Below are positions 1 through 64,000 of a stretch of DNA of 64,000 bases, piece after piece. The notes under the pieces were generated by a model. That model saw only the letters and a program-made list of their open reading frames with translations, had not been told where the DNA came from and ran no database searches. This stretch comes from Aurantimicrobium sp. MWH-Uga1 (GTDB lineage: Bacteria > Actinomycetota > Actinomycetes > Actinomycetales > Microbacteriaceae). The position numbers and the translations under genes are program-made. Each line of letters opens with the position of its first letter. The first letter of the stretch is position 1. Location: the NCBI RefSeq assembly GCF_003325955.1, contig NZ_CP030929.1, positions 434,001 to 498,000 on the forward strand, given 5' to 3'.

Positions 1-197
1 TGGCACAGTCAAACCCCAATTTTGGTGTTCTGGACGGTGGCCTCGTCGGCCTTCTCCTTGGTCTTGGTTTAGCAGCAGCGTCGTCCTTATCTCACCGGTT
101 GTTCGCTGGTCAAGGATTCAAGGTGTGGATTATTGAGGTCGGAAGTGACGTGGTTAACCTCACCATTATGGGCCTCATAATTGGCGCGTGGCGATAA
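1..197 (+). CDS. C-terminal fragment of a small membrane protein
   Basis: An open frame enters from the left edge (codons from base 3) and ends at TAA 195-197, giving 64 residues. It holds a Gly/Leu/Ala-rich hydrophobic stretch near residues 13-27, a polar loop with HRLF, and a second hydrophobic stretch near the end. This suggests a fragment with two membrane segments. No start codon is visible, so the N-terminus lies outside the window. I do not recognise the family. It is followed after 30 bases by another small membrane protein on the same strand, which may be co-transcribed. Confidence 0.5.
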   Translation, partial: AQSNPNFGVLDGGLVGLLLGLGLAAASSLSHRLFAGQGFKVWIIEVGSDVVNLTIMGLIIGAWR

Positions 198-227
198 TCT
201 AGAACCACCCACAGAACAGGAGTCATC

Positions 228-440
228 ATGGGTTTTGTTGCATTTATGTCCTCAACATTTGGTCGTTGGTTACGTATCGTCGTCGGCCTTGTTCTTGCTA
301 TCGCTGCACTGACGTGGGGACCCATTGGTGCTGTCTTCTTCTTTATTGGTATTTTCTTGATCTCCGCTGGAGCGTCTGACACCTGCATGTTTGCACCGCT
401 ATTTGGCCTGGGATTCAACGGAAGTGAATCTCGCCGATAA
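228..440 (+). CDS. DUF2892-like small membrane protein
   Basis: 70 residues with two hydrophobic segments (about 14-30 and 32-47) after an FGRWLR start and ending in a DTCMFAPLFG loop. This layout resembles the YgaP-like transmembrane domain family DUF2892, which has an Arg-rich beginning, two helices and a terminal Cys-Pro/Ala-Leu-Phe-Gly motif. The ATG has a good ribosome-binding site, AGGAG at 218-222, five bases upstream. Function is unknown; the family is often fused to or found beside rhodanese-type proteins, but no such neighbour is visible here. A hairpin follows at 454-483. Confidence 0.65.
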   Translation: MGFVAFMSSTFGRWLRIVVGLVLAIAALTWGPIGAVFFFIGIFLISAGASDTCMFAPLFGLGFNGSESRR

Positions 441-453
441 ACACGGTGTTCTG

Positions 454-483
454 ACTGTGCCTCCGGAATTTCGGAGGCACAGT
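454..483 (+). terminator. 12-bp perfect hairpin after the DUF2892-like gene
   Basis: Arms 454-465 and 472-483 (ACTGTGCCTCCG and its complement) are perfect, with a 6-base loop GAATTT. It sits 13 bases after the stop codon. No clear T-run follows, so it is a terminator or RNA-stabilising hairpin of moderate certainty. Confidence 0.6.
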
Positions 484-514
484 TCGTTAACTTCACCTTT
501 GTTCATGAGATGAC

Positions 515-526
515 TAGCCTCGAAGT
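515..526 (+). promoter_or_regulatory. Leaderless promoter -10 for the DUF4287 gene
   Basis: TAGCCT (515-520) is followed by exactly 6 bases and then the ATG at 527. No Shine-Dalgarno sequence is present. A -10 at this distance would place the transcription start on the A of the start codon. Confidence 0.5.
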
Positions 527-739
527 ATGAGTGAAAAAGTCACCGGACCCGCCTCCTATTTCCCGTCAATTGAGAAGAAGTATGGCCAGCCCATCGATCA
601 CTGGATGGGCCAGCTCGATGCGGTGAAAGACAAGAAACACATGGAACAAGTGGATTACCTCAAGACCGAGCACGGCATGGGGCATGGTCATGCCAATGCG
701 GTTGTTGCGGTGTATCGCGCAAACAATGGTCTGTCATGA
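527..739 (+). CDS. DUF4287 domain protein
   Basis: 70 residues matching the DUF4287 pattern: SYFPSIEKKYG near residues 10-20, then a central helix, then the HGMGHGHANAVVA signature near 50-62. These small soluble proteins of unknown function are common in actinobacteria, often beside or fused to DUF1801-type proteins. That is the case here: its TGA overlaps the ATG of the following DUF1801 gene by 4 bases (ATGA), implying translational coupling. There is no ribosome-binding site; a -10-like TAGCCT lies 6 bases before the ATG. Confidence 0.8.
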   Translation: MSEKVTGPASYFPSIEKKYGQPIDHWMGQLDAVKDKKHMEQVDYLKTEHGMGHGHANAVVAVYRANNGLS

Positions 740-1098
740 CTGTTGCTGAGGTAGATGCCTATATCCAGGCACAACCTGAACCGCAACGCTCTACTCTGGA
801 GCATCTGAGGTCTCAAATACTTGCAATCATTCCTGAGGCAGAACAGTGCATTTCCTATGCCATGCCCGGATTCCGTGTCAACGGCAAAGTTGTTGCGGGA
901 TTTGCTGCTTACAAGAAACACATTGGGTACTACCCTCACTCGGGTCAAGTTTTCCAAGTGATGATGGATGATCTGGCCGGCTATGAGGTCTCTGAAAAGG
1001 GTGGGGGAGTGAAGTTCCCCATCGATCAAGCTGTTCCAGATGCACTGATTGAAAAACTTATTGCCGTGCGAATGGCTCAAGCTTTCCCAGCTGGATAA
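736..1098 (+). CDS. DUF1801 / YdhG-like iron-chaperone family protein
   Basis: 120 residues beginning MTVAEVDAYI, with the family core CISYAMPGFRVNGKVVAGFAA (about residues 38-58) followed by KKHIGYYPHSG and a C-terminal KGGGVKFPIDQ motif. These are typical of the DUF1801 (YdhG/Fra-like) fold. Some relatives are annotated as intracellular iron chaperones, but a specific role cannot be read from the sequence. The start overlaps the stop of the DUF4287 gene by 4 bases, so the two are probably one transcription and translation unit. Confidence 0.8.
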   Translation: MTVAEVDAYIQAQPEPQRSTLEHLRSQILAIIPEAEQCISYAMPGFRVNGKVVAGFAAYKKHIGYYPHSGQVFQVMMDDLAGYEVSEKGGGVKFPIDQAVPDALIEKLIAVRMAQAFPAG

Positions 1099-1111
1099 CA
1101 GTCGGCAGGAA

Positions 1112-1123
1112 TACACTCGCACT
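1112..1123 (+). promoter_or_regulatory. Leaderless promoter -10 for the SOUL gene
   Basis: TACACT (1112-1117) plus 6 bases precede the ATG at 1124. This supports the ATG at 1124 rather than an upstream in-frame start at 1049, which would overlap the preceding gene. Confidence 0.5.
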
Positions 1124-1642
1124 ATGACTGCTGAACAGCCCTATACGCTTGTGAAGCACTACGACGGTTTCGATGTGCGTCACTATCCCGATTACGTCCT
1201 TGTCCAAGTAGACGTCGTTGGCGATTTCATGCGTGCTGGGAATGTGGCCTTTGGGCCACTTGTGAGCTACATCTCAGGAAACAACACGGCGAACAAGAAG
1301 TTCGCCATGACTGCGCCTGTCATTCAAGAAACCACGGCCCAAGAAACACATACGGTTTCCTTCGTTCTTCCCGAAGGTGTCGATATTTCTGAGGTTCCTG
1401 TGCCTGCCAATGCACGCGTGCGCACGGCACACGTTCATGCTCACGATGCAGCAGTGATGAAATTTGGTGGTGGCTGGAACGCGACGCGTTTTCAGAACAA
1501 CGGGGAACTCCTCCTTGAGCGTGTGAAAGAAGCAGGCCTGATTCCCGAAGGCAATGTCTACTTTGCCCGTTTTGATCCACCCTGGAAACCAGGATTTCTC
1601 AAGCGCAATGAGGTCTTAGTTGCCCTAGCGTCACGTGGTTAG
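1124..1642 (+). CDS. SOUL-family heme-binding protein
   Basis: 172 residues. The N-terminus (EQPYTLVKHYDGFDVRHYP) and the motifs KKFAMTAPV (near residue 60) and FARFDPPWKP near the C-terminus are the classic SOUL/HBP signature. There is no signal peptide, so it is probably cytosolic. Family members bind heme or tetrapyrroles in eukaryotes; the bacterial role is unknown. The frame is open back to 1049 but that part overlaps the DUF1801 gene. The start at 1124 fits the family N-terminus and the -10-like TACACT spaced 6 bases upstream. The gene converges with the cysteine desulfurase. Confidence 0.85.
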   Translation: MTAEQPYTLVKHYDGFDVRHYPDYVLVQVDVVGDFMRAGNVAFGPLVSYISGNNTANKKFAMTAPVIQETTAQETHTVSFVLPEGVDISEVPVPANARVRTAHVHAHDAAVMKFGGGWNATRFQNNGELLLERVKEAGLIPEGNVYFARFDPPWKPGFLKRNEVLVALASRG

Positions 1643-1658
1643 GCCTGGAGGGCACAAA

Positions 1659-2813
1659 TTATTGGGCTAGTCCGCTCACTGTTGAAACTGCGCTCACAAA
1701 GGCAGCAGCTGCCATGGCGAGTTCTTCTGCTGTGGTGTTGTGGCTAAAGCTAAAACGAATTGATGTTCTGGCAACATCTGGGTCGATCCCGCACGCCACA
1801 AGTACGTGAGAGGGTTCGTCGCTTCCAGCTGCACACGCAGAGCCGCTCGAAACAATCACACCTTGCTGTTCCAACTCCAGTAACAAGGTCTCACCGTTGA
1901 GCCCGGCACACGTGAAACTGGCAATGCCGGGGTGACGTTGTATGGGGTTTCCTGTCAATGCGGCCTGGGGGATATTTCCTACTACCTGTGCAATAAAGTC
2001 ATCACGCAGTGTGCTCACGCGAGCCGCTTCTGCTGTGGGCTCCGGAAGTTGCTGCAATGCTGTTGAAAGCGCAACAGCCCATGCAACGTTTTCTGTCCCT
2101 GAACGGCGTCCGAATTCTTGGCCGCCCCCGTGGAGCACAGGCTCCACGGCCAGGCGCCCACGAATATAGGTCAGGCCGCTACCCTTGGGGCTTCCTATTT
2201 TGTGACCAGAGATGGTCAGCGCATCCACACCGAACACGAGGGTGTCAGACGAACCCACTCGTAGATCGAACCAGCCGGCAGCTTGGACTGCGTCCGTGTG
2301 TACGAGTGCCCCCACTGCATGAGCCGCTTCGATGATCTGGGGAAGCGGATGTAGGGTACCAATTTCGTTATTGGCCAGCATGAGGGTAACGAGAGTGGTG
2401 TCGGATCGGAGGGCGTCTTTGAGCTGAGCGAGGTTGATATTTCCCTGGGAGTCAACCTCAAGCCAGGTGATTTCAAAGCCGTGAACCCGTTCAAGGAAAC
2501 GCAGTGTCTCGAGTACTGCCTCATGTTCTGTCAGGGCAGAGATAATGTGCTTGCCGCGAGGATAGGCCAAGGCAAGACCAGTGATGGCGAAGTTGTCTCC
2601 CTCTGTTCCACCGGAGGTGAAGATAATGTCTGAGGCTGGAACACCCAGCCACGAGCCGCAGTAGCTGCGGGCATCCTCGAGGGCGTTCTTAGCCCGGAAG
2701 CCAAGTTCATTGGTGCTCGAGGGGTTACCAAACTCGGATGTCAAGAAGGGCCAAGCAGCCTCCAGTGCAGCAGGAACCACTGGGGTGGTTGCGGCGTTGT
2801 CGAGGTAAATCAT
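1659..2813 (-). CDS. Cysteine desulfurase (NifS/IscS family)
   Basis: 384-residue PLP enzyme that removes sulfur from cysteine and passes it to Fe-S cluster assembly. Seen: N-terminal YLDNAATTP, SGGTEGDN near 67-74, PLP lysine in SGHKIGSPKG (Lys205), RSGTEN near 237-242, and the mobile-loop catalytic cysteine in SSGSACAAGS (Cys327). It is the last gene of the NAD operon, 7 bases after nadC. A desulfurase placed with nadA is a known arrangement, because quinolinate synthase needs a [4Fe-4S] cluster. Its main client here is therefore probably NadA, although a housekeeping role cannot be excluded. Confidence 0.9.
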   Translation of the reverse strand: MIYLDNAATTPVVPAALEAAWPFLTSEFGNPSSTNELGFRAKNALEDARSYCGSWLGVPASDIIFTSGGTEGDNFAITGLALAYPRGKHIISALTEHEAVLETLRFLERVHGFEITWLEVDSQGNINLAQLKDALRSDTTLVTLMLANNEIGTLHPLPQIIEAAHAVGALVHTDAVQAAGWFDLRVGSSDTLVFGVDALTISGHKIGSPKGSGLTYIRGRLAVEPVLHGGGQEFGRRSGTENVAWAVALSTALQQLPEPTAEAARVSTLRDDFIAQVVGNIPQAALTGNPIQRHPGIASFTCAGLNGETLLLELEQQGVIVSSGSACAAGSDEPSHVLVACGIDPDVARTSIRFSFSHNTTAEELAMAAAAFVSAVSTVSGLAQ

Positions 2814-2820
2814 GGCGGTC

Positions 2821-3684
2821 TTAGTTCTCGGGAGTATCTATGGTGACGTCAAGTCCGAGGTCGAGTGCGCGGGCGGAGTGGGTCAATGCTCCAACAGAAA
2901 TGACATCCACACCTGTTTCGGCGATGGCACGAACCGTGTCGAGGTTCACCCCGCCACTTGCTTCCACCACGGCACGACCGGCAACCTGGGCAACGCCGGT
3001 TTTCAAATCTGTAAGAGAGAAGTTATCGAGCATGATGATGTCGACACCACCGGCAATCACCGGTTCAATTTGGTCGAGTCGATCGACCTCCACCTCAAAC
3101 TTCACGCCCTCGGGAAGTTCCTTTTTCACTCGCTGAAGTTCGGTGGTGAGATCCTTGCCTCCGGCAAGAAGCACGGCAAGGTGGTTGTCTTTGGCCATGA
3201 AAGCGGTGGAGAGGTTGAGGCGGTGGTTTGTTCCGCCACCGCACGTCACAGCATGGCGTTCAAATGCGCGCAGGGTTGGTGTTGTCTTTCGGGTATCCAA
3301 GATGGTTGCGTGAGTCCCTTTGACAGCATCAACATACGCTGCTGTCAACGTGGCAATTCCGCTCATGCGCTGGGTGAAGTTCAAGCCAATACGCTCTGCG
3401 GTCAAGATCCCTCGTGCCGGGCCAGACACGCGGGCGAGGATATCTCCGGGTTCAAAACTGTCCCCATCATCTTTGATGAGTTCTACGTGGATGCGGGGGT
3501 CTGTCAGGAAAAATGCTGCCTGAAAAACCTCAGCACCAGAAAAGGTTCCCGCTTCGCGGGCCGAGAGCACTGCTGTGGCGGTGGCGTCTTCTGGGATGAC
3601 GAGCAGTGACGTGATATCTCCGGTGGGAGCATCCTCTAATAACGCTGCTTTCACGACAGTTTCGATGGTCTGTTTGTCCAACAT
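2821..3684 (-). CDS. nadC: Nicotinate-nucleotide pyrophosphorylase (carboxylating)
   Basis: 287 residues. It catalyses quinolinate + PRPP to nicotinate mononucleotide + CO2 + PPi, the third step of de novo NAD synthesis. Seen: LEDAPTGDITS near 17-27, TRKTTPTLR (131-139), TCGGGTNHRLNLS near 147-159, and an EVDRLDQIEPVIAGGVD segment with MLDNF later, all standard NadC motifs. Length is normal. It starts 2 bases after the nadB stop and is followed closely by the desulfurase, so it is part of a tight five-gene operon. Confidence 0.95.
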   Translation of the reverse strand: MLDKQTIETVVKAALLEDAPTGDITSLLVIPEDATATAVLSAREAGTFSGAEVFQAAFFLTDPRIHVELIKDDGDSFEPGDILARVSGPARGILTAERIGLNFTQRMSGIATLTAAYVDAVKGTHATILDTRKTTPTLRAFERHAVTCGGGTNHRLNLSTAFMAKDNHLAVLLAGGKDLTTELQRVKKELPEGVKFEVEVDRLDQIEPVIAGGVDIIMLDNFSLTDLKTGVAQVAGRAVVEASGGVNLDTVRAIAETGVDVISVGALTHSARALDLGLDVTIDTPEN

Positions 3685-3686
3685 AG

Positions 3687-5225
3687 TTATGCCTTTCGAA
3701 CCAGCGTGATGGGGCGAGCCTGTGCAGGGTTGGTCTCGGGGAAATCTAGCCGGTAGTGACCGCCGCGAGATTCTTCACGAGAGAGAGCGGCTTCGGTTAC
3801 CGTGCGAGCGAGCAGAAGGAGGTTGGCATCCTCCCAGTCGGGGAAGAGGCGGTGTGCGGGATCTGCTGGACGCCAGGAGTGAAGTTGTTCCAGTGCGCGG
3901 GTCAAATCTGTACCTGTACGTGCCAGGCCAACGCTGTCCCACATCAGTGTCTGTAACTCCACGCGGTCTACAACCTGCGCGGTTGAGGTGTGATCGGGCT
4001 CCAGGAGTTCGAGTTCTGCAAGCGGTTCGCTTGCATTCCACCGCACACTAGGTGCATCGGTAGGCCATGCTTCACCCAGGGCAGAAACTGCCCGGTGGGC
4101 AAAGACAATGCTCTCCAGTAGAGAGTTAGAAGCCAGACGGTTAGCACCGTGCGCTCCCGTGCAGGCCACCTCACCGACAGCAAACAAGCCTGGAATAGAT
4201 GTGCGCCCAAAGGTGTCGGTGGCGATCCCACCCATCCAATAGTGAGCGGCTGGTGTGACCGGAATCGGGTCGCGACCCCAGTTCAAACCATAGGAACGGC
4301 ATGCCTTGGTAATGCTGGGGAAACGTTGCGCAAGGAACTCACTTCCCAAAGCGGTGGCATCCAGCAATACAGGTTGTCCTCCCTGTTCGATCATGGTTTG
4401 TTGAATGCCACGAGCAACAACATCACGCGGTGCCAACTCTGCTAGGGGGTGGATCTTCTGCATAAAGCGCTCGCCCTGCGCATCAATGAGCACAGCTCCC
4501 TCGCCACGCACCGCCTCGGAAATGAGGAAGGAACCTGGCACAGCGAGCGCTGTGGGGTGGAATTGATAGAACTCCACATCTGCCAACACAGCTCCGGCAC
4601 GAAACGCTGCAGCGACACCATCGCCGGTGGTCACGGTTGGGTTGGTGGTGTGGCGATACAGCTGGCCGGCACCACCACTGGCCAAAATGACAGCATCTGC
4701 GGAAATAAAGTGCATTCCGTCTGCATCGAGAACCTGAACACCACTGACGCTTCCGTTATCGACCACTATCTCGGCTACAAACGTGTATTCACGAATTTCT
4801 GTGGCACTTTTTTGGACAGTGTTAACCAAGGCGTCACTGGTCACCGCGCCGGTGGCATCGCCACCGGCATGCAAGATACGTGGATGCGAGTGAGCTGCTT
4901 CTAAGCCCATGGCAAAGTCTGTTCCACTGCGGTCAAACTCCACACCAAAGTTCACGAGGTCGTTGATGCGGCCTGGGCCCTCAGAGCACAGGACTTCCAC
5001 GGCTGGCTCCCAACACATTCCCGCACCGGCAAACATGGTGTCTGCGATGTGTTCTGCCACGGTGTCTTCAGTAGAGACCACAGCTGCAATACCGCCTTGG
5101 GCGTAGTGAGTGTTGCTTTCGGCTAGGTTTGCCTTCGTCACGAGGACAACCTCGTGGTGCCGGCTCGCCTGAGCAGCGGCGATCAGTCCTGCGACGCCAC
5201 TGCCGATAACAACTACTTTGGCCAT
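3687..5225 (-). CDS. nadB: L-aspartate oxidase
   Basis: 512-residue FAD enzyme oxidising L-aspartate to iminoaspartate, the substrate of NadA. Seen: dinucleotide-binding VVIGSGVAGLIAA near residue 5, THYAQGGIAAV near 40-50, ASGGAGQLYRHTTNP, HPTAL, and TSIPGLFAVGEVACTGAHGA near 340-360, all hallmarks of the succinate-dehydrogenase/NadB flavoprotein family. The presence of nadA and nadC on both sides settles NadB rather than fumarate reductase. It begins 3 bases after nadA. Confidence 0.95.
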   Translation of the reverse strand: MAKVVVIGSGVAGLIAAAQASRHHEVVLVTKANLAESNTHYAQGGIAAVVSTEDTVAEHIADTMFAGAGMCWEPAVEVLCSEGPGRINDLVNFGVEFDRSGTDFAMGLEAAHSHPRILHAGGDATGAVTSDALVNTVQKSATEIREYTFVAEIVVDNGSVSGVQVLDADGMHFISADAVILASGGAGQLYRHTTNPTVTTGDGVAAAFRAGAVLADVEFYQFHPTALAVPGSFLISEAVRGEGAVLIDAQGERFMQKIHPLAELAPRDVVARGIQQTMIEQGGQPVLLDATALGSEFLAQRFPSITKACRSYGLNWGRDPIPVTPAAHYWMGGIATDTFGRTSIPGLFAVGEVACTGAHGANRLASNSLLESIVFAHRAVSALGEAWPTDAPSVRWNASEPLAELELLEPDHTSTAQVVDRVELQTLMWDSVGLARTGTDLTRALEQLHSWRPADPAHRLFPDWEDANLLLLARTVTEAALSREESRGGHYRLDFPETNPAQARPITLVRKA

Positions 5226-5228
5226 GGA

Positions 5229-6515
5229 TTAATGAGCTGGCTTGGCAGCCAACATCCTCTCCAAAGCAACACGCGCAGGCTCTGCCACGCTCTCATCGAC
5301 GGTGATGTGGTTCACCACCTCACCGTCCACCAGACGTTCTAGTACCCAGGCGAGATAGCCGGGGTGGATGCGGTACATCGTGGAGCAGGGACACACGACA
5401 GGGTCGAGGCAGAAGATGGTGTGTTCAGGGTGCTGGGCCGCCAGGCGTTGCACCATGTTGATCTCGGTACCGATAGCAAAGGTGGTCGGTTCAGTGGCTG
5501 CTTCGACGGCCTTGCGGATGTAATCGGTGGAACCGTATTCATCTGACGCGTCGACGACAGCCATCGGGCTTTCAGGGTGAACAATCACGCGCACACCAGG
5601 GTGTTCGGCACGGGCTTTCTCAATCTGCTCCACGGTGAAGCGTTTGTGCACGGAGCAGAAACCATTCCACAGGATCACTTTGGCGTCGTGGAGTTCTTGC
5701 TCAGTGTTGCCACCGAGAGGCTTGCGACCCCACCACAATGGCATTTGCTCAACGGGAATGCCCATCGCCTTGGCAGTGTTGCGTCCAAGGTGTTGGTCGG
5801 GGAAAAACAGTACGCGTTGTCCGCGCTCAAATGCCCACTCCAGGACTGTGGCGGCATTGGAGGAGGTGCAGACAATGCCGCCGTGTTCACCACAGAAACC
5901 CTTGAGTGCTGCAGATGAATTCATGTAGGTCACCGGAATTACCGGAACCCGGCCATTCTCATCTGGTTCTGTTCCATAGAGTTCCTCGAGCTGTTCCCAG
6001 CACTGAGTTACAGAGTCGATATCGGCCATGTCAGCCATCGAGCAGCCAGCTGCCAGGTTGGGAAGGATTACTTTTTGGTTTTCTCCGGAGAGAATGTCTG
6101 CGGTTTCCGCCATGAAGTGCACGCCGCAGAACACAATGGCTTCTGCCTCGGGGCGTCCCTTAGCTGCTACAGCGAGTTGGAATGAGTCGCCGAGGTAATC
6201 TGCGTGCTGCACAATTTCATCTCGCTGATAAAAGTGGCCCAGCACGACAACTTTGTCACCAAGTATTTCCTTAGCAGCACGAATCCTGGCGTGAAGTTCT
6301 TCATTGGTCGCAGTTTTGTATTCCTCTGGAAGGCCGCCTTGAACAGGAGCACCAGTCGGAATGACATCGCCCATTGAAGCACCTGGGCCGTATCCGGGTG
6401 CACCGTTATCAAACTCCCAGGGGCCCTTTGCTAAAGCCGGAGAACAGGTCGTGTCTTCGCTCTTGCCTGCAGCAATGAGTTGAATGCGGTCGTTGACCGA
6501 GGCGGTCGGGGTCAT
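5229..6515 (-). CDS. nadA: Quinolinate synthase
   Basis: 428 residues. It condenses iminoaspartate with dihydroxyacetone phosphate to quinolinate using a [4Fe-4S] cluster. Seen: VVLGHFYQRDEIVQHADYLG near 90-109, FCGVHFMAETADIL (Cys130), GGIVCTSSNAATVL (Cys216) and CPCSTMYRIHP (Cys375/377), which supply the three cluster ligands. An extra N-terminal stretch of roughly 80 residues before the core is longer than in E. coli NadA but usual in actinobacteria. The start overlaps the nrtR stop by 4 bases (ATGA), indicating translational coupling to the regulator gene. Confidence 0.95.
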   Translation of the reverse strand: MTPTASVNDRIQLIAAGKSEDTTCSPALAKGPWEFDNGAPGYGPGASMGDVIPTGAPVQGGLPEEYKTATNEELHARIRAAKEILGDKVVVLGHFYQRDEIVQHADYLGDSFQLAVAAKGRPEAEAIVFCGVHFMAETADILSGENQKVILPNLAAGCSMADMADIDSVTQCWEQLEELYGTEPDENGRVPVIPVTYMNSSAALKGFCGEHGGIVCTSSNAATVLEWAFERGQRVLFFPDQHLGRNTAKAMGIPVEQMPLWWGRKPLGGNTEQELHDAKVILWNGFCSVHKRFTVEQIEKARAEHPGVRVIVHPESPMAVVDASDEYGSTDYIRKAVEAATEPTTFAIGTEINMVQRLAAQHPEHTIFCLDPVVCPCSTMYRIHPGYLAWVLERLVDGEVVNHITVDESVAEPARVALERMLAAKPAH

Positions 6516-7240
6516 GAGTGTTCTCCTCGGGTGAATGCCAGAGTGCGGGATGCCTCGAGCTGTGAGAGTGGACCATCGTCCGATAAATCAATAGAGGTGT
6601 TATAGCGATAGAGCTGTGGTGGGCGGTGTGGTGTACCGGCGAGGCGCTCGCCGGTTGGCACCACGGTTCCACTGGCCTCGACCATGCGGCGGAAGTTGCC
6701 AGGGTCTACAGGCTTGCGCAGAACCACTTCATAGACTTCACGAAGCTGAGCGAGGGTGAAGGTCTCGCCCAAGAAGCCGTGGGCAATTCTGGAATATTCC
6801 AGCTTGGTGCGTAAGCGCCACAGCGCATATTCCACAATCAGATTGTGGTCAAAAGCCAGTTCGGGAAGGTTATCGGCAGTGAACCACTGGACATTTTCGC
6901 TTTGAATGGCGCGGTCAGCCTCATCACCGGCTACCAGGGCCCAATAGACAATCGAGACCACACGGTCATCGGGGGAGCGGTCAAGCTGGCCAAATGCATA
7001 GAGCTGTTCCAGATAGCGCGGTTCCAGTGCTGTTGTTTCCAGCAGAGTCCGTGAGGCGGCCTGGGAGAGGTCTTCATCCAAGTTCAATGGTCCACCAGGA
7101 AGAGCCCAGCGCCCTTGGTAAGGCTCACGAATGCGTCGAACTAGCGGCAGAACCAGCTCTGGAGTTCCTGAACTATCCGGGCGCAGCGCAAAGATCACCG
7201 TGGAGACGGCGAGGGAGACTTGGCTTTGCTCGGTTGACAT
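6512..7240 (-). CDS. nrtR: NrtR-type Nudix-related transcriptional regulator of NAD genes
   Basis: 242 residues: an N-terminal Nudix domain (about 8-140) and a C-terminal winged-helix domain (about 150-225, including FTLAQLREVYEVVL). The Nudix box at 49-72 is degenerate: the catalytic RExxEE is replaced by RTLLET, so hydrolysis is unlikely. The NrtR-specific LYAFGQLDR segment (80-88) is present. Known family members bind ADP-ribose and repress NAD genes. It heads the nadABC operon, has a Shine-Dalgarno GGAG just before the start, and two palindromes lie immediately upstream. Autoregulated control of NAD synthesis is the natural reading. Confidence 0.9.
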   Translation of the reverse strand: MSTEQSQVSLAVSTVIFALRPDSSGTPELVLPLVRRIREPYQGRWALPGGPLNLDEDLSQAASRTLLETTALEPRYLEQLYAFGQLDRSPDDRVVSIVYWALVAGDEADRAIQSENVQWFTADNLPELAFDHNLIVEYALWRLRTKLEYSRIAHGFLGETFTLAQLREVYEVVLRKPVDPGNFRRMVEASGTVVPTGERLAGTPHRPPQLYRYNTSIDLSDDGPLSQLEASRTLAFTRGEHS

Positions 7241-7253
7241 TGCTCCAACTTTG

Positions 7254-7274
7254 TAAGAGTCAGGATGACTCTAA
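7254..7274 (-). promoter_or_regulatory. NrtR-like operator 1
   Basis: Near-perfect palindrome TAAGAGTCA-GGA-TGACTCTAA. The inner 7-base arms AGAGTCA/TGACTCT are exact. It lies 14 bases upstream of the nrtR start and shares the GTCA-N3-TGAC core with the second site at 7286-7306. Confidence 0.7.
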
Positions 7275-7285
7275 GTAAATCCATC

Positions 7286-7306
7286 TTAGTGTCATTGTGA
7301 CTCAAA
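7286..7306 (-). promoter_or_regulatory. NrtR-like operator 2
   Basis: TTAGTGTCA-TTG-TGACTCAAA has the same GTCA-N3-TGAC core and AGnGTCA/TGACTC flanks as operator 1. The centres are 32 bp apart (7264 and 7296), about three helical turns, so two regulator dimers could bind the same face of the DNA. Confidence 0.65.
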
Positions 7307-7445
7307 CGCGATGCCTAGTTTCCTACCTTCAACTCTCACTTGAAGCATCTTTTCTGTATTGGAAGTTTTCGTCCGGCGCAGTGGGAACAAAAAGGCAATA
7401 CCGCCGTAGACTTGGCATGACAACTGAATATCGAGGTCAATCGAT

Positions 7446-7527
7446 CATTGCGGGAGAGTTCACCCTCGAGGTGAACACCGAAGGAGCAATCCTCCCCGAC
7501 AATCTCTCAGGTACGCGTACCGCAGTG
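7446..7527 (+). ncRNA. Glycine riboswitch, aptamer I
   Basis: P1 is formed by CATTGCGG (7446-7453) and CCGCAGTG (7520-7527) with one G-T pair. P2 is TTCACC/GGTGAA. The conserved core GAACACCGAAGGAGCAA and the CTCTCAGGT element (7504-7512) match the glycine aptamer consensus. It lies upstream of gcvT, as expected for a sensor that activates glycine cleavage. Confidence 0.93.
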
Positions 7528-7536
7528 AACGGGCCA

Positions 7537-7622
7537 CTCTGAAAAGAAGATGGTGAAAGAACCATCTCGCCCACGGTGAAAACTGCCTTAGGTAGTGAAG
7601 CTCTCAGGCACAAATGACAGAG
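7537..7622 (+). ncRNA. Glycine riboswitch, aptamer II
   Basis: P1 is CTCTG (7537-7541) with CAGAG (7618-7622). P2 is GATGG/CCATC. The element GCCCACGGTGAAAA replaces the usual CGCCGAAGGAGCAA, and CTCTCAGGCA (7601-7610) is intact. This is the common actinobacterial form of the second aptamer. The 9-base linker (7528-7536) to aptamer I is typical of the tandem arrangement. Confidence 0.9.
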
Positions 7623-7625
7623 GGG

Positions 7626-7663
7626 GAGTTCCATACGAAGGTTTCTAACCGATCGGAGAACTC
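7626..7663 (+). promoter_or_regulatory. Candidate riboswitch expression platform at gcvT
   Basis: GAGTTC (7626-7631) directly after aptamer II P1 can pair with GAACTC (7658-7663). The second arm overlaps the end of the gcvT Shine-Dalgarno GGAG (7655-7658) and stops one base before the ATG. Such a helix would block initiation. How glycine binding alters it is inference. Confidence 0.5.
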
Positions 7664-7664
7664 A

Positions 7665-8804
7665 ATGTCTGATACACCTCGATACTCACCTCTGCACGCG
7701 GTGCATGAGTCACTCGGCGCAAGCTTCACTGACTTCGCAGGCTTCATGATGCCTGTTCGATATGACAGTGACCTCGCCGAACACCACGCTGTGCGCACTG
7801 CTGCGGGTATCTTCGATATCTCCCACATGGCAGAAATCTCCATTACTGGCCCTGATGCAGGTGCGTTCTTGGATTACGCACTCGCCGGCAAGCTGTCCGC
7901 CTTAAATATCGGTCAAGCAAAATACTCACTGCTTCTCAATGAAGCAGGCGGCATCATTGATGATCTCGTAATCTATCGCTTGGGTGAAACTCACTGGTTA
8001 GTTGTGGCCAATGCAGGCAATCGTTTCCCTGTAGTTGAGGCCCTTAATCACCGCACCACCGGCTTCGATGTCAACGTCAAGGACGAAAGTGACGCAACAG
8101 CTCTCATTGCCGTGCAAGGACCGACCGCACTCGAAATCCTCCAGCACACCGTTGGCCTCGAACTCTCTGCTGAAGCGCAAGATCGCCCAGAGAACACCCT
8201 GGAAACACTCAAATACTACTGGTCATTGCCTGCAGTATTCCTGGGCAACCCTGTCCTGATCGGACGCACCGGATACACCGGTGAAGATGGCTTCGAACTC
8301 TATGTCGATGTTCAGCATGCAGCAGTGCTGTGGAACTCACTGATGGCTGCTGGAGAGAGCCGTGGCCTCGTTCCTACCGGTCTTGCGTGCCGCGACACTC
8401 TCCGCCTTGAAGCCGGTATGCCTCTGTATGGCCACGAGCTCAACCTCACCACCGCTCCCGTTCAAGCAGGCCTGGGTAAGGTCGTTGCCTTGTCCAAAGA
8501 AGGCGACTTCGTTGGCCGTGCCGCAACAGAAAAGGGCGTCGCAGCTGATGCTCCGGTGCTGGTGGGCCTCGTTGGGGAGGGCAAGCGTGCTGCGCGAGCT
8601 GACTACGAAATCTATCTCGGAGATAACAAGGTGGGCGTAGTTACCTCTGGTGCCCTTTCTCCCACCCTGGAATACCCCATTGCTATGGCTTTTGTTGATC
8701 CATCTGTCTCCGAAATTGGAACCGTCATAGATGTTGATATCCGTGGCACTCGTCTTCCCTATACCGTTACCGCTTTACCGTTTTACAAAAGAAAGAAGAA
8801 CTAA
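7665..8804 (+). CDS. gcvT: Glycine cleavage system T protein (aminomethyltransferase)
   Basis: 379 residues. It transfers the aminomethyl carbon from the lipoyl arm of GcvH to tetrahydrofolate, releasing ammonia. Seen: [18 protein letters not shown] near 17-33, the catalytic-site aspartates in [10 protein letters not shown] (Asp99/100), [14 protein letters not shown] near 205-220, [18 protein letters not shown] near 245-260, and the C-terminal [12 protein letters not shown]. The frame is open to 7614, but that part lies in the riboswitch. The ATG at 7665 has GGAG at 7655 and the expected N-terminus. It is the first gene of gcvTHP. Confidence 0.96.
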
Positions 8805-8806
8805 TC

Positions 8807-9178
8807 ATGGCTAACCCCTCACACCTCAAATACACCGAAGAGCACGAGTGGCTCGACATTAACGGTGACAGCGCCACCGTCGGTATCACTGCCTATGCAG
8901 CAGAGAAGCTCGGCGATGTTGTCTATGTGGAACTTCCAAAGGTTGGTTCTTCCATCAACGCTGGAACTGTCGTTGGAGAGATCGAGTCCACCAAGAGTGT
9001 TGGTGAGCTTTACGCTCCAGCATCAGGAACAGTTGTCGAGGTTAACGACGCCGTCGTTGCAAGCCCAGAATTGGTCAACGAAGACCCATTCGGTGCTGGA
9101 TGGTTGATCAAGATCAGCATCACCGACTTGCCTGCACTGCTTGAGGCAGACGCCTACACCGCGCTTACCGGCGAATAA
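8807..9178 (+). CDS. gcvH: Glycine cleavage system H protein
   Basis: 123-residue lipoyl carrier that shuttles the methylamine intermediate between GcvP and GcvT. The lipoylation site is Lys63 in [14 protein letters not shown], with the usual N-terminal [10 protein letters not shown]. It starts 2 bases after gcvT. A UUCG-capped hairpin lies in the 72-base gap before gcvP. The L protein (lipoamide dehydrogenase) and lipoylation genes are not in the window, so they must be elsewhere. Confidence 0.96.
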
Positions 9179-9184
9179 TTCGTC

Positions 9185-9200
9185 GCTACCTTCGGGTAGC
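9185..9200 (+). other. UUCG-capped hairpin between gcvH and gcvP
   Basis: GCTACC-TTCG-GGTAGC forms a perfect 6-bp stem closed by the very stable C(UUCG)G tetraloop, 7 bases after the gcvH stop. No T-run follows, so it is more likely an mRNA processing or stability element, or a weak attenuator that sets the gcvP level. Confidence 0.55.
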
Positions 9201-9250
9201 CCCCTGTACCACTTTCACAAAGCCCTGCCCTTTTCACGCAAGGAACATAC

Positions 9251-12151
9251 ATGTCGAACGCGTTCGTCAACCGCCATATCGGAACAGATTCTGCTGCTCA
9301 AGCACACATGCTCACTCAGTTGGGATACGACAGCATTGAGCAGCTCATTAAGGCTGCTATCCCTGAGTCCATTCATGTGGATCAGTTCCGTGCTGCAGGT
9401 TCTTCCCTCCTTCCAGAACCCGCAACCGAACGTGAAGCACTTGCTGAACTGCGAGAGTTGGCGTCAAAGAACACTGTTCGTCGCTCACTCATTGGTCAGG
9501 GATACTACGACACCATCACTCCTGCGGTAATCAAGCGCAACGTTCTTGAGAACCCCAGCTGGTACACCGCATACACCCCATACCAGCCAGAAATCTCGCA
9601 GGGTCGTCTAGAAGCCATCATCAACTTCCAGACGATGGTCACTGACCTCACCGGTCTGTCCACCGCGAACGGTTCCATGCTCGATGAGTCGACCTCTGCC
9701 GTAGAAGCCATGCTGCTGGCACGTCGCTCCTCCAAAGTGCAATCCAATGTGTTTGTTGTTGACTCTGATGTCTTGCCTCAGACCAAGAGCCTCATTGCTG
9801 GTCGTGTTGGTGCTGTCGATATCGAGGTCGTGGAACTGGATCTCGCCTCCGGTGCACAGCTGCCTGAAGCTTTTGGTGTGCTCATTCAATACCCCGGAGC
9901 CTCGGGTCGTATTTGGGACCCCAGTGATGTCATCGCCAAGGCGAAAGAAGCTGGTGCTGTCACCATCGTGGCTGCAGACTTGCTTGCTCTCACGCTAATT
10001 ACATCCCCCGCAGAATTGGGTGCTGACGTTGCTGTGGGATCTTCACAGCGCTTTGGTGTTCCCCTGGGCTTTGGTGGACCGCACGCCGGATACCTTGCTG
10101 TTCGGGAAGGTCTTGAGCGCAGCATGCCAGGTCGTCTTGTTGGTGTCTCCGTTGACGCTAACGGTGAACCTGCTTACCGTTTGACTCTGCAAGCTCGTGA
10201 GCAGCACATTCGTCGCGATAAGGCGACATCCAACATTTGTACGGCACAGGTGTTGCTTGCTGTGATGGCTGGAATGTATGCCGTGTACCACGGTCCAGAA
10301 GGCCTCAAAGAAATTGCAACCCAGGTGCACGAGCGCGCAAATGCGCTGGCAGCGATTCTTCGCGCCGGGGGAGTCCAGGTCGCCCATGACAGCTTCTTTG
10401 ACACACTCACCGTGTCTGTTCCTGGCAAGGCTCAGGCTATCTGTGATGCAGCTAAGCAGGGCGGTTTCTTGCTCAATCTTGTTGATGCAGACACTCTTTC
10501 CATCTCGGTGGATGAAACCACCACCCCTGGTGAGGTTGAAACTGTAGCTGGATTCTTTGGGGCTAACGCCGCCTACCAAGTTGTTGCCGCTACTGTTCCC
10601 GCGAAGCTAGTTCGTACCTCGCGCTACCTCGAGCACCCAGTGTTCAACACGCACCGAAGCGAAACCAGCATGATGCGCTACCTCAAGCGACTTGCGGACT
10701 TCGACTATGCTCTCGACCGCGGCATGATTCCTCTGGGCTCGTGCACCATGAAACTCAACGCGGCAACCGAAATGGAAGCAGTCACCTGGCCTGAGTTTGG
10801 CGGATTGCACCCCTTTGCGCCTGCTGATGATGTTGCCGGTTATGTTGAAATGATTGCTCAGCTTGAGAAGTGGCTCATTGACCTCACCGGTTACAACACC
10901 ATCTCTCTCCAGCCCAACGCAGGAAGCCAGGGAGAGCTTGCTGGATTGCTAGCTATTCGTGGATATCACCTGGCTAACGGGGATACCCAGCGCACCATCT
11001 GCCTCATTCCTTCCAGTGCTCACGGAACCAACGCGGCCTCTGCTGTTCTTGCCGGCATGAGCGTAGTTGTTGTTGCTTGTGACGAGGTCGGAAACGTTGA
11101 CCTCGATGATCTTCGCGCCAAGATTGCTGAGCACGGTGACAAGCTCGCCGCCCTCATGATTACCTACCCCTCCACCCACGGTGTCTACGAGCACGCCGTA
11201 CCCGACATCACCGCCGCTGTTCACGCAGCAGGTGGTCAGGTTTATGTTGATGGTGCAAACCTCAACGCAATGACCGGTTTTGCCCGCTTTGGTGACTTTG
11301 GTGGAGACGTCTCACACCTGAACCTTCACAAGACATTCTGTATTCCACATGGTGGTGGTGGCCCCGGTGTCGGACCAGTTGCAGCCAAGGCGCACCTTGC
11401 TCCCTACTTGCCTAGCCACTTTGCAATCCAAAACCCGCACCACGTGTTGGTTGAAGATGGCATGGTCTCCACGGTTACACACGATGGTGTTCAGATCTCG
11501 GCTGCTCCCTATGGTTCACCCAGCATCTTGCCTATCTCGTGGGCTTATGTGCGCATGATGGGTGAAGAGGGTATTCGCCAAGCAACAGCCTCTGCTGTGT
11601 TGGCTGCAAACTACATCTCTCAGCGTTTGGCTCCGTATTTCCCCACTCTCTACACCGGGGATAACGGGCTTGTTGCACACGAGTGCATCTTGGATCTTCG
11701 TCCTCTGACTGCAGAGACCGGCGTAACCGTGGATGATGTCGCTAAGCGTTTGGTGGACTTTGGTTTCCACGCTCCCACCATGAGCTTCCCTGTTGCGGGA
11801 ACCCTCATGATTGAGCCCACCGAATCCGAGGACCTCGATGAGATCGAACGCTTCATCAACGCCATGATCACCATTAAGGCTGAAGCAGATGCTGTTCTTG
11901 CAGGTGAGTGGCCAGCAGATGACAACCCGCTGCACAACGCGCCTCACACTGCCGCCTCCATCGCAGGGGAATGGAACCACCCCTACTCTCGTGAGAAGGC
12001 TGTCTATCCCTTCGCTGAAGGACTGGATGCTGCGACCCGCACGATGCGCGTGCGCAGCAAGTACTGGGCACCTGTTCGTCGCGTCGATAACGCGTATGGT
12101 GACCGTAACCTCGTCTGTTCATGCCCACCGCCTGAAGCATTCGAAAACTAA
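9251..12151 (+). CDS. gcvP: Glycine dehydrogenase (decarboxylating), P protein
   Basis: 966-residue single-chain P protein that decarboxylates glycine and loads the aminomethyl group on GcvH. Seen: N-terminal [36 protein letters not shown] near 80-100, and the PLP lysine in [18 protein letters not shown] (Lys694). The fused two-half architecture is as in E. coli (957 residues). A ribosome-binding site AAGGAAC precedes the ATG. It is the last gene of the operon, closed by a strong terminator at 12154. Confidence 0.96.
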
Positions 12152-12153
12152 GG

Positions 12154-12187
12154 TTGAGCCCCTCGAGAGAGGGGCTCAATTCTTTTT
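12154..12187 (+). terminator. Intrinsic terminator of the gcv operon
   Basis: Perfect 11-bp stem TTGAGCCCCTC / GAGGGGCTCAA (12154-12164, 12169-12179) with loop GAGA, followed directly by TTCTTTTT. Confidence 0.93.
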
Positions 12188-12193
12188 GCGCGC

Positions 12194-12223
12194 TTGTCGA
12201 AATTAACGATATATCGCTATAAG
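12194..12223 (+). promoter_or_regulatory. Promoter of the actinorhodopsin gene
   Basis: -35 TTGTCG (12194-12199), 18-base spacer, -10 TATAAG (12218-12223). The spacer holds the perfect 10-bp palindrome CGATATATCG (12207-12216), a possible operator. It lies immediately after the gcv terminator, so the rhodopsin gene should be an independent unit. Confidence 0.6.
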
Positions 12224-12253
12224 CTGGGAATGTTCTACCAATATGGTGACGCC

Positions 12254-12287
12254 AAGCCCCAAAGTAGGGGTATTGACTTTGGGGCTT
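12254..12287 (+). other. Leader hairpin 1 of the rhodopsin mRNA
   Basis: Perfect 12-bp inverted repeat AAGCCCCAAAGT / ACTTTGGGGCTT (12254-12265 and 12276-12287) with a 10-base loop AGGGGTATTG. It is not followed by a T-run, so it does not look like an intrinsic terminator. It lies between the likely transcription start (about 12230) and the gene. Confidence 0.7.
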
Positions 12288-12294
12288 TCCGCCG

Positions 12295-12317
12295 CCATTA
12301 GTACGTCTCACTAATGG
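12295..12317 (+). promoter_or_regulatory. Leader hairpin 2, overlapping the rhodopsin Shine-Dalgarno
   Basis: Perfect 8-bp stem CCATTAGT / ACTAATGG (12295-12302, 12310-12317) with loop ACGTCTC. The last two G of the stem are the first bases of the ribosome-binding site GGAAGG (12316-12321), so the folded form would partly sequester it. Confidence 0.6.
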
Positions 12318-12331
12318 AAGGTTCCACCCCA

Positions 12332-13123
12332 ATGAATAATCTGTCCGACCTGTTGACTGATAGCCAGTTCAACATTGTCTTCAACATGCTCTCGCTGGGT
12401 ATTGCCAGCATGTTGTTCACTACGTTCTTCCTGGTATTAGCCAGAGATCGTGTGCTCCCGCGTTATCGACTCGCAGTCCTCATCTCTGCAACAGTGACAG
12501 GCATTGCGGCCTACCACTACTTCAGAATGTTTGACTCGTTCAACCACGCATTCTCTACTCTTGACGGAGCAGTGAACAATGCTGCTATCTACAACGTGGG
12601 ATACCGCTACGTAGACTGGCTGCTCACCGTTCCACTGCTGCTGATGGAAATCGTTGCCGTACTCGCATTGACCAGACAGCTCCAAAGCTCTCTGCTCAAG
12701 CGTTTGGTACCAGCAGCGGCCCTGATGATTATTTTGGGTTACCCCGGAGATGCCAAGCTCGACATTTGGGGCATTGCTCCCTCAGTCTGGGGTCTGCTTT
12801 CCACCATCCCCTTCCTCTACATCCTCTACGTGCTCTTCATTGAGCTCAGCAAGAGCCTGGTTCGCCAGTCTCCCGGAGTTCAAAAGAAGATCAAGCAGCT
12901 TCGTCTCTTGCTGATCGCAACCTGGGGCGTTTACCCCATCGCCTTCATCTTTGCGATGAACAGCGATGGCTTCGTAGCTGACCAGTTTGTTGCACGCGAG
13001 GTCGGTTACACCATCGCCGACATTCTGGCGAAGTGTTTGTTCGGTCTGCTCATCTTCTCGATCGCTCGCATGAAGTCCGCTGAGGACGATGCAGAGTTCG
13101 CAAAGACTGAGTTCCGCGACTAA
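12332..13123 (+). CDS. Actinorhodopsin, green-tuned outward proton pump
   Basis: 263 residues with seven hydrophobic helices. The helix-C motif YRYVDWLLTVPLLLME carries Asp95 (proton acceptor), Thr99 and Glu106 (donor), the DTE set of proton pumps. The tuning position is Leu103, which in proteorhodopsins gives green absorption. Schiff-base lysine is Lys234 in ADILAKCLFG. His62 in YHYF may be the acceptor's partner. Gly154 in WGLLSTIPF could line a carotenoid-antenna window; that needs an alignment. I chose ATG 12332 over the in-frame 12314 because GGAAGG lies 10 bases upstream. It is a solitary gene with its own promoter and terminator; no retinal-synthesis gene is nearby. Confidence 0.95.
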   Translation: MNNLSDLLTDSQFNIVFNMLSLGIASMLFTTFFLVLARDRVLPRYRLAVLISATVTGIAAYHYFRMFDSFNHAFSTLDGAVNNAAIYNVGYRYVDWLLTVPLLLMEIVAVLALTRQLQSSLLKRLVPAAALMIILGYPGDAKLDIWGIAPSVWGLLSTIPFLYILYVLFIELSKSLVRQSPGVQKKIKQLRLLLIATWGVYPIAFIFAMNSDGFVADQFVAREVGYTIADILAKCLFGLLIFSIARMKSAEDDAEFAKTEFRD

Positions 13124-13133
13124 ACATCACAGA

Positions 13134-13171
13134 AGAAAAGGCAGGCCCTCTATCGGGGGCCTGCCTTTTCT
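13134..13171 (+). terminator. Terminator of the rhodopsin gene
   Basis: 15-bp stem from AGAAAAGGCAGGCCC (13134-13148) with its complement (13157-13171), loop TCTATCGG. The arm itself ends in TTTTCT and more T/C follows. Strong intrinsic terminator. Confidence 0.9.
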
Positions 13172-13173
13172 CT

Positions 13174-13185
13174 TATGCTCAAGAC
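13174..13185 (+). promoter_or_regulatory. Leaderless promoter -10 for the cysteine hydrolase
   Basis: TATGCT (13174-13179) plus 6 bases, then the ATG at 13186. It overlaps the tail of the rhodopsin terminator, so transcription of this gene restarts right at the end of the previous unit. Confidence 0.5.
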
Positions 13186-13734
13186 ATGACGAAGAATGCA
13201 CTCATTGTGGTTGATGTTCAGCAAGGTTTTGACCAACTGGATTACTGGGGACCTCGAAATAACCCCGCCTGCGAAGACAACATTCGTGCGCTTCTGACGA
13301 AGTGGCGCTCGGAAGGTCAGCCCGTTGTGTTGGTGCGACACGATTCCGTGGGTGCTAACTCGCCTCTTCGCCCGGGGCAGCCTGGAAATGATTTCAAGCC
13401 CGGTATCGACGGTGAACATGCGCTGCTGATAAGCAAACAAGTTAACTCTGCCTTTTATGGAACTCCTGACTTAGATGCATGGCTCACAGCATCAGGAATA
13501 TCTGCGGTCACTATCTGCGGTATCACCACGAATCACTGCTGTGAGACCACGGCGCGCATGGCGGGAAACCTGGGTTATGACGTGACGTTTGTTCTCGATG
13601 CCACCCACTGCAATGACAAAAAAGACGTAGATGGCAACGTCATTTCTGCAGATGAGATTGCCCGGGTGACCGGTGCAAATCTTCATGGCGAGTTTGCCAC
13701 CGTTCGTTCAACCGCTGAGGTGTTGAAGGACTAA
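13186..13734 (+). CDS. Isochorismatase-family cysteine hydrolase
   Basis: 182 residues of the cysteine-hydrolase fold shared by nicotinamidase and isochorismatase. The triad is visible: Asp10 in IVVDVQQGF, Lys84 in LISKQVNSAF, and nucleophile Cys118 in TTNHCCETTARMAGNLGYD. The short length and the absence of the nicotinamidase metal-site motif argue against PncA. The substrate is unknown; many relatives act on small amides. No ribosome-binding site is present. The end overlaps the end of the convergent TetR gene by 4 bases. Confidence 0.82.
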   Translation: MTKNALIVVDVQQGFDQLDYWGPRNNPACEDNIRALLTKWRSEGQPVVLVRHDSVGANSPLRPGQPGNDFKPGIDGEHALLISKQVNSAFYGTPDLDAWLTASGISAVTICGITTNHCCETTARMAGNLGYDVTFVLDATHCNDKKDVDGNVISADEIARVTGANLHGEFATVRSTAEVLKD

Positions 13735-14333
13735 TTCAGAATGGCCTTGTCAATGACGGTCATGATGAGGTCAACCCAGTCTTGAGGATCAACTTTGTCA
13801 GGGGCGATATCGTCCACGACACGGCCGACAGTGTATGCCTGGACAAATACCGCGGCGGCTCGGGGGCTGATATCAGTTGACATCCAACCCTTGTTTTGGG
13901 CCTCAATGAAAAGATCAGTAAATGCGTCAGTGAGTCGTTGTTGTTCGACACCGAGCGCGTCATGAAAACGGGGGCTGCTGTAAGTTAGGCCAGCTGCTCT
14001 GGCGCGTTCCAAACGAAATTTAGCGCGTGATTGAGCTTGGTCGTGCGCATTCGCTTGGCGAAGGGCCACAACCAATTCTTCACGCGACTCAACGGTTGCC
14101 AGAATCTGTGAAAGACCGTCAATCGTTGAGTCGACGTTGACACTAAAACGTGAAATGAGTGCCGCTTCGAGCAGATCCTCAAAGTCCTCAAAGTGGTGAT
14201 AAAGAGAACCTTTGGAAACGCCGCTGGCATTGAGAACCTGATCTGCTGTGATGTGTTCTGGATCTGAACCATCTAACAGCTCTGCCATCGTCTCAATGAG
14301 ACGATCGCGAGTGGGATGGGAGGACTTGGGCAT
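13731..14333 (-). CDS. TetR-family transcriptional regulator
   Basis: 200 residues with an N-terminal TetR helix-turn-helix (about 8-55; ITADQVLNASGVSKGSLYHHFEDFEDLL) and a divergent all-helical ligand domain. The target is not evident. It does not face a divergent gene: upstream is the lipoprotein gene in the same direction, 52 bases away. It may act on the adjacent convergent hydrolase, the lipoprotein/CPBP genes or itself. A TAGAAT box lies 5 bases before its ATG. Confidence 0.85.
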   Translation of the reverse strand: MPKSSHPTRDRLIETMAELLDGSDPEHITADQVLNASGVSKGSLYHHFEDFEDLLEAALISRFSVNVDSTIDGLSQILATVESREELVVALRQANAHDQAQSRAKFRLERARAAGLTYSSPRFHDALGVEQQRLTDAFTDLFIEAQNKGWMSTDISPRAAAVFVQAYTVGRVVDDIAPDKVDPQDWVDLIMTVIDKAILN

Positions 14334-14385
14334 AGTTAATTCTACGCCCGGGATGAGGGAGCTAACGTGGACTAAAAGTCTTGCT

Positions 14386-14943
14386 TTATTGCGCAGGTGC
14401 TGTTTCGACTGCGCTGTTAAACAAGGTCCGAGACTCGTCGCTGATGCCGTACTTAATCACAACAATCTGAGGGTCTTGTGAACCGGAGGTGCTGCTCCAA
14501 ATGTTGGACTTGTAGACAAGGTCGTCTGTCACAAAAATTTCAACAAGAAAGTCTTTTCCCTGAATCGTGAAGATGTTTTTCGCCAAGGTAACTTCGGCAT
14601 CCTCAAGAAGAGGGGTGGTGAGCAGTCGCTCGAGTGCCAACAGTGAAACTGTTTCGAGAGAGTCAAAAGTCGCAGGGGACTCATCAGTTAAGTTTGCGGT
14701 TACGACCTGTTTTCCCTCAGGAGCAGTGGGGTCATAAATAATCGCGTAGGTTGTCTGACCAACGGCGAGTGTTTCAGCGCCACCTTCAGTTGTCATTTTC
14801 TTGACTGAGTTCTTCACCACTGTGTTCAGTGCTTCTTGTGCTGCCTGGCCGGAAAGGTTCCGGTTATCTGTTGCGCTACACGCAGTTACCGTCAGTGAGG
14901 CAACCAGAGAAAGGACCAGGGCAATGACAATGCGTTTGAACAT
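14386..14943 (-). CDS. Hypothetical lipoprotein
   Basis: 185 residues. A signal peptide with KR near the start and a hydrophobic core ends in the lipobox LTVTAC, so Cys22 should be lipidated and the protein anchored outside the membrane. The remainder (Asp/Glu/Thr-rich, with TYAIIYDPTAPEGK and FLVEIFVTDDLVYKSN) looks like a beta-rich LppX/LprG- or YycH-like fold, but I do not recognise it. It lies between a CPBP-type membrane protein and a TetR gene on the same strand and has its own -10-like box. Confidence 0.7.
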   Translation of the reverse strand: MFKRIVIALVLSLVASLTVTACSATDNRNLSGQAAQEALNTVVKNSVKKMTTEGGAETLAVGQTTYAIIYDPTAPEGKQVVTANLTDESPATFDSLETVSLLALERLLTTPLLEDAEVTLAKNIFTIQGKDFLVEIFVTDDLVYKSNIWSSTSGSQDPQIVVIKYGISDESRTLFNSAVETAPAQ

Positions 14944-14956
14944 AGGTTCTAGCCTA
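14944..14956 (-). promoter_or_regulatory. Leaderless promoter -10 for the lipoprotein gene
   Basis: On the minus strand TAGGCT (14956-14951) is followed by 7 bases and the ATG at 14943. Confidence 0.4.
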
Positions 14957-14968
14957 GGCGTTGTGAGC

Positions 14969-15745
14969 CTAGGTTCCTGCCAGGAAGCCGGGAGCTAGTG
15001 CCTTCATGGCGGCGTAGCCGGTGAAGGAGACAATATCCAAAATCCAGTGTGCAATCACTAGAGGCATTGTCCGCCCCCAGCGCTGATATGCATACCCAAA
15101 GACAACTCCCATGACTACATTGCCGATGAAGGGCCCAAAGCCTTGGTAGAGGTGATAGCTACCGCGAAGGAGTGCACTTGCGGTGATGATCTGCCAGGTA
15201 CGCCACCCCAACTCCCGCAAACGAGTAAAGAGATACCCCACCACGATGAGTTCTTCCAGCAGTGCGGCACGCAAAGCAGCCAATACCAGCACGGGAATTG
15301 TCCACCAATAGGTATCCAGCGCTGTGGGAACAATCGTGACAGTAATGCCCAGTGCGTGGCCTACTAAATAGAGCGCTAAACCAGGTATGCCTATAACTGC
15401 TGCAAGACCGAAGCCGCGTAGTAGGTCCCTACCAGGTTCCTTGAAGTTGAAACCTAGTTGGGTGAATGCACTCTCGCCGGGCTTCGCCAAGAGCCAGAAC
15501 ACCAGCACCACAGGGACCAAGCCAAAAGTAATCCCTAAGAGTTGGTAAACCAGATCAAAAATGGGTTGATCCGCAAGTGGCTGGTTGATGACCGTCTTCT
15601 GCGCATTGAGCGCTTCAGGAGTGGTCAGCTTGCGGATGAGGGAGACGATGGAATAAATCGCAGATGAACCCAGCGAAAGCGCGAGAACGATAGCAATTTC
15701 GAGCCAGGTGCGCGCACGCTGCTGTTGTGCTGTCCATTGCATCAT
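14969..15745 (-). CDS. CPBP-family intramembrane glutamic protease
   Basis: 258 residues, multi-spanning. The CPBP (CAAX prenyl protease/bacteriocin-processing, Abi) signature is present: a Glu-Glu pair with Arg in LLEELIVVGYLFTRLRELG, a histidine in GSYHLYQGFG, and HWILDIV as the last conserved His/Asp motif. Family members are membrane glutamic proteases or of unknown bacterial function. Substrates cannot be predicted. Residues 50-70 probably form an external loop. TAGGCT plus 7 bases precedes the start. The divergent gene is the peptide-binding protein. Confidence 0.8.
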   Translation of the reverse strand: MMQWTAQQQRARTWLEIAIVLALSLGSSAIYSIVSLIRKLTTPEALNAQKTVINQPLADQPIFDLVYQLLGITFGLVPVVLVFWLLAKPGESAFTQLGFNFKEPGRDLLRGFGLAAVIGIPGLALYLVGHALGITVTIVPTALDTYWWTIPVLVLAALRAALLEELIVVGYLFTRLRELGWRTWQIITASALLRGSYHLYQGFGPFIGNVVMGVVFGYAYQRWGRTMPLVIAHWILDIVSFTGYAAMKALAPGFLAGT

Positions 15746-15758
15746 GGCGATAAGCCTA
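15746..15758 (-). promoter_or_regulatory. Leaderless promoter -10 for the CPBP gene
   Basis: Minus-strand TAGGCT (15758-15753), 7 bases, then the ATG at 15745. It is the same hexamer and spacing as at the downstream lipoprotein gene. Confidence 0.4.
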
Positions 15759-15967
15759 GTTAGTTCAGCTCAGGATTGGTGAATCATGCGTTGTGTGCAA
15801 CAAATAGCTCCACATTGGAGGACTTTCACAACAAATGGAACGTCAATTGTGTCGAGTTTGTAACAAATACTGTATTTCGCCCCAGTTGCACTTTCCGAAG
15901 CGTAGTTTTGAGCTACAGCACACGCCGCTTCGTCAAGGCGGTTATTTAAATCTCACCAGGAGGAACA
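15759..15967 (+). other. Intergenic leader of the peptide transporter
   Basis: This 209-base stretch holds no gene. It contains an AT-rich part (TTTGTAACAAATACTGTATTT around 15855) that may carry the promoter, and ends with a strong ribosome-binding site AGGAGG just before the GTG at 15968. I see no convincing operator. Confidence 0.4.
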
Positions 15968-17569
15968 GTGCGTTTATCAAAAATTGCGGTGGCTGCCGTT
16001 GCGCTTGCCACTGCAACAGCCTTGGTTTTCACAGGCTGCTCATCAGGAGGTTCGAGTGGAGGAAACTCGAACATCATCTCCACTAACGGTTCTGAGCCAC
16101 AGAACCCCCTTATTCCGACAAACACCAACGAAACTGGTGGCGGCAAGATTGTCGACTCTATTTTCGCTGGCTTGGTTTACTACGACGCTAATGGTGCTCC
16201 TGTTAATGAGGTTGCCAAGTCAATCGAAACCACAGACAACCAGACCTACACCATCACATTGAATGATGGTTGGACATTCACCAACGGTGAGCCAGTTACG
16301 TCAGAGTCTTTCGTTAATGCGTGGAAGTATGGAGCGCTTCTCAGCAATGCTCAACTCAACAGCTACTTCTTCGATGCCATTGAAGGATTCAGTTATGACG
16401 AAGACACAGACCTGACCGGTCTGCAGGTTGTTGATGACCTTACCTTCACCGTCACGCTTTCAAGCCCACAGTCTGACTTCCCACTCCGTTTGGGATACTC
16501 CGCCTTCTTCCCACTGCCATCAGTGGCTTTTGATGACATGGAAGCGTTCGGAGAAAACCCCATTGGAAACGGGCCATACATGCTGGCTGAAGAGGGCGCA
16601 TGGAAGCACAATGTTGAAATCAACCTGGTCTCTAACCCTGATTACAAGGGTGGGCGTAAGCCAATGAACGGTGGACTTGACATTGTCTTCTATGCGACTC
16701 AGGACGCTGCATACGCTGACCTGCTCAGTGACAACCTTGACGTACTGGATGGAATTCCTGACAGCGCACTCAAGACCTACACCACTGATTTAGGTGACCG
16801 CGCAGTGAACCAGCCTGCGGCAATCTTCCAGTCATTCACCATTCCAGAGTCTCTGGAGCACTTCTCAGGTGAAGAGGGACAACTGCGTCGTCAGGCAATC
16901 TCCATGGCCATCAACCGTGACGAAATCACTTCGGTGATCTTCGATAACACGCGCACCCCAGCTCGTGACTTCACTTCTCCTGTCATTGATGGATGGTCAA
17001 AGGATCTGAAGGGTTCAGATGTTCTGGACTACAACGAAAAGAAGGCACAGGAACTCTGGGCTCAGGCAGACAAGATCTCGCCCTGGACCGGAACCTTCCA
17101 GATTGCATACAACGGTGACGGTGGCCACCAGGCATGGGTTGACGCTGTAACCAACAGCATCAAGAATGTGCTTGGTATTGACGCCTCTGGCGCTCCATAC
17201 CCCACCTTTGCCGAACTGCGTACTGCAGTAACCGACCGCACTATCACCACCGCTTTCCGTACCGGATGGCAGGCAGACTACCCAGCGCTCGCGAACTTCC
17301 TCGAGCCTCTGTACCAGACTGACGCCGGTGCAAACGACGGTGATTACTCCAACGAAGAAGTAGATGCTCTCTTCGCTCAGGGTAACGAGGCCGGTTCCCT
17401 TGATGAGGCAAACAAGTACTTCCAAGACGCTCAGGTAATCCTGCTTCAGGATCTCCCTGCTGTTCCCCTGTGGTACAGCAATGTCAACGGTGGTTACTCA
17501 ACCCTCGTACAAAACGTGGTATTCGGTTGGAACTCTGTTCCTCTCTACTACCAAATCACTAAGAAATAA
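15968..17569 (+). CDS. Peptide ABC transporter substrate-binding lipoprotein (OppA/DppA family)
   Basis: 533 residues, GTG start chosen for the AGGAGG immediately upstream. The signal peptide ends in lipobox LVFTGC, followed by a Gly/Ser-rich linker, so the protein is lipid-anchored outside the cell. The body has SBP_bac_5 features: GLVYYDANGAPVNEVAKSIE near residue 60, GWTFTNGEPVTSESFVNAWK near 100, and RRQAISMAINRDEITSVIF near 310. It captures di- or oligopeptides for the permease and ATPase encoded downstream. A hairpin separates it from the permease genes. Confidence 0.92.
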   Translation: MRLSKIAVAAVALATATALVFTGCSSGGSSGGNSNIISTNGSEPQNPLIPTNTNETGGGKIVDSIFAGLVYYDANGAPVNEVAKSIETTDNQTYTITLNDGWTFTNGEPVTSESFVNAWKYGALLSNAQLNSYFFDAIEGFSYDEDTDLTGLQVVDDLTFTVTLSSPQSDFPLRLGYSAFFPLPSVAFDDMEAFGENPIGNGPYMLAEEGAWKHNVEINLVSNPDYKGGRKPMNGGLDIVFYATQDAAYADLLSDNLDVLDGIPDSALKTYTTDLGDRAVNQPAAIFQSFTIPESLEHFSGEEGQLRRQAISMAINRDEITSVIFDNTRTPARDFTSPVIDGWSKDLKGSDVLDYNEKKAQELWAQADKISPWTGTFQIAYNGDGGHQAWVDAVTNSIKNVLGIDASGAPYPTFAELRTAVTDRTITTAFRTGWQADYPALANFLEPLYQTDAGANDGDYSNEEVDALFAQGNEAGSLDEANKYFQDAQVILLQDLPAVPLWYSNVNGGYSTLVQNVVFGWNSVPLYYQITKK

Positions 17570-17595
17570 TTCCTAGAAATTAACTGAAGTGACGG

Positions 17596-17620
17596 GGTGG
17601 CGACAGACTGTGTCGCCACC
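17596..17620 (+). terminator. Hairpin between binding-protein and permease genes
   Basis: Perfect 10-bp stem GGTGGCGACA / TGTCGCCACC (17596-17605, 17611-17620), loop GACTG, only a weak T-rich tail. It probably acts as a partial terminator or stabilises the abundant binding-protein mRNA. Confidence 0.65.
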
Positions 17621-17630
17621 TCGTATCTTC

Positions 17631-17643
17631 TAAGCTGACAATC
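17631..17643 (+). promoter_or_regulatory. Possible internal leaderless promoter for the permease genes
   Basis: TAAGCT (17631-17636) and 7 bases precede the GTG at 17644, directly after the hairpin at 17596-17620. No Shine-Dalgarno is present. Confidence 0.4.
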
Positions 17644-18573
17644 GTGCTTGGTTATATCATTCGCCGCATACTGCAGGCGATTCCCGTATTCTTCGGCACC
17701 ACCCTGCTGATTTATTTCATGGTTTTTGCCATGCCGGGTGACCCTATCGTTGCTCTTTTTGGTGACAGAGGAGTGAACGAAGCCGTCGCTGCACAATTGC
17801 GGGAACGCTATCACCTTGATCAGCCCTTCATCATTCAATACTTGATTTACATCGGTGGAATTTTCCGCGGTGATTTCGGAACCTCGTTCTCAGGCCAACC
17901 TGTTGCCGATATTCTGGCCTCCACTTTCCCTGTGACACTGCGCTTGGCAACGTTAGCTCTCTTTTTTGAAATGGTCGTTGGAATCACCGTTGGATTGTTC
18001 TCCGGGCTTCGAAAAGGCAAACTTTTTGACTCATCGGCATTGGTCGTCAGTCTGATCCTGATTTCATTGCCCATCTTTGTTATTGCCTTCGTGATGCAAT
18101 TAGTTTTTGCATTGAATCTTGGCTGGGCACGACCTACGGTTTCAGCATCTGCGGAGTGGGGCGAATTGATACTGCCAGCAATCGTCCTGGCTACAGTGAG
18201 TATTGCTTATATCATCCGTCTGACGCGCAACTCTGTCATTGATACCGAAGGTCAGGACTTTGTCAGGACCGCATTTAGCAAAGGCTTGGGGAGACGGCGA
18301 GTTATTGGAGTTCACATCTTGCGAAACTCGCTCATCCCCGTAGTAACATTCCTTGCTGTTGACTTTGGAGTACTTCTGGTCGGAGCGACAGTGACCGAAG
18401 GAATATTCAATGTTCCCGGTGTTGGACGCACCCTCTACCAGGCAATTATTCGTGGTGAGGGTCCCACTGTTGTCTCATTTGTCACCGTGATGGTCTTGAT
18501 TTATTTGGTCGTCAACCTGATTACAGACTTGCTGTACGCCGCACTTGACCCAAGGATTCGCTATGGCAAATAA
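17644..18573 (+). CDS. Peptide ABC transporter permease, DppB/OppB type
   Basis: 309 residues, N-terminus LGYIIRRILQAIPVFFGTTLLIY as in DppB/OppB, and six hydrophobic segments. The inner-membrane binding-protein-dependent transport signature appears in the last third (SKGLGRRRVIGVHILRNSLIP near 218-238). It forms a heterodimer with the next permease. The GTG start lacks a ribosome-binding site; the family N-terminus supports this choice. Its 3' end overlaps the next gene by 11 bases. Confidence 0.92.
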   Translation: MLGYIIRRILQAIPVFFGTTLLIYFMVFAMPGDPIVALFGDRGVNEAVAAQLRERYHLDQPFIIQYLIYIGGIFRGDFGTSFSGQPVADILASTFPVTLRLATLALFFEMVVGITVGLFSGLRKGKLFDSSALVVSLILISLPIFVIAFVMQLVFALNLGWARPTVSASAEWGELILPAIVLATVSIAYIIRLTRNSVIDTEGQDFVRTAFSKGLGRRRVIGVHILRNSLIPVVTFLAVDFGVLLVGATVTEGIFNVPGVGRTLYQAIIRGEGPTVVSFVTVMVLIYLVVNLITDLLYAALDPRIRYGK

Positions 18574-19504
18574 ACCAACGCATTTCGTGGCTCCCATTGA
18601 GGAGACTCCAGTTGCGGCAGTTGATTCTGTCTCCATTTCTGAGAAACCCAGCAATCTCTGGATTGATGCCTGGCGTGATATGCGCAAGCGGCCGATGTTT
18701 TACATCTCCGGTGTTCTTATCCTGTTGGTCACTCTTGTTGCACTCTTTCCAGGATGGTTTACTCAAACCTCACCAGATTCCAACTGTCTACTTGCCAATA
18801 GCAATGGGGCCCCGGTTGATGGACATCCGCTCGGATTTACCAAACAAGGTTGTGATGTATATAGCCGCATCATTTACGGAACCTCAACATCGCTCTCGGT
18901 TGGTATTGTCGTCACCATCTTGACGGCGGTACTAGGAATTGTTTTTGGAGCATTTGCCGGTTTCTATGGCGGCTGGCTAGATGGTCTGCTCTCCCGCGCT
19001 GGAGATATTTTCTTCTCCATTCCTTACATTCTCGCTGCAGTGGTCATCATGTCTGTGTTTTCGGAACACAGAAACGTCATTGTAATCTCGCTCGCAATTG
19101 GAATTTTCGCGTGGCCTTCTACGGCACGAGTCTTGCGTGCCGAAATTCTTCGAGTGAAAAACTCAGATTATGTGATGGCGTCCACTGCTATTGGAGTAAG
19201 TCGATTCCGTATTTTGCTCAGACATGTATTGCCAAACTCAATTGCACCCGTAATCGCGGTAACAACTATTTCTTTAGCCGCTGCGATTGTTGCTGAAGCC
19301 ACCCTTTCATTCTTAGGTGTTGGATTGCCTCCGACGTTCATGTCGTGGGGAAATGACATTTCTCAGGCACAAGGTGACTTGCGTACCGCACCTCAAACCC
19401 TCATTTGGCCTTCTCTTGCTCTCTCCATCACTGTTCTTGCGTTCATCATGATGGGCGAAGTCATCAGAGATGCGCTCGACCCGAAGGCGAGGGCGCGCAG
19501 ATGA
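18563..19504 (+). CDS. Peptide ABC transporter permease, DppC/OppC type
   Basis: 313 residues. It has the DppC layout: a cytosolic N-terminal tail (about 35 residues), DAWRDMRKRPMFYISGVLI, the DVYSRIIYGTSTSLSVG segment near 105-121, five further helices, and the EAA-like ASTAIGVSRFRILLRHVLPN near 210-230. An in-frame TTG at 18545 exists, but ATG 18563 has AAGGA seven bases upstream and is preferred. It overlaps the upstream permease by 11 bases and the ATPase gene by 4 bases. Confidence 0.92.
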   Translation: MANKPTHFVAPIEETPVAAVDSVSISEKPSNLWIDAWRDMRKRPMFYISGVLILLVTLVALFPGWFTQTSPDSNCLLANSNGAPVDGHPLGFTKQGCDVYSRIIYGTSTSLSVGIVVTILTAVLGIVFGAFAGFYGGWLDGLLSRAGDIFFSIPYILAAVVIMSVFSEHRNVIVISLAIGIFAWPSTARVLRAEILRVKNSDYVMASTAIGVSRFRILLRHVLPNSIAPVIAVTTISLAAAIVAEATLSFLGVGLPPTFMSWGNDISQAQGDLRTAPQTLIWPSLALSITVLAFIMMGEVIRDALDPKARARR

Positions 19505-21186
19505 CATCCCAAAACCCACTATTAGAAATTCGAGACCTCAAGGTTGGTTTTTCCACGCAGAATGGCGAGGTGACAGCTGTTGATGGCATCGACATCACAT
19601 TGATGCCAGGACAGACCATGGCCATCGTGGGGGAGTCAGGCTCTGGTAAATCGACCACAGCTCACGCCATCATCAATTTGCTCCCTGGAACAGGAAAAAT
19701 TACTGGCGGAAGCATTCGTTTTGATGGCCAAGAGTTAGTTGGTCTCGGCGAATCTGACTTAGAAAAAATCCGAGGAAGGCAGATCGGATTTGTTCCTCAA
19801 GATCCCATGTCTAATCTCAATCCTGTGTGGAATGTGGGATTTCAAGTCGAGGAAACAATCAAGGCAAATGGGGTTGCTTCGGGGAAAAAAGAGGTTCGAG
19901 CCAAAGCAATCGAAGTTCTTGAACAAGCCGGTCTTGCGGATCCAGAAAAACGCCTCAAGCAGTTTCCACACCAATTCTCTGGCGGAATGCGCCAAAGAGT
20001 ATTGATTGGTATCGGACTCTCCGCTAACCCCCAACTCCTCATTGCAGATGAGCCGACTTCTGCATTGGACGTGACAGTGCAGCGGACCATTCTCGATCAC
20101 TTGGATGAGCTCACTCGTGAAAAAAACACTGCGGTGATTCTTATCACCCACGACCTTGGGCTTGCAGCGGAGCGGGCAGAACAACTTGTCGTGATGTACA
20201 AGGGCAAAATTGTTGAGGCAGGACCAAGTAAAGATATTCTCAGTAATCCTCTGCACCCCTACACTCAGCGGCTTGTCGCTGCAGCACCAAGTATCGCCTC
20301 AAAGAGAGTGAGTGGAACGCACGCAGTACAAGGAGCTGATAAAGACTTTGATCTAATTGAGGTGGCAGCCCAACGGACTCAAAAAAATTCAGCCAGCGAT
20401 ATTGCAATTGAGGTGTCACAGCTGTGCAAAGATTTTGAAATTCGTGGCGGAAATGGGTTGAAGAAATCACTCTTTTCGGCAGTAAAAAATGTTTCTTTCT
20501 CCATACCCCGGGGAACCACTATGGCCTTGGTCGGGGAATCTGGTTCCGGAAAGTCCACCGTGGCAAAGATGTTGCTGGGCTTGGAAAAACCTACCTCAGG
20601 ATTTATTGAAGTTGAGGGCAGCAACGTGGGTTCTTTGAACAAGAAAGGTTTGTTTGATCTGCGCCGTCGGATGCAACCCGTTTTCCAAGATCCGTATGGC
20701 TCTCTGGATCCATTGAGGAACATTTTCAACACTATTGCTGAGCCCCTGTTGACTCACCGCGTCGGTTCGAGGCAGGAGAGAAACGCTCGAGTGATGGAGC
20801 TTCTTGATCAAGTCTCGCTACCGCAGACCATCGCCACACGATATCCCAACGAGCTTTCTGGCGGGCAGCGTCAGAGAGTCGCCATCGCTCGTGCATTAGC
20901 GCTCAAGCCGGAGATTGTCATTCTCGATGAAGCGGTGTCAGCACTCGATGTTCTTGTTCAAGCGCAAATTCTCGCGTTGCTCCATCAGCTTCAGCAAGAT
21001 TTAGGTCTGACGTATCTCTTCATCACGCACGACCTTGCCGTTGTTCGTCTCATCGCTGACAATGTGTGCGTCATGAACAAGGGAGAAATTGTCGAGGCTG
21101 CAGCGACGCAAACCGTGTTTGATAATCCGCAGCAGGAATACACGAGAAAGTTACTGGAAGCTATTCCCGGCGCACATATTCACTAA
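19501..21186 (+). CDS. Fused peptide ABC transporter ATPase (DppD-DppF in one chain)
   Basis: 561 residues with two complete nucleotide-binding domains. Walker A motifs are GESGSGKSTTAHA (about 43-55) and GESGSGKSTVAKM (about 345-357); signatures are FSGGMRQRV and LSGGQRQRVAIARAL; Walker B motifs are LLIADEP and IVILDEA. Each domain ends in a HPYTQRL- or EYTRKLLEA-type oligopeptide-transporter extension. The second Walker B has EAVSALD in place of EPTSALD, as in DppF. It starts inside the permease stop (ATGA). Fusion guarantees a 1:1 ratio of the two ATPases. Confidence 0.93.
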   Translation: MTSQNPLLEIRDLKVGFSTQNGEVTAVDGIDITLMPGQTMAIVGESGSGKSTTAHAIINLLPGTGKITGGSIRFDGQELVGLGESDLEKIRGRQIGFVPQDPMSNLNPVWNVGFQVEETIKANGVASGKKEVRAKAIEVLEQAGLADPEKRLKQFPHQFSGGMRQRVLIGIGLSANPQLLIADEPTSALDVTVQRTILDHLDELTREKNTAVILITHDLGLAAERAEQLVVMYKGKIVEAGPSKDILSNPLHPYTQRLVAAAPSIASKRVSGTHAVQGADKDFDLIEVAAQRTQKNSASDIAIEVSQLCKDFEIRGGNGLKKSLFSAVKNVSFSIPRGTTMALVGESGSGKSTVAKMLLGLEKPTSGFIEVEGSNVGSLNKKGLFDLRRRMQPVFQDPYGSLDPLRNIFNTIAEPLLTHRVGSRQERNARVMELLDQVSLPQTIATRYPNELSGGQRQRVAIARALALKPEIVILDEAVSALDVLVQAQILALLHQLQQDLGLTYLFITHDLAVVRLIADNVCVMNKGEIVEAAATQTVFDNPQQEYTRKLLEAIPGAHIH

Positions 21187-21365
21187 GGATTTCTCCTCCT
21201 TTCTCGTTGTGTAAAGAACTCACAGCGGTATTCTTTCAGGCCTGCGGTATGCTTGAACTGCTCGATTTTCCCGGCATCGCACACTTGTGGTGCCGCTGGT
21301 ACACGTTATTCGGGCGCTCACTTTTCACAAACGATGACCAGGTGAGGTCATCGAGAGGATTTTTC

Positions 21366-23273
21366 ATGGCGCACGCCCTCCGCTCAGACCTGCGCAACGT
21401 CGCAATCGTTGCTCACGTTGACCACGGTAAGACCACTCTTGTTGACGCAATGCTCAAGCAGACCAACTCGTTTGACGCCCACTTTGCTGGCGAAGACCGC
21501 ATGATGGACTCCAACGATCTTGAACGCGAAAAAGGCATCACCATCCTTGCGAAGAACACTGCAGTGTCCTACGAGGGAAAGCACGCCACCAACGGCCCGA
21601 TCACCATTAACGTGATTGACACTCCTGGCCACGCTGACTTCGGTGGCGAGGTGGAGCGCGGTCTGTCTATGGTGGACGGCGTTGTGCTTCTGGTTGATGC
21701 CTCTGAAGGTCCTCTTCCTCAGACCCGCTTCGTTTTACGCAAAGCACTGGAAGCAAAGCTTCCCGTGATCTTGTTGGTGAACAAAACTGACCGTCCCGAT
21801 GCTCGTATCGACGAGGTTGTGGGCGAAAGTCAGGATCTGCTGCTCGGTCTTGCTTCCGATATGGCTGACGATGTTCCCGATCTGGATCTGGATTCCATCC
21901 TTGATGTACCTGTTGTTTATGCATCTGGCCGTGCCGGCGCTGCAAGCCACAACAAGCCCGCAGATGGTTCTTTGCCAGATAACGATGACCTTGAGCCTCT
22001 TTTTGAAGCCATTCTCGAGCACATTCCTGCTCCCTCCTACGATGATGAAGCACCGCTTCAGGCGCACGTCACCAACTTGGACGCCTCGCCCTTCTTAGGT
22101 CGTTTGGCTCTGATTCGTGTGTTCAACGGAACGATCAAAAAGGGGCAGACCGTTGCCTGGGTGAAACACGATGGCACTGTCTCCAACGTTCGCATTACCG
22201 AACTATTGAAGACCAAAGCCCTCGAGCGTTTCCCTGCTGAGAGTGCTGCTCCTGGTGACATTGTTGCTGTGGCAGGTATTGATGAGATCACCATTGGTGA
22301 AACTCTTGCTGATCCGGATGATGTTCGTCCTCTTCCCGCCATTACAGTGGACGACCCCGCTATTTCGATGACGATCGGAACGAACACCTCTCCTTTGGTA
22401 GGTAAGGTCAAGGGTCACAAGCTCACCGCTCGTATGGTGAAAGACCGTCTCGACCGTGAGCTCATTGGTAACGTTTCGCTCAAGGTTGTTGATATTGGCC
22501 GCCCTGACACCTGGGAAGTTCAGGGTCGTGGTGAACTTGCGCTGGCTATTTTGGTTGAAAACATGCGCCGTGAAGGTTTCGAGCTCACCGTGGGTAAGCC
22601 TCAAGTAGTGACCAAGAAGGTTGATGGCAAGGTTCACGAACCTTATGAGCACCTCACCATTGATGCACCTGAGGAATACCTCGGTGCAATCACGCAGCTC
22701 CTTGCCGCACGCAAGGGACGAATGGAATCGATGGTTAACCACGGAACCGGGTGGGTTCGTATGGAATTCATCGTTCCTTCCCGTGGTCTGATTGGTTTCC
22801 GCACTGAGTTCCTCACGGCAACCCGTGGTACCGGTATCGCGAACGCGATTGCTCACGGTTATGAAGAGTGGGCTGGCCAGATTGTCACCCGCGTCAACGG
22901 GTCAATCGTGGCCGACCGCGCCGGTGTTGTCACACCCTTCGCCATCATTGGTCTACAGGAGCGCATGAGCTTCTTCGTTCAGCCCACTGAAGAGGTTTAT
23001 GAGGGCATGGTTATTGGTGAGAACTCTCGTGCTGATGACATGGATGTGAACATCACCAAGGAAAAGAAGCTGACAAACATGCGTTCGTCGACGGCAGACA
23101 GCTTCGAGTCAATGACTCCCTCACGTCAGCTTTCTCTCGAGGAGTGCCTTGAGTTCGCTCGTGAAGACGAGTGTGTTGAGGTCACACCTGAAACGGTGCG
23201 CATTCGCAAGGTTGAGCTTGATGCTCAGTCTCGTGCACGTAACGCAAGCCGTCTCAAAAAGCAGAACGAGTAA
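21366..23273 (+). CDS. typA: Ribosome-associated GTPase TypA/BipA
   Basis: 635 residues. GTPase motifs: [10 protein letters not shown] (G1), [13 protein letters not shown] with the switch threonine region, [14 protein letters not shown] (G3) and NKTDRPDAR (G4). The BipA-specific C-terminal part ([38 protein letters not shown]) separates it from EF-G and LepA. It binds ribosomes and supports assembly and growth under cold or stress. The frame is open to 21207, but ATG 21366 has GAGAGGA upstream and the family N-terminus. It is monocistronic, with a shared terminator. Confidence 0.95.
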
Positions 23274-23290
23274 TCGGATTTAGCTACGAC

Positions 23291-23325
23291 AAGCCCTCGC
23301 TTTATTTGGCGGGGGCTTTCGTTTT
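23291..23325 (+). terminator. Terminator between typA and the iron permease
   Basis: Stem AAGCCCTCGC (23291-23300) / GCGGGGGCTT (23309-23318) with one G-T pair and loop TTTATTTG, followed by TCGTTTTC. It overlaps the 3' end of the convergent FTR1 gene. Confidence 0.8.
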
Positions 23326-24117
23326 CATTGAACGTAGGAAAACCGTCATGGTTATTCCGACGTAGAGAACCCAGCCGATAACCTGCAGCCAAGACATTTC
23401 GGGCGTAAAACCAACTGTTCCTCGAAGTAAAACGGCATACCAGGTGTCTGGAGCTATGACAGCTTCCACGTTAAAGGCCTTGCTGGCATCACCTGGAAGC
23501 AAACCAGCTTCTTGCCATTCGTGGATTCCATAGCTGAGGATTCCGGCAGCCACAATGATGAGGAAAGCTCCTGACCAGGTGAAGAATTTCTTGAGATCCA
23601 GGCGAACCATTCCCTTGAAGATCAGCCATCCCAGCAGAGCTGCTATTCCGAGACCAATGACGGCGCCCAGTGTTGGCAGAAGGCGTTCACCTGTTGCGTT
23701 GGCTGCAGCCCAGATGAAGACGGCTGTTTCAATTCCCTCACGCCCAACAGCCAAAAATGCGACAAGCATGATTCCCCAACCGTTTCCGGCAAGGTTCTTG
23801 TCTACATCTGATTCCAAATGTGCTTTGATGCTGCGGGCAGTTTTGGACATCCAGAAGATCATCCAGGTTACAAGCACCACAGCCAGGAACGACAGCGCCC
23901 CTGCGAGGATTTCCTCTGATCTGTCATCCAGCGTTGCAACACCAACACCGAGAATGATTCCTATTGCAGCAGAGAGAAGTGCAGCTATACCAACACCCGC
24001 CCACATCTTGGGCAACACATCACGGCGATCTATCTTGATCAGATAAGCACCGAGAATACCGATGATCAGTGCCGCTTCGAGGCCTTCACGAAGACCGATG
24101 AGCAAGTTTGCGAACAT
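23302..24117 (-). CDS. FTR1/EfeU-family iron permease
   Basis: 271 residues, seven hydrophobic segments. The two iron-binding REGLE-type motifs are present: REGLEAALI at residue 9 and REGIETAVFIW near 126. This defines the Fe3+ permease family FTR1/EfeU. The usual bacterial partners EfeO and EfeB are not adjacent: the gene stands alone between typA (convergent) and a divergent membrane-protein gene. Three DtxR-type iron boxes upstream predict repression when iron is plentiful. Confidence 0.92.
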   Translation of the reverse strand: MFANLLIGLREGLEAALIIGILGAYLIKIDRRDVLPKMWAGVGIAALLSAAIGIILGVGVATLDDRSEEILAGALSFLAVVLVTWMIFWMSKTARSIKAHLESDVDKNLAGNGWGIMLVAFLAVGREGIETAVFIWAAANATGERLLPTLGAVIGLGIAALLGWLIFKGMVRLDLKKFFTWSGAFLIIVAAGILSYGIHEWQEAGLLPGDASKAFNVEAVIAPDTWYAVLLRGTVGFTPEMSWLQVIGWVLYVGITMTVFLRSMKTKAPAK

Positions 24118-24154
24118 TATTCTGGCACTGGTCTTTCTGGTTGCATCGAAGGGG

Positions 24155-24198
24155 TTAGGTTAACCTAAGTAAGGTTTACCTTAGTAAGGATAACCTAA
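24155..24198 (-). promoter_or_regulatory. Triple DtxR/IdeR-type iron box
   Basis: Three overlapping dyads: TTAGGTTAACCTAA (perfect, 24155-24168), AAGGTTTACCTT (24171-24182) and TAAGGATAACCTAA (24185-24198). Their centres are 24161.5, 24176.5 and 24191.5, exactly 15 bp apart. The consensus of the iron-dependent regulator box is TTAGGTTAGCCTAACCTAA. A minus-strand -35-like TTGACC lies at 24207-24202, so the boxes cover the permease promoter. Confidence 0.88.
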
Positions 24199-24264
24199 CT
24201 TGGTCAAACTGTATATTCTTTAGGATGGAAATAATCATACGGATACGAATGATTTTTAGCTAGG

Positions 24265-24276
24265 TACACTACATAA
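24265..24276 (+). promoter_or_regulatory. Leaderless promoter -10 for the 24277 membrane-protein gene
   Basis: TACACT (24265-24270) plus 6 bases, then the ATG at 24277; no ribosome-binding site. Confidence 0.45.
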
Positions 24277-24690
24277 ATGGTCGAACAACCCACCGCACGC
24301 CCCAGGTCCACCCAATTATTGCTGTGCCTCGGAGCACTCGTGATGGGGCTTTTGGTTGGATCAATCACCACCGTTGCTCATCAAAACGTCGTGACAGTGT
24401 TGGGAATCGATATTCCCTGGGGCTTGATTCTTTCTCTCATCGTGCTTATCGGTTTCCTCGTGGGTTTGAGAATGGTTGTTCAAGACAGGCTCATTGTGCT
24501 GTGTGCGGCACTGGGAATCATTGGCATGGTTTTTCTCTTGAGTTTGCGTAGCGTTGGGGGATCCGTTCTTGTGCCTAACAATCTGCTGGGCACAATCTGG
24601 GCTGTAGCTCCCACGCTCATTGCCCTCGTCGTCGTCGCGTGGCCCAAATTGCCTGAACACCGCCGTGGCGAGAGCATCAGCAGCTCATAA
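24277..24690 (+). CDS. Small four-helix membrane protein, possibly DUF6113
   Basis: 137 residues with four hydrophobic segments (about 13-32, 42-63, 68-88, 103-121) and a charged C-terminal tail. Its position just upstream of a 7Fe ferredoxin gene, and its size, resemble the actinobacterial DUF6113 proteins that precede fdx genes. I am not certain of the family. No catalytic residues are evident. It lies divergent to the FTR1 permease across the iron boxes, so iron control of this gene is possible but unproven. Confidence 0.6.
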   Translation: MVEQPTARPRSTQLLLCLGALVMGLLVGSITTVAHQNVVTVLGIDIPWGLILSLIVLIGFLVGLRMVVQDRLIVLCAALGIIGMVFLLSLRSVGGSVLVPNNLLGTIWAVAPTLIALVVVAWPKLPEHRRGESISSS

Positions 24691-24745
24691 AAGAACAGTA
24701 AAGTTAAGTCAGACCCACCTGAACTTTCGATAGAGGAGCCCCACC

Positions 24746-25063
24746 TTGACCTACGTCATCGCCTTGCCATGTGTAGATGTCAAAGACCGTGCCTGCATCG
24801 ATGAATGCCCCGTAGATTGCATCTACGAAGGTGACCGTATGCTTTACATCCACCCCGATGAGTGTGTGGACTGCGGTGCATGCGAACCAGTGTGCCCCGT
24901 TGAAGCTATCTACTACGAAGATGATCTCCCAGAGCAGTGGGCTGACTACTACAAGGCAAACGTAGAATTCTTCCAAGAAATTGGATCTCCCGGTGGAGCT
25001 GCCAAGGTTGGCGTTATCAAGGGCGACCACCCTGTCATAACTGCGCTGCCCCCACAGGCCTAA
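24746..25063 (+). CDS. fdxA: 7Fe/8Fe-type ferredoxin
   Basis: 105 residues. Two cluster-binding cysteine sets are present: Cys9, Cys17, Cys21, Cys25 (CIDECPVDC) and Cys40, Cys43, Cys46, Cys50 (CVDCGACEPVCP). The Val after Cys9 and the spacing match the 3Fe-4S + 4Fe-4S ferredoxins of actinobacteria. The TTG start is supported by AGAGGAG eight bases upstream and the invariant TYVIALPCVD N-terminus. It is followed after 5 bases by dapC, the same order as in mycobacteria. Confidence 0.93.
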   Translation: MTYVIALPCVDVKDRACIDECPVDCIYEGDRMLYIHPDECVDCGACEPVCPVEAIYYEDDLPEQWADYYKANVEFFQEIGSPGGAAKVGVIKGDHPVITALPPQA

Positions 25064-25068
25064 GTTTC

Positions 25069-26172
25069 ATGCTCACAGAGCTGCCTGATTACCCATGGGA
25101 TGCCATGTCGCCCTTTGTGGCCAAGGCGAAAGCTCATCCCGGCGGCGCCATCGATCTCTCCATTGGTTCACCGGTAGACCCCACGCCAGAAGTCATTCGT
25201 GCTGCCCTTGCTCAGGCAACTGATTCACACGCATACCCCACGACAATCGGAACTCCCGCCTTACGCGACGCAATCGTTGAGTGGTTCGCCCGCCGTCGTG
25301 GAGTGACGGGACTTGGTGTGGAGAATGTCCTGCCCACCATCGGATCTAAAGAATTTGTTGCCTGGCTGCCGTTTATGTTGCGCCTGGGGCCCGGTGATGT
25401 GGTCGTGCACCCCACTGCTGCCTATCCGACCTACGAGATCGGCGCTCGCATGGCTGAGGCGACTCCTTTCCCCTCAGATGATCCAGCAACATGGCCTGAG
25501 AGCACCAAGCTGGTGTGGCTCAACAGCCCTGGTAATCCAGATGGTCAGGTCCTGGATAAAGTGCAGCTCAAGGCGCGTGTTCAGCGAGCGCGTGAACTCG
25601 GTGCCTATATCGTCGGCGACGAGTGTTATGCCGAGCTGGGATGGTCTGGGCGCTGGGAACACGAACCTATTCCTAGCCTGCTTGATCCCGAGGTAACCGG
25701 GGGCGATCTCACGGGAATTCTCACCGCGTATTCCCTGAGCAAACAGTCCAACCTCGCTGGATATCGTGCAGCATTTGTTGCTGGGGATGCCGCGTTGATT
25801 GCCCAGCTCACCAACATTCGTAAGCACGCAGGCATGATGCAACCGGGGCCAGTCCAGGTGGCGATGCTTGCCGCACTCACTGATGATGCACACGTTGCAG
25901 TTCAAAAAGAACGCTATCGCGCTCGCCGGGAGTTGCTCATTCCTGCGTTGAACTCTGCCGGATACCGCATCGATCACAGTGAAGCGGGACTCTACTTATG
26001 GGTCACCGAAGGTGTGGATGCGTGGGCGTCGATTGACAAGCTTGCAAGCTTAGGAATCATTGCTGGCCCAGGGGTTTTTTATGGTGATTTCTATCCCAAC
26101 CATGTTCGTTTGTCTCTGACTGAAACTGACGAGCGTATTGCTGAGGCTGCACGCAGACTTCTCAGTGTTTAG
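25069..26172 (+). CDS. dapC: N-succinyldiaminopimelate aminotransferase
   Basis: 367-residue class I/II PLP aminotransferase. Seen: LSIGSPVDPTPEVIRAAL near 33-50, HAYPTTIGTPALRDAI near 54-70, NSPGNPDGQVL near 145-155, and the PLP lysine in SLSKQSNLAGYRAAF near 225-239. The downstream-of-ferredoxin position and the nearby dapD and dapE point to the succinylase branch of lysine/diaminopimelate synthesis, supplying peptidoglycan and lysine. Substrate assignment rests on context plus family resemblance. Confidence 0.88.
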   Translation: MLTELPDYPWDAMSPFVAKAKAHPGGAIDLSIGSPVDPTPEVIRAALAQATDSHAYPTTIGTPALRDAIVEWFARRRGVTGLGVENVLPTIGSKEFVAWLPFMLRLGPGDVVVHPTAAYPTYEIGARMAEATPFPSDDPATWPESTKLVWLNSPGNPDGQVLDKVQLKARVQRARELGAYIVGDECYAELGWSGRWEHEPIPSLLDPEVTGGDLTGILTAYSLSKQSNLAGYRAAFVAGDAALIAQLTNIRKHAGMMQPGPVQVAMLAALTDDAHVAVQKERYRARRELLIPALNSAGYRIDHSEAGLYLWVTEGVDAWASIDKLASLGIIAGPGVFYGDFYPNHVRLSLTETDERIAEAARRLLSV

Positions 26173-26275
26173 CAACAGTACTTTTTGCCAATAGGCTTGG
26201 ATAACTTGGGGATTTCATCACCATGAATGAACTTGAGTATCCACTCACCTAAGACAGTTTCCACAAGGAGTCTTC

Positions 26276-27571
26276 GTGACTGAAGCTACTAACTCAGTGC
26301 CTGCGGGGGAGAACATCTCCCTCACATATAACGGCAAGACCATTGAGCTACCCGTTTTGCATGGTACCGAAGGCAATCCTGCAATTGACCTCTCAACTTT
26401 GACCAAGCAGACAGGCCTCACCGCACTGGACTATGGCTTCGTCAACACCGCTTCCACCAAGTCGAAAATCACCTACATCGATGGTGAGGCTGGAATCCTG
26501 CGCTACCGCGGATATCCCATTGACCAGGTGGCCACTAACCTGACCTTCCTTGAAACTGCTTACCTGCTTATTCACGGCGAAGTTCCACATGCAGTCGAGA
26601 AAGAAAACTTCGAAGAAAACATTCGTCGTCACACACTCCTGCACGAAGACCTCAAGGATTTCTTCTCCGGATTCCCACGTCGCGCACACCCTATGCCGGT
26701 GCTCTCTGCAGGTGTTTCAGCTCTGTCGACCTACTACGAAGACTCACTAGATCCCAAAAACCCGGAGCAGGTTGAGACCTCGACTTACCGTCTACTGGCC
26801 AAGCTTCCCGTTATGGCCGCCTATGCTCACAAGAAGAGCATCGGACAGGCACGTCTTTACCCAGACAACTCGCTGTCCTATGTTGAGAACTTCTTGCGTT
26901 TGACCTTCGGCAATAAGGCAGAGCCTTACGTTCAGAACCCTGTTGTCGTCAATGCTCTCGAGCGTTTGCTCATTCTGCATGCAGACCACGAGCAGAACGC
27001 CTCAACCTCGACGGTGCGTTTGGTTGGATCAACTGATGCGAACCTGTTCGCATCAGTCTCTGCGGGTATCAACGCTCTGTTTGGCCCCCTTCACGGTGGA
27101 GCGAACGAAGCGGTTTTGACAATGCTCGCAGAAATCCAAGCTTCAGGGGAATCCGTCTCGAAGTACGTTGAGCGCGTCAAGAATAAGGAAGACGGTGTCC
27201 GCCTGATGGGCTTTGGTCACCGCGTGTACAAGAACTACGACCCTCGCGCACGCCTGGTGAAGGACACCGCTGACGAGGTTCTCGCAGCCCTCGGCGTCAA
27301 CGACCCACTGCTGGGTATCGCGAAGGAACTTGAAGGGATCGCGCTCGAGGATGACTACTTCAAGGAGCGCAAGCTCTACCCCAACGTGGACTTCTACACA
27401 GGTGTGATTTACAAGGCGATGGGTTTCCCCACACGCATGTTTACTGTTCTGTTTGCTCTAGGTCGTCTCCCTGGTTGGATTGCGCACTGGCGCGAAATGA
27501 ACCTAGACCCACAGACCAAGATTGGTCGCCCACAGCAGCTCTACATCGGCGACCAGCTTCGTAACCTCTGA
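26276..27571 (+). CDS. gltA: Citrate synthase
   Basis: 431 residues. It condenses oxaloacetate with acetyl-CoA at the entry of the TCA cycle. Seen: LDYGFVNTASTKSKITYIDG, ILRYRGYPIDQVA near 75-88, HADHEQNASTSTVR near 230-245, GPLHGGANEAV near 270-280 (catalytic His), and GFGHRVYKNYDPRA near 318-331. This is the hexameric type II form of Gram-negatives and actinobacteria. The GTG start has AAGGAG upstream. The next gene starts 17 bases downstream, so the alcohol dehydrogenase may be co-transcribed. Confidence 0.96.
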   Translation: MTEATNSVPAGENISLTYNGKTIELPVLHGTEGNPAIDLSTLTKQTGLTALDYGFVNTASTKSKITYIDGEAGILRYRGYPIDQVATNLTFLETAYLLIHGEVPHAVEKENFEENIRRHTLLHEDLKDFFSGFPRRAHPMPVLSAGVSALSTYYEDSLDPKNPEQVETSTYRLLAKLPVMAAYAHKKSIGQARLYPDNSLSYVENFLRLTFGNKAEPYVQNPVVVNALERLLILHADHEQNASTSTVRLVGSTDANLFASVSAGINALFGPLHGGANEAVLTMLAEIQASGESVSKYVERVKNKEDGVRLMGFGHRVYKNYDPRARLVKDTADEVLAALGVNDPLLGIAKELEGIALEDDYFKERKLYPNVDFYTGVIYKAMGFPTRMFTVLFALGRLPGWIAHWREMNLDPQTKIGRPQQLYIGDQLRNL

Positions 27572-27588
27572 GCCTTCTCGTCTCCGCC

Positions 27589-28632
27589 ATGAAGGCAGTC
27601 CAGTTTGAACAGTTTGCAGGGCCGCTTACTGTTGTTGACGTGGCAATGCCATCAGTTCCTGTTGACGGTGTGGTTATCGAAGTCAAAGCCGCTGGATTGT
27701 GCCGCTCTGACTGGCATGCCTGGCAGGGTCATGATCCCGACATCACGGTTTTTCCTCACATCCCAGGCCATGAGTTTGCTGGGGTGGTTCATGAGGTAGG
27801 AGCAGAGGTTTCTGGTCTTGCTGTGGGAGACAGAGTCGTTTTCCCCTTTGTGTGTGGTTGCGGACAATGCTCGTGGTGTGAAAGTGGCAATGCCCAGGTT
27901 TGTCCAGATCAATGGCAACCAGGTTTCAGTGGCCCAGGTACCTATGCTCAGTTCGTCGCTATTCCACGTGCAGACTTCAATGCAGTGAAACTTCCTGATG
28001 AAGTTCCCTTCGATGTGGCAGCAAGCTTAGGGTGTCGCTTTGCCACAAGCTATCGGGCCATCAAGCATGTCGCAGCAGTCACTCAGGGAGAGAGCGTTGC
28101 TGTATTTGGTTGTGGCGGGATTGGTTTAGCAGCCGTTATGGCGGCAGCCTCTTGTGGGGCACAAGTCATTGCTGTCGATGTGAACAAGGATGCGTTGAAG
28201 CTTGCCCGCATGGCCGGTGCGGCGCATGTGATCAATGCTCAGGACGGAAACGTGCTTCAGGCTATCCATGAGCTTGTTCCTGGGGGTGCAGATGTTTCCG
28301 TAGACGCCCTGGGCAGTATAGAAACGTCTAGGACCGCCGTGGAAAGCCTGCGAGTTCAGGGACGCCACGTTCAAATAGGTTTATTGCTACCTGCCAAGAT
28401 CGGAGACCGGGCTACTGTCCCCATGCATTTAGTGATTGGCCGTGAATTACAGGTGTTGGGCTCACACGGTATGGCTGCAGCTGCTTATCCACAGATGCTG
28501 TCGGACATTGCAAGTGGCGCTATTGACCCTGGGCAGTTCATTACCCGCACCATTAGTTTGGATGAGGTACCCGATGCGTTAGCCGCGATGAGCGAAGGTA
28601 CTGAACCTGGTGTGACAATTATTGCGCCCTAG
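27589..28632 (+). CDS. Zinc-dependent alcohol dehydrogenase
   Basis: 347 residues of the medium-chain dehydrogenase family. Seen: catalytic-zinc Cys in GLCRSDWHAWQGHD near 37-50, GHEFAG near 59-64, structural-zinc cysteines in CGCGQCSWCESGNAQVC near 90-106, and the NAD(P)-binding GCGGIGLAAV near 172-181. The presence of both zinc sites indicates an oxidising/reducing alcohol-aldehyde enzyme; the substrate is unknown. It has no ribosome-binding site and sits 17 bases after gltA. Its end is 3 bases from the end of convergent dapD. Confidence 0.88.
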   Translation: MKAVQFEQFAGPLTVVDVAMPSVPVDGVVIEVKAAGLCRSDWHAWQGHDPDITVFPHIPGHEFAGVVHEVGAEVSGLAVGDRVVFPFVCGCGQCSWCESGNAQVCPDQWQPGFSGPGTYAQFVAIPRADFNAVKLPDEVPFDVAASLGCRFATSYRAIKHVAAVTQGESVAVFGCGGIGLAAVMAAASCGAQVIAVDVNKDALKLARMAGAAHVINAQDGNVLQAIHELVPGGADVSVDALGSIETSRTAVESLRVQGRHVQIGLLLPAKIGDRATVPMHLVIGRELQVLGSHGMAAAAYPQMLSDIASGAIDPGQFITRTISLDEVPDALAAMSEGTEPGVTIIAP

Positions 28633-28635
28633 ACA

Positions 28636-29583
28636 TTAGTGCAGGGCGGAGTTGAGAACAATGCCCACGCCTGTGCGCGAAGTTACCTCTACGGCACCGG
28701 TTCCCGAGTTACGGCGGAACAACAAGTTGTTCACTCCGGAAAGTTCCTTTGCCTTCATGACTGTTGTGTTCTCTCCATCAATGACATTGATCTTGGTGCC
28801 AGCGGTGACGTACAAGCCCGCCTCAACGACGCAGTCATCACCGATGGAGATTCCGATGCCTGAGTTCGCTCCTAAGAGTGAACGCTGACCAATCTTGATT
28901 TTCTCGGTTCCACCGCCGGAAAGCGTTCCCATGATGGATGCACCACCGCCAATGTCTGACCCATCACCGACGACAACCCCTTGAGAGATACGGCCTTCCA
29001 CCATCGAGGTTCCCAGTGTTCCAGCATTGAAGTTCACAAAACCTTCGTGCATGACAACAGTTCCTGGAGCAAGATGTGCGCCTAAGCGCACGCGGGACGC
29101 ATCTGCGATGCGGACGCGGTCGGGGGTGACGTAGTCGGTCAGGCGGGGGAATCGGTCGATTCCTTGAGCCTGAATGCCCTCACGAAGGAGCCGGGGGCGA
29201 AGCGCAGTGAAATCGGCTGGGTGCACAGGCCCCGCGTTGGTCCACACCACGTTAGGGAGTTGGCCAAAGATGCCATCGAGGTTGATGGTGTTCGGGGCAA
29301 CCAGAAGGTGAGAAAGCAGATGGAGGCGAAGATAGGCGTCAGAGGTACCCTGTGCTGGTTCGTCGAGGTTGATCTCGACGGTGACAGCTTCCAAGGCGAC
29401 CTTGCGACGAGCATCCTCACCGACGAGGTCTTCAAGTTCGGCAGGAACAATCCACTTGTCACGTCCAGCAGGCAGTGTGCCCAACTGGGGAGAGGGATAC
29501 CAGGTGTCTAATACGGTGCCATCTGAGGCAACAGTTGCGAGCCCGTAACCCCAGGCGTGCGTGTTTGTCTGCGAAGAAACCAT
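28636..29583 (-). CDS. dapD: 2,3,4,5-tetrahydropyridine-2,6-dicarboxylate N-succinyltransferase
   Basis: 315 residues. The first half is the actinobacterial DapD N-domain ([20 protein letters not shown] at the start, [13 protein letters not shown] near 110). The second half is a left-handed beta-helix of hexapeptide repeats ([20 protein letters not shown] through [13 protein letters not shown] and [18 protein letters not shown]). It succinylates tetrahydrodipicolinate in the lysine/DAP route, feeding DapC and DapE. It is divergent from dapE across only 31 bases. Confidence 0.94.
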
Positions 29584-29595
29584 GCCTCTAGGTTA
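29584..29595 (-). promoter_or_regulatory. Leaderless promoter -10 of dapD
   Basis: Minus-strand TAACCT (29595-29590), 6 bases, then the ATG at 29583. Any -35 must lie close to or inside the divergent dapE promoter. Confidence 0.5.
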
Positions 29596-29602
29596 CCGGC
29601 GA

Positions 29603-29614
29603 TAAACTTGGGGT
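29603..29614 (+). promoter_or_regulatory. Leaderless promoter -10 of dapE
   Basis: TAAACT (29603-29608), 6 bases, then the ATG at 29615. The two opposed -10 hexamers of dapD and dapE are separated by only 7 bases. Confidence 0.5.
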
Positions 29615-30700
29615 ATGTCCTCCACGCCAACGCTTGATGTGTTCCGCACTTGCGTTGAGCTCACAGCAGACATTTGCAACATTGAGTCTGTTTCAGGCAA
29701 TGAGCACGCCCTCGCAAATGCGATTGAAGCAGCACTGTCTGAATATGCGCATCTGGACATCTTCCGCAATGAAGATGCTGTCGTGGCACGAACAAACCTT
29801 GGTCGCTCGCAACGCGTCATTATTGCTGGGCATATTGATACCGTTCCGGTCAACAACAACCTTCCGGTTCGCTACAGCGAAGAAGAAGGCGCCCAATGGT
29901 TGTGGGGTAGGGGAACTGTTGACATGAAGGCCGGCGTTGCCGTTGCTCTCAAACTTGCCGCAGAACTCACCGAACCCGCTTATGACATCACCTGGATTTG
30001 GTACGACCACGAAGAAGTTGAATCTTCTCTCAATGGGTTAGGGCGCTTGGCAGTTGTTGCTCCTGAGCTGCTTACCGGTGACTTCGCAATTTTGGGTGAA
30101 CCCTCCAACTCCACCGTAGAGGGCGGTTGCAATGGGACGTTACGTGTAGAGGTACGCACCAAGGGCGTTCGTGCGCACTCAGCCAGAGCGTGGATGGGTG
30201 AGAACGCTATTCACAAACTCTCACCTGCACTGGCTGCGTTAGAGGCATATACACCCGTAACAATCACAGTGGATGGCCTGGATTATCGCGAGGGGTTAAG
30301 CGCTGTAGGGATTTCTGGTGGTGTTGCCGGCAATGTGATCCCCGATGCTGCAGCGCTTACCGTGAATTACAGGTTTGCTCCAGATAAGTCAGTTGAACAA
30401 GCTCTTGCACACGTGCAGGAAGTATTTACTGGTTTTGATGTGGTTGTAACTGATAGCGCTGAGGGTGCTAGGCCTGGGTTAACTGCTGCCATCGCACAAG
30501 ACTTTGTCGCTGCGGTAGGGGAAGAGCCCAAGCCCAAATATGGCTGGACGGATGTTTCGCGCTTTTCGGAGTTAGGTATTCCTGCAGTGAACTTTGGGCC
30601 AGGTGACCCTTCCCTTGCCCACACTGATGATGAGCGCGTATTGACGTCACAGATTGAGTCCTGCGAGCAGGCACTTCGCACCTGGCTTACTCAGGCCTAA
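29615..30700 (+). CDS. dapE: Succinyl-diaminopimelate desuccinylase
   Basis: 361-residue M20-family metallohydrolase. Seen: metal-binding GHIDTVP near 69-75 (His and Asp), GRGTVDMKAG near 98-107 (bridging Asp), the catalytic Glu in DHEEVESS near 131-138, and a C-terminal PAVNFGPGDPSLAHTDDE with the last metal histidine. The form resembles the actinobacterial DapE. It completes LL-diaminopimelate formation after DapD and DapC. The next gene starts 14 bases downstream. Confidence 0.93.
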   Translation: MSSTPTLDVFRTCVELTADICNIESVSGNEHALANAIEAALSEYAHLDIFRNEDAVVARTNLGRSQRVIIAGHIDTVPVNNNLPVRYSEEEGAQWLWGRGTVDMKAGVAVALKLAAELTEPAYDITWIWYDHEEVESSLNGLGRLAVVAPELLTGDFAILGEPSNSTVEGGCNGTLRVEVRTKGVRAHSARAWMGENAIHKLSPALAALEAYTPVTITVDGLDYREGLSAVGISGGVAGNVIPDAAALTVNYRFAPDKSVEQALAHVQEVFTGFDVVVTDSAEGARPGLTAAIAQDFVAAVGEEPKPKYGWTDVSRFSELGIPAVNFGPGDPSLAHTDDERVLTSQIESCEQALRTWLTQA

Positions 30701-30714
30701 AGGACTTTCGGGGG

Positions 30715-31893
30715 ATGGCACGTACACGACTGGCCTGGTGGATTAAGGTCAGCTTGATCTTCCTGCTTGGCCGAGCCATATCCACGGCCATGCTTCTCGT
30801 CTTGGCCAGTCAACAGGCAGAGAATGCCTGGACAGGTGCACAGCCCAGTCTTTGGGATTTCTCCTCGATGTGGGACGGTCGCTGGTACAACATCATTGCT
30901 GAAGTTGGTTATCCAACCCAACTTCCTCTCACCGAAGATGGCCACATCGCCGAGAACGCGTGGGCATTTATGCCGGTCTATCCCGCTCTAGTGAGGGGAG
31001 TGATGGTGTTGACCGGCCTGCCCTGGAATATCGCTGCCATCATCATCACGGTGGTGTGCGCGTATGTAGCCACACTGGTGTTCTACAAGCTTCTGACCCG
31101 TTTCGTTCCCGCACAACAAGCCCTGTTCGCCGTGCTGTTGTTCTCGGTGGCCCCGGTTTCACCGCTATTCCAACTGGCTTATGCCGAGTCGATGCAGCTG
31201 ATGCTGATTGTCATAGCGCTGTATTTGTTGGTGCGACGCAAGTATGTCTGGATGATTCCGGTCGTTCTGGTGTTATCAGTAACTCGACCCGGATCTCTCG
31301 CCATTGCTTTGACGTTGGTGCTGCACTGGATTTATCGCGCGGTGCAGAAAGCACGCTTCCCTCTCAAAGAGAAAGTCCTGGTGGCAGCAGTTGCACTTAT
31401 TGCCGCACTTTCTGGGGTTGTCTGGTTGTTCATTGCCGGTGTGGTCACAGGTATGCCTACGGCATATCTAGAAACAGAATTAGCGTGGCGTTCTGCCTAC
31501 ATCGGCTACCAAGAACTTGTACCGTTTACGCCCTGGATTTATGCTGCTCAGTGGTGGACAACCAACTTCGGCTATCCCGAAGTGGCCGGATATGTTCTGC
31601 TTGCTGCGCTCGTGATTGGGTTTGTTATCTTCTTGGTTACCCCGGCCATGAAGCGTTTGGGTGTCGACATTCGATTCTGGCTGATCAGCTACGCACTCTA
31701 CCTCTTAGCCGTTTTCTTTCCACAGTCGAGTACCTTCCGTTTGCTCGCCCCACTCTTCCCCGCCTTGGGTGCGATTGCTGCCCCGAAGTCAAAGATCTAT
31801 CGCATCACCATCACAGCGCTTTTCATCGTGTTGCAGTGGGGCTGGCTGTTGATCTGTTGGCGCATTGACGGATACGACTGGAGTCCACCCTAA
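30715..31893 (+). CDS. PIG-V-like mannosyltransferase family membrane protein
   Basis: 392 residues with about nine to eleven hydrophobic segments. The first outside loop has WDGRWYNIIAEVGYP (about residues 48-62) followed by AFMPVYPALVR near 82-92. This matches the GPI mannosyltransferase-2 (PIG-V) family as found in actinobacteria, where the W-D-x-x-W/H motif is the likely catalytic region of a polyprenyl-phosphate-sugar-dependent glycosyltransferase. Acceptor and sugar are unknown; cell-envelope glycans are the obvious possibility. It follows dapE closely and may be co-transcribed. Confidence 0.75.
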   Translation: MARTRLAWWIKVSLIFLLGRAISTAMLLVLASQQAENAWTGAQPSLWDFSSMWDGRWYNIIAEVGYPTQLPLTEDGHIAENAWAFMPVYPALVRGVMVLTGLPWNIAAIIITVVCAYVATLVFYKLLTRFVPAQQALFAVLLFSVAPVSPLFQLAYAESMQLMLIVIALYLLVRRKYVWMIPVVLVLSVTRPGSLAIALTLVLHWIYRAVQKARFPLKEKVLVAAVALIAALSGVVWLFIAGVVTGMPTAYLETELAWRSAYIGYQELVPFTPWIYAAQWWTTNFGYPEVAGYVLLAALVIGFVIFLVTPAMKRLGVDIRFWLISYALYLLAVFFPQSSTFRLLAPLFPALGAIAAPKSKIYRITITALFIVLQWGWLLICWRIDGYDWSPP

Positions 31894-31942
31894 CAACAGT
31901 CTGAAACGACGGATTCCGTAGCTGTTTGGGGCATAGCTGTGG

Positions 31943-31971
31943 TTTTTGAGTAGTAAACAATACGAGATAAT
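31943..31971 (+). promoter_or_regulatory. Promoter of the DUF3117 gene
   Basis: -10 GATAAT (31966-31971) with a weak -35 TTTTTG (31943-31948), spacer 17. The transcript would have a short leader carrying the ribosome-binding site GAAAGGGG near 31991. Confidence 0.5.
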
Positions 31972-32006
31972 AGAAGTACACAAAGTAAGTGAAAGGGGTG
32001 GCCTAA

Positions 32007-32180
32007 ATGGCTGCAATGAAGCCACGGACCGGCGACGGTCCCATGGAGGCTGTCAAGGAAGGTCGCCTGATTATCGTGCGCGTTCCTCTCGAGGGTGGTG
32101 GCCGTTTGGTCGTCTCCGTCAACGACGCTGAAGCGAAGGAGCTTCACGACGTACTGGCCAAGGTTGTAAACCCCGCCTAG
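32007..32180 (+). CDS. DUF3117 family small protein
   Basis: 57 residues, recognisable as DUF3117 from MAAMKPRTGDGPMEAVKEGR and the central RVPLEGGGRLVVSV followed by an EAKELHDVLAKVV helix. The family is almost universal and strongly conserved in actinobacteria, but its function is unknown. GAAAGGGG lies about 8 bases before the ATG. The gene has its own promoter and an excellent terminator, so it is a monocistronic and probably well-expressed unit. Confidence 0.93.
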   Translation: MAAMKPRTGDGPMEAVKEGRLIIVRVPLEGGGRLVVSVNDAEAKELHDVLAKVVNPA

Positions 32181-32196
32181 TTTTAACGTCTCAATG

Positions 32197-32233
32197 AAAG
32201 AACCCCCGCTGATCACAGCGGGGGTTCTTTTTT
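32197..32233 (+). terminator. Terminator of the DUF3117 gene
   Basis: Perfect 14-bp stem AAAGAACCCCCGCT / AGCGGGGGTTCTTT (32197-32210, 32217-32230), loop GATCAC, and a T-run. It has an A-run on the other side and so may also serve the convergent methyltransferase gene. Confidence 0.93.
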
Positions 32234-32242
32234 ATGGATGTT

Positions 32243-32872
32243 TTAGGAAATCTTGGTGAACTGCAGCAGGCCATCACCTGCAGGGGAGAGAGCTGCCACG
32301 ATGTTCTCAGATTCTTGGGCAGCGGTAAGTACGGCTCGCAATCCGTTGACTGCTGCTGTGCGCTTGGCAGGGTTGGCTACTTCGCCGTCGTGTAGGACGT
32401 GGGGAACAAGCACAGTTCCGCCCACACGAACTAGGCGCAATGCGTGTTCCACGTTCTGTTCGACCTGGTTGGGGTCACCATCAACAAGGACAACGTCATA
32501 GCTGTTCTCATTCATGCGTGGTAGAACATCAAGAGCTTTGCCGGTGATGAGGCGAACACGGCTGGCCGGGAAACCTGCTTCAGTAAAGAACTCGCGTGCT
32601 TGCTCGTGGTATTCAAACTCGGGGTCAATCGAGGTCAGAGTTGCCTCAGGAGCACCGGAAAGAAGCCACAAACCAGACAGGCCACAACCGGTGCCAATCT
32701 CAATCATGTTGGTGGCATTTGTTGCAGCAGCAACCAAAGCAAGCTGTGCTCCGACAGCTGGACTAATGGGATTTAAACCGTGTTCGAGAGAAATAGCGCG
32801 GGCTTGTGCCTGTGTGCTCGACTCAACATCAAATTCGTTGAGGAACTTCCACGTTAGTTCGTTGTGTGTCAC
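32243..32872 (-). CDS. O-methyltransferase family 3 (SAM-dependent)
   Basis: 209 residues with the catechol/caffeoyl-CoA O-methyltransferase layout. Seen: MIEIGTGCGLSGLWLLSG near 56-73 (SAM motif I), TSIDPEFEYHEQAREFF near 80-97, DVVLVDGDPNQVEQNVEHAL near 125-144, and GGTVLVPHVLHDGEV. The GTG start has AAGGAG upstream. It resembles the methyltransferase that lies near tatB in mycobacteria (Rv1220c-like). The substrate is unknown. It is divergent from tatB. Confidence 0.82.
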   Translation of the reverse strand: MTHNELTWKFLNEFDVESSTQAQARAISLEHGLNPISPAVGAQLALVAAATNATNMIEIGTGCGLSGLWLLSGAPEATLTSIDPEFEYHEQAREFFTEAGFPASRVRLITGKALDVLPRMNENSYDVVLVDGDPNQVEQNVEHALRLVRVGGTVLVPHVLHDGEVANPAKRTAAVNGLRAVLTAAQESENIVAALSPAGDGLLQFTKIS

Positions 32873-32922
32873 GTCAGTCTCCTTGGGCTTAATCGTAGAG
32901 CTAACCCATGCTTTCGGAGCGG

Positions 32923-32934
32923 TATTCTCGTAGT
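32923..32934 (+). promoter_or_regulatory. Leaderless promoter -10 of tatB
   Basis: TATTCT (32923-32928) plus 6 bases, then the GTG at 32935. This supports the GTG start over the in-frame ATG at 32908. Confidence 0.5.
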
Positions 32935-33288
32935 GTGTTTGGTTTGACCTTCGAGAAATTGCTCATCATTGGGGTAATTGCTGTTTTCGTGATTGGTCCC
33001 GAACGACTGCCTGCGTACTCGGCGAAATTTGGCCAGTTGGTGCGCAAGCTCAAAGAAATGACCACGGGTGCCAAAGATCGCATCAAAGAAGAACTCGGTG
33101 ACGATTTTGATGAGGAGGAGTGGAAGAAGCTCGATCCACGCCAGTATGACCCTCGTCGGATTATTCGTGAGGCGCTTCTCGATGACGCGCCTCAAGTAGC
33201 TCCAGTTATTGCCCCTGCAGTAGTTGCCAAGAAAGCGACACCGCGCGACGCAAACGCAGCTACCCCCTTCGATATCGAAGCTACCTAA
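32935..33288 (+). CDS. tatB: Sec-independent (Tat) translocase subunit TatB
   Basis: 117 residues from the GTG. It has the TatA/B fold: short N-terminus FGLTFEKLLIIGVIAVFVIGP, then the ERLPAYSAKFGQLVRKLKEM amphipathic helix, an acidic segment and an Ala/Pro-rich tail. The Glu-Arg-Leu-Pro after the hinge glycine-proline and the length favour TatB over TatA. It forms the receptor complex with TatC, which is not in the window. The position beside an O-methyltransferase and upstream of mrp resembles the mycobacterial gene order. Confidence 0.85.
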   Translation: MFGLTFEKLLIIGVIAVFVIGPERLPAYSAKFGQLVRKLKEMTTGAKDRIKEELGDDFDEEEWKKLDPRQYDPRRIIREALLDDAPQVAPVIAPAVVAKKATPRDANAATPFDIEAT

Positions 33289-33902
33289 ACAGCTCTGTGG
33301 CAGCCTGCCAGGTGATCGTCAACGAGGCCGGCAGATTGCATCAGCGCATACATCGTGGTTGCTCCCACAAACTTAAACCCCAGTCGTTTGAGGACTTTGC
33401 TCAGCTGCTCAGATTCGACAGTGACAGCAGGAATTTCGGCCAAAGAGTGATACCGCACTTGCTCGTCTCCAGCACACGCATTCGCACGCTGCCTCGACAA
33501 TGGTTGAAATGACCAGATGAGATCATGGAGCGCACCGGGTTGCTGTGCAATCATCCGCTGCGCTACCTGCGCATTAGAGATGGTTGCTTCAATCTTTGCT
33601 CGATGACGAATGATGCGCTCGTCACGCATGAGCCGTTCCGCATCATCTGAAGTGAAGGCAGCAACGGCATCGATATCAAAGTTGTGAAATGCATCACGAA
33701 ACCCGGGTCGACGTTTCAAGATGGTGATCCAACTCAGGCCAGCTTGGAAGCCCTCGAGGGAAAGCTTTTCGAAGAGTTTGTGATCGCCAAGTAGCTTCAC
33801 ACCCCACTCTTCATCGTGATAGCGAGCGTATTCAGAGTCATTTCCGACCCAGCCACAGCGAGCTAAACCGTCCCCACCAATTTCGAGATCGTTGTAAGCC
33901 AT
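33285..33902 (-). CDS. tag: DNA-3-methyladenine glycosylase I
   Basis: 205 residues. It excises 3-methyladenine from alkylated DNA. Zinc ligands Cys16 (RCGW), His29 (YHDEEWG), His197 and Cys201 (DDHLAGCHR) are all visible, together with FEKLSLEGFQAGLSW near 44-58, the base-binding pocket. Normal length. It is the third gene of the ada-ogt-tag operon, starting directly after the ogt stop, and overlaps the end of convergent tatB by 4 bases. Confidence 0.95.
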   Translation of the reverse strand: MAYNDLEIGGDGLARCGWVGNDSEYARYHDEEWGVKLLGDHKLFEKLSLEGFQAGLSWITILKRRPGFRDAFHNFDIDAVAAFTSDDAERLMRDERIIRHRAKIEATISNAQVAQRMIAQQPGALHDLIWSFQPLSRQRANACAGDEQVRYHSLAEIPAVTVESEQLSKVLKRLGFKFVGATTMYALMQSAGLVDDHLAGCHRAV

Positions 33903-34400
33903 CTACTTGTATTCGATACCTTCGATATCCAGAAGCTGAATCTTGGTGGAAACCCCAGAACCACCTGAGTAGCCGGTGAGTTTGTTGTTGCCGGCAAGAA
34001 TGCGGTGGCACGGAACAATAATCGGAACCGGGTTAGCTCCCACTGCGCCGCCCACAGCCCGAGCTGCCTTGGGATTACCGGCACGGGCCGCAAGATCACC
34101 ATAAGAGGCGTGGCCGCCATAGGGGATGGCCAGAAGTTCATGCCAGATTGCCTGCTGAAACGGTGTTCCCACAAGTTTGACGGGAACATCAAAGTCTTTT
34201 CGTATGCCAGCGAAATATTCGCCCAGTTCCTTGGACGCTTGGGTGATGACAGCATCAGGGGTACCCGGACGCCCACCGTGCTGAAGGCGTCCGTGGGGAG
34301 TTCCTTCACCTTCAATACTCAGATAAGTGATGGCTTCACCATCACTGATCAGCTCGATGCGTCCGAGGGGGGAATCGATGGTGGCAAAGGTTGCGCTCAT
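33903..34400 (-). CDS. ogt: Methylated-DNA--[protein]-cysteine S-methyltransferase
   Basis: 165 residues. It is a suicide repair protein that takes methyl groups from O6-methylguanine. The acceptor Cys131 lies in IIVPCHRILAGNNKLTGYSGG-type sequence, preceded by the helix-turn-helix ASYGDLAARAGNPKAARAVG near 98-117. The ATG overlaps the stop of the shortened ada gene by 4 bases, which mimics the covalent Ada-Ogt fusion of E. coli Ada at the level of translation. Confidence 0.95.
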   Translation of the reverse strand: MSATFATIDSPLGRIELISDGEAITYLSIEGEGTPHGRLQHGGRPGTPDAVITQASKELGEYFAGIRKDFDVPVKLVGTPFQQAIWHELLAIPYGGHASYGDLAARAGNPKAARAVGGAVGANPVPIIVPCHRILAGNNKLTGYSGGSGVSTKIQLLDIEGIEYK

Positions 34401-34837
34401 GTGCTGATTCTTTCAGAGCTGGAAGCAGAAGTGACGTAATTGAGATAGGACCGAGGAGATTGCCCGGTTTGGATGAAGATAATCCGTTCTAATTGCCGCG
34501 TGGAAATCGACAGTGCCAGGGCATGCTCTTTGATGGTGTGTGCAGGATGTTGCTGAGCAAGAATCACTAGCTGTGTCGTAACGAATTCATGGAAAGCCTG
34601 ATGCGGGGCGATGAGCTGATCAGGTCTACATCGTTTACAGGGGCGTAAACCATGAACCTGGGCATCCTGCGTTGAGTTCAGATACACCACGTTTTCTGGC
34701 CGAGGGGTTCGTGAAGGGCACCCAAAACGGCAGTAGATTCCTGTCGTGGTCACTCCATAGAACTGTGGTGTGGGCATATCCTCATTCTGGCGCGAATATG
34801 CAGCCCAAGATATGTACTCGTGCGACATCTCATTCAC
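34397..34837 (-). CDS. Shortened Ada-type methyl sensor: N-Ada zinc domain plus half an AraC domain
   Basis: 146 residues. Cysteines 36, 40, 67 and 70 (GIYCRFGC ... CKRC) have exactly the spacing of the E. coli N-Ada zinc site, including the methyl-phosphotriester acceptor cysteine. After it, about residues 78-134 form one helix-turn-helix of the AraC type (TIKEHALALSISTRQLERII, TGQSPRSYL). The second AraC helix-turn-helix is missing: the chain ends 12 residues later in Ser/Thr-rich sequence. Starts possible are GTG 34837 or ATG 34828. The start abuts the terminator of the upstream aminotransferase. It probably senses methylation and regulates the operon, unless the truncation has disabled it. 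Confidence 0.82.
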   Translation of the reverse strand: MNEMSHEYISWAAYSRQNEDMPTPQFYGVTTTGIYCRFGCPSRTPRPENVVYLNSTQDAQVHGLRPCKRCRPDQLIAPHQAFHEFVTTQLVILAQQHPAHTIKEHALALSISTRQLERIIFIQTGQSPRSYLNYVTSASSSERIST

Positions 34838-34877
34838 AAAAAAGTGGGGGCGCCGCCTTATGCAGACGACGCCCCCA
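34838..34877 (-). terminator. Terminator of the aminotransferase gene, abutting ada
   Basis: On the minus strand a 13-bp stem from TGGGGGCGTCGTC (34877-34865) pairs, with two G-T pairs, with GGCGGCGCCCCCA (34857-34845). The loop is TGCATAA, followed by C and TTTTTT (34843-34838). It ends right at the GTG of the ada gene. Confidence 0.88.
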
Positions 34878-34940
34878 GTTGGGATACTGACATCGTGCGG
34901 ATGATTTCGTCAACCTCCGCCAGAGTCAGAGTCTCAATGC

Positions 34941-36401
34941 TTAGACGATACGAGCACCCTCTTTGAGGACACCCTCTAGGATTTCACGCATTTCTGCGAA
35001 CTCCTTGGGACCAATCGTCAGTGGTGGTGCAAGCTGAACAACGGGGTCTCCACGGTCATCTGCACGGCAGAACAGTCCTGCGTCATAGAGGGCCTTGGAG
35101 AGGAATCCACGGAGCAAACGCTCGGACTCGTCATCGTTGAAGGTTTCCTTGGTGGCCTTGTCCTTGACCAACTCAATGGCGAAGAAGTATCCATCACCAC
35201 GAACGTCACCGACGATAGGAATGTCCAAGAGTTTCTCGAGCTCGGCACGGAACAGTGGCGAGTTGGTGCGCACGTTCTCGTTGAGCTTCTCTTCTTCGAA
35301 GATGTTGAGGTTTTCCAGAGCAACAGCTGCTGACACGGGGTGACCTGCGAAGGTGTAACCGTGAGGGAAGTAGCTTGTTCCCTTGGAGAAGGGCTCGTAG
35401 ATCTTGTCGGAGATGATGGTTGCACCGATAGGGGAGTAACCACTGGTCATACCCTTGGCGCAAGTGATCATGTCGGGGACATAACCGTAGGCGTTGCAGG
35501 CAAACATTTCACCGATGCGACCGAAGGCACAAATAACCTCATCGGAAACCATGAGGACATCGTATTTGTCGCAGATTTCACGAACACGCTGCATGTATCC
35601 GGGGGGAGGAGCAAATGCACCACCGGAGTTCTGCACGGGCTCGAGGAAAACAGCTGCAACAGTGTCTGGACCTTCGAACTCAATCATTTCTTCAATGCGG
35701 TTAGCAGCCCACTGACCGAATGCGTACAGGTCATCACCGTGCTGTTCAGCGCGGTAGAAGTTGGTGTTGGGCACACGGAAGGTGGAAGGAACCAAAGGCT
35801 CGAACATTTCCTTCATCGCAGGGATACCTGTGATGGAGAGAGCACCCTGTGGGGTTCCGTGGTAAGCAACAGAGCGAGAAATCACCTTGTGCTTGGTGGG
35901 CTTACCCATTTTCTTCCAGTACTGCTTTGCCAGCTTGAACGCAGTTTCAACTGCTTCACCACCACCGGTGGAGAAGAAGACCTTGTTCAAATCGCCTGGT
36001 GCGTAGTCAGCGAGACGATCTGCGAGCTCAATTGCGGAAGGGTGTGCGTAAGACCAGATGGGGAAGAAGGCAAGTTCTTCAGCCTGCTTCGCTGCAGCCT
36101 CAGCCAAACGCTTGCGTCCGTGACCAGCCTGAACAACAAACAAGCCGGAGAGGCCGTCAATGTAGCTCTTGCCTTGGATGTCGGTGATCATGTGACCGTC
36201 ACCCTTGACGATGATGGGCACACCGTTCTCGTGCATCACTGACTGACGAGTGAAGTGCATCCAGAGGTGATCGTTGGCCTTCTTCTGAAGGTCCTTGTTG
36301 TTGTATACCGGTGCGGTGTAGGGCTTATCTGCCGATACATGCGCTGCGGGTGCAGCCACGTGTGCTGCTTCTTTTTTCTTCCGTGATGTGAATAACGGCA
36401 T
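34941..36401 (-). CDS. Class III aminotransferase, probably polyamine/GABA-pyruvate type
   Basis: 486-residue PLP enzyme. Seen: WMHFTRQSVMHENGVPIIVKG near 47-67, STGGGEAVETAFKLA near 144-158, VSDEVICAFGRIG (Asp287), PLP lysine Lys316 in ITCAKGMTSGYSPIG, and HGYTFAGHPVSAAVALE near 343-359. It resembles the putrescine/omega-amino acid-pyruvate transaminases (SpuC-like). The neighbours are an Lrp regulator (3 bases upstream) and a divergent aminobutyraldehyde-type dehydrogenase, which supports putrescine to GABA breakdown. A lysine-rich 25-residue N-terminal extension is unusual. A strong terminator follows. Confidence 0.85.
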   Translation of the reverse strand: MPLFTSRKKKEAAHVAAPAAHVSADKPYTAPVYNNKDLQKKANDHLWMHFTRQSVMHENGVPIIVKGDGHMITDIQGKSYIDGLSGLFVVQAGHGRKRLAEAAAKQAEELAFFPIWSYAHPSAIELADRLADYAPGDLNKVFFSTGGGEAVETAFKLAKQYWKKMGKPTKHKVISRSVAYHGTPQGALSITGIPAMKEMFEPLVPSTFRVPNTNFYRAEQHGDDLYAFGQWAANRIEEMIEFEGPDTVAAVFLEPVQNSGGAFAPPPGYMQRVREICDKYDVLMVSDEVICAFGRIGEMFACNAYGYVPDMITCAKGMTSGYSPIGATIISDKIYEPFSKGTSYFPHGYTFAGHPVSAAVALENLNIFEEEKLNENVRTNSPLFRAELEKLLDIPIVGDVRGDGYFFAIELVKDKATKETFNDDESERLLRGFLSKALYDAGLFCRADDRGDPVVQLAPPLTIGPKEFAEMREILEGVLKEGARIV

Positions 36402-36404
36402 TTT

Positions 36405-36872
36405 TTATCGCGTTCCCCAGTTGTATAACTGTTTGTGGAGCTTGAGATAAACGAAGGTTTCGGTTGAAACAACGCCCTCAAGCTTTCGGATCTGCTCATT
36501 CAGAAGATTGATCAAATCATCATCTGATTCGCAGACAACTTCAGCCATGATGTCGAATGATCCTGCCGTGAGAACGACGTAATCTACAGACTCCATGGCA
36601 GCTAATTGGTCAGCAATTGCTCGGGTGTCCCCGGAGCAGCGCAATCCAATCATTGCTTGACGGTAGAACCCCAATTGCATGGGGTCTGTCACAGCGACGA
36701 CCTGCATAACGCCAGCGTCGGTGAGCTTTTGGACTCGTTGGCGCACAGCTGCTTCAGATAGACCGACAGCCTTACCGATTTCGGCATAAGACCTACGGCC
36801 GTCTTCCTGCAGCTGCTCAATGATGGCCTTGGAGACCTCATCAAGTTGTGCGTTACGAGTCTTAGAGTTCAT
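36405..36872 (-). CDS. Lrp/AsnC-family transcriptional regulator
   Basis: 155 residues from ATG 36872 (the frame is open to 36929, but the family N-terminus begins near LDEVSKAIIEQLQEDGRRSYAEIG). A winged helix-turn-helix (about 10-60, VGLSEAAVRQRVQKL) is followed by the RAM ligand domain with AGSFDIMAEVVCESDDDL near 105-122. Location between the aminotransferase and the divergent aldehyde dehydrogenase marks it as their local regulator, probably responding to an amino acid or polyamine product. Confidence 0.9.
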   Translation of the reverse strand: MNSKTRNAQLDEVSKAIIEQLQEDGRRSYAEIGKAVGLSEAAVRQRVQKLTDAGVMQVVAVTDPMQLGFYRQAMIGLRCSGDTRAIADQLAAMESVDYVVLTAGSFDIMAEVVCESDDDLINLLNEQIRKLEGVVSTETFVYLKLHKQLYNWGTR

Positions 36873-36885
36873 GGGGTTGATTCTG
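36873..36885 (-). promoter_or_regulatory. Possible leaderless promoter -10 of the Lrp gene
   Basis: Minus-strand CAGAAT (36885-36880), 7 bases, then the ATG at 36872. Confidence 0.35.
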
Positions 36886-36983
36886 GCACTAAAAAGTGGC
36901 TGTGGCAAGTGAAACCGCAGAATTGTCAACCCAAAACTACGAAATCCACAGAATTACCCTTTATTTACTATCGGTATTCGTCA

Positions 36984-36995
36984 TATGCTGTGTTT
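36984..36995 (+). promoter_or_regulatory. Leaderless promoter -10 of the aldehyde dehydrogenase gene
   Basis: TATGCT (36984-36989) plus 6 bases, then the ATG at 36996; no ribosome-binding site. Confidence 0.45.
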
Positions 36996-38432
36996 ATGAG
37001 TGCACACACTTTCACTAACTTTGTAAATGGCAAATTCGTTGAATCGAGCTCGGATGAGCGCCTCGAGATTCTGAACCCGGCGACCGAAGAGGTTTATGCG
37101 ACCAGTCCGGTCTCCAACGAGAAAGATGTTGCAGACGCTTACAGCGCCGCGGCAACAGCATTCGAAAGCTGGGGCGAGACAACCCCGAGTGAGCGTTCGC
37201 TCGCGCTCTTTCGCATAGCCGATGCCATGGAAGCTCGCGCACGTGAGTTCGCCGAGGTCGAGTCCAAGGACACCGGTAAGCCACTCGAGACACTCGTGGA
37301 ATACGAGATCATGCCTTCGGTTGATCAGATTCGTTTCTTTGCCACTGCAGCCCGCCATCTCGAAGGCAAGTCTGCCGGCGAATACATGGCCGACCACACC
37401 TCCATGATTCGCCGTGAACCTATCGGTGTTATAGGTCAAGTCACTCCCTGGAATTATCCGCTGAACATGGCGGTGTGGAAGTTTGCTCCTGCTATCGCCG
37501 CTGGAAACACCATCGTGCTCAAGCCTTCTGACACCACCCCAGCCTCCACCATGTTGTTGGCTGAGATGGCCTCAGAGTTCCTTCCTGCCGGTGTATTCAA
37601 TGCAGTGATGGGAAGCCGCGAAACTGGTAAAGCCATGGTGGAGAACAAGATTCCACAAATGATCTCCATCACCGGTTCTGTTCGTGCCGGAATGGAAGTA
37701 GCGAAAAGCGCAGCGACGGACCTCAAGCGCGTTCACCTTGAACTCGGTGGCAAGGCGCCCGTCATCGTCTTCGACGATGCTGATATTCCTTCAGCGGTCG
37801 AAGGAATTGTTGGTGCAGGCTACTTCAACGCTGGCCAGGACTGCACGGCAGCAACTCGTCTACTCGTGCAAGAGGGTATCTACGAAGAATTCTTGGCAGA
37901 GCTGGTGAAATATGCACGAGCCAATGCAATTACTGGTTCACCACTAGACGCCAACACCATGTTTGGCCCTGTCAACAATGTGAACCAGCTTGCTCAGGTT
38001 CAAGGCTTCATTGAGCGCCTGCCTGATAACGCGGTCATTGAATTAGGTGGTCAACGCCAGGGAGATCAGGGTTACTTCCACGAAGCAACCATCATTTCTG
38101 GTCTCAAGCAAACCGACGAAGCTATCCAGAACGAAATCTTCGGGCCCGTGATGACCGTGCAGAAGTTCACCGATGAAGCACAGGCACTCACCTGGGCAAA
38201 CGACGTGAACTACGCACTCGCATCCTCGGTGTGGACCCAAAACCACGGCCGTGCCATGCGCATGGCGAAGAAACTCGACTTTGGTTGTGTGTGGATAAAC
38301 ACCCACATCCCCATCGTTGCTGAAATGCCTCACGGTGGTTTCAAGCACTCCGGTTACGGTAAAGACCTCTCTGGATATGGCTTTGACGACTACACCCGCA
38401 TTAAGCACGTGATGAGTTACATCGGAGACTAA
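36996..38432 (+). CDS. Aldehyde dehydrogenase, gamma-aminobutyraldehyde type
   Basis: 478 residues. The catalytic set is visible: Asn153 (PWNYPLNMAVWK), Glu249 (HLELGGKAP) and the nucleophile Cys283 in GQDCTAATRLLV. The GQDCTA context and overall sequence resemble PatD-like gamma-aminobutyraldehyde dehydrogenases rather than general ALDHs. Paired with the divergent SpuC-like transaminase this gives putrescine to 4-aminobutanal to GABA. The frame is open to 36846, but that part overlaps the Lrp gene. Its stop overlaps convergent mrp by 4 bases. Confidence 0.87.
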   Translation: MSAHTFTNFVNGKFVESSSDERLEILNPATEEVYATSPVSNEKDVADAYSAAATAFESWGETTPSERSLALFRIADAMEARAREFAEVESKDTGKPLETLVEYEIMPSVDQIRFFATAARHLEGKSAGEYMADHTSMIRREPIGVIGQVTPWNYPLNMAVWKFAPAIAAGNTIVLKPSDTTPASTMLLAEMASEFLPAGVFNAVMGSRETGKAMVENKIPQMISITGSVRAGMEVAKSAATDLKRVHLELGGKAPVIVFDDADIPSAVEGIVGAGYFNAGQDCTAATRLLVQEGIYEEFLAELVKYARANAITGSPLDANTMFGPVNNVNQLAQVQGFIERLPDNAVIELGGQRQGDQGYFHEATIISGLKQTDEAIQNEIFGPVMTVQKFTDEAQALTWANDVNYALASSVWTQNHGRAMRMAKKLDFGCVWINTHIPIVAEMPHGGFKHSGYGKDLSGYGFDDYTRIKHVMSYIGD

Positions 38433-39562
38433 GCCGGAGAGATACCCAGGTTGATACCTGCACGAGACGGCCCGCTGTGAGCAATCACGCGGGCTAACTC
38501 GTTAATGGCCTGTGCTGCTGGGTCTGCAGGGTGGGAAAGGACGATAGGGATACCCTCATCTCCGCCTTCACGCAAACTCAAGCTCAGCGGAATTCGAGCC
38601 AGAACTTCTACTGCTTTGTCTTGGCCAATGCTCAGCTCGAGGGCAACAGTATCGGCACCTCCCTGACCAAAAAGCGCTAGTGCTGAACCATCCGGTAACA
38701 CTAACGGGCCCATGTTCTCCACCACGCCCAGGATGCGCTGGCCGGTCTGGCGTGCAACGACGCCTGCCCGCACGGCAACCTCACTGGCGGCACTTTGCCC
38801 CGTTGTCACCACGAGCACTTCGGCATTAGGCAATTGCTGTCCTACGGTGATCGCCACATCACCGGTTCCGGGAGGTAGATCTAACAACAAGAAGTCGAGG
38901 TCGCCAAAGTACACATCGGTGAGGAATTGCGTGATGGTGCGCTGCAACATCGGTCCACGCCAAGCAACAGCCGCATTGGCGTTCTCGACGAACATGCCAA
39001 TGCTGATGACCTTCACTTCGTGACCCACGGGGGGAACAATCATGTCATCGAGTCGCGTGGGTTTAGTAGCGACTCCGTTGGGTGCTAGACCCATTAACGC
39101 AGGTATTGAAAAACCATAGACATCAGCATCCAAGATGCCCACACGGAAACCTTGCTGAGCCAGTGCGACAGCTAGGTTCGCTGTGAGGGTTGATTTGCCC
39201 ACGCCACCTTTTCCGCTGGTGACCGCAATGACCCGCGTGAGTGTGCCGGGGCCGAACGGGTTCTGCTTGGGACCACCGGGACGAAGCTTTGTCAGGAGTT
39301 CGGCACGCTGCTCAGCGGTCATCACCTGAACATAAACAACAACCTCGCTAACACCGCTGACACTGGCTGCAGCAGCACGAACATCGCTTTCGATTTTCTG
39401 TGCTGCCGGGCAGCCAGAGATGGTCAGTCGAACCTCAACAGTGGCAACGCCATCCTCGGCACTAACAGCACCAATCATTCCCAACTCTGCCAAGCTGCGC
39501 CGAAGCTCGGGATCAATGACTGATCCCGCAGCTTCGCGAACAGCGTTGGAGAGGTTAGTCAC
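38429..39562 (-). CDS. Mrp/NBP35-type Fe-S cluster carrier P-loop ATPase
   Basis: 377 residues: an N-terminal DUF59/MIP18-like domain (about 5-85, ISGCPAAQKIE), then the ATPase domain with the deviant Walker A SGKGGVGKSTLTANLA near 115-130, ILDADVYGFSIPALMG and LLLDLPPGTGDVAI near 230. Family members carry Fe-S clusters to client proteins. Missing is the C-terminal CxxC of many family members: no CxxC motif is seen there, so cluster binding may differ. GTG start. It precedes DUF1003 and the MgtE-N/CBS gene in the same order as in mycobacteria. Confidence 0.88.
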   Translation of the reverse strand: MTNLSNAVREAAGSVIDPELRRSLAELGMIGAVSAEDGVATVEVRLTISGCPAAQKIESDVRAAAASVSGVSEVVVYVQVMTAEQRAELLTKLRPGGPKQNPFGPGTLTRVIAVTSGKGGVGKSTLTANLAVALAQQGFRVGILDADVYGFSIPALMGLAPNGVATKPTRLDDMIVPPVGHEVKVISIGMFVENANAAVAWRGPMLQRTITQFLTDVYFGDLDFLLLDLPPGTGDVAITVGQQLPNAEVLVVTTGQSAASEVAVRAGVVARQTGQRILGVVENMGPLVLPDGSALALFGQGGADTVALELSIGQDKAVEVLARIPLSLSLREGGDEGIPIVLSHPADPAAQAINELARVIAHSGPSRAGINLGISPA

Positions 39563-39565
39563 GTG

Positions 39566-40159
39566 CTATTTGGATGTGCGTGAAGCTGGACGAGTCGCTG
39601 GCTTAGCTGGAGCTTTCTTGGCTGCAGGCTTGGCAGGAGTTTTGGCAACTGGTTTGGCAGTGGAAGGAGCTTCTTCCTTCTCCAGCTCTTCCAGTAGAGA
39701 TCGAAGTTCAGCTTTGATGAAGTCCTTGGTTGCCACATCCTTCATGGCAAGGCGCAGTGCAACAACCTCGCGAGCAAGGTATTCGGTGTCAGCAAGATTA
39801 CGCTCAGCGCGCTGACGGTCTTGCTCGAACTGCACGCGGTCACGGTCATCTTGACGGTTCTGTGCAAGCAGAATCATCGGTGCTGCATAGGAGGCCTGCA
39901 GCGACAGAATCAGTGTCAGAGCGGTGAAGCCAATTGCATAGGAGTCAAAACGCCATGCAGGCGGTGCAAACGTGTTAAAGCCCATCCAAACAATGGCGAA
40001 GATGGTGAGGCCCAGCAAAAACCAAGGCGTTCCCATTCCGCGAGCGATTGCTTCGGTAAAGCGGCCAAAACGGTCGCGAGATCGGTTGGGGCGTGGGTTG
40101 AGCGCGCTGAAGCCTTTGGGGGAGTCGAAGCTTTCATCGTGACGGTTGAATCGTGCCAT
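39566..40159 (-). CDS. DUF1003 membrane protein with a histone H1-like tail
   Basis: 197 residues. Two hydrophobic segments (about 44-65 and 73-95) carry the DUF1003 signature TPWFLLGLTIFAIVWMGFN and FILLNLxLS-like ALTLILSLQASYAAPMILLAQNRQ. A charged coiled-coil-like region follows (about 100-155). The last 45 residues are almost only Lys, Ala, Pro, Thr and Arg. Function is unknown. It lies 3 bases after mrp's start side and 1 base after the MgtE-N/CBS gene, so the three form one operon. GGAGG precedes the ATG. Confidence 0.85.
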   Translation of the reverse strand: MARFNRHDESFDSPKGFSALNPRPNRSRDRFGRFTEAIARGMGTPWFLLGLTIFAIVWMGFNTFAPPAWRFDSYAIGFTALTLILSLQASYAAPMILLAQNRQDDRDRVQFEQDRQRAERNLADTEYLAREVVALRLAMKDVATKDFIKAELRSLLEELEKEEAPSTAKPVAKTPAKPAAKKAPAKPATRPASRTSK

Positions 40160-40160
40160 G

Positions 40161-41498
40161 TCAGCCCCTCCTTCCTCGGCTTGCGGGCTTAGCTGCAGAA
40201 GCAGCGGTCTTCTTTACTGGACGCTTTTTGGGCGTGCGTTTATTGGGCGTTGCATCTGTATCGTCATCGTCGTGGCTACGCCAGTCATCTGGCAACAAGT
40301 AGTCAAGAACGTCATCAACGGTCACCACACCAACTAGGCGGTGGTTTTCGTCAATAACTGGGACAGAAACCAGGTTGTAGCTGGCCAAAATACGTGACAC
40401 TTCAGGTGCTGGAGTATCTACTGAGATTGGCTCAAGTCCAGGATCAATCAGAGCCCCCAGGCGCTCATGTGGGGGATAGCGCAGCATGCGTTGGAAGTGC
40501 ACCATTCCTAGGAATCGACCGGTGGGTGCTTCATACGGGGGCAAGGTAATGCAGACTGCCGCTGCCAAAGCAGGGGCAGTCTCATTGCGGCGAATCATGG
40601 CCAAACCTTCAGCGACAGTGGATTCAGCAGAGAGGATGATGGGCTCAGGCGTCATCAAACCACCGGCAGTGTCAGCACCAAAGCTCAGCAGAAGACGAAC
40701 GTCATCTGCTTCTTCAGGTTCCATCAGTTCAAGGAGGTGTTCACCACGTTCTTCAGGTAACTGCGCAATGAGGTCGGCAGCATCGTCTGGTTCCATCTCG
40801 TCGAGAACGTCCGCAGCGCGTTCGTCGTCGAGTTGGGCCATGATCTCGACCTGGTCGCTTTCATCCATCTCTTCAAGGACGTCAGCAAGACGGTCATCTG
40901 GAAGTTCTTCAGCAACCTCGAGCATGCGCTCCTGGGGAAGATCCAGCAAGGTTGTTGCCAAGTCAGCAGGACGCAGCTCCGAGTAAGACGCAATCAGTGC
41001 TTCAGCTGATTGTGATTCACCGTCGTTGGTTTTCTCGGTAACGAGAGACCAGGGAACAAGTGCGGTGGGGCCTTTAGCAAACGGAGCACCGCTTTGACGA
41101 GGACGGCGAACAAACAGCTGGTTGATTTCCCATTCGCCTGGACCAGTTTCTTCAATCGAGGCGTCCTCGATGATTCCCTCACCAGAGCCGTCATTGAAAG
41201 TGACCTTGCGGCCTAAGAATTCTGCCAGGAGGCGAACTTCACCGCCGCGTTGTTCAAACTTGCGGTCAGAAATAGGGCCTGTGGTGATGACCTGTCCACT
41301 GCCGATGCTGGAAACACGACCGATGGATATAAAGACACGACGCTTGCCGGGCAGCTCAGCGAGCAAACCCACTACGCGGGGGGCATTGTCTTTGCGGTAG
41401 ACCACGAGGACATCACGAATACGACCCAGGCGGTCACCCGCGGGGTCGAATACGCCACTACCTGTCAGGCGCGCAACAAATACTCGTGTTCCAGTCAC
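40161..41498 (-). CDS. Soluble MgtE-N / CBS-domain protein with a basic tail
   Basis: 445 residues. Order: two PRC-barrel-like beta domains (about 1-150), an MgtE intracellular N domain of Glu/Asp/Leu-rich repeats (about 165-275, e.g. RLADVLEEMDESDQVEIMAQL), and two CBS domains (about 280-410). It has no transmembrane channel domain, so it is not a complete Mg2+ transporter. The last 35 residues are Lys/Arg/Pro/Ala-rich. In MgtE this N-CBS unit senses Mg2+. Here it may sense Mg2+ or nucleotides for a partner such as the adjacent DUF1003 membrane protein (inference). GTG start. Confidence 0.85.
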   Translation of the reverse strand: MTGTRVFVARLTGSGVFDPAGDRLGRIRDVLVVYRKDNAPRVVGLLAELPGKRRVFISIGRVSSIGSGQVITTGPISDRKFEQRGGEVRLLAEFLGRKVTFNDGSGEGIIEDASIEETGPGEWEINQLFVRRPRQSGAPFAKGPTALVPWSLVTEKTNDGESQSAEALIASYSELRPADLATTLLDLPQERMLEVAEELPDDRLADVLEEMDESDQVEIMAQLDDERAADVLDEMEPDDAADLIAQLPEERGEHLLELMEPEEADDVRLLLSFGADTAGGLMTPEPIILSAESTVAEGLAMIRRNETAPALAAAVCITLPPYEAPTGRFLGMVHFQRMLRYPPHERLGALIDPGLEPISVDTPAPEVSRILASYNLVSVPVIDENHRLVGVVTVDDVLDYLLPDDWRSHDDDDTDATPNKRTPKKRPVKKTAASAAKPASRGRRG

Positions 41499-41510
41499 GT
41501 CTCTAACTTA
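41499..41510 (-). promoter_or_regulatory. Leaderless promoter -10 of the MgtE-N/CBS operon
   Basis: Minus-strand TAAGTT (41510-41505), 6 bases, then the GTG at 41498. Confidence 0.45.
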
Positions 41511-41520
41511 CCCGTTAAGG

Positions 41521-41552
41521 CCTGTTTGCGCCCCTTGAGAAGCGCAAACAGG
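41521..41552 (-). terminator. Hairpin after putA
   Basis: Perfect 11-bp stem CCTGTTTGCGC / GCGCAAACAGG (41521-41531, 41542-41552), 10-base loop, 15 bases after the putA stop. No clear T-run, so it may be a weak terminator. Confidence 0.6.
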
Positions 41553-41567
41553 TGGTGAATTCTGCGT

Positions 41568-44500
41568 CTAGATCAGTGCATCACTGAGGTGGTTGGGGGT
41601 TCCAAAACGGTGCGCTGTGATGCTCACTGCTTGCTCTCGGAGGAAGGGCAACATTTCAACTCGGCCTGCTAACAACACTGGCCCGGCATAGACAGCAAGG
41701 TCGGGCCGGCCATTGGTAGCTGCGGTCACCTGCGCTGCGCTGCCACCGATGAGGCGAATTCGGGCGTTAGTGAGGTCTGTTTCTGCCAAACTGGCCAGCC
41801 AGGACTGGTCTGATCGTTGGTCAACACGGATACCTGTTGCCTGCAATGCCCACAGGTATTTCTCACCCAATGAGGTGGGAACTGAAATGGTGAAGTCTGA
41901 TTCGGCACGCAACGCAGCCAGTACAACACGGAAGAGTTCTACCGGGTTACCTTGCTCCATCAGACGAATCTTGGTGGGAACACTGCGGTAGCGGAACACA
42001 TTGCGCTCGACGCCGAGTTGGGAAACATCAATTGCTTCGCCGAATTCGGTAGCCCAGGCGAACTGATCAAGGCTTGCCGCTTGGCGAATCCAAGAGAGTT
42101 CACCACCGCTGAGGGTTTCAGAACGCTCAATAGCATCGATGAGAGTGTTGACGAACTTGGAAACCGGAGCAATACCAATGTCTTGCGTGGGGGCAATTTC
42201 CCAGTTACCTAAGCCCATGAGGTAGTTTGGTCCACCAGCTTTTGTACCTGCTCCCACAGCGGATTTCTTCCAACCGCCAAAGGGCTGTCGTTGCACAATT
42301 GCGCCAGTTGTTCCGCGGTTGACGTAGAGGTTTCCGGCTTGGATGTTCTCCAGCCAGAGCCCAATCTCATCTGAGTTGAGGGAGTGCAAGCCTGAGGTAA
42401 GTCCGTAATCGATGGCGTTGACCATGTCGATGGCTTCTTCCAGGGTTTTTGCCGTCATGATTCCAAGAACGGGGCCGAAGTATTCAGTCAGGTGGTATTC
42501 ACTGCCGGGTTTGACGCCATCACGCACACCTGGAGACCAGAGTTTGCCTGAGTCGTCCAGCTGTGTGGGCTCAACGAGCCACTTCTCGCCCTTGCCTACG
42601 GAGGTCAATGCGGAGAGCAGTTTGCCCTTGGCGGGTTCAATGATGGGTCCCATCTGGGTGTTGGCATCGTGGGGGTAGCCAACCTTGAGGCTGGCAACAC
42701 CGTCAAGGAGTTGGTTGCGGAATCGCTGCGAAGTGGCCACAGAACCAACAAGGATCACCAAGGATGCTGCAGAACACTTCTGGCCGGCGTGACCAAAGGC
42801 AGAGTAAATGACATCTTTTGCCGCCAAGTCGAGGTCTGCGCTCGGGGTAACAATGATGGCGTTCTTCCCGCTGGTTTCAGCCAGTAGCGGCAGATCATTG
42901 CGTAGTGAACGGAACAGCTCAGCAGTTTCGTAACCTCCGGTGAGGATTACACGGTCCACGCGAGGATCCGAGACCAGCTTGCTGCCGAGTGAACGATCGC
43001 CCATGTTGACCAGTTGGAGAGCATCACGAGGAACACCTGCTTCCCAAAGAGCCTCCACCATGACCGCACCACAACGGCGTGCCTGTGCTGCAGGCTTGAT
43101 AATCACAGGGGATCCTGCGGCCAAAGCTGCCAATGTCGAGCCTGCCGGGATCGCGACTGGGAAGTTCCATGGTGGGGTGACCACGGTCAATCCGGCAGGA
43201 ACAAAACTTGCACCCGAGATGCGCTCAAGCTTCTTTGCCTGCTCAGCGTAATAGTGAGCAAAGTCAATAGCCTCGGTTACTTCAGGGTCGGACTGGTCGA
43301 GAGTCTTCCCTGTTTCACTAGCAGCAACCTCCATCAGTTCTGCCCGGCGTGCTTCAAGAACTTCACCTGCACGGTGAAGGATCTCAGCACGCTCCGTTGC
43401 AGACTTCTGACGCCAGCTCGCGCCAGTGCCGGTCGCTGTTGCAAAAACCTGCTCAAGCTGTGCTTCGGTGGTGATGGTGTGCTGAGCAACAGTCTCATTG
43501 CCCAGCTGCGAAGTAGCAATACGAGAAAGAATTCCATCACCCCAGGCGCGGTTGGCAGCAATGGCGGGATCAGTGTCGGCTGCGTTTTTGAACGAGTCGG
43601 TAGGCATGGGTTCGGCAGGCTTGGTGCGGTCTTGCACGCGGTGGGAGGCAGGAACGCTGTCATCGAGCTCTGCAAGCGAGTTTAAGAAACGGGTCCTTTC
43701 ACGTTCGAACAACGCTTCATTAGCTGCAAGTTCAAACACGGCAGACATGAAGTTGTCCTGTGATGCGCCCTCTTCGAGACGACGAATCAGGTAGGCAATG
43801 GCGACATCAAACTCTGCGGGATGGACTACTGGCGTGTAGAGCAAAAGTCCACCGACGTCTTTCTTGACGGCTTCAGCTTGTCCCTGAGCCATACCCAGCA
43901 ACATTTCGAATTCGATTCCCGACTGCACGCCACGCTTGTTTGCCAAAAGCCAGGAGTAGGCAACATCAAAGAGGTTGTGGCCGGCAACACCAATGCGGAC
44001 ATTCTGAATACGGTCTGGGTGTAGGGCGTAGTTGATGACGCGCTTGTAGTTGGTGTCGCTGTCTTGCTTGGTGTGCCAGGTCGCCAGAGGCCAGTCGTGC
44101 AGTGCTGCCTCAACACGTTCCATAGGGAGGTTGGCTCCCTTTACAACACGAACCTTAATGCCGGCACCGCCGCGTGCGCGGCGTGCAGCAGACCACTCTT
44201 GGAGCTGCATCATGGCGGCAAGGGCGTCTGGCAGGTATGCCTGGAGCACGATGCCTGCCTCGAGGTTCAATAGTTCAGGACGATCGAGGATGCGGGTGAA
44301 CACCGCGATGGTGATGTCGAGATCCTTGAACTCTTCCATGTCCAGGTTGATGAACTTCGGAGTGGGGCTTTCTGCGGCGAGGTGGAACAGGGGGAGCAAG
44401 CGCTCAACCACATGCTCAACGTCCTGCTCAAATGCCCAGGCTGAGTGTGGTGCAACAGTGGAAGAAACTTTGATGGAAACGTAGTCGACATCATCGCGAG

Positions 44501-45002
44501 CCAGAAGTGCCCGTGTGCCTTCCAAACGGCGTGCTGCTTCGCGCTCGCCGAGGACGGCTTCACCGAGCAGGTTGACGTTGAGGCGAATGCCTGGCTTGCG
44601 AAGCTTGGCAATAGCTCCACCGAGTTTGGCGTCGGTGGCGTCCACGATGAGGTGACCAACCATGTTGCGCAGCACCTTGCGTGAGATAGGAATAACTACA
44701 CCAGGCATCAGGGGGGCGAATGCACCACCAAGGCGCACTGCTGCCCGCATATACCACGGCAGGAAGCCAGGTACTTTGGGGGCAAGTTCACGTAGGTTAT
44801 GTGCTGCAACCTTGAGATCTTCGGGGCGAACAACACCATCGACGAAGCCCACGGTGAAGGCCAGACCGGTGGGATCTTTCAAGACGCCCGCTAACATCAC
44901 GGCACTGGAATCAACAGGGAAACCTTGTGCTTCGGTCAACCATTTGCGAACAAGAGCGATGGAATCGTTGGCCAGTTCAGGGGAGTATGCATCAGCGGTC
45001 AT
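41568..45002 (-). CDS. putA: Bifunctional proline dehydrogenase / L-glutamate gamma-semialdehyde dehydrogenase
   Basis: 1144 residues from ATG 45002 (the frame is open to 45062 with no better start). The N-terminal half is the FAD proline dehydrogenase barrel (LNVNLLGEAVLGEREAARRL, GLLLYTPVVHPAEFDVAIAYLIRRLEEG). The second part is the P5C dehydrogenase with WNFPVAIPAGSTLAALAAG, AETSGKNAIIV and nucleophile Cys743 in GHAGQKCSAASLVIL. A C-terminal region of about 200 residues follows. No N-terminal ribbon-helix-helix DNA-binding domain is present, so it does not self-regulate like E. coli PutA. It oxidises proline to glutamate. The divergent LysR gene is the likely regulator. Confidence 0.95.
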   Translation of the reverse strand: MTADAYSPELANDSIALVRKWLTEAQGFPVDSSAVMLAGVLKDPTGLAFTVGFVDGVVRPEDLKVAAHNLRELAPKVPGFLPWYMRAAVRLGGAFAPLMPGVVIPISRKVLRNMVGHLIVDATDAKLGGAIAKLRKPGIRLNVNLLGEAVLGEREAARRLEGTRALLARDDVDYVSIKVSSTVAPHSAWAFEQDVEHVVERLLPLFHLAAESPTPKFINLDMEEFKDLDITIAVFTRILDRPELLNLEAGIVLQAYLPDALAAMMQLQEWSAARRARGGAGIKVRVVKGANLPMERVEAALHDWPLATWHTKQDSDTNYKRVINYALHPDRIQNVRIGVAGHNLFDVAYSWLLANKRGVQSGIEFEMLLGMAQGQAEAVKKDVGGLLLYTPVVHPAEFDVAIAYLIRRLEEGASQDNFMSAVFELAANEALFERERTRFLNSLAELDDSVPASHRVQDRTKPAEPMPTDSFKNAADTDPAIAANRAWGDGILSRIATSQLGNETVAQHTITTEAQLEQVFATATGTGASWRQKSATERAEILHRAGEVLEARRAELMEVAASETGKTLDQSDPEVTEAIDFAHYYAEQAKKLERISGASFVPAGLTVVTPPWNFPVAIPAGSTLAALAAGSPVIIKPAAQARRCGAVMVEALWEAGVPRDALQLVNMGDRSLGSKLVSDPRVDRVILTGGYETAELFRSLRNDLPLLAETSGKNAIIVTPSADLDLAAKDVIYSAFGHAGQKCSAASLVILVGSVATSQRFRNQLLDGVASLKVGYPHDANTQMGPIIEPAKGKLLSALTSVGKGEKWLVEPTQLDDSGKLWSPGVRDGVKPGSEYHLTEYFGPVLGIMTAKTLEEAIDMVNAIDYGLTSGLHSLNSDEIGLWLENIQAGNLYVNRGTTGAIVQRQPFGGWKKSAVGAGTKAGGPNYLMGLGNWEIAPTQDIGIAPVSKFVNTLIDAIERSETLSGGELSWIRQAASLDQFAWATEFGEAIDVSQLGVERNVFRYRSVPTKIRLMEQGNPVELFRVVLAALRAESDFTISVPTSLGEKYLWALQATGIRVDQRSDQSWLASLAETDLTNARIRLIGGSAAQVTAATNGRPDLAVYAGPVLLAGRVEMLPFLREQAVSITAHRFGTPNHLSDALI

Positions 45003-45014
45003 GTGTATAGTCTG
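45003..45014 (-). promoter_or_regulatory. Possible leaderless promoter -10 of putA
   Basis: Minus-strand CAGACT (45014-45009), 6 bases, then the ATG at 45002. A small dyad CTTTAGATAAAG (45027-45038) lies just upstream and could be a regulator site. Confidence 0.35.
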
Positions 45015-45091
45015 GCGGGCAAAAGACTTTAGATAAAGCGCACATTTATTACTATTACTCATTAGAATTACTTAACTATTGAGAGGTGCTC

Positions 45092-46003
45092 ATGCTCGAT
45101 CTTCGAAGACTGCGTCTGCTGCGAGAGGTTAAGTTGCGTGGCACCCTTGCCGAGGTGGCTGAGGCCCTCAACTACAGCCCTTCAGCGGTGTCCCAGCAAC
45201 TTGCTCTTTTGGAGAAAGAAGTCGGCGTCCCCTTGCTGCGCAAGAGTGGACGCAGAGTATCTCTCACGCCTCAAGCCGAGATTCTCGTGGCCCATACCTC
45301 GACAGTTCTCGAAGTACTCGAACAGGCTGAAGCTGAAGTCACGACCTCACTGGAGCGACCTGCAGGCATCGTTCGATTGGCTGTGTTCCAGTCTGCTGCT
45401 TTGGCATTGCTGCCCGATGCTCTGACCTTGGTGCGCCAGGAGTATCCCGAAATGCGCCTGGAAGTAACACAACAAGAACCAGAGGCTGCCTTGCATGCAA
45501 CTTGGACGAGAGACTTTGATCTCGTCATTGCTGAGCAATACCCCGGTCATGCAGCACCTCGTCACCCTGAACTTGATCGTGTGGATTTGACCACAGATCC
45601 AATTCGATTGGGTGTTTCCAGAAAACTCGTCGACGAGTATCACATTAAGAACTTGGCTGACACCGCAGGGCTTCCCTGGGTGATGGAGCCTCGGGGAACG
45701 GCATCGCGTCACTGGGCAGAACAAGCCTGCCGCCAGGCAGGTTTTGAACCAGATGTGCAGTTTGAAACTGCCGATATTCAAGCCCACATTCGTTTGGTGG
45801 AGTCTGGCAATGCCGTTGCACTACTCACAGGTCTTGCCTGGGTAGGTCGCAAGGTGACCGTTGATCTCATTGATCTTCCCGGCAACCCGCGCAGAACAGT
45901 CTTCACTGCAGCCCGACGAGCAAGTGTCGGAAGCCCCGCAATCCAAGTCTGTCGGGATGTTCTCTCAAGAACTGCAGAACTGGTTAACCCTGCCGCACGT
46001 TAA
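45092..46003 (+). CDS. LysR-family transcriptional regulator
   Basis: 303 residues. N-terminal helix-turn-helix LAEVAEALNYSPSAVSQQLALLEKEVGVPLL (about 18-48) and a periplasmic-binding-like effector domain. I chose ATG 45092 because GAGAGG lies six bases upstream; GTG 45086 is in frame but worse placed. Divergent from putA across 89 bases, so it probably controls proline catabolism. Similar proteins include ArgP/IciA-like regulators. The 3' end overlaps the convergent DoxX-like gene by 20 bases. Confidence 0.9.
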   Translation: MLDLRRLRLLREVKLRGTLAEVAEALNYSPSAVSQQLALLEKEVGVPLLRKSGRRVSLTPQAEILVAHTSTVLEVLEQAEAEVTTSLERPAGIVRLAVFQSAALALLPDALTLVRQEYPEMRLEVTQQEPEAALHATWTRDFDLVIAEQYPGHAAPRHPELDRVDLTTDPIRLGVSRKLVDEYHIKNLADTAGLPWVMEPRGTASRHWAEQACRQAGFEPDVQFETADIQAHIRLVESGNAVALLTGLAWVGRKVTVDLIDLPGNPRRTVFTAARRASVGSPAIQVCRDVLSRTAELVNPAAR

Positions 46004-46361
46004 CCGGAGACTTCCACGCCCACCACAGCAGCAGCAGCTGCAATGGCAGACGCACAAACGCAATAACAGTCAACACGGTGTCCCCAGCCCCGATCGTGCT
46101 GAAGGCAAACCAAATATTGGCAGGCCAAATAGCCAGAAGTGTTAATACCGTAACCGTCGGTGCCCACCGTGCTCTGAGCAGAAGGCCGACAACACACACC
46201 AGCTCCACCACACCACTGACATAGACAACACCGAGGTTGACTCCTTCACCCAATTCAGGTGGCATCAACCACAGAAATCCTTGAGGCGTGACAAGGTGGA
46301 GAAAACCGCTGAGTCCTAACAGCGCAATGACTATCCAACTACCTACACCGCGCTTATTCAT
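45984..46361 (-). CDS. DoxX-like membrane protein
   Basis: 125 residues with four hydrophobic segments, LLGLSGFLHLVTPQGFLWLMPPEL at the start and VYVSGVVELVCVVGLLLR in the second helix. This is the DoxX/DoxD-like membrane family. Role unknown; some relatives act in thiosulfate or oxidative-stress chemistry. A Shine-Dalgarno GGAAG precedes the ATG. It lies 2 bases after the aminopeptidase gene, so it is the distal gene of a two-gene unit. Confidence 0.72.
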   Translation of the reverse strand: MNKRGVGSWIVIALLGLSGFLHLVTPQGFLWLMPPELGEGVNLGVVYVSGVVELVCVVGLLLRARWAPTVTVLTLLAIWPANIWFAFSTIGAGDTVLTVIAFVRLPLQLLLLWWAWKSPVNVRQG

Positions 46362-46363
46362 GG

Positions 46364-47821
46364 TTACTTCCGTTTCTTTTTCGCCAGAGCCTCAGCTTTG
46401 AGTTGTGCAGCTTTAGCAGCCTTGGTTGCAGCGACATGAGGGGCTAGCCATGCCTCAACATCATCTGCTGTTCTCGGAAGTGCAATCGTGAGGTTTTCCG
46501 CACCGGTGGCTGTCACCAAAATATCGTCCTCGATGCGCACACCAATTCCACGGTATTCCTCGGGGACGGTGAGGTCATCGGGCTGGAAGTACAGTCCAGG
46601 CTCAATCGTGAAGATCATGCCTTCCTTCACGATGCCGTCCATATACATCTCGCGACGTGCTTGAGCACAGTCGTGAACATCAATACCGAGGTGGTGGCTG
46701 GTGCCATGGACCATGTAGCGGCGGTGATGCTGGTTCTCAGGAAGAAGTGCCTCTTCAACTGTGACAGGAAGAAGGCCCCACTCTGCAGTTTTACGAGCGA
46801 TCACTGCCATCGCTGTGTTGTGAACATCACGGAAAGTAATCCCCGGCTTCACAATGGCGAAGGCAGCATCAGCTGCCTCACGCACAGCTTCATAAACTTT
46901 GCGCTGAACCGGGGTAAACGTGCCGCTAACAGGCAGAGTTCGTGTCACATCTGCGGTGTAATAGCTATCGCGTTCAACTCCTGCATCAATCAGGATGAGG
47001 TCACCCTCATTGACGACACCGTCGTTAGTGACCCAGTGCAAGATGCAGGCGTGAGCGCCACTGGCGGCAATAGTGCCGTAACCAACGCCATTGCCCTCCA
47101 AGCGTGCACGTGAAGCAAAAGCTCCCTCGACTAGGCGTTCACCACGTACATTCCCAGCAAGAGCTGGAAGAACACGAGCAATATCTGCAAATCCACGAAC
47201 GCTGGAGGCGACTGCCTCACGCATTTCTGCTATCTCAAACTCATCCTTGACCAGGCGCATTTCTGAAAGGTCGCGAGCAAGATCTTCAGGAATCTCTGTA
47301 ACCGCTTTATCTGCTTCAGGGAGTTCATCAAGGTGCTTGGTTGACATACCTAGGTCACCGGCGACCTGAGCTAAAGAAGGCCGTGGGCCTATCCAAAACT
47401 CACCAATGTCGCTGTTGGCATAAAACTCATCCGAGTCACGACCGGCGCGCTCGCGGAAATACAAGGTTGATGTGTGACCATTCGCAGTGGGTTCCATCAC
47501 AAGTACTGAATCTGGTTCTGAATCTGAACCCCAGCCGGTAAGCCAACTAAATGCTGAATCGGCGCGGAAAGGATAGAAGGTGTCATTACTGCGCCGTTTC
47601 ATGGGGCCGGCGGGAATAACAATGCGCTTTCCCGGGTGAGCTTGACTCAGTGCCTTACGACGCGCAGCGGCATATGAGGCCTGTTCACGCGGCGAGGGAA
47701 TCTGCTCTTGTCGATCTGCCCAGTTGCTTCCGATGTATTTCTGGAAAGTATCCGATGCCGGAGTTGTTGACCTGTTTTCGGTGCCGAGGGGGGCTTCGTG
47801 CTGGGCATCTTCCGCGTTCAT
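46364..47821 (-). CDS. Xaa-Pro aminopeptidase (M24B)
   Basis: 485 residues. The N-terminal AMP_N domain contains FYPFRADSAFSWLTGWGSDSEPDSVLVM. The C-terminal pita-bread fold has the dimetal ligands: Asp in LILIDAGVERDSYYTADVTRT, His in HGTSHHLGIDVHD, Glu in IFTIEPGLYF and Glu in GVRIEDDILVT. It removes N-terminal residues before proline, feeding proline to PutA in peptide-based nutrition (inference). It ends in a Lys/Ala-rich tail. A CAGACT box lies 6 bases before the ATG. Confidence 0.92.
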   Translation of the reverse strand: MNAEDAQHEAPLGTENRSTTPASDTFQKYIGSNWADRQEQIPSPREQASYAAARRKALSQAHPGKRIVIPAGPMKRRSNDTFYPFRADSAFSWLTGWGSDSEPDSVLVMEPTANGHTSTLYFRERAGRDSDEFYANSDIGEFWIGPRPSLAQVAGDLGMSTKHLDELPEADKAVTEIPEDLARDLSEMRLVKDEFEIAEMREAVASSVRGFADIARVLPALAGNVRGERLVEGAFASRARLEGNGVGYGTIAASGAHACILHWVTNDGVVNEGDLILIDAGVERDSYYTADVTRTLPVSGTFTPVQRKVYEAVREAADAAFAIVKPGITFRDVHNTAMAVIARKTAEWGLLPVTVEEALLPENQHHRRYMVHGTSHHLGIDVHDCAQARREMYMDGIVKEGMIFTIEPGLYFQPDDLTVPEEYRGIGVRIEDDILVTATGAENLTIALPRTADDVEAWLAPHVAATKAAKAAQLKAEALAKKKRK

Positions 47822-47833
47822 GCTTCTAGTCTG
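47822..47833 (-). promoter_or_regulatory. Possible leaderless promoter -10 of the Xaa-Pro aminopeptidase gene
   Basis: Minus-strand CAGACT (47833-47828), 6 bases, then the ATG at 47821. It is the same hexamer and spacing as at putA. Confidence 0.35.
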
Positions 47834-47877
47834 TCATCGTCAGTCGGGAAAAGTCTCAGCTTGTCCTCAGCCAGGCA

Positions 47878-47889
47878 TAGAGTGAAAGG
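47878..47889 (+). promoter_or_regulatory. Leaderless promoter -10 of the PHP-domain gene
   Basis: TAGAGT (47878-47883) plus 6 bases, then the GTG at 47890. The 6 bases include AAAGG but are too close to the start to be a useful Shine-Dalgarno. Confidence 0.45.
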
Positions 47890-48759
47890 GTGGAAGCATT
47901 TTTACGAGCTCAAAGTCCTATCGACTTGCACCTCCACAGCAATGTCTCGGATGGCACAGGCTCTCCATCTGAGGTGGTGCGCGAGGCACACGCCGCTGGT
48001 GTGCGCACCATGGCGTTGACAGATCACGACACTACTGCTGGTTGGGATGAAGCGCGTGAAGAGTGCCTGGATTTGGGAATGACTTTCATCCCAGGTATGG
48101 AGTTCACCTCTCGTATTGAACATGGCAGCATCCACATCTTGGCGTATCTTTTCGACCCCAACTATGCGCCTTTAGTTGAGGAGCTCAAGAAGCTCCAGAG
48201 CGACCGCGAAAATCGTCTGCGCCAAATGACAGAAAACGTTTCCGCGGACTACGACATCACCTGGGAACATGTGCTGGAGCAAGTCTCAGCCTCAGGGAAG
48301 TCTGTGGGTCGCCCCCACCTTGCTGATGCATTGGTTGCTCGAGGGATTATTTCTGAACGCAGTGAGGCATTCTCAGGAATTCTCTCCAAAGACGGGCCGT
48401 ACTACGTCTCCCAATATGCCCTTGACCCTGTCTCTGCCGTGAAACTGATTAGAGCTGCCGGGGGTGTTCCTGTGATGGCTCACCCCACCACGAAGGGGCG
48501 TGTAGCTCCAATGGAATACATTGATCGCCTTATCGATGCAGGCCTCGGCGGTTACGAAATAGATCACCGAGAGAATATGGAACCGGGGAAAACTATCCTG
48601 CGGGAACTCTGTCTGGAGCGCGGTCTGATAATCACCGGCTCCAGTGACTACCACGGAACGGGCAAACCCAACCAGCCAGGAGAAAACACAACAACTCCAG
48701 AGATGCTTGCCAAAATTATTGAGCAGGGAACAGGTTCCGAACCGAGCTACCCTGCGTAG
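47890..48759 (+). CDS. PHP-domain phosphoesterase (TrpH/RNase AM-like)
   Basis: 289 residues. The PHP metal site is visible: DLHLHSNVSDGTGSP (His14, His16, Asp21), ALTDHDTTAGWDEA near 42-55, HILAYLFDP near 85, and the distal GSSDYHGTGKPN near 252-263. The layout matches E. coli YciV/TrpH, a 5'-3' exonuclease on short RNAs and 3',5'-bisphosphate nucleotidase. That function is inferred from family resemblance. GTG start. Its end overlaps the convergent small gene by 13 bases. Confidence 0.85.
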   Translation: MEAFLRAQSPIDLHLHSNVSDGTGSPSEVVREAHAAGVRTMALTDHDTTAGWDEAREECLDLGMTFIPGMEFTSRIEHGSIHILAYLFDPNYAPLVEELKKLQSDRENRLRQMTENVSADYDITWEHVLEQVSASGKSVGRPHLADALVARGIISERSEAFSGILSKDGPYYVSQYALDPVSAVKLIRAAGGVPVMAHPTTKGRVAPMEYIDRLIDAGLGGYEIDHRENMEPGKTILRELCLERGLIITGSSDYHGTGKPNQPGENTTTPEMLAKIIEQGTGSEPSYPA

Positions 48760-49094
48760 AAGGCGGACTTGCCCTTGACCTCAGCCGCAATGCTGGAAAT
48801 GTTTCCATCGCCATACGACGCAATAACTTCAGTAATCACAACTTGATAGCCTTCGTACCAGCGACTGACCTTTCCTTTGGCGTCGCGGTGATCGCCAAAG
48901 CGGGCCAGTTTGGTTAGGGCCTCTTTGGTTTCGAAATAGTAGATCGAGTTCGTAACCCTGGTATCAGGTTTGACCCACTTTTCCACTCCAAGAAAGCCAG
49001 GAAGAGCTGCGACGTATTCCTCAATGGAGTCATCGAGGCGGTAGAACTCTTCGTCGTAGGTTCCTGGATTGAATATGAATTGAACAGCGAACAT
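48747..49094 (-). CDS. Dimeric alpha-beta barrel (ABM-like) small protein
   Basis: 115 residues. N-terminal strand MFAVQFIFNPGTYDEEFYRLDDSIEEYVAALPGFLGVEKW and a following SIYYFETKEALTKLARFGDH resemble the antibiotic-biosynthesis-monooxygenase/stress-responsive barrel fold. Some such proteins degrade heme or quinols; others have no known activity. Catalytic residues cannot be assigned. The gene is convergent with the PHP-domain gene and divergent from the transporter at 49123. Confidence 0.6.
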   Translation of the reverse strand: MFAVQFIFNPGTYDEEFYRLDDSIEEYVAALPGFLGVEKWVKPDTRVTNSIYYFETKEALTKLARFGDHRDAKGKVSRWYEGYQVVITEVIASYGDGNISSIAAEVKGKSAFYAG

Positions 49095-49109
49095 CAGCTA
49101 GCTTCCACA

Positions 49110-49122
49110 TAGAGTGAACAGT
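49110..49122 (+). promoter_or_regulatory. Leaderless promoter -10 of the EamA transporter gene
   Basis: TAGAGT (49110-49115) plus 7 bases, then the ATG at 49123. It overlaps an alternative GTG start (49114), which is therefore disfavoured. Confidence 0.4.
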
Positions 49123-50070
49123 ATGTCCAATCACAGTAGCGCGGCCCACAGCCAGTCGCCTGTTGTTAGTAAAGATACCTTTGGGCATAAATACGCTGGA
49201 CTCATTTTTGGCTTCATCGGTATTGCCTCGTTCTCCTTCTCTTTGCCTATGACAAAGATTGCTCTGCTTGGATTCCCCCCGGTCTTTCTGGGTGCTGGCC
49301 GGGCAGCAGTTGCGGCAGGTATTGCTGCGGTTGTCTTAGCGGTGACGCGCACTGCACTTCCACGTGGAATGCAATGGGTTCGATTGGGCGTTGTTGCACT
49401 CGGGGTTGTTGTGGGTTTTCCCTTTTTTACCTCATTCGCACTTGAGCATGCGCCTGCGTCCCACGGTGCAGTAGTGATTGGCTTACTACCGGCAGCAACG
49501 GCTGTTGCTGCTGTTATTCGTGGCAAAGAACGCCCTTCGAAAACCTTCTGGGCTGCTTCCATCCTGGGAGCAATTGCCGTCGTCGTGTTCTCTGGTCTCA
49601 GCTCTGGAGCGCAATTCCATCTTGAACTTGGAGATATCTATTTCCTTGCAGCAGTCGTGTGTGCCGCTATCGGCTATGCCGAGGGAGGCATGCTTTCGCG
49701 TGAAATTGGATCGTGGCAAACCATTAGTTGGGCACTGATTGTGGCATTGCCTGTGATGTTGCCTATGGCATTCACAAGCGTCTCTGGTTTGGAGTGGGCA
49801 CGTGTTCCTGCTTTAGCTTGGCTGGGGTTTGCCTATATTGCGGTGATCTCGATGTATCTAGGATTTTTTGCATGGTATCGAGGTCTCGCAATTGGGCCCA
49901 TGGCATCAGTGAGCCAAATACAGTTGCTACAACCGCTGTTGACGATTTTGTGGGCAGCACTATTTTTTGGCGAGAGTGTTGGTTTTGCTGAATGGATTGC
50001 TGCCGCTGCGGTTATTGCCTGCGCGGGTGTTGCGGTACGTGCTCGGGTAAAAACAGCGAGCACGAGATAG
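49123..50070 (+). CDS. EamA/DMT-family transporter
   Basis: 315 residues with ten hydrophobic segments arranged as two EamA repeats (AGLIFGFIGIASFSFSLPMTKIAL in the first; LGDIYFLAAVVCAAIGYAEGGMLSREIG in the second). It is a probable exporter or importer of amino acids or other metabolites; the substrate is unknown. ATG 49123 is preferred to GTG 49114 by the -10 spacing. Its stop abuts the end of the convergent GAP-family gene. Confidence 0.85.
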   Translation: MSNHSSAAHSQSPVVSKDTFGHKYAGLIFGFIGIASFSFSLPMTKIALLGFPPVFLGAGRAAVAAGIAAVVLAVTRTALPRGMQWVRLGVVALGVVVGFPFFTSFALEHAPASHGAVVIGLLPAATAVAAVIRGKERPSKTFWAASILGAIAVVVFSGLSSGAQFHLELGDIYFLAAVVCAAIGYAEGGMLSREIGSWQTISWALIVALPVMLPMAFTSVSGLEWARVPALAWLGFAYIAVISMYLGFFAWYRGLAIGPMASVSQIQLLQPLLTILWAALFFGESVGFAEWIAAAAVIACAGVAVRARVKTASTR

Positions 50071-50772
50071 CTACCAGTTAATCCAGCCGAATTTCCCTGC
50101 ACCCGCAGCAATAATGATGCAATATACGGCAAAGAAGACAGCCACAACACCAAGGATTTTGAACTGGTGATCCATCGTGAAACGGAACATCTTATCCAGC
50201 AGTTCTTCGGCTTTTTCGCCCCGGATAAGTCTCCAGATTGGGGGCAAAATAACCCCAATAAGTGCGATGAGATAGACCAGAAGCGCGGTGGGAATTTTGA
50301 ACCAAATATCCACCTTGCTTGCCGCAATGTCATGAAGGGCAGGAATTAGCAACGCAAAACTGGTGACATCTTTGATGCTCAAAGCAAAAGCAACACCGAA
50401 AAAGGTGATGGGGCGGGCTTTGTTCAGACCCGCCGTGAGACGCATTTCGGAACTCTTGGCAAGTTCAGGGTGAGGCATAAATAACCACGTTGCCGAGGCG
50501 CCGAGAATGATGCCAATAATGAGCCAAATTGCGCCACCGAGTGGAGAATCTTGGCCACGGTTATCGGCAGGCAAAGAGGCAAAACCAAAGAGCAGAAGAG
50601 AAATGGCCAGTGCGAATGCGAGGCCGGCACCTGTTGCTGTCGCGATTGTTCGAGACACCCATCGTGGTGAAACTGCAGCAACGAGCTGAAGACCAAATAG
50701 AGATGGGGTGAACGCGGCTCCAATGGCCAGTGGAATTACTCGGAAAAGTAATTCAATTTCATCTTTGCCCAT
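50071..50772 (-). CDS. GAP-family membrane protein (Sap/LysE superfamily)
   Basis: 233 residues, six hydrophobic segments, with LLFRVIPLAIGAAFTPSLFGLQLVAAVSP at the start and FFGVAFALSIKDVTSFALLIPALHDIA in the middle. These match the GAP family named for the mycobacterial sulfolipid-1-addressing protein. Transported molecule unknown. It starts 5 bases after the DEAD-box helicase gene ends, so it probably belongs to the same transcript. Confidence 0.7.
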   Translation of the reverse strand: MGKDEIELLFRVIPLAIGAAFTPSLFGLQLVAAVSPRWVSRTIATATGAGLAFALAISLLLFGFASLPADNRGQDSPLGGAIWLIIGIILGASATWLFMPHPELAKSSEMRLTAGLNKARPITFFGVAFALSIKDVTSFALLIPALHDIAASKVDIWFKIPTALLVYLIALIGVILPPIWRLIRGEKAEELLDKMFRFTMDHQFKILGVVAVFFAVYCIIIAAGAGKFGWINW

Positions 50773-50777
50773 AAAAC

Positions 50778-52214
50778 TCAGCCCTGTGTTGAGCCCAAAC
50801 CTGGGCCGCGGCGACGGGTGCGATTGCGTGTGCGTGAGGGGTTGTTGCCGTCATGATGTTCATCCCCACGACCATCGTGTGCGCCACCGGCAACACCGTG
50901 ACTGCCCTCAGGGCTGACGTGCTTTGGCGGGTTATTGGTGCGACGACGCTGGCGATCGCCACCAGATTTCTGCCCACTCTCACGATCGCGCTGGCGACCG
51001 GTGTGCCCCTCGGGGGTCTTGGTGGGAGGAGTGGACTTGAGTCGGCCCTTCGCATCTGCAGGGATGTTGAGGTCGGTGTAGAGGTGTGGTGACGACGAGT
51101 ACGTCTCAGTGGGTTCAGGTTGACCAAACTCGAGAGCTTTGTTAATCAGTGACCATTTGTGCAGGTCTTCCCAGTCCACGAATGTAACAGCGGTACCGGT
51201 TTTACCCGCGCGGCCAGTACGGCCTGCGCGGTGCAAATAGGTCTGGTCTTCATCCGGGATGGTGTGGTTGATCACGTGGGTTACGTCGTCCACATCAATA
51301 CCGCGAGCGGCAACGTCGGTAGCAATCAGAATGTCTTTTTTACCTGACTTGAACTGAGCCATGCCCCTTTCGCGCTGTTCCTGATTGAGGTCACCGTGCA
51401 CCGCTACAGCGGGGAAGCCACGATCGGTCAGTTCTTCAACCAAGCGTGAGGCTGCACGCTTTGTGCGAGTGAAGATGACGGTCTTGCCGCGGCCTTCTGC
51501 CTGCAGAATGCGGGCAATAACCTCATCTTTGTCCATGTTGTGGGCACGATAGATGACGTGTTTGATGTTGGCTTGGGTAAGGCCTTCATCTGGATCAGTT
51601 GCACGAATGTGGATGGGGCTATTCATGAATCGACGAGCCAGGGCGACGATGGGCCCGGGCATCGTCGCCGAGAAGAGCATGGTGTGACGCTTGGGAGGGG
51701 TCTGCGAGAAGATTTTCTCGATGTCTGCCAAAAAACCAAGGTCTAGCATCTTGTCAGCTTCATCGAGAACGATTTCTTGAATTTCAGAAAGGTTCAGCAA
51801 GCGCTGGTTGGCGAGGTCGAGCAAACGTCCCGGGGTTCCCACCACAATCTGGGCACCTGCCTTGAGCTGTTCAACCTGGCCCTCATAGGACTTGCCTCCG
51901 TAGATGGAGACAACCTTAGTTTCCCGGTTGGAGGTGGCCAGTTCCATGTCTTCAGCTACCTGAACACACAATTCACGGGTGGGTACAACAACGAGCACCT
52001 TCACGCCGGGGCCAGGGTTCGTTCCAAGGCGTTGAATAATTGGCAAACCAAAACCGAAGGTCTTTCCGGTACCAGTTTTTGCCTGGCCAATAATGTCTTG
52101 GCCGCCCAAAGCAAGAGGGATGGTTTGTTCTTGAATAGGGAATGGTTCAACGATTCCCCTAGAAGCCAACGCCTCAACAATGTCAGCGTCAATATTTAAG
52201 TCTGCAAAAGTCAC
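50778..52214 (-). CDS. DEAD-box ATP-dependent RNA helicase
   Basis: 478 residues. Q motif (FPIQEQTIPLALGGQD), motif I AKTGTGKT, PTREL, TPGRLLDL, DEAD box VLDEADKMLDLGF, SAT, ATDVAARGIDVDDVTHVINH and HRAGRTGRAGKTG are all present. The last 90 residues are a low-complexity basic Arg/Gly/Asn/Asp tail, typical of RhlE/DeaD-like RNA-binding extensions. GTG start. The 5' region holds an inverted repeat around a possible -10 (see 52240). With the divergent MiaE-like gene and DUF3107 this reproduces the mycobacterial rhlE neighbourhood. Confidence 0.93.
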   Translation of the reverse strand: MTFADLNIDADIVEALASRGIVEPFPIQEQTIPLALGGQDIIGQAKTGTGKTFGFGLPIIQRLGTNPGPGVKVLVVVPTRELCVQVAEDMELATSNRETKVVSIYGGKSYEGQVEQLKAGAQIVVGTPGRLLDLANQRLLNLSEIQEIVLDEADKMLDLGFLADIEKIFSQTPPKRHTMLFSATMPGPIVALARRFMNSPIHIRATDPDEGLTQANIKHVIYRAHNMDKDEVIARILQAEGRGKTVIFTRTKRAASRLVEELTDRGFPAVAVHGDLNQEQRERGMAQFKSGKKDILIATDVAARGIDVDDVTHVINHTIPDEDQTYLHRAGRTGRAGKTGTAVTFVDWEDLHKWSLINKALEFGQPEPTETYSSSPHLYTDLNIPADAKGRLKSTPPTKTPEGHTGRQRDRESGQKSGGDRQRRRTNNPPKHVSPEGSHGVAGGAHDGRGDEHHDGNNPSRTRNRTRRRGPGLGSTQG

Positions 52215-52239
52215 GTGTGTGCCTGTCGTGTAAAAGGTT

Positions 52240-52270
52240 CTACGCCTTTATATTCGTCACCCAGGCGTAG
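52240..52270 (-). promoter_or_regulatory. Inverted repeat bracketing the helicase -10
   Basis: 8-bp arms CTACGCCT (52240-52247) and AGGCGTAG (52263-52270), spacer 15. On the minus strand the candidate -10 TATAAA is at 52252-52247, at the edge of one arm. It could be an operator or, if transcription starts further upstream, a leader hairpin. Confidence 0.5.
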
Positions 52271-52271
52271 G

Positions 52272-52294
52272 GCTACCGATCCGATGCCGGTAGC
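52272..52294. other. Second inverted repeat in the helicase/MiaE-like intergenic region
   Basis: Perfect 7-bp arms GCTACCG (52272-52278) / CGGTAGC (52288-52294), 9-base spacer, directly next to the repeat at 52240-52270. Confidence 0.5.
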
Positions 52295-52340
52295 GACCCT
52301 CTAAGCCTATCGGCGTCTCGCTCATATGCTCGCAAGGGAA

Positions 52341-52352
52341 TAGGCTTGATAT
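52341..52352 (+). promoter_or_regulatory. Leaderless promoter -10 of the MiaE-like gene
   Basis: TAGGCT (52341-52346) plus 6 bases, then the GTG at 52353. Confidence 0.45.
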
Positions 52353-53075
52353 GTGGTCTTTTCATGGTTTGGTCTTCGCAAGCGACGTGTCGTTGCCCCT
52401 ACCCTCAAACCTCGTCAAGAGAAGGTTGAGCGTGAAGACAAGGTAGATCTCTCCGATATGACCCCTGATGTGGTGCCATATTTGGGACAGGTCGCCTATT
52501 TTGAACTCGCAGTTTTTGAATCTCTCACTCGTGCAGTGACTGCAGCTCCCACCTTGGAAGCTAAAGAGGGTCTCAGTGCTGCTGCGGGAGAAGTGTTGGC
52601 CAAACATCACGGTTTGGTTGCTGAGCTTCGTAAGAAAAAGGTTGATCCAGCTGGGGCGATGGCCCCCTTTGCTCCAGCGATCGACACCTTTGAAGAACTC
52701 ACCTCAGGGCGTAACTGGTATGAAATGCTCCTGGGTGTCTATCTCACTGCAGGTTTTCTGGATGATTTTTTTGTTCGATTAGTTTCAGGTCTCCCCAAAG
52801 CATTACGTCCGCGCGTTGAGGAAATTCTTGAAACGGACCGAACTGCTGACGTGATCGTGAATCTGCTCAAAGAAGGCATCGCTGCAGATCCCAAGCTTGC
52901 TTCACAATTGGCTCTGTGGGGACGTCGTCTTGTGGGAGATACTCAGCTTGTTGCTCGCTCTGCACTGCATCTTTCCGGAAACCGCGATGACGACGAGCAG
53001 CGTCTTGAACCAGTGTTTACAGATCTCATTGCCGCGCATTCGCGCCGCATGGATGAATTAGGGCTTACTGCCTAA
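52353..53075 (+). CDS. Ferritin-fold MiaE-like protein
   Basis: 240 residues. After a basic 30-residue N-terminus, a helical domain carries carboxylate/His motifs: FELAVFESL near 50-58 and AAGEVLAKHHGLVAELRKKK near 76-95, then NWYEMLLGVYLTAGFLDDFF near 123-142. This fits the actinobacterial tRNA-(ms2io6A)-hydroxylase-like (MiaE_2) family, which has a diiron ferritin fold. The biochemical activity is unproven. In mycobacteria the homologue also sits beside rhlE and the DUF3107 gene, as here. Confidence 0.8.
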   Translation: MVFSWFGLRKRRVVAPTLKPRQEKVEREDKVDLSDMTPDVVPYLGQVAYFELAVFESLTRAVTAAPTLEAKEGLSAAAGEVLAKHHGLVAELRKKKVDPAGAMAPFAPAIDTFEELTSGRNWYEMLLGVYLTAGFLDDFFVRLVSGLPKALRPRVEEILETDRTADVIVNLLKEGIAADPKLASQLALWGRRLVGDTQLVARSALHLSGNRDDDEQRLEPVFTDLIAAHSRRMDELGLTA

Positions 53076-53087
53076 GAAAAGTTGGTG

Positions 53088-53312
53088 CTAGCCAACGAAG
53101 CCGATTCGGCGAGACTGGTCTGATCCCACCTCAACAAACGCAATGTTTGCTGAGGAGACGAGGTAAACCTTGCCCTTTTCATCAGAAAGCTTGAGCAGGG
53201 GAGTCTTGCCGGTGAGAGCATCAGCAACGAGTGCTTCAACCTCTGAAACAGAAGAATTGGTCTCCAAGCCGATTTCGCGGGAAGTGTTGATCATGCCGAT
53301 GCGAATTTCCAT
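53088..53312 (-). CDS. DUF3107 family protein
   Basis: 74 residues matching DUF3107: MEIRIGMINTSREIGLETN at the start, then EVEALVADALTGKTPLLKLSDEKGKVYLVSSANIAFVEVG. The family is small, actinobacterial and always near the helicase/ferritin-fold locus, with unknown function. AAAGG lies before the ATG. Monocistronic and convergent with the MiaE-like gene. Confidence 0.92.
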   Translation of the reverse strand: MEIRIGMINTSREIGLETNSSVSEVEALVADALTGKTPLLKLSDEKGKVYLVSSANIAFVEVGSDQSRRIGFVG

Positions 53313-53404
53313 GAGAAGACCTTTCTGATAACGAACAAGCCAACACTATGACATAAGCAGAGTGAGCCAAAGCTGGAAGGGCCTGCTTTCGCCAATAGAG
53401 TAAC

Positions 53405-53440
53405 TGCCACAACATTATTTGGGCCCGTAAGATAAGCGTT
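53405..53440 (+). promoter_or_regulatory. Leaderless promoter of the CoA-transferase gene
   Basis: -10 TAAGAT (53428-53433), then 7 bases, then the ATG at 53441. A possible -35 TGCCAC lies at 53405-53410, spacer 17. Confidence 0.45.
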
Positions 53441-54628
53441 ATGTCAACTGCTTCTGCTCATCAGGGCGGCATTCTCTCCGGCTTGAGAGTGCTTGATTTC
53501 TCTCGAGTACTCGCTGGCCCCTATGCGACGATGACCTTGGCAGACTTTGGTGCTGATGTCATCAAAGTTGAAAGCGACAGTGGCGATGACACTAGGGCAT
53601 GGTTGCCCCCAGCTGATGAGCAAGGTGTCTCCACCTATTTTTCGAGCGTGAACCGCAACAAGCGTTCGGTTGTGATTGATTTGCGCACTGAAGAAGGATA
53701 CGCACAAGTTACTGAACTTCTTGCCACTGCGGATGTCGTGATTGAAAATTTCCGTCCCGGTGTGATGACCAAATTGGGGTTGGACTTTGACCAGGCGCGA
53801 AAGATAAACCCAGGACTTATTTATTGCTCCATTACGGGTTTTGGAAGTGGCAAGGGTGCTTCCCTTGCGGGGTATGACTTGCTTGTCCAAGCAGTAGGCG
53901 GTCTGATGAGTATTACTGGGCCTGAGGATGGCGGACCCACCAAAGTTGGTGTTGCGCTTGTGGACATCCTGACCGGGATGAATGCCGTTCAGGGAATTTT
54001 GCTCGCTCTCAAAGCCCGCGATGATGCTCCCAAGGAAAGTTGGAGTGGCCAACTGATTGAGGTCGATTTGCTGACTAGTTTGCTCAGTGCCCTCACAAAT
54101 CAAGCTGGTGCGGCACTCAATGCAGGAGTGACCCCCTACCGCCTCGGGAACGCTCACCCCAGCATTGCTCCCTATGAGCTCTTTGATGCTCTGGATCGCC
54201 CATTACTTATTGCTGTGGGTAACGATAAACAGTTCCACACCCTCGTGAACCTGTTAGGCCGTGAAGAACTCGCAACAGATCATCGCTTTGCTGATAACCC
54301 TCGGCGTGCGACCAATCGAACTGAATTGCGCACGGAACTTGAGAAAGTACTGGTGACAGAGTCAGGATCACATTGGGTTGCGCTGCTCAGGGCCCAAGGA
54401 GTTCCTGCTGGTTTGGTCAACACCATTCCTGAGGCCTTCGACTTCGCCAATGCTCTAGGTCTCAATACTGTCGTGGACATCGCATACCCTGAGGGTTCGT
54501 CCAGCACAAGACAAGTAACTAACCCCATTCATATTCGAGGTCGCGAAGCGACCTACCGGCTTGCCCCGCCAGCGTTGGGAGAGCATAGTGAAAAGGTCGG
54601 TTGGCTTTCGTCAACTGATACACAGTAA
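53441..54628 (+). CDS. CaiB/BaiF family (class III) CoA-transferase
   Basis: 395 residues. Seen: GLRVLDFSRVLAGPYATMTLADFGADVIKVE near 13-45, NRNKRSVVIDLRTEEG near 70-85, VIENFRPGVMTKLGLD near 100-115, and the catalytic aspartate Asp175 in VALVDILTGMNA. These enzymes transfer CoA between carboxylates. The next gene, 9 bases downstream, encodes a glutaryl-CoA dehydrogenase-like enzyme, so the partner acid is probably glutarate (inference). Confidence 0.88.
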   Translation: MSTASAHQGGILSGLRVLDFSRVLAGPYATMTLADFGADVIKVESDSGDDTRAWLPPADEQGVSTYFSSVNRNKRSVVIDLRTEEGYAQVTELLATADVVIENFRPGVMTKLGLDFDQARKINPGLIYCSITGFGSGKGASLAGYDLLVQAVGGLMSITGPEDGGPTKVGVALVDILTGMNAVQGILLALKARDDAPKESWSGQLIEVDLLTSLLSALTNQAGAALNAGVTPYRLGNAHPSIAPYELFDALDRPLLIAVGNDKQFHTLVNLLGREELATDHRFADNPRRATNRTELRTELEKVLVTESGSHWVALLRAQGVPAGLVNTIPEAFDFANALGLNTVVDIAYPEGSSSTRQVTNPIHIRGREATYRLAPPALGEHSEKVGWLSSTDTQ

Positions 54629-54637
54629 GGAAAACAA

Positions 54638-55822
54638 ATGAGTACCGCTAAATATCCTGACGTATCTCTGGCCGATGAGGTCTTTGACTTTCACGCGCTG
54701 CTGAGCCCAGAAGAAAAAGAGTGGGCCATGAAGGCTCGAGACTTTGCTCAGACAGAAATCCGTCCCGTGATTGAGGAGGATTTCGATAAAAAGTATTTCC
54801 GTAAAGAACTCATTCCACTTATTGCTCAGCAAGGCTTCCTCGGAATGCACATTAAAGGCTATGGCTGCGCTGGTGCTTCCGCGGTGAGCTACGGACTCGT
54901 CTGTCTGGAGATGGAAGCCGTAGACAGTGGATGGCGAACTTTTGTTTCGGTTCAAGGCTCGTTGGCCATGTCCGCCATCTCCAAATACGGCACTGAAGAA
55001 CAAAAGAACTACTGGCTGCCACAAATGGCCAAGGGTGAAAAGCTCGGTTGCTTCGGTTTGACTGAGCCTCACGGCGGAAGCGATCCTGCCAACATGAAAA
55101 CTACTGCCGTGCTCGAGGGAGACACCTGGGTTCTCAACGGAGCTAAGCGCTGGATTGGTTTGGCAACACTGGCTGATTTGTGCATCGTGTGGGCAATGAC
55201 TGATGAGGGGGTTAGAGGATTTATCGTTCCCACTGACACCCCCGGATTCGTAGCAACTGCCATTGACGGCAAGCTTGCCATGCGTGCCTCAATTCAGTGT
55301 GATATCGAATTGACCGATGTTCGCCTCCCTGCTGATGCGATTCTTCCGGGAGCAAAGGGATTGTCCGGACCGTTCGGATGCCTCAACGAGGCCCGCTATG
55401 GAATCATCTGGGGTGCCATGGGAGCAGCTCGAGCTTGTCTCGACGCGGCAATTTCTCGCTCGAAGGAGCGTGAGGTTTTCGGCAAAGCAATAGGTTCCTT
55501 CCAGATCACTCAAGCCAAGCTGGCAGATATGACGCTCGAATACGAGAAGGGTGTTTTGCTCGCACTCCACATTGGCCGTCAGAAAGATGCCGGAACCTTG
55601 AACCTCGCCCAAATTAGCGTGGGCAAGCTCAACAGTGTTCGTGAAGCTCTCAAGATTGCCCGTGAAGCTCGCACGATCCTTGGCGGCGATGGCATCACGG
55701 GAGAATTCCCCGTGATGCGGCACATGGCTAACCTAGAGGCCGTGCGCACCTATGAGGGTACAGATGAAATTCACCAGCTGGTGATTGGTCGTGCTCTGAC
55801 AGGGTTGAACGCGTTTAGCTAG
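54638..55822 (+). CDS. Acyl-CoA dehydrogenase, glutaryl-CoA dehydrogenase-like
   Basis: 394 residues. Flavin-binding and substrate motifs: FGLTEPHGGSDPANMKT near 145-161, FGCLNEARYGIIWGAMGAARACLD near 247-270, and the catalytic Glu373 in RTYEGTDEIHQLVIGRALTGLNAF. The Arg-Tyr-Gly-Ile and Glu-Gly-Thr segments are those of GcdH, which oxidises and decarboxylates glutaryl-CoA to crotonyl-CoA in lysine and tryptophan breakdown. It forms a two-gene operon with the CoA-transferase. Confidence 0.87.
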   Translation: MSTAKYPDVSLADEVFDFHALLSPEEKEWAMKARDFAQTEIRPVIEEDFDKKYFRKELIPLIAQQGFLGMHIKGYGCAGASAVSYGLVCLEMEAVDSGWRTFVSVQGSLAMSAISKYGTEEQKNYWLPQMAKGEKLGCFGLTEPHGGSDPANMKTTAVLEGDTWVLNGAKRWIGLATLADLCIVWAMTDEGVRGFIVPTDTPGFVATAIDGKLAMRASIQCDIELTDVRLPADAILPGAKGLSGPFGCLNEARYGIIWGAMGAARACLDAAISRSKEREVFGKAIGSFQITQAKLADMTLEYEKGVLLALHIGRQKDAGTLNLAQISVGKLNSVREALKIAREARTILGGDGITGEFPVMRHMANLEAVRTYEGTDEIHQLVIGRALTGLNAFS

Positions 55823-55854
55823 CCTAGAGTTCCGAGCTGAAGCTACCCAGGTCT

Positions 55855-56598
55855 TTACAGGCCTGGGTAGTCCTCGTTATAGGCAGTGATGACTTCCATG
55901 ATGGGACCATCGAGTTTGAGCGTGCCCTTATCTAGATAGAGACCTCGAGTGCAAAAACGCTTGAGATCGCCCTCGTTGTGGGAGACAAAGAACAGGGTGC
56001 GACCTTCGCCGAGCATTTCTTCGATACGGCGGTAACACTTGTTGCGGAAAGACTTATCTCCTACAGCCAGCACCTCATCGACGAGAAGAACAGGTTCTTC
56101 CAAACTGGTGACCACCGAAAATGCCAGACGCACCTTCATGCCGCTGGAGAGATGCTTGTAGGGGGTGTCGAGGAAGTCATCAATTTCAGCAAAGTCGATG
56201 ATGTCATCAAACTTGGCAGCAACTTGTTCCCGGGTCATGCCATGCAGGCCTGCGGTGAGGTAGACGTTATCGCGCACCGTGAGGTCATCGACAAACCCAC
56301 CCGTGATTTCAATGAGCGGGGCTACGCCGGCGTGTACCTGCACGTTTCCTTCATCAGGAATCAGTACGTTGGCAACCAACTTCAACAAAGTCGATTTACC
56401 TTGACCGTTTCGGCCCACCACACCGATGGCTTCACCAGGAGCAACAGTGAAGGACACATGACGCAGTGCCCAAAACTCATTGGGCTTAGAACGTCGCGTT
56501 TTCGAGCCAAACAAATCTTTGAGGGAGCGACGTCCCTTGTGGTTGCGGCGGAAACGAATTCCGGCATTTTCCACGGTGATGACAGAAGGCGAGCTCAT
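55855..56598 (-). CDS. Polysaccharide/teichoic acid export ABC transporter ATPase (TagH/Wzt type)
   Basis: 247 residues, single nucleotide-binding domain: Walker A GRNGQGKSTLLKL near 83-95, signature YKHLSSGMKVRLAFSV near 167-182, Walker B LLVDEVLAVGD near 195-205. The insert FWALRHVSFTVAPGEAIG and the YxxLSSGMxxRLAF form of the signature are typical of TagH/RfbE/Wzt exporters. It lacks the extra C-terminal substrate-recognition domain of some Wzt proteins. Its ATG overlaps the permease stop (TAATG). Confidence 0.9.
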   Translation of the reverse strand: MSSPSVITVENAGIRFRRNHKGRRSLKDLFGSKTRRSKPNEFWALRHVSFTVAPGEAIGVVGRNGQGKSTLLKLVANVLIPDEGNVQVHAGVAPLIEITGGFVDDLTVRDNVYLTAGLHGMTREQVAAKFDDIIDFAEIDDFLDTPYKHLSSGMKVRLAFSVVTSLEEPVLLVDEVLAVGDKSFRNKCYRRIEEMLGEGRTLFFVSHNEGDLKRFCTRGLYLDKGTLKLDGPIMEVITAYNEDYPGL

Positions 56599-57398
56599 TA
56601 GATCTCCTTCAATACGGAACGCTCAGCACGGGAGAATACCCAGATTCCCAAACCAAGAATGATGACCGACATTGCCACAGAGATGCCAACCACGCTCCAG
56701 TTGAGCTCTTCGGGGAAGAAAGCAGCACGGTAGAGGTCGAAGATTCCCGCAAGTGGATTGAATGCCATCCACGGCTGAACCGCAGCAGGCAAATCTCCGA
56801 AGGCATAGATGATGGGGGAGGCGTAGAAGAGGAAACGCAGGAAGAGTTTGATGACTCGTTCCAAATCTCTGAAGAACACCACCAGCGGAGCAACAATCAA
56901 GCCAATACCAAAGGTGAGGATTGCTTGGATAAGAATCGCCAGTGGAAAAAAGACCACTTCCCAGCCCAGCTGCGCACCGGCGACAACGGCAAAGATTGCA
57001 AGCACCGGCAGGGAAAACAGAAATTCCATACCCTTACCCAGCACAATGCTGGCAACCCAAATGCTGCGCGGAATTGAAGTGGAGCGCACCAGCTTCGCTG
57101 ATTTGATGAATGCTCTCGTGGAGTCTGAGACGGCACTGTTGAACCACATCCAGGGCAGCAAACCGGCGAGCAAGAAGACGATGTACGGTTCAGTTCCGGC
57201 TGCGCGCTGGAAAACCTGAGTGAAGATAAACCAGTAGATTCCGCTCATAATCAGCGGATCAAGAATGGACCAGAGATAACCTAAAGCACTCGTTGAGTAA
57301 CGAACCTTGAGGTCACGACGAGTCAGCAGCCACAGTGCGTGCCAATAGCGTGCGAAAGCAGACCGTTGATACGGCGACTGTTCTACGGTTGCGCTCAC
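56598..57398 (-). CDS. Polysaccharide/teichoic acid export ABC transporter permease (TagG/Wzm type)
   Basis: 266 residues, six hydrophobic segments of the ABC-2 membrane family. WLLTRRDLKVRYSTSALGYLWSILDPLIMSGIYWFIF near 28-65 is the standard TagG/Wzm start. It pairs with the downstream ATPase (1-base overlapping stop/start) to flip a polyprenyl-linked envelope polymer. The adjacent nucleotidyltransferase gene, 28 bases upstream, fits the same pathway. Confidence 0.9.
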   Translation of the reverse strand: MSATVEQSPYQRSAFARYWHALWLLTRRDLKVRYSTSALGYLWSILDPLIMSGIYWFIFTQVFQRAAGTEPYIVFLLAGLLPWMWFNSAVSDSTRAFIKSAKLVRSTSIPRSIWVASIVLGKGMEFLFSLPVLAIFAVVAGAQLGWEVVFFPLAILIQAILTFGIGLIVAPLVVFFRDLERVIKLFLRFLFYASPIIYAFGDLPAAVQPWMAFNPLAGIFDLYRAAFFPEELNWSVVGISVAMSVIILGLGIWVFSRAERSVLKEI

Positions 57399-57426
57399 GA
57401 CTTAGAGCCTACGGCTTTGGCGCAGG

Positions 57427-58119
57427 TTAGACGAAGAGGTTGGCGCGCTCGAGGTCCTCTGCGAAGTCAATTTCGACTGCGTAGAGGTCAGAGATATCCA
57501 TGGGCTCAACCAGGAGGCGATCCTGTTCAATAGCTAGCTCTAGTCCACGCTCAAAGTAATCCTGGTCGTTGACCTTGGTGAGGTGGTGCAGCAGAACGGG
57601 CTTGTCCTTGGCGGAGATGTAGTTGATACCGACGGCCTCACCCAGACCGTTTTTGACGGTCTTGGACAACTCGTTGATGTAACCCTCTGCGGTGGTGGTG
57701 TACTTGACCTCTTCGTCAGAGACTGAAGAGGTGTTCACCGACACGAATGACTGGTCGCGCACGATGAGTTCAGACGCACGCACGAGAGCAGCTGGATCGA
57801 AAACTACGTCACCGTTCATCCACAGCACCCCGCCATTGCTCGAGGCACGCAGTGCACGCATGAGGGATTTAGAGGTGTTGGTGGTGTCGTATTGCTCGTT
57901 GTAGACAAAGTTCACGTCAGGGAAAGCTTCAATGATGTGCTCAAGCTTGTAACCAACCACAACAGTGATGTGTGCGTCATTGCCAAAGGCGTGACGAATG
58001 TTTTCCATCTGCTGTTGCATGATGGTGCGGCCGTCACTGAGTTCAGTCAGCGGCTTAGGCAGTGAGCGTCCGAGACGGCTACCCATGCCAGCGGCAAGAA
58101 TTACTACCTGTGTAGTCAC
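57427..58119 (-). CDS. LicC-like nucleotidyltransferase
   Basis: 230 residues. Nucleotide-binding N-terminus VVILAAGMGSRLGRSLPKPL (GxGxRxxxxxPK) and metal-binding region VLWMNGDVVFD near 96-106. The pattern TVVVGYKLEHIIEAFPDVNFVYN and DTTNTSKSLMRAL resembles phosphocholine cytidylyltransferases (LicC) more than glucose-1-phosphate thymidylyltransferases. It would activate an alcohol or sugar phosphate for envelope decoration. GTG start with AGGAGC upstream. First gene of the export cluster. Confidence 0.75.
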   Translation of the reverse strand: MTTQVVILAAGMGSRLGRSLPKPLTELSDGRTIMQQQMENIRHAFGNDAHITVVVGYKLEHIIEAFPDVNFVYNEQYDTTNTSKSLMRALRASSNGGVLWMNGDVVFDPAALVRASELIVRDQSFVSVNTSSVSDEEVKYTTTAEGYINELSKTVKNGLGEAVGINYISAKDKPVLLHHLTKVNDQDYFERGLELAIEQDRLLVEPMDISDLYAVEIDFAEDLERANLFV

Positions 58120-58217
58120 GATAAAGCTCCTTGTGCGGTGTCAGATGCACCAGAAGAACAAGAGAAACGGGCATCAGAAAATGTCGATAAGAACGACACC
58201 CCGTTATGTCTCCTATA

Positions 58218-58236
58218 GTTTACCCGCCGTTTACCC
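58218..58236. promoter_or_regulatory. Direct repeat GTTTACCC x2, 11-bp period
   Basis: GTTTACCC at 58218-58225 and again at 58229-58236. It lies between the divergent LicC-like and DUF3039 genes. An 11-bp period is typical of tandem half-sites for OmpR-type response regulators. Confidence 0.5.
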
Positions 58237-58315
58237 AAAAAAGCCAGAAGTTAAGCCCGTTTGTTGCCTTTTCGTGACACTATTCACAGGGTTCACTCAG
58301 GAGGCTTCCGCCTCG

Positions 58316-58327
58316 TAGAATTGGCGT
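58316..58327 (+). promoter_or_regulatory. Leaderless promoter -10 of the DUF3039 gene
   Basis: TAGAAT (58316-58321) plus 6 bases, then the ATG at 58328. A weak -35 TTCACT is at 58292-58297 (spacer 18). Confidence 0.5.
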
Positions 58328-58609
58328 ATGAGCTCGACATTTCCTGACGGCACACCATTGGAGACCGGTGGTGGCACCGCAACCCTCGACCGTGAACTCG
58401 AAGAGCTGCTGCGTAACGAGCAATTAGATGAAGGCGATCACGATCGTTTCGCTCATTATGTGAAGAAGAACGACATCATGAAGTCGGCCCTGTCGGGAAA
58501 GCCAGTTCGTGCACTGTGTGGAAAAAAGTGGACGCCCGGACGCGACCCAGAGAAGTTTCCCGTGTGCCAAACCTGTAAAGAAATTTACGAAAAGCTCCAA
58601 GATGACTAG
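58328..58609 (+). CDS. DUF3039 family protein
   Basis: 93 residues. The C-terminal half carries [29 protein letters not shown] with three cysteines in a C-x17-C-x2-C spacing, suggesting a metal site. DUF3039 is an actinobacterial family of unknown function that sits just upstream of murI, as here. The murI start codon lies inside its last codons (8-base overlap). Confidence 0.9.
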
Positions 58610-59441
58610 CGGCCGGTTCAACCGCAATGCGCCCATCGGTATTTTTGACTCAGGCGTGGGTGGACTGACCGTAGCAAGGGCCATTCGTGATTCCCTCCCA
58701 CACGAATCAATCACATATATCGGAGACACTGCACACTCGCCCTATGGCACAAAAAGCATCGCGGACGTGCGTACCTACGCACTTGATGTTATGGACGGGC
58801 TAGTCGAGCAGGGCGTCAAAATGCTTGTCATTGCCTGCAATACAGCAAGTGCTGCCATGCTGCGTGATGCGCGTGAACGCTATGACGTGCCCGTGGTTGA
58901 GGTTATTCAGCCCGCTGTTCGCGGTGCACTCGCAGCCACACGCAATAACCGCATTGGTGTGATCGGCACAACAGCAACCATCACCTCCAGGGCGTACAAC
59001 GACGCCTTCGCTGCCGCTCCACACTTGGAACTTTTCACTCAGGCCGCCCCCAAATTTGTGGAATTTGTCGAAGCCGGACAAACCAGCGGAGCAGATGTCT
59101 TGCGCGTAGCCAGGGAATACCTGCAACCTCTGATCACTGCCAACATTGACACCCTCGTCCTTGGCTGTACGCACTACCCCTTCCTCCGAGGAGCTATCTC
59201 CTACGTCATGGGTGATCACGTCCGCCTCGTCTCCAGCGACAATGAAACAGCCAAAGATGTCTACCGGGAACTGGTCACCAGAGAATTAGACCGTGTTGAC
59301 CCCACTCCACCTACCTACATTTATGAAGCAACCGGCGATAACACAGCAGAGTTCCTCCGTTTGTCATCACTCTTTTTAGGTCCCCAGGTCGTTTCTGTGG
59401 ACTACACCCCAACGGGGGCAATCAATCTTCCCCTCAACTAA
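58602..59441 (+). CDS. murI: Glutamate racemase
   Basis: 279 residues. It converts L- to D-glutamate for peptidoglycan. Catalytic cysteines are Cys79 in [12 protein letters not shown] and Cys189 in [10 protein letters not shown]-terminal [16 protein letters not shown] is present. The frame is open to 58509, but the overlap with DUF3039 and the family N-terminus support ATG 58602. It heads a run murI-rph-rdgB of closely spaced genes, a common actinobacterial order. Confidence 0.95.
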
Positions 59442-59449
59442 AGGAACCT

Positions 59450-60184
59450 ATGTCAGAGAACATCACCCGTGCTGACGGCCGTGCCGTCGACCAGCTTCGT
59501 GAAATCACCATCGAACGAGGCTGGAGTGAACAAGCAGAAGGCTCAGCTCTCATCTCCTTTGGTAAAACCAAGGTTCTGTGCACTGCCTCATTCACCAGTG
59601 GGGTGCCTCGCTGGATGACAGGATCCGGTAAAGGCTGGGTGACTGCTGAATACGCGATGATTCCTCGCTCGACCAACTCGCGGATGGACCGTGAAGCGGT
59701 CAAAGGCAAAATTGGTGGTCGTACCCACGAGATTTCTCGCCTCATTGGCCGCTCACTGCGCGCAGTGGTCAATACCAAAGCTTTGGGCGAAAACACCATC
59801 GTGATCGACTGTGATGTTCTTCAAGCTGACGGGGGAACCCGCACAGCTGCAATTACGGGAGCATATGTTGCTCTGGCTGAGGCCATTACGTGGGGTAAAT
59901 CACAAAAACTCATTCCCGCCTCTGCCGAACCACTAATCGACAGCGTTTCGGCCGTATCGGTCGGAATTATTGATGGTGTGCCCATGCTGGATCTTGCCTA
60001 TGTTGAGGATGTCCGCGCGGAGACAGACATGAATGTCGTAGTCACCGGTCGCGGACTCTTTGTTGAAGTTCAAGGAACTGCTGAGGGCGCTCCTTTCGAC
60101 CGCAACGAGCTGAACTCGTTGCTGGATCTTGCCGTTGCTGGGGCACACGACCTCACCAACTTCCAGCGACAAGCACTTGCTTAG
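59450..60184 (+). CDS. rph: Ribonuclease PH
   Basis: 244 residues. Phosphate-dependent 3' exoribonuclease that trims tRNA precursors. Seen: [19 protein letters not shown] near 5-23, [11 protein letters not shown] near 39-49, [39 protein letters not shown] near 64-102 (RNA- and phosphate-binding), and [19 protein letters not shown] near 120-138. Normal length. It lies 8 bases after murI and 3 bases before rdgB. Confidence 0.96.
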
Positions 60185-60187
60185 CTC

Positions 60188-60772
60188 ATGAACACTTTCG
60201 TGTTGGCAACCCACAATCAGCACAAGATTGAGGAATTCAATGCCATCCTGGGCTCACTTGTTCCCGGCATAACGGTGATTGGCTATGACGGGCCTGAGCC
60301 CATCGAAGATGGTGTGAGCTTTGCCGAGAACGCGCTCATTAAAGCGCGTGCAGCGGCCGCTCACACAGGACTAACGTCCCTGTCAGATGACTCCGGTATC
60401 TGTGTGGATGTTTTAGGCGGTGCCCCAGGAATCTTTTCTGCCCGCTGGGCAGGATCCGCCAAAGACAATGCTGCGAATGTTCAACTCCTACTGGATCAAC
60501 TCGGTGATGTCAGAGATGAAGACCGCAGTGCGCACTTCCAATGCACTATTGCTGTGGTGAACCCTGTGACCAATGAGGAATATGTGGTCGAGGGGAAGTG
60601 GCCTGGCCGCATTGCCCGTGAAATTCACGGAGCAAACGGTTTTGGCTATGACCCCGTTTTTATTCCTGAAGGTTATGAGGTCACTGCGGCAATCTTGGAT
60701 CCCGATGAGAAGAATCAATTAAGTCATCGCTCTCGCGCTTTACGGGCCTTGGCTGACAGACTGAGCTCATGA
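60188..60772 (+). CDS. rdgB: XTP/dITP diphosphatase (RdgB/HAM1)
   Basis: 194 residues. It hydrolyses non-canonical purine triphosphates to keep them out of DNA. Seen: VLATHNQHKIEEF at the start (SHR/T-x-N-x-x-K motif), SFAENALIKARAAA near 41-54, SDDSGICVDVLGGAPGIFSARWAG near 65-88, and FGYDPVFIPEG near 155-165. A 4-base overlap (ATGA) leads into the SDR gene. Confidence 0.95.
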   Translation: MNTFVLATHNQHKIEEFNAILGSLVPGITVIGYDGPEPIEDGVSFAENALIKARAAAAHTGLTSLSDDSGICVDVLGGAPGIFSARWAGSAKDNAANVQLLLDQLGDVRDEDRSAHFQCTIAVVNPVTNEEYVVEGKWPGRIAREIHGANGFGYDPVFIPEGYEVTAAILDPDEKNQLSHRSRALRALADRLSS

Positions 60773-61461
60773 CTGAACTAGCAGGTAAGCGTATTCTCGT
60801 CACCGGTGGAACCGGTGCGCTCGGCTCCCGTATTGCACGTCAACTTTCTGAAGCTGGTGCTCACGTTGTTCTCACGGGACGCGATGGCGCAAAGCTCCAG
60901 GAACTTGGTATCTCCAGTGAGCTCTTCACGCTTGATTTGGCACTGCCGGGCGCTGCGGAATCCCTGGTGAACACAGTCACCTCTGCAGGCCAGCTTGATG
61001 GAATTGTGATTGCTCACGGCTTGGTTGCATTTGGGCCAGTTGCCGAACTCGAGGTGGGGACGCTGAGCACCTTGGTTGCTGTCAATGAAACCAGTGCTAT
61101 CGAACTTATTCGAGAAGCTATTCCTGCTTTGGTTGCTTCCAAGTTAGCTGGAAGCGATCCTTTCATTGTCACCATTTCTGGTGTGATCGCAGATATGCCA
61201 ACAGCTGGCATGGCCGCTTATGGTGCCAGCAAGGCAGGCTTGAAAGCTTTCGTCAATGCTGCCCAACGAGAACTGCGCCGTGAGGGTATTCGCATACTAG
61301 ACACGCGTCCACCGCACACCGAAACAGGTCTTGCCTCACGCGCTATTTCTGGTGTTGCCCCAACAATGCCTGAAGGACTTTCGCCCGATGCTGTTGCAAC
61401 GCGTATTGTCACCGCGATCACAGCCGATGAAAAGGATGTCCCCGCTGACGCTTTCAGCTAG
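60769..61461 (+). CDS. Short-chain dehydrogenase/reductase
   Basis: 230 residues. NAD(P)-binding VTGGTGALGSRIARQLSEAG near 11-30, a DxD-like cofactor region, AHGLV in place of NAG near 84-88, catalytic Ser in VTISGVIADMPTAG and Tyr-x-x-x-Lys in AAYGASKAGLKAFV near 153-166. The substrate is unknown. Start overlaps the rdgB stop by 4 bases. The end overlaps the convergent asparaginase stop by 4 bases. Confidence 0.88.
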   Translation: MTELAGKRILVTGGTGALGSRIARQLSEAGAHVVLTGRDGAKLQELGISSELFTLDLALPGAAESLVNTVTSAGQLDGIVIAHGLVAFGPVAELEVGTLSTLVAVNETSAIELIREAIPALVASKLAGSDPFIVTISGVIADMPTAGMAAYGASKAGLKAFVNAAQRELRREGIRILDTRPPHTETGLASRAISGVAPTMPEGLSPDAVATRIVTAITADEKDVPADAFS

Positions 61462-62447
61462 AAGGTTGTTGTGAGCTGTCCCACAACTTTGCCGCCGCCG
61501 TAAACCTCGGTGTGCAAGCGGGGGATAAGTGCATCAAGAGCACTCTGTTCGAGAGCGCCTGCACGCACCAGAGCCCGCAGGGCAACAAGAGGTGCTGTGC
61601 GCAAATTTCCATCAAGAATCTTGGTCGCCACGGTTGTTCCATCTGGGGTGGAAACAAGGAACACACCTTCGTAACCTGACTTCGCGACGAAGCCGAGCTC
61701 TTCCATGATGAGTGTGTCGGGCTCCCCGTGATCTCCCACAACCCAGGGGTGCGCGAGCATGGAAGCAAACAGTTTCTGTGCAGAGGAAGCGATGTTCATG
61801 GGCGCAGATTCATCTGCTGAACGCATCTTGGCAACACCCTGAGCAAGGGCAACCAGCGGCATGGCGTGGACGGGAGCACCACAACCATCAACGGCGGTGG
61901 CTGTCACAGTCTCACCTGTGAGATATTCCACAGCTTCGAGAATGCGCAGTTGAAGAGGGTGACCTGGATCGGTGTAGTTGTCAGTAGGCCAGCCTTCGGC
62001 CTGGCATGCCAGCAACATCGCCGCGTGCTTTCCTGAACAGCAGTGATAAATAGGCAGTGCCAATCCATCAGCTTTGTATACCTGCTTGAGCATCTCTTTG
62101 TTGACGGGCCATTCTGTGGCACAACGCAGATCAGTTTCAGTGAAACCGCCCATGCCTAACACCTCACGCACCATCTCGGTATGTGCTGCCGAACCTGTGT
62201 GGCTGGAGGTTGCTAAAGCGGTGTGCTCGGGAGAGAGGTTAATCCCGGTCGAGAAGATACCCATTGCCTGGAATAGCTTCATGGCTGAGCGAGGAAAAAC
62301 TAGTGCTGTGGGATCGCCTTTACTGAAGATCACATCGCCCTGAGGGTTGACCACAACCACGCTTCCTGCGTGACGTGATTCGATGAAGTCATTCCGAACC
62401 AGAACGGCTAATTCTTCGGATGTGGCGACGCTGCCTGTTTCTGCCAT
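61458..62447 (-). CDS. L-asparaginase II (PF06089 type)
   Basis: 329 residues. It resembles the thermolabile asparaginase II family (Rhizobium etli type), unrelated to the classical periplasmic enzymes. Seen: LVRNDFIESRHAGSVVVV near 16-33, SAMKLFQAMG near 54-63, YHCCSGKHAAMLLAC near 133-147 (the conserved Cys/Ser/Lys region) and VDGCGAPVHAMPL near 185-197. It would release ammonia and aspartate from asparagine. AAGGA precedes the ATG. It lies on the same strand as gabT but is separated from it by a terminator. Confidence 0.87.
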   Translation of the reverse strand: MAETGSVATSEELAVLVRNDFIESRHAGSVVVVNPQGDVIFSKGDPTALVFPRSAMKLFQAMGIFSTGINLSPEHTALATSSHTGSAAHTEMVREVLGMGGFTETDLRCATEWPVNKEMLKQVYKADGLALPIYHCCSGKHAAMLLACQAEGWPTDNYTDPGHPLQLRILEAVEYLTGETVTATAVDGCGAPVHAMPLVALAQGVAKMRSADESAPMNIASSAQKLFASMLAHPWVVGDHGEPDTLIMEELGFVAKSGYEGVFLVSTPDGTTVATKILDGNLRTAPLVALRALVRAGALEQSALDALIPRLHTEVYGGGKVVGQLTTTF

Positions 62448-62465
62448 GAGTATTCCTTGTGCTGT

Positions 62466-62502
62466 TCAAAAAGGAAGGGGTCACCAGCAACTGGTGACCC
62501 CT
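62466..62502 (-). terminator. Terminator of gabT
   Basis: Perfect 12-bp stem AGGGGTCACCAG / CTGGTGACCCCT (62476-62487, 62491-62502) with a 3-base loop. On the minus strand it is followed by TCCTTTTT. Confidence 0.85.
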
Positions 62503-62519
62503 CACAATCTACTTGTTCT

Positions 62520-63863
62520 TTAGAGTGAAGCCAGTGCTTCATCGAGAACACTCAGTGCATCTTCGAGGAGTGCATCGCTGGTGGTCACTGCGGGGAGGAA
62601 ACGCAGCACGTTGTAGTAGCTTCCTGCACTGAGCAAGAGCAGGCCGTGTTGGGCACCATAGGCAATAACCTTCTTGACTGCATCAGGGTTGGGGTCTTTG
62701 GTGCCGGGCTGGACAAGCTCAATTGCGAGCATCGCGCCACGGCCACGGACATCACCAATCACGGGGTATTTTTCCTGCAGCTGACGCAGTCCACCACCGA
62801 GAGTCTTTTCGATGCGCTTAGCTTCAGCAAAAAGCTTTCCATCTTCGAGCTGTTCGAATACAGACAAAGCTGCAGCACAAGCAACAGGGTTACCACCATA
62901 GGTTCCACCCATTCCGCCGACGTGAACAGAGTCCATAATGTCTGCGCGACCAACGACAGCAGACAGCGGCATACCACCGGCAATACCCTTGGCAACGGTC
63001 ATCATGTCGGGAACAACACCCATGTTGGTGGTAGCGAAGTAGTCACCGGTTCGAGCAATACCACTCTGAACCTCGTCGGCTACAAAGACAACATTGTTTG
63101 CGGTGCACCACTCTTGTATGGCTGCGAGGTAGCCATCGGCTGGAACAACGAATCCACCTTCACCCTGGATGGGTTCCATGAAGATACATGCGAGATCTTC
63201 AGCGCCTACAATCTTTTCGAAGTAGGAGAGGGTGCGCTTGGCAGCCTCAGCTCCGCTAAGACCATCGTGGAAAGGGTAGGAGCTGGGAGCGCGGAAAACG
63301 GAACTTCCGAGAGGACCAAATCCGGTTCCGTAGGGGGCGTTCTTGAAGTTCATACCCATGGTCAGGTTGGTGCGACCGTGGTAAGCGTGGTCGATAACGC
63401 CCACACCGTTCTTGCCTGTGAACTTGCGGGCAAACTTGACGGCGTTTTCTACTGCTTCTGCACCAGAGTTGGCGAGCATGACGCGCTTGTCGTGGTTACC
63501 GGGGGTGTGCTTGATGAGCTGCTCAGCTACTGCGACATAACCTTCGTAGGGTGTCACGGTGAAGCACAAGTGGGTGTAATGACCGGCCTGCTCGGCGACA
63601 GCAGCAACGACGCCGTCGTTGCTGTGGCCGACAGTTGTTACACCAATGCCTGCTGCGAAGTCAATGAACTGGTTGCCGTCCACATCAACCACGATAGAAC
63701 CGTGTGCGTTTTCAATGAACACAGGAAGTGCAGCACCCACACCTGCAGAAACGACAGCGTTACGTCGCTTCATCATTTCTTGTGACTTGGGTCCAGGGAT
63801 TGCGGTAACAACCTTGCGTTCTTGTGTAACAACGGTTGCGGCGGGGGCTGAAGTGTTCGTCAT
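62520..63863 (-). CDS. gabT: 4-aminobutyrate aminotransferase
   Basis: 447-residue class III PLP aminotransferase. Seen: GSIVVDVDGNQFIDFAAGIGVTTVGH near 55-80, LANSGAEAVENAVKFARK near 129-146, GRTNLTMGMNFKNAPYG near 165-182, VFVADEVQSGIARTG near 255-270, and PLP lysine Lys292 in MTVAKGIAGGMPLSAVVG. This matches actinobacterial GabT. It moves the amino group of GABA to 2-oxoglutarate, giving succinate semialdehyde. No semialdehyde dehydrogenase is adjacent. TAGGAT plus 6 bases precedes the ATG. Confidence 0.93.
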   Translation of the reverse strand: MTNTSAPAATVVTQERKVVTAIPGPKSQEMMKRRNAVVSAGVGAALPVFIENAHGSIVVDVDGNQFIDFAAGIGVTTVGHSNDGVVAAVAEQAGHYTHLCFTVTPYEGYVAVAEQLIKHTPGNHDKRVMLANSGAEAVENAVKFARKFTGKNGVGVIDHAYHGRTNLTMGMNFKNAPYGTGFGPLGSSVFRAPSSYPFHDGLSGAEAAKRTLSYFEKIVGAEDLACIFMEPIQGEGGFVVPADGYLAAIQEWCTANNVVFVADEVQSGIARTGDYFATTNMGVVPDMMTVAKGIAGGMPLSAVVGRADIMDSVHVGGMGGTYGGNPVACAAALSVFEQLEDGKLFAEAKRIEKTLGGGLRQLQEKYPVIGDVRGRGAMLAIELVQPGTKDPNPDAVKKVIAYGAQHGLLLLSAGSYYNVLRFLPAVTTSDALLEDALSVLDEALASL

Positions 63864-63875
63864 AGTGCAATCCTA
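63864..63875 (-). promoter_or_regulatory. Leaderless promoter -10 of gabT
   Basis: Minus-strand TAGGAT (63875-63870), 6 bases, then the ATG at 63863. Confidence 0.5.
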
Positions 63876-63948
63876 ACTTCCTCGGCACTGGGGTAAATGG
63901 TGGGTGTGGAAGAAAAAAGTCCAGTTTTTCTCGCAATTTTCAAGGATA

Positions 63949-63962
63949 GTTCGTATCCGAAC
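63949..63962. promoter_or_regulatory. Palindrome GTTCG-TATC-CGAAC upstream of gabT
   Basis: Perfect 5-bp arms with a 4-base spacer, and a further GTTCG half-site at 63973-63977, 24 bases on. It is a candidate operator for gabT or for the gene that starts at the window edge (ATG 63992 after GGAAAG). Confidence 0.5.
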
Positions 63963-63991
63963 AATATTGCTAGTTCGAAAGAAGTGGAAAG

Positions 63992-64000
63992 ATGGTGATT
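63992..64000 (+). CDS. Possible start of a divergent gene (partial)
   Basis: ATG GTG ATT at the right edge follows a purine-rich stretch (AAGTGGAAAG) that could be a ribosome-binding site. Only three codons are visible, so product and even coding status are unknown. A regulator of gabT would be a natural occupant of this divergent position. Confidence 0.25.

Follow-up and report, generated by a model that had tools for sequence, protein, structure and literature searches.

A palindrome common to the promoters of a PadR-type gene and of the actinorhodopsin gene in Aurantimicrobium, and a structured rhodopsin leader

PadR-family proteins (PF03551) usually act as repressors, and in the autoregulators of this family the promoter of the regulator gene harbours a palindrome that is also found in the promoter of the target. 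Operators of other PadR proteins are of the ATGT-N8-ACAT type. At the RNA level, the riboswitches and cis-acting leaders gathered in Rfam 15 are structured segments in front of one type of gene, with a hairpin adjoining the Shine-Dalgarno (SD) sequence, and the ompA mRNA leader carries stabilising 5' hairpins.

The 5' flank of the actinorhodopsin gene described here lies in a window of 64,000 nucleotides (the whole stretch of DNA that was analysed) from an Aurantimicrobium-like genome, G000, which consists of a single contig of 1.6 Mb. Like the PadR autoregulators, this locus has a palindrome common to a PadR gene's own promoter and to another promoter, although its sequence, CGATATATCG, is unlike the operators mentioned above. 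Its leader resembles those of Rfam in being structured, in preceding one gene type and in having a hairpin next to the SD, but it falls below threshold for every family, and it recalls ompA in that a membrane-protein mRNA has stem-loops close to its 5' end. Among the matches listed, the titles and abstract beginnings of publications on PadR with rhodopsin, with ATATATCG or with actinobacterial autoregulatory palindromes mention no such operator, and those on actinorhodopsin or proteorhodopsin regulation, riboswitches or untranslated leaders mention no such leader; most subscription papers lie outside the coverage of these searches.

The rhodopsin locus and its promoter region

The region extends from the terminator of gcvP to the ATG at 12332. 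The gene that follows (12332..13123, + strand, 263 aa) codes for a xanthorhodopsin-type (actinorhodopsin) protein with a Bac_rhodopsin domain (Pfam PF01036, E 1.4e-38), whose best PDB matches are 9hfk and xanthorhodopsin-type pumps. Its translation carries VDW..T..E, an Asp-Thr-Glu motif that we take to be the signature of actinorhodopsins and xanthorhodopsin-type pumps, and the protein is predicted from its sequence to pump protons. Translation starts at ATG 12332, as an in-frame ATG at 12314 is absent in L005 and out of frame in L006. A coding leader or an N-terminal extension was ruled out by inconsistent frames. The upstream boundary of the rhodopsin unit is an intrinsic terminator (12152..12181, + strand) with a 13-pair stem followed by CTTTTT, placed after the end of the gcvP ORF at 12151. 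Downstream of the gene, the stem scan found a terminator-like 15-bp hairpin (13134..13171, + strand).

Rhodopsin genes are present in five of the eight genomes of the genus. In G004, gcvP, its terminator and the isochorismatase gene are adjacent, and both the rhodopsin gene and the leader are missing. The isochorismatase encoded after rhodopsin in the window (13186-13734) is closest to those of the rhodopsin-less genomes G003 (92% identity) and G005 (90%), with lower identities to those of rhodopsin carriers (G002 86%, G006 77%, G007 75% and G001 74%), unlike rhodopsin itself, for which G001 and G006 reach 97% identity. This mismatch hints at recombination at the locus.

The good promoter that the earlier note had placed in this flank was not recovered: a sigma-70 scan found none, the promoter being a non-consensus one, and relatives do not share the -35-like TTGTCG. 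A -10-like element, TATAAGCT, is present at 12218..12225 (+ strand; TATAAG/TAAGCT), and its TANNNT pattern is kept in relatives as TAAGCT, TATGCT, TACGAT or TACCAT. The transcript probably starts at about 12230-12233.

Other features precede the rhodopsin genes of other lineages. The direct repeat CGTTACCAAAACGTTAC, with an 11-bp period, is found upstream of rhodopsin promoters at many loci of Aquiluna- and Rhodoluna-like genomes (for instance L016, L048 and L042), and it was not seen in Aurantimicrobium; it may resemble an MtrA- or GlnR-type site. GTTAC direct repeats before the rhodopsin genes of other lineages amount to 9 sites with at most one mismatch in ten genomes, versus 6 for the reversed pattern.

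A palindrome before PadR and rhodopsin genes

The 10-bp palindrome CGATATATCG that had been noticed in the promoter spacer is indeed present at 12207..12216, with an extended form, AACGATATATCGCT, at 12205-12218. The eight genomes of the genus harbour 15 such sites, eight before a PadR gene (one in each genome), five before the rhodopsin gene (in all five carriers) and two elsewhere, and no site for the reversed control pattern. A search of G000 with a 14-base pattern allowing one mismatch yielded a single near-copy elsewhere, AACGATATATCGTT, and the ORF that begins 30 nt after it encodes a PadR domain (PF03551, E 4.4e-19). This PadR gene (G000:C1:1552528-1553073; together with its upstream palindrome G000:C1:1552484-1553073, or L235:1501-2090) is followed by an ORF for an ABC1/UbiB-like kinase. 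The idea of a MerR-type operator in the promoter spacer was dropped after the PadR copy of the palindrome turned up.

We also analysed PadR loci at the family level, considering the best 30 of 65 loci from 120 genomes. In 15 of these 30 loci the exact 10-mer is found no more than 260 nt upstream of PadR, and the other 15 lack it; its 8-base half is found in 19, against one for the control half-pattern. When the two loci of this genus are set aside, 13 of the 28 best-matching loci have the exact palindrome in the regulator's own promoter and 17 have the half, with one for the control. An ABC1 gene lies downstream of PadR, on the same strand and 7-147 nt away, in 29 of the best 30 loci. As for rhodopsin genes, the family-level sets have 133 upstream stretches, among which the palindrome is confined to the seven rows of this genus, from five species, and no examined rhodopsin gene outside the genus is preceded by it. 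G017 and G020, both single-contig genomes from other aquatic genera with palindrome-free rhodopsin upstream regions, gave no match to PadR at 1e-30.

The palindrome, which on these sequence comparisons marks both PadR's own promoter and the rhodopsin promoter, is a better lead than a switch in the leader. We infer that CGATATATCG is a PadR operator, that rhodopsin in this genus has joined the PadR regulon, and that the PadR regulator would control rhodopsin transcription in the genus. PadR, encoded elsewhere with the ABC1/UbiB-like kinase, would bind the palindrome just ahead of the -10 element, as well as its own promoter, and once bound it would hinder RNA polymerase and thereby block rhodopsin transcription. 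Repression is the direction assigned because it is the usual mode of action of PadR proteins.

Fold and conservation of the leader

Both perfect hairpins described in the earlier note are found in the leader. H1 (12254..12287, + strand) has a 12-bp stem with arms at 12254-12265 and 12276-12287 and a 10-nt loop, and H2 (12295..12317, + strand) has an 8-bp stem with arms at 12295-12302 and 12310-12317 and a 7-nt loop. H2 does reach the SD, GGAAGG (12316..12321, + strand), the first GG of which ends its 3' arm. A small alternative hairpin, ACCA-ata-TGGT (12237..12247, + strand), lies ahead of them, and 12243-12251 is predicted to pair alternatively with 12290-12298. Perfect stems of at least 12 bp with loops of 3-12 nt account for 10 entries at five places in the 64-kb window, versus a mean of 0.05 in 20 local base shuffles, which preserve base composition in 100-nt blocks only. 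Because a 12-bp stem with an 8-bp stem within the next 20 nt occurs once in the window and in none of these 20 shuffles, the H1/H2 pair is above chance. The leader as a whole is moderately stable, with a fold z of -2.2 (5 of 200 dinucleotide shuffles fold as well).

The earlier statement that neither hairpin resembles a terminator is correct for the full stems, whereas the scan flags a terminator-like 5-pair sub-stem (12256-12271) inside H1. This sub-stem and the strength of H1 are what could speak for transcription attenuation at H1, yet the full stem is followed by TCCGCC, with no T run as in an intrinsic terminator or attenuator. An upstream ORF (ATG 12243, 23 codons) is open in the window and could code for a leader peptide, but no SD precedes it, neither its frame nor its start and stop codons are conserved (the ORF of L002 ends after 10 codons, and L005 has CTG), and the frames of the A-type leaders described below disagree. 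A leader peptide or attenuation is thus a highly improbable account of this leader.

No Rfam 15 family reached its gathering threshold in the rhodopsin leader region of the window, where the two weak matches are one of 18.1 bits at the upstream terminator (threshold 56) and one of 17.7 bits on the other strand (threshold 75), and no credible match was found among the scanned leaders, including those of 20 relatives. The structured leader of the earlier note is supported as real, specific to rhodopsin and unmatched in Rfam. The window has another structured leader about 4.6 kb upstream, a tandem of glycine riboswitch aptamers (RF00504; 67.5 and 40 bits) at 7441-7627 (+ strand), upstream of glycine-cleavage genes; RF00504 does not match the rhodopsin leader.

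Within the genus, H2 is kept in all five carriers, with 95% of cells paired over the five species and one two-sided change (U-A to A-U). H1 has 88% of cells paired and one two-sided change (C-G / U-A). It is complete in three of the five species and retains its outer five and innermost two pairs in the remaining two, such that the outer five pairs are found in all. The share of paired cells is high, being equalled in only 13 of 500 shuffles; the two two-sided changes, in a sample of five sequences, are matched in number by 123 of 500 shuffles. The leader model R2 was run on 67 sources including the window, and a search with it among 40 genomes gave one gene-strand match in each of the five carriers and none in the three non-carriers of the genus. 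The four other matches among these genomes were weak (E 0.06-0.5), three of them being that same site read on the other strand. On account of this distribution, and of G004 lacking both, the leader travels with the rhodopsin gene.

Leader identity to the window is 98% for L002, 95% for L003, 73% for L005 and 85% for L006, and the corresponding identities at fourfold sites of the rhodopsin gene are 74, 72, 45 and 62%. The leader (73-98%) exceeds only these fourfold sites (45-74%), the flanking intergenic DNA being about as well kept (63-93%). Conservation similar to that of neighbouring DNA, together with the shortness of a 10-bp palindrome, would suit a reading in which the palindrome is a chance or structural feature through which transcription is not controlled, and the leader a passive stabiliser. 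We consider this unlikely, as 13 of the 15 sites in the eight genomes are at just two promoters and the palindrome recurs before PadR in other genera.

Leaders of other lineages and possible roles

We compared the leaders of 89 rhodopsin genes from close relatives (L001-L109, for which 'aquatic' is used as shorthand), leaving out L004, L007, L083 and identical leaders for the z-scores. Their mean z is -1.87, with 41 of the 89 reaching -2 or lower, versus -0.80 (16 of 89) for their own upstream DNA and -0.63 (3 of 24) for the leaders of large-genome relatives. The latter set, with rhodopsin identities of about 55-62%, comprises L110 and 23 scored stretches, 7 of the 30 collected having no usable match. 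Lineage groups were drawn by eye. The SD-side hairpin arms fit their own partners better than within-lineage swaps (6 of 3000 as good, against 1719 and 345 of 3000 for control windows); only this within-lineage test carries weight, given that a control window also scores under free swaps (34 of 3000). Lineages B3, B4, C and F have no clear SD-proximal hairpin in a 38-nt test.

In the Rhodoluna-like group A, the leader has a mean identity of 80%, the corresponding figures being 52% for fourfold sites and 71% for the promoter region. Five of 13 unpaired core columns are invariant, and none of 2000 swaps fits the apical stem as well. Alignment A1 has 18 rows, after removal of L043 and L052 (divergent) and L091 (duplicate). 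The A-type model R1 was applied to 60 genomes, among them those that had supplied the leaders for building it, and found 21 matches in 19 genomes; 20 are directly before rhodopsin and the last is at a contig end. Group C leaders (taken without L081 and L083) are related to those of group A by sequence, with none of 60 shuffles as good. Their first swap tests failed (4772, 2422 and 985 of 5000 as good for P3, P1 and P4, respectively), and further test windows were then used for P3 and P1. For P3, 4, 8 and 119 of 5000 swaps were then as good with 10-, 12- and 8-nt arms, in windows picked after the first had given 4772, and P1 was not significant.

A common fold across all lineages was rejected, as R1, checked on 62 sources including the window, had no match to the latter at E values up to 5. 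Kinship between window-type and A-type leaders is not detectable in sequence either, 21 of 60 shuffles being as good. For these two reasons, 'one ancient rhodopsin riboswitch' lacks support in the case of the window leader.

The earlier note had proposed that the leader could be a translational switch, responsive to temperature, a light-derived signal or an RNA-binding protein. Indirect tests do not support a switch. Over the 89 leaders, SD accessibility is 0.44, versus 0.47 with shuffled upstream sequence (p = 0.26; the window has a rank of 0.48), which does not support SD occlusion as a selected trait. Shuffling makes the SD less accessible in 29 acI-like leaders (0.34 for the real leaders versus 0.25, p = 0.002), and marginally so in 22 leaders of large-genome relatives (p = 0.05). 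The switch that could be drawn for the window would have a ligand or protein stabilise an extended H1 stem (ATGGTG..CGCCAT), which takes CCAT from H2 and frees the SD. Consistent with it, the two predicted folds are separated by about 2 kcal/mol for the window and for two near relatives, all five species keep the shared CCA unchanged, and the leader of type A, from a related genus, shows strong conservation and almost always precedes rhodopsin. However, the alternative stem, when imposed, carries a cost of about 8 kcal/mol in L005 and L006, SD accessibility equals that of shuffled leaders, and the A-type conservation transfers by analogy only, given the lack of detectable relatedness. Such a switch is therefore possible but doubtful. 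An RNA thermometer, in which H2 melts with warmth to expose the SD, is very improbable: the AU-rich 8-bp stem touches the SD, and the predicted openness of the start codon's last base rises from 0.04 at 5 C to 0.45 at 37 C in the window, but over the same range and in five species the pairing predicted for both SD GGs is nearly constant and the AA between them is mostly unpaired at all temperatures, leaving a small predicted effect on the SD.

Considering the palindrome common to the two promoters together with the conservation, matching stem arms and gene specificity of the leader, we regard as somewhat better than an even chance a two-layer control of rhodopsin, by a PadR operator in the DNA and a folded leader in the RNA. 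The transcript, starting near 12232, would have a leader of about 100 nt that folds into H1 and H2, as predicted and as supported by the comparisons, with H2 adjoining the SD. This leader may affect mRNA life or translation, its most likely role being mRNA protection or stability and the rate of translation initiation. With a candidate regulator, a 10-bp operator and a defined leader, the control of rhodopsin can be tested directly. A published study describes the editing of genomes in Rhodoluna lacicola and Aurantimicrobium photophilum (PMC11577799).

A broader scenario, which we put forward as speculative, is that unrelated, rhodopsin-only structured leaders evolved repeatedly in aquatic Actinobacteria, and that Aurantimicrobium rhodopsin is in addition under a PadR protein that also controls the UbiB-like kinase and senses a hydrophobic ligand (a quinone, a carotenoid or retinal). 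If so, synthesis of the pump would be tuned, in the DNA as well as the RNA layer, to the redox state of the membrane or to the supply of chromophore.

Other features were found close to the ribosome site in further lineages. Among the 29 acI-like rhodopsin leaders, 16 share the block CCTCGAGG ahead of an SD GGAGG (L199, L202, L204, L205, L207-L213, L215-L217, L221 and L224), and the loci of six such genomes gave no Rfam match up to E 2. In L023, L008, L015 and L038, the SD is part of a possible mini-hairpin, CC-GAAA-GG, with a GNRA-type loop at the ribosome site.
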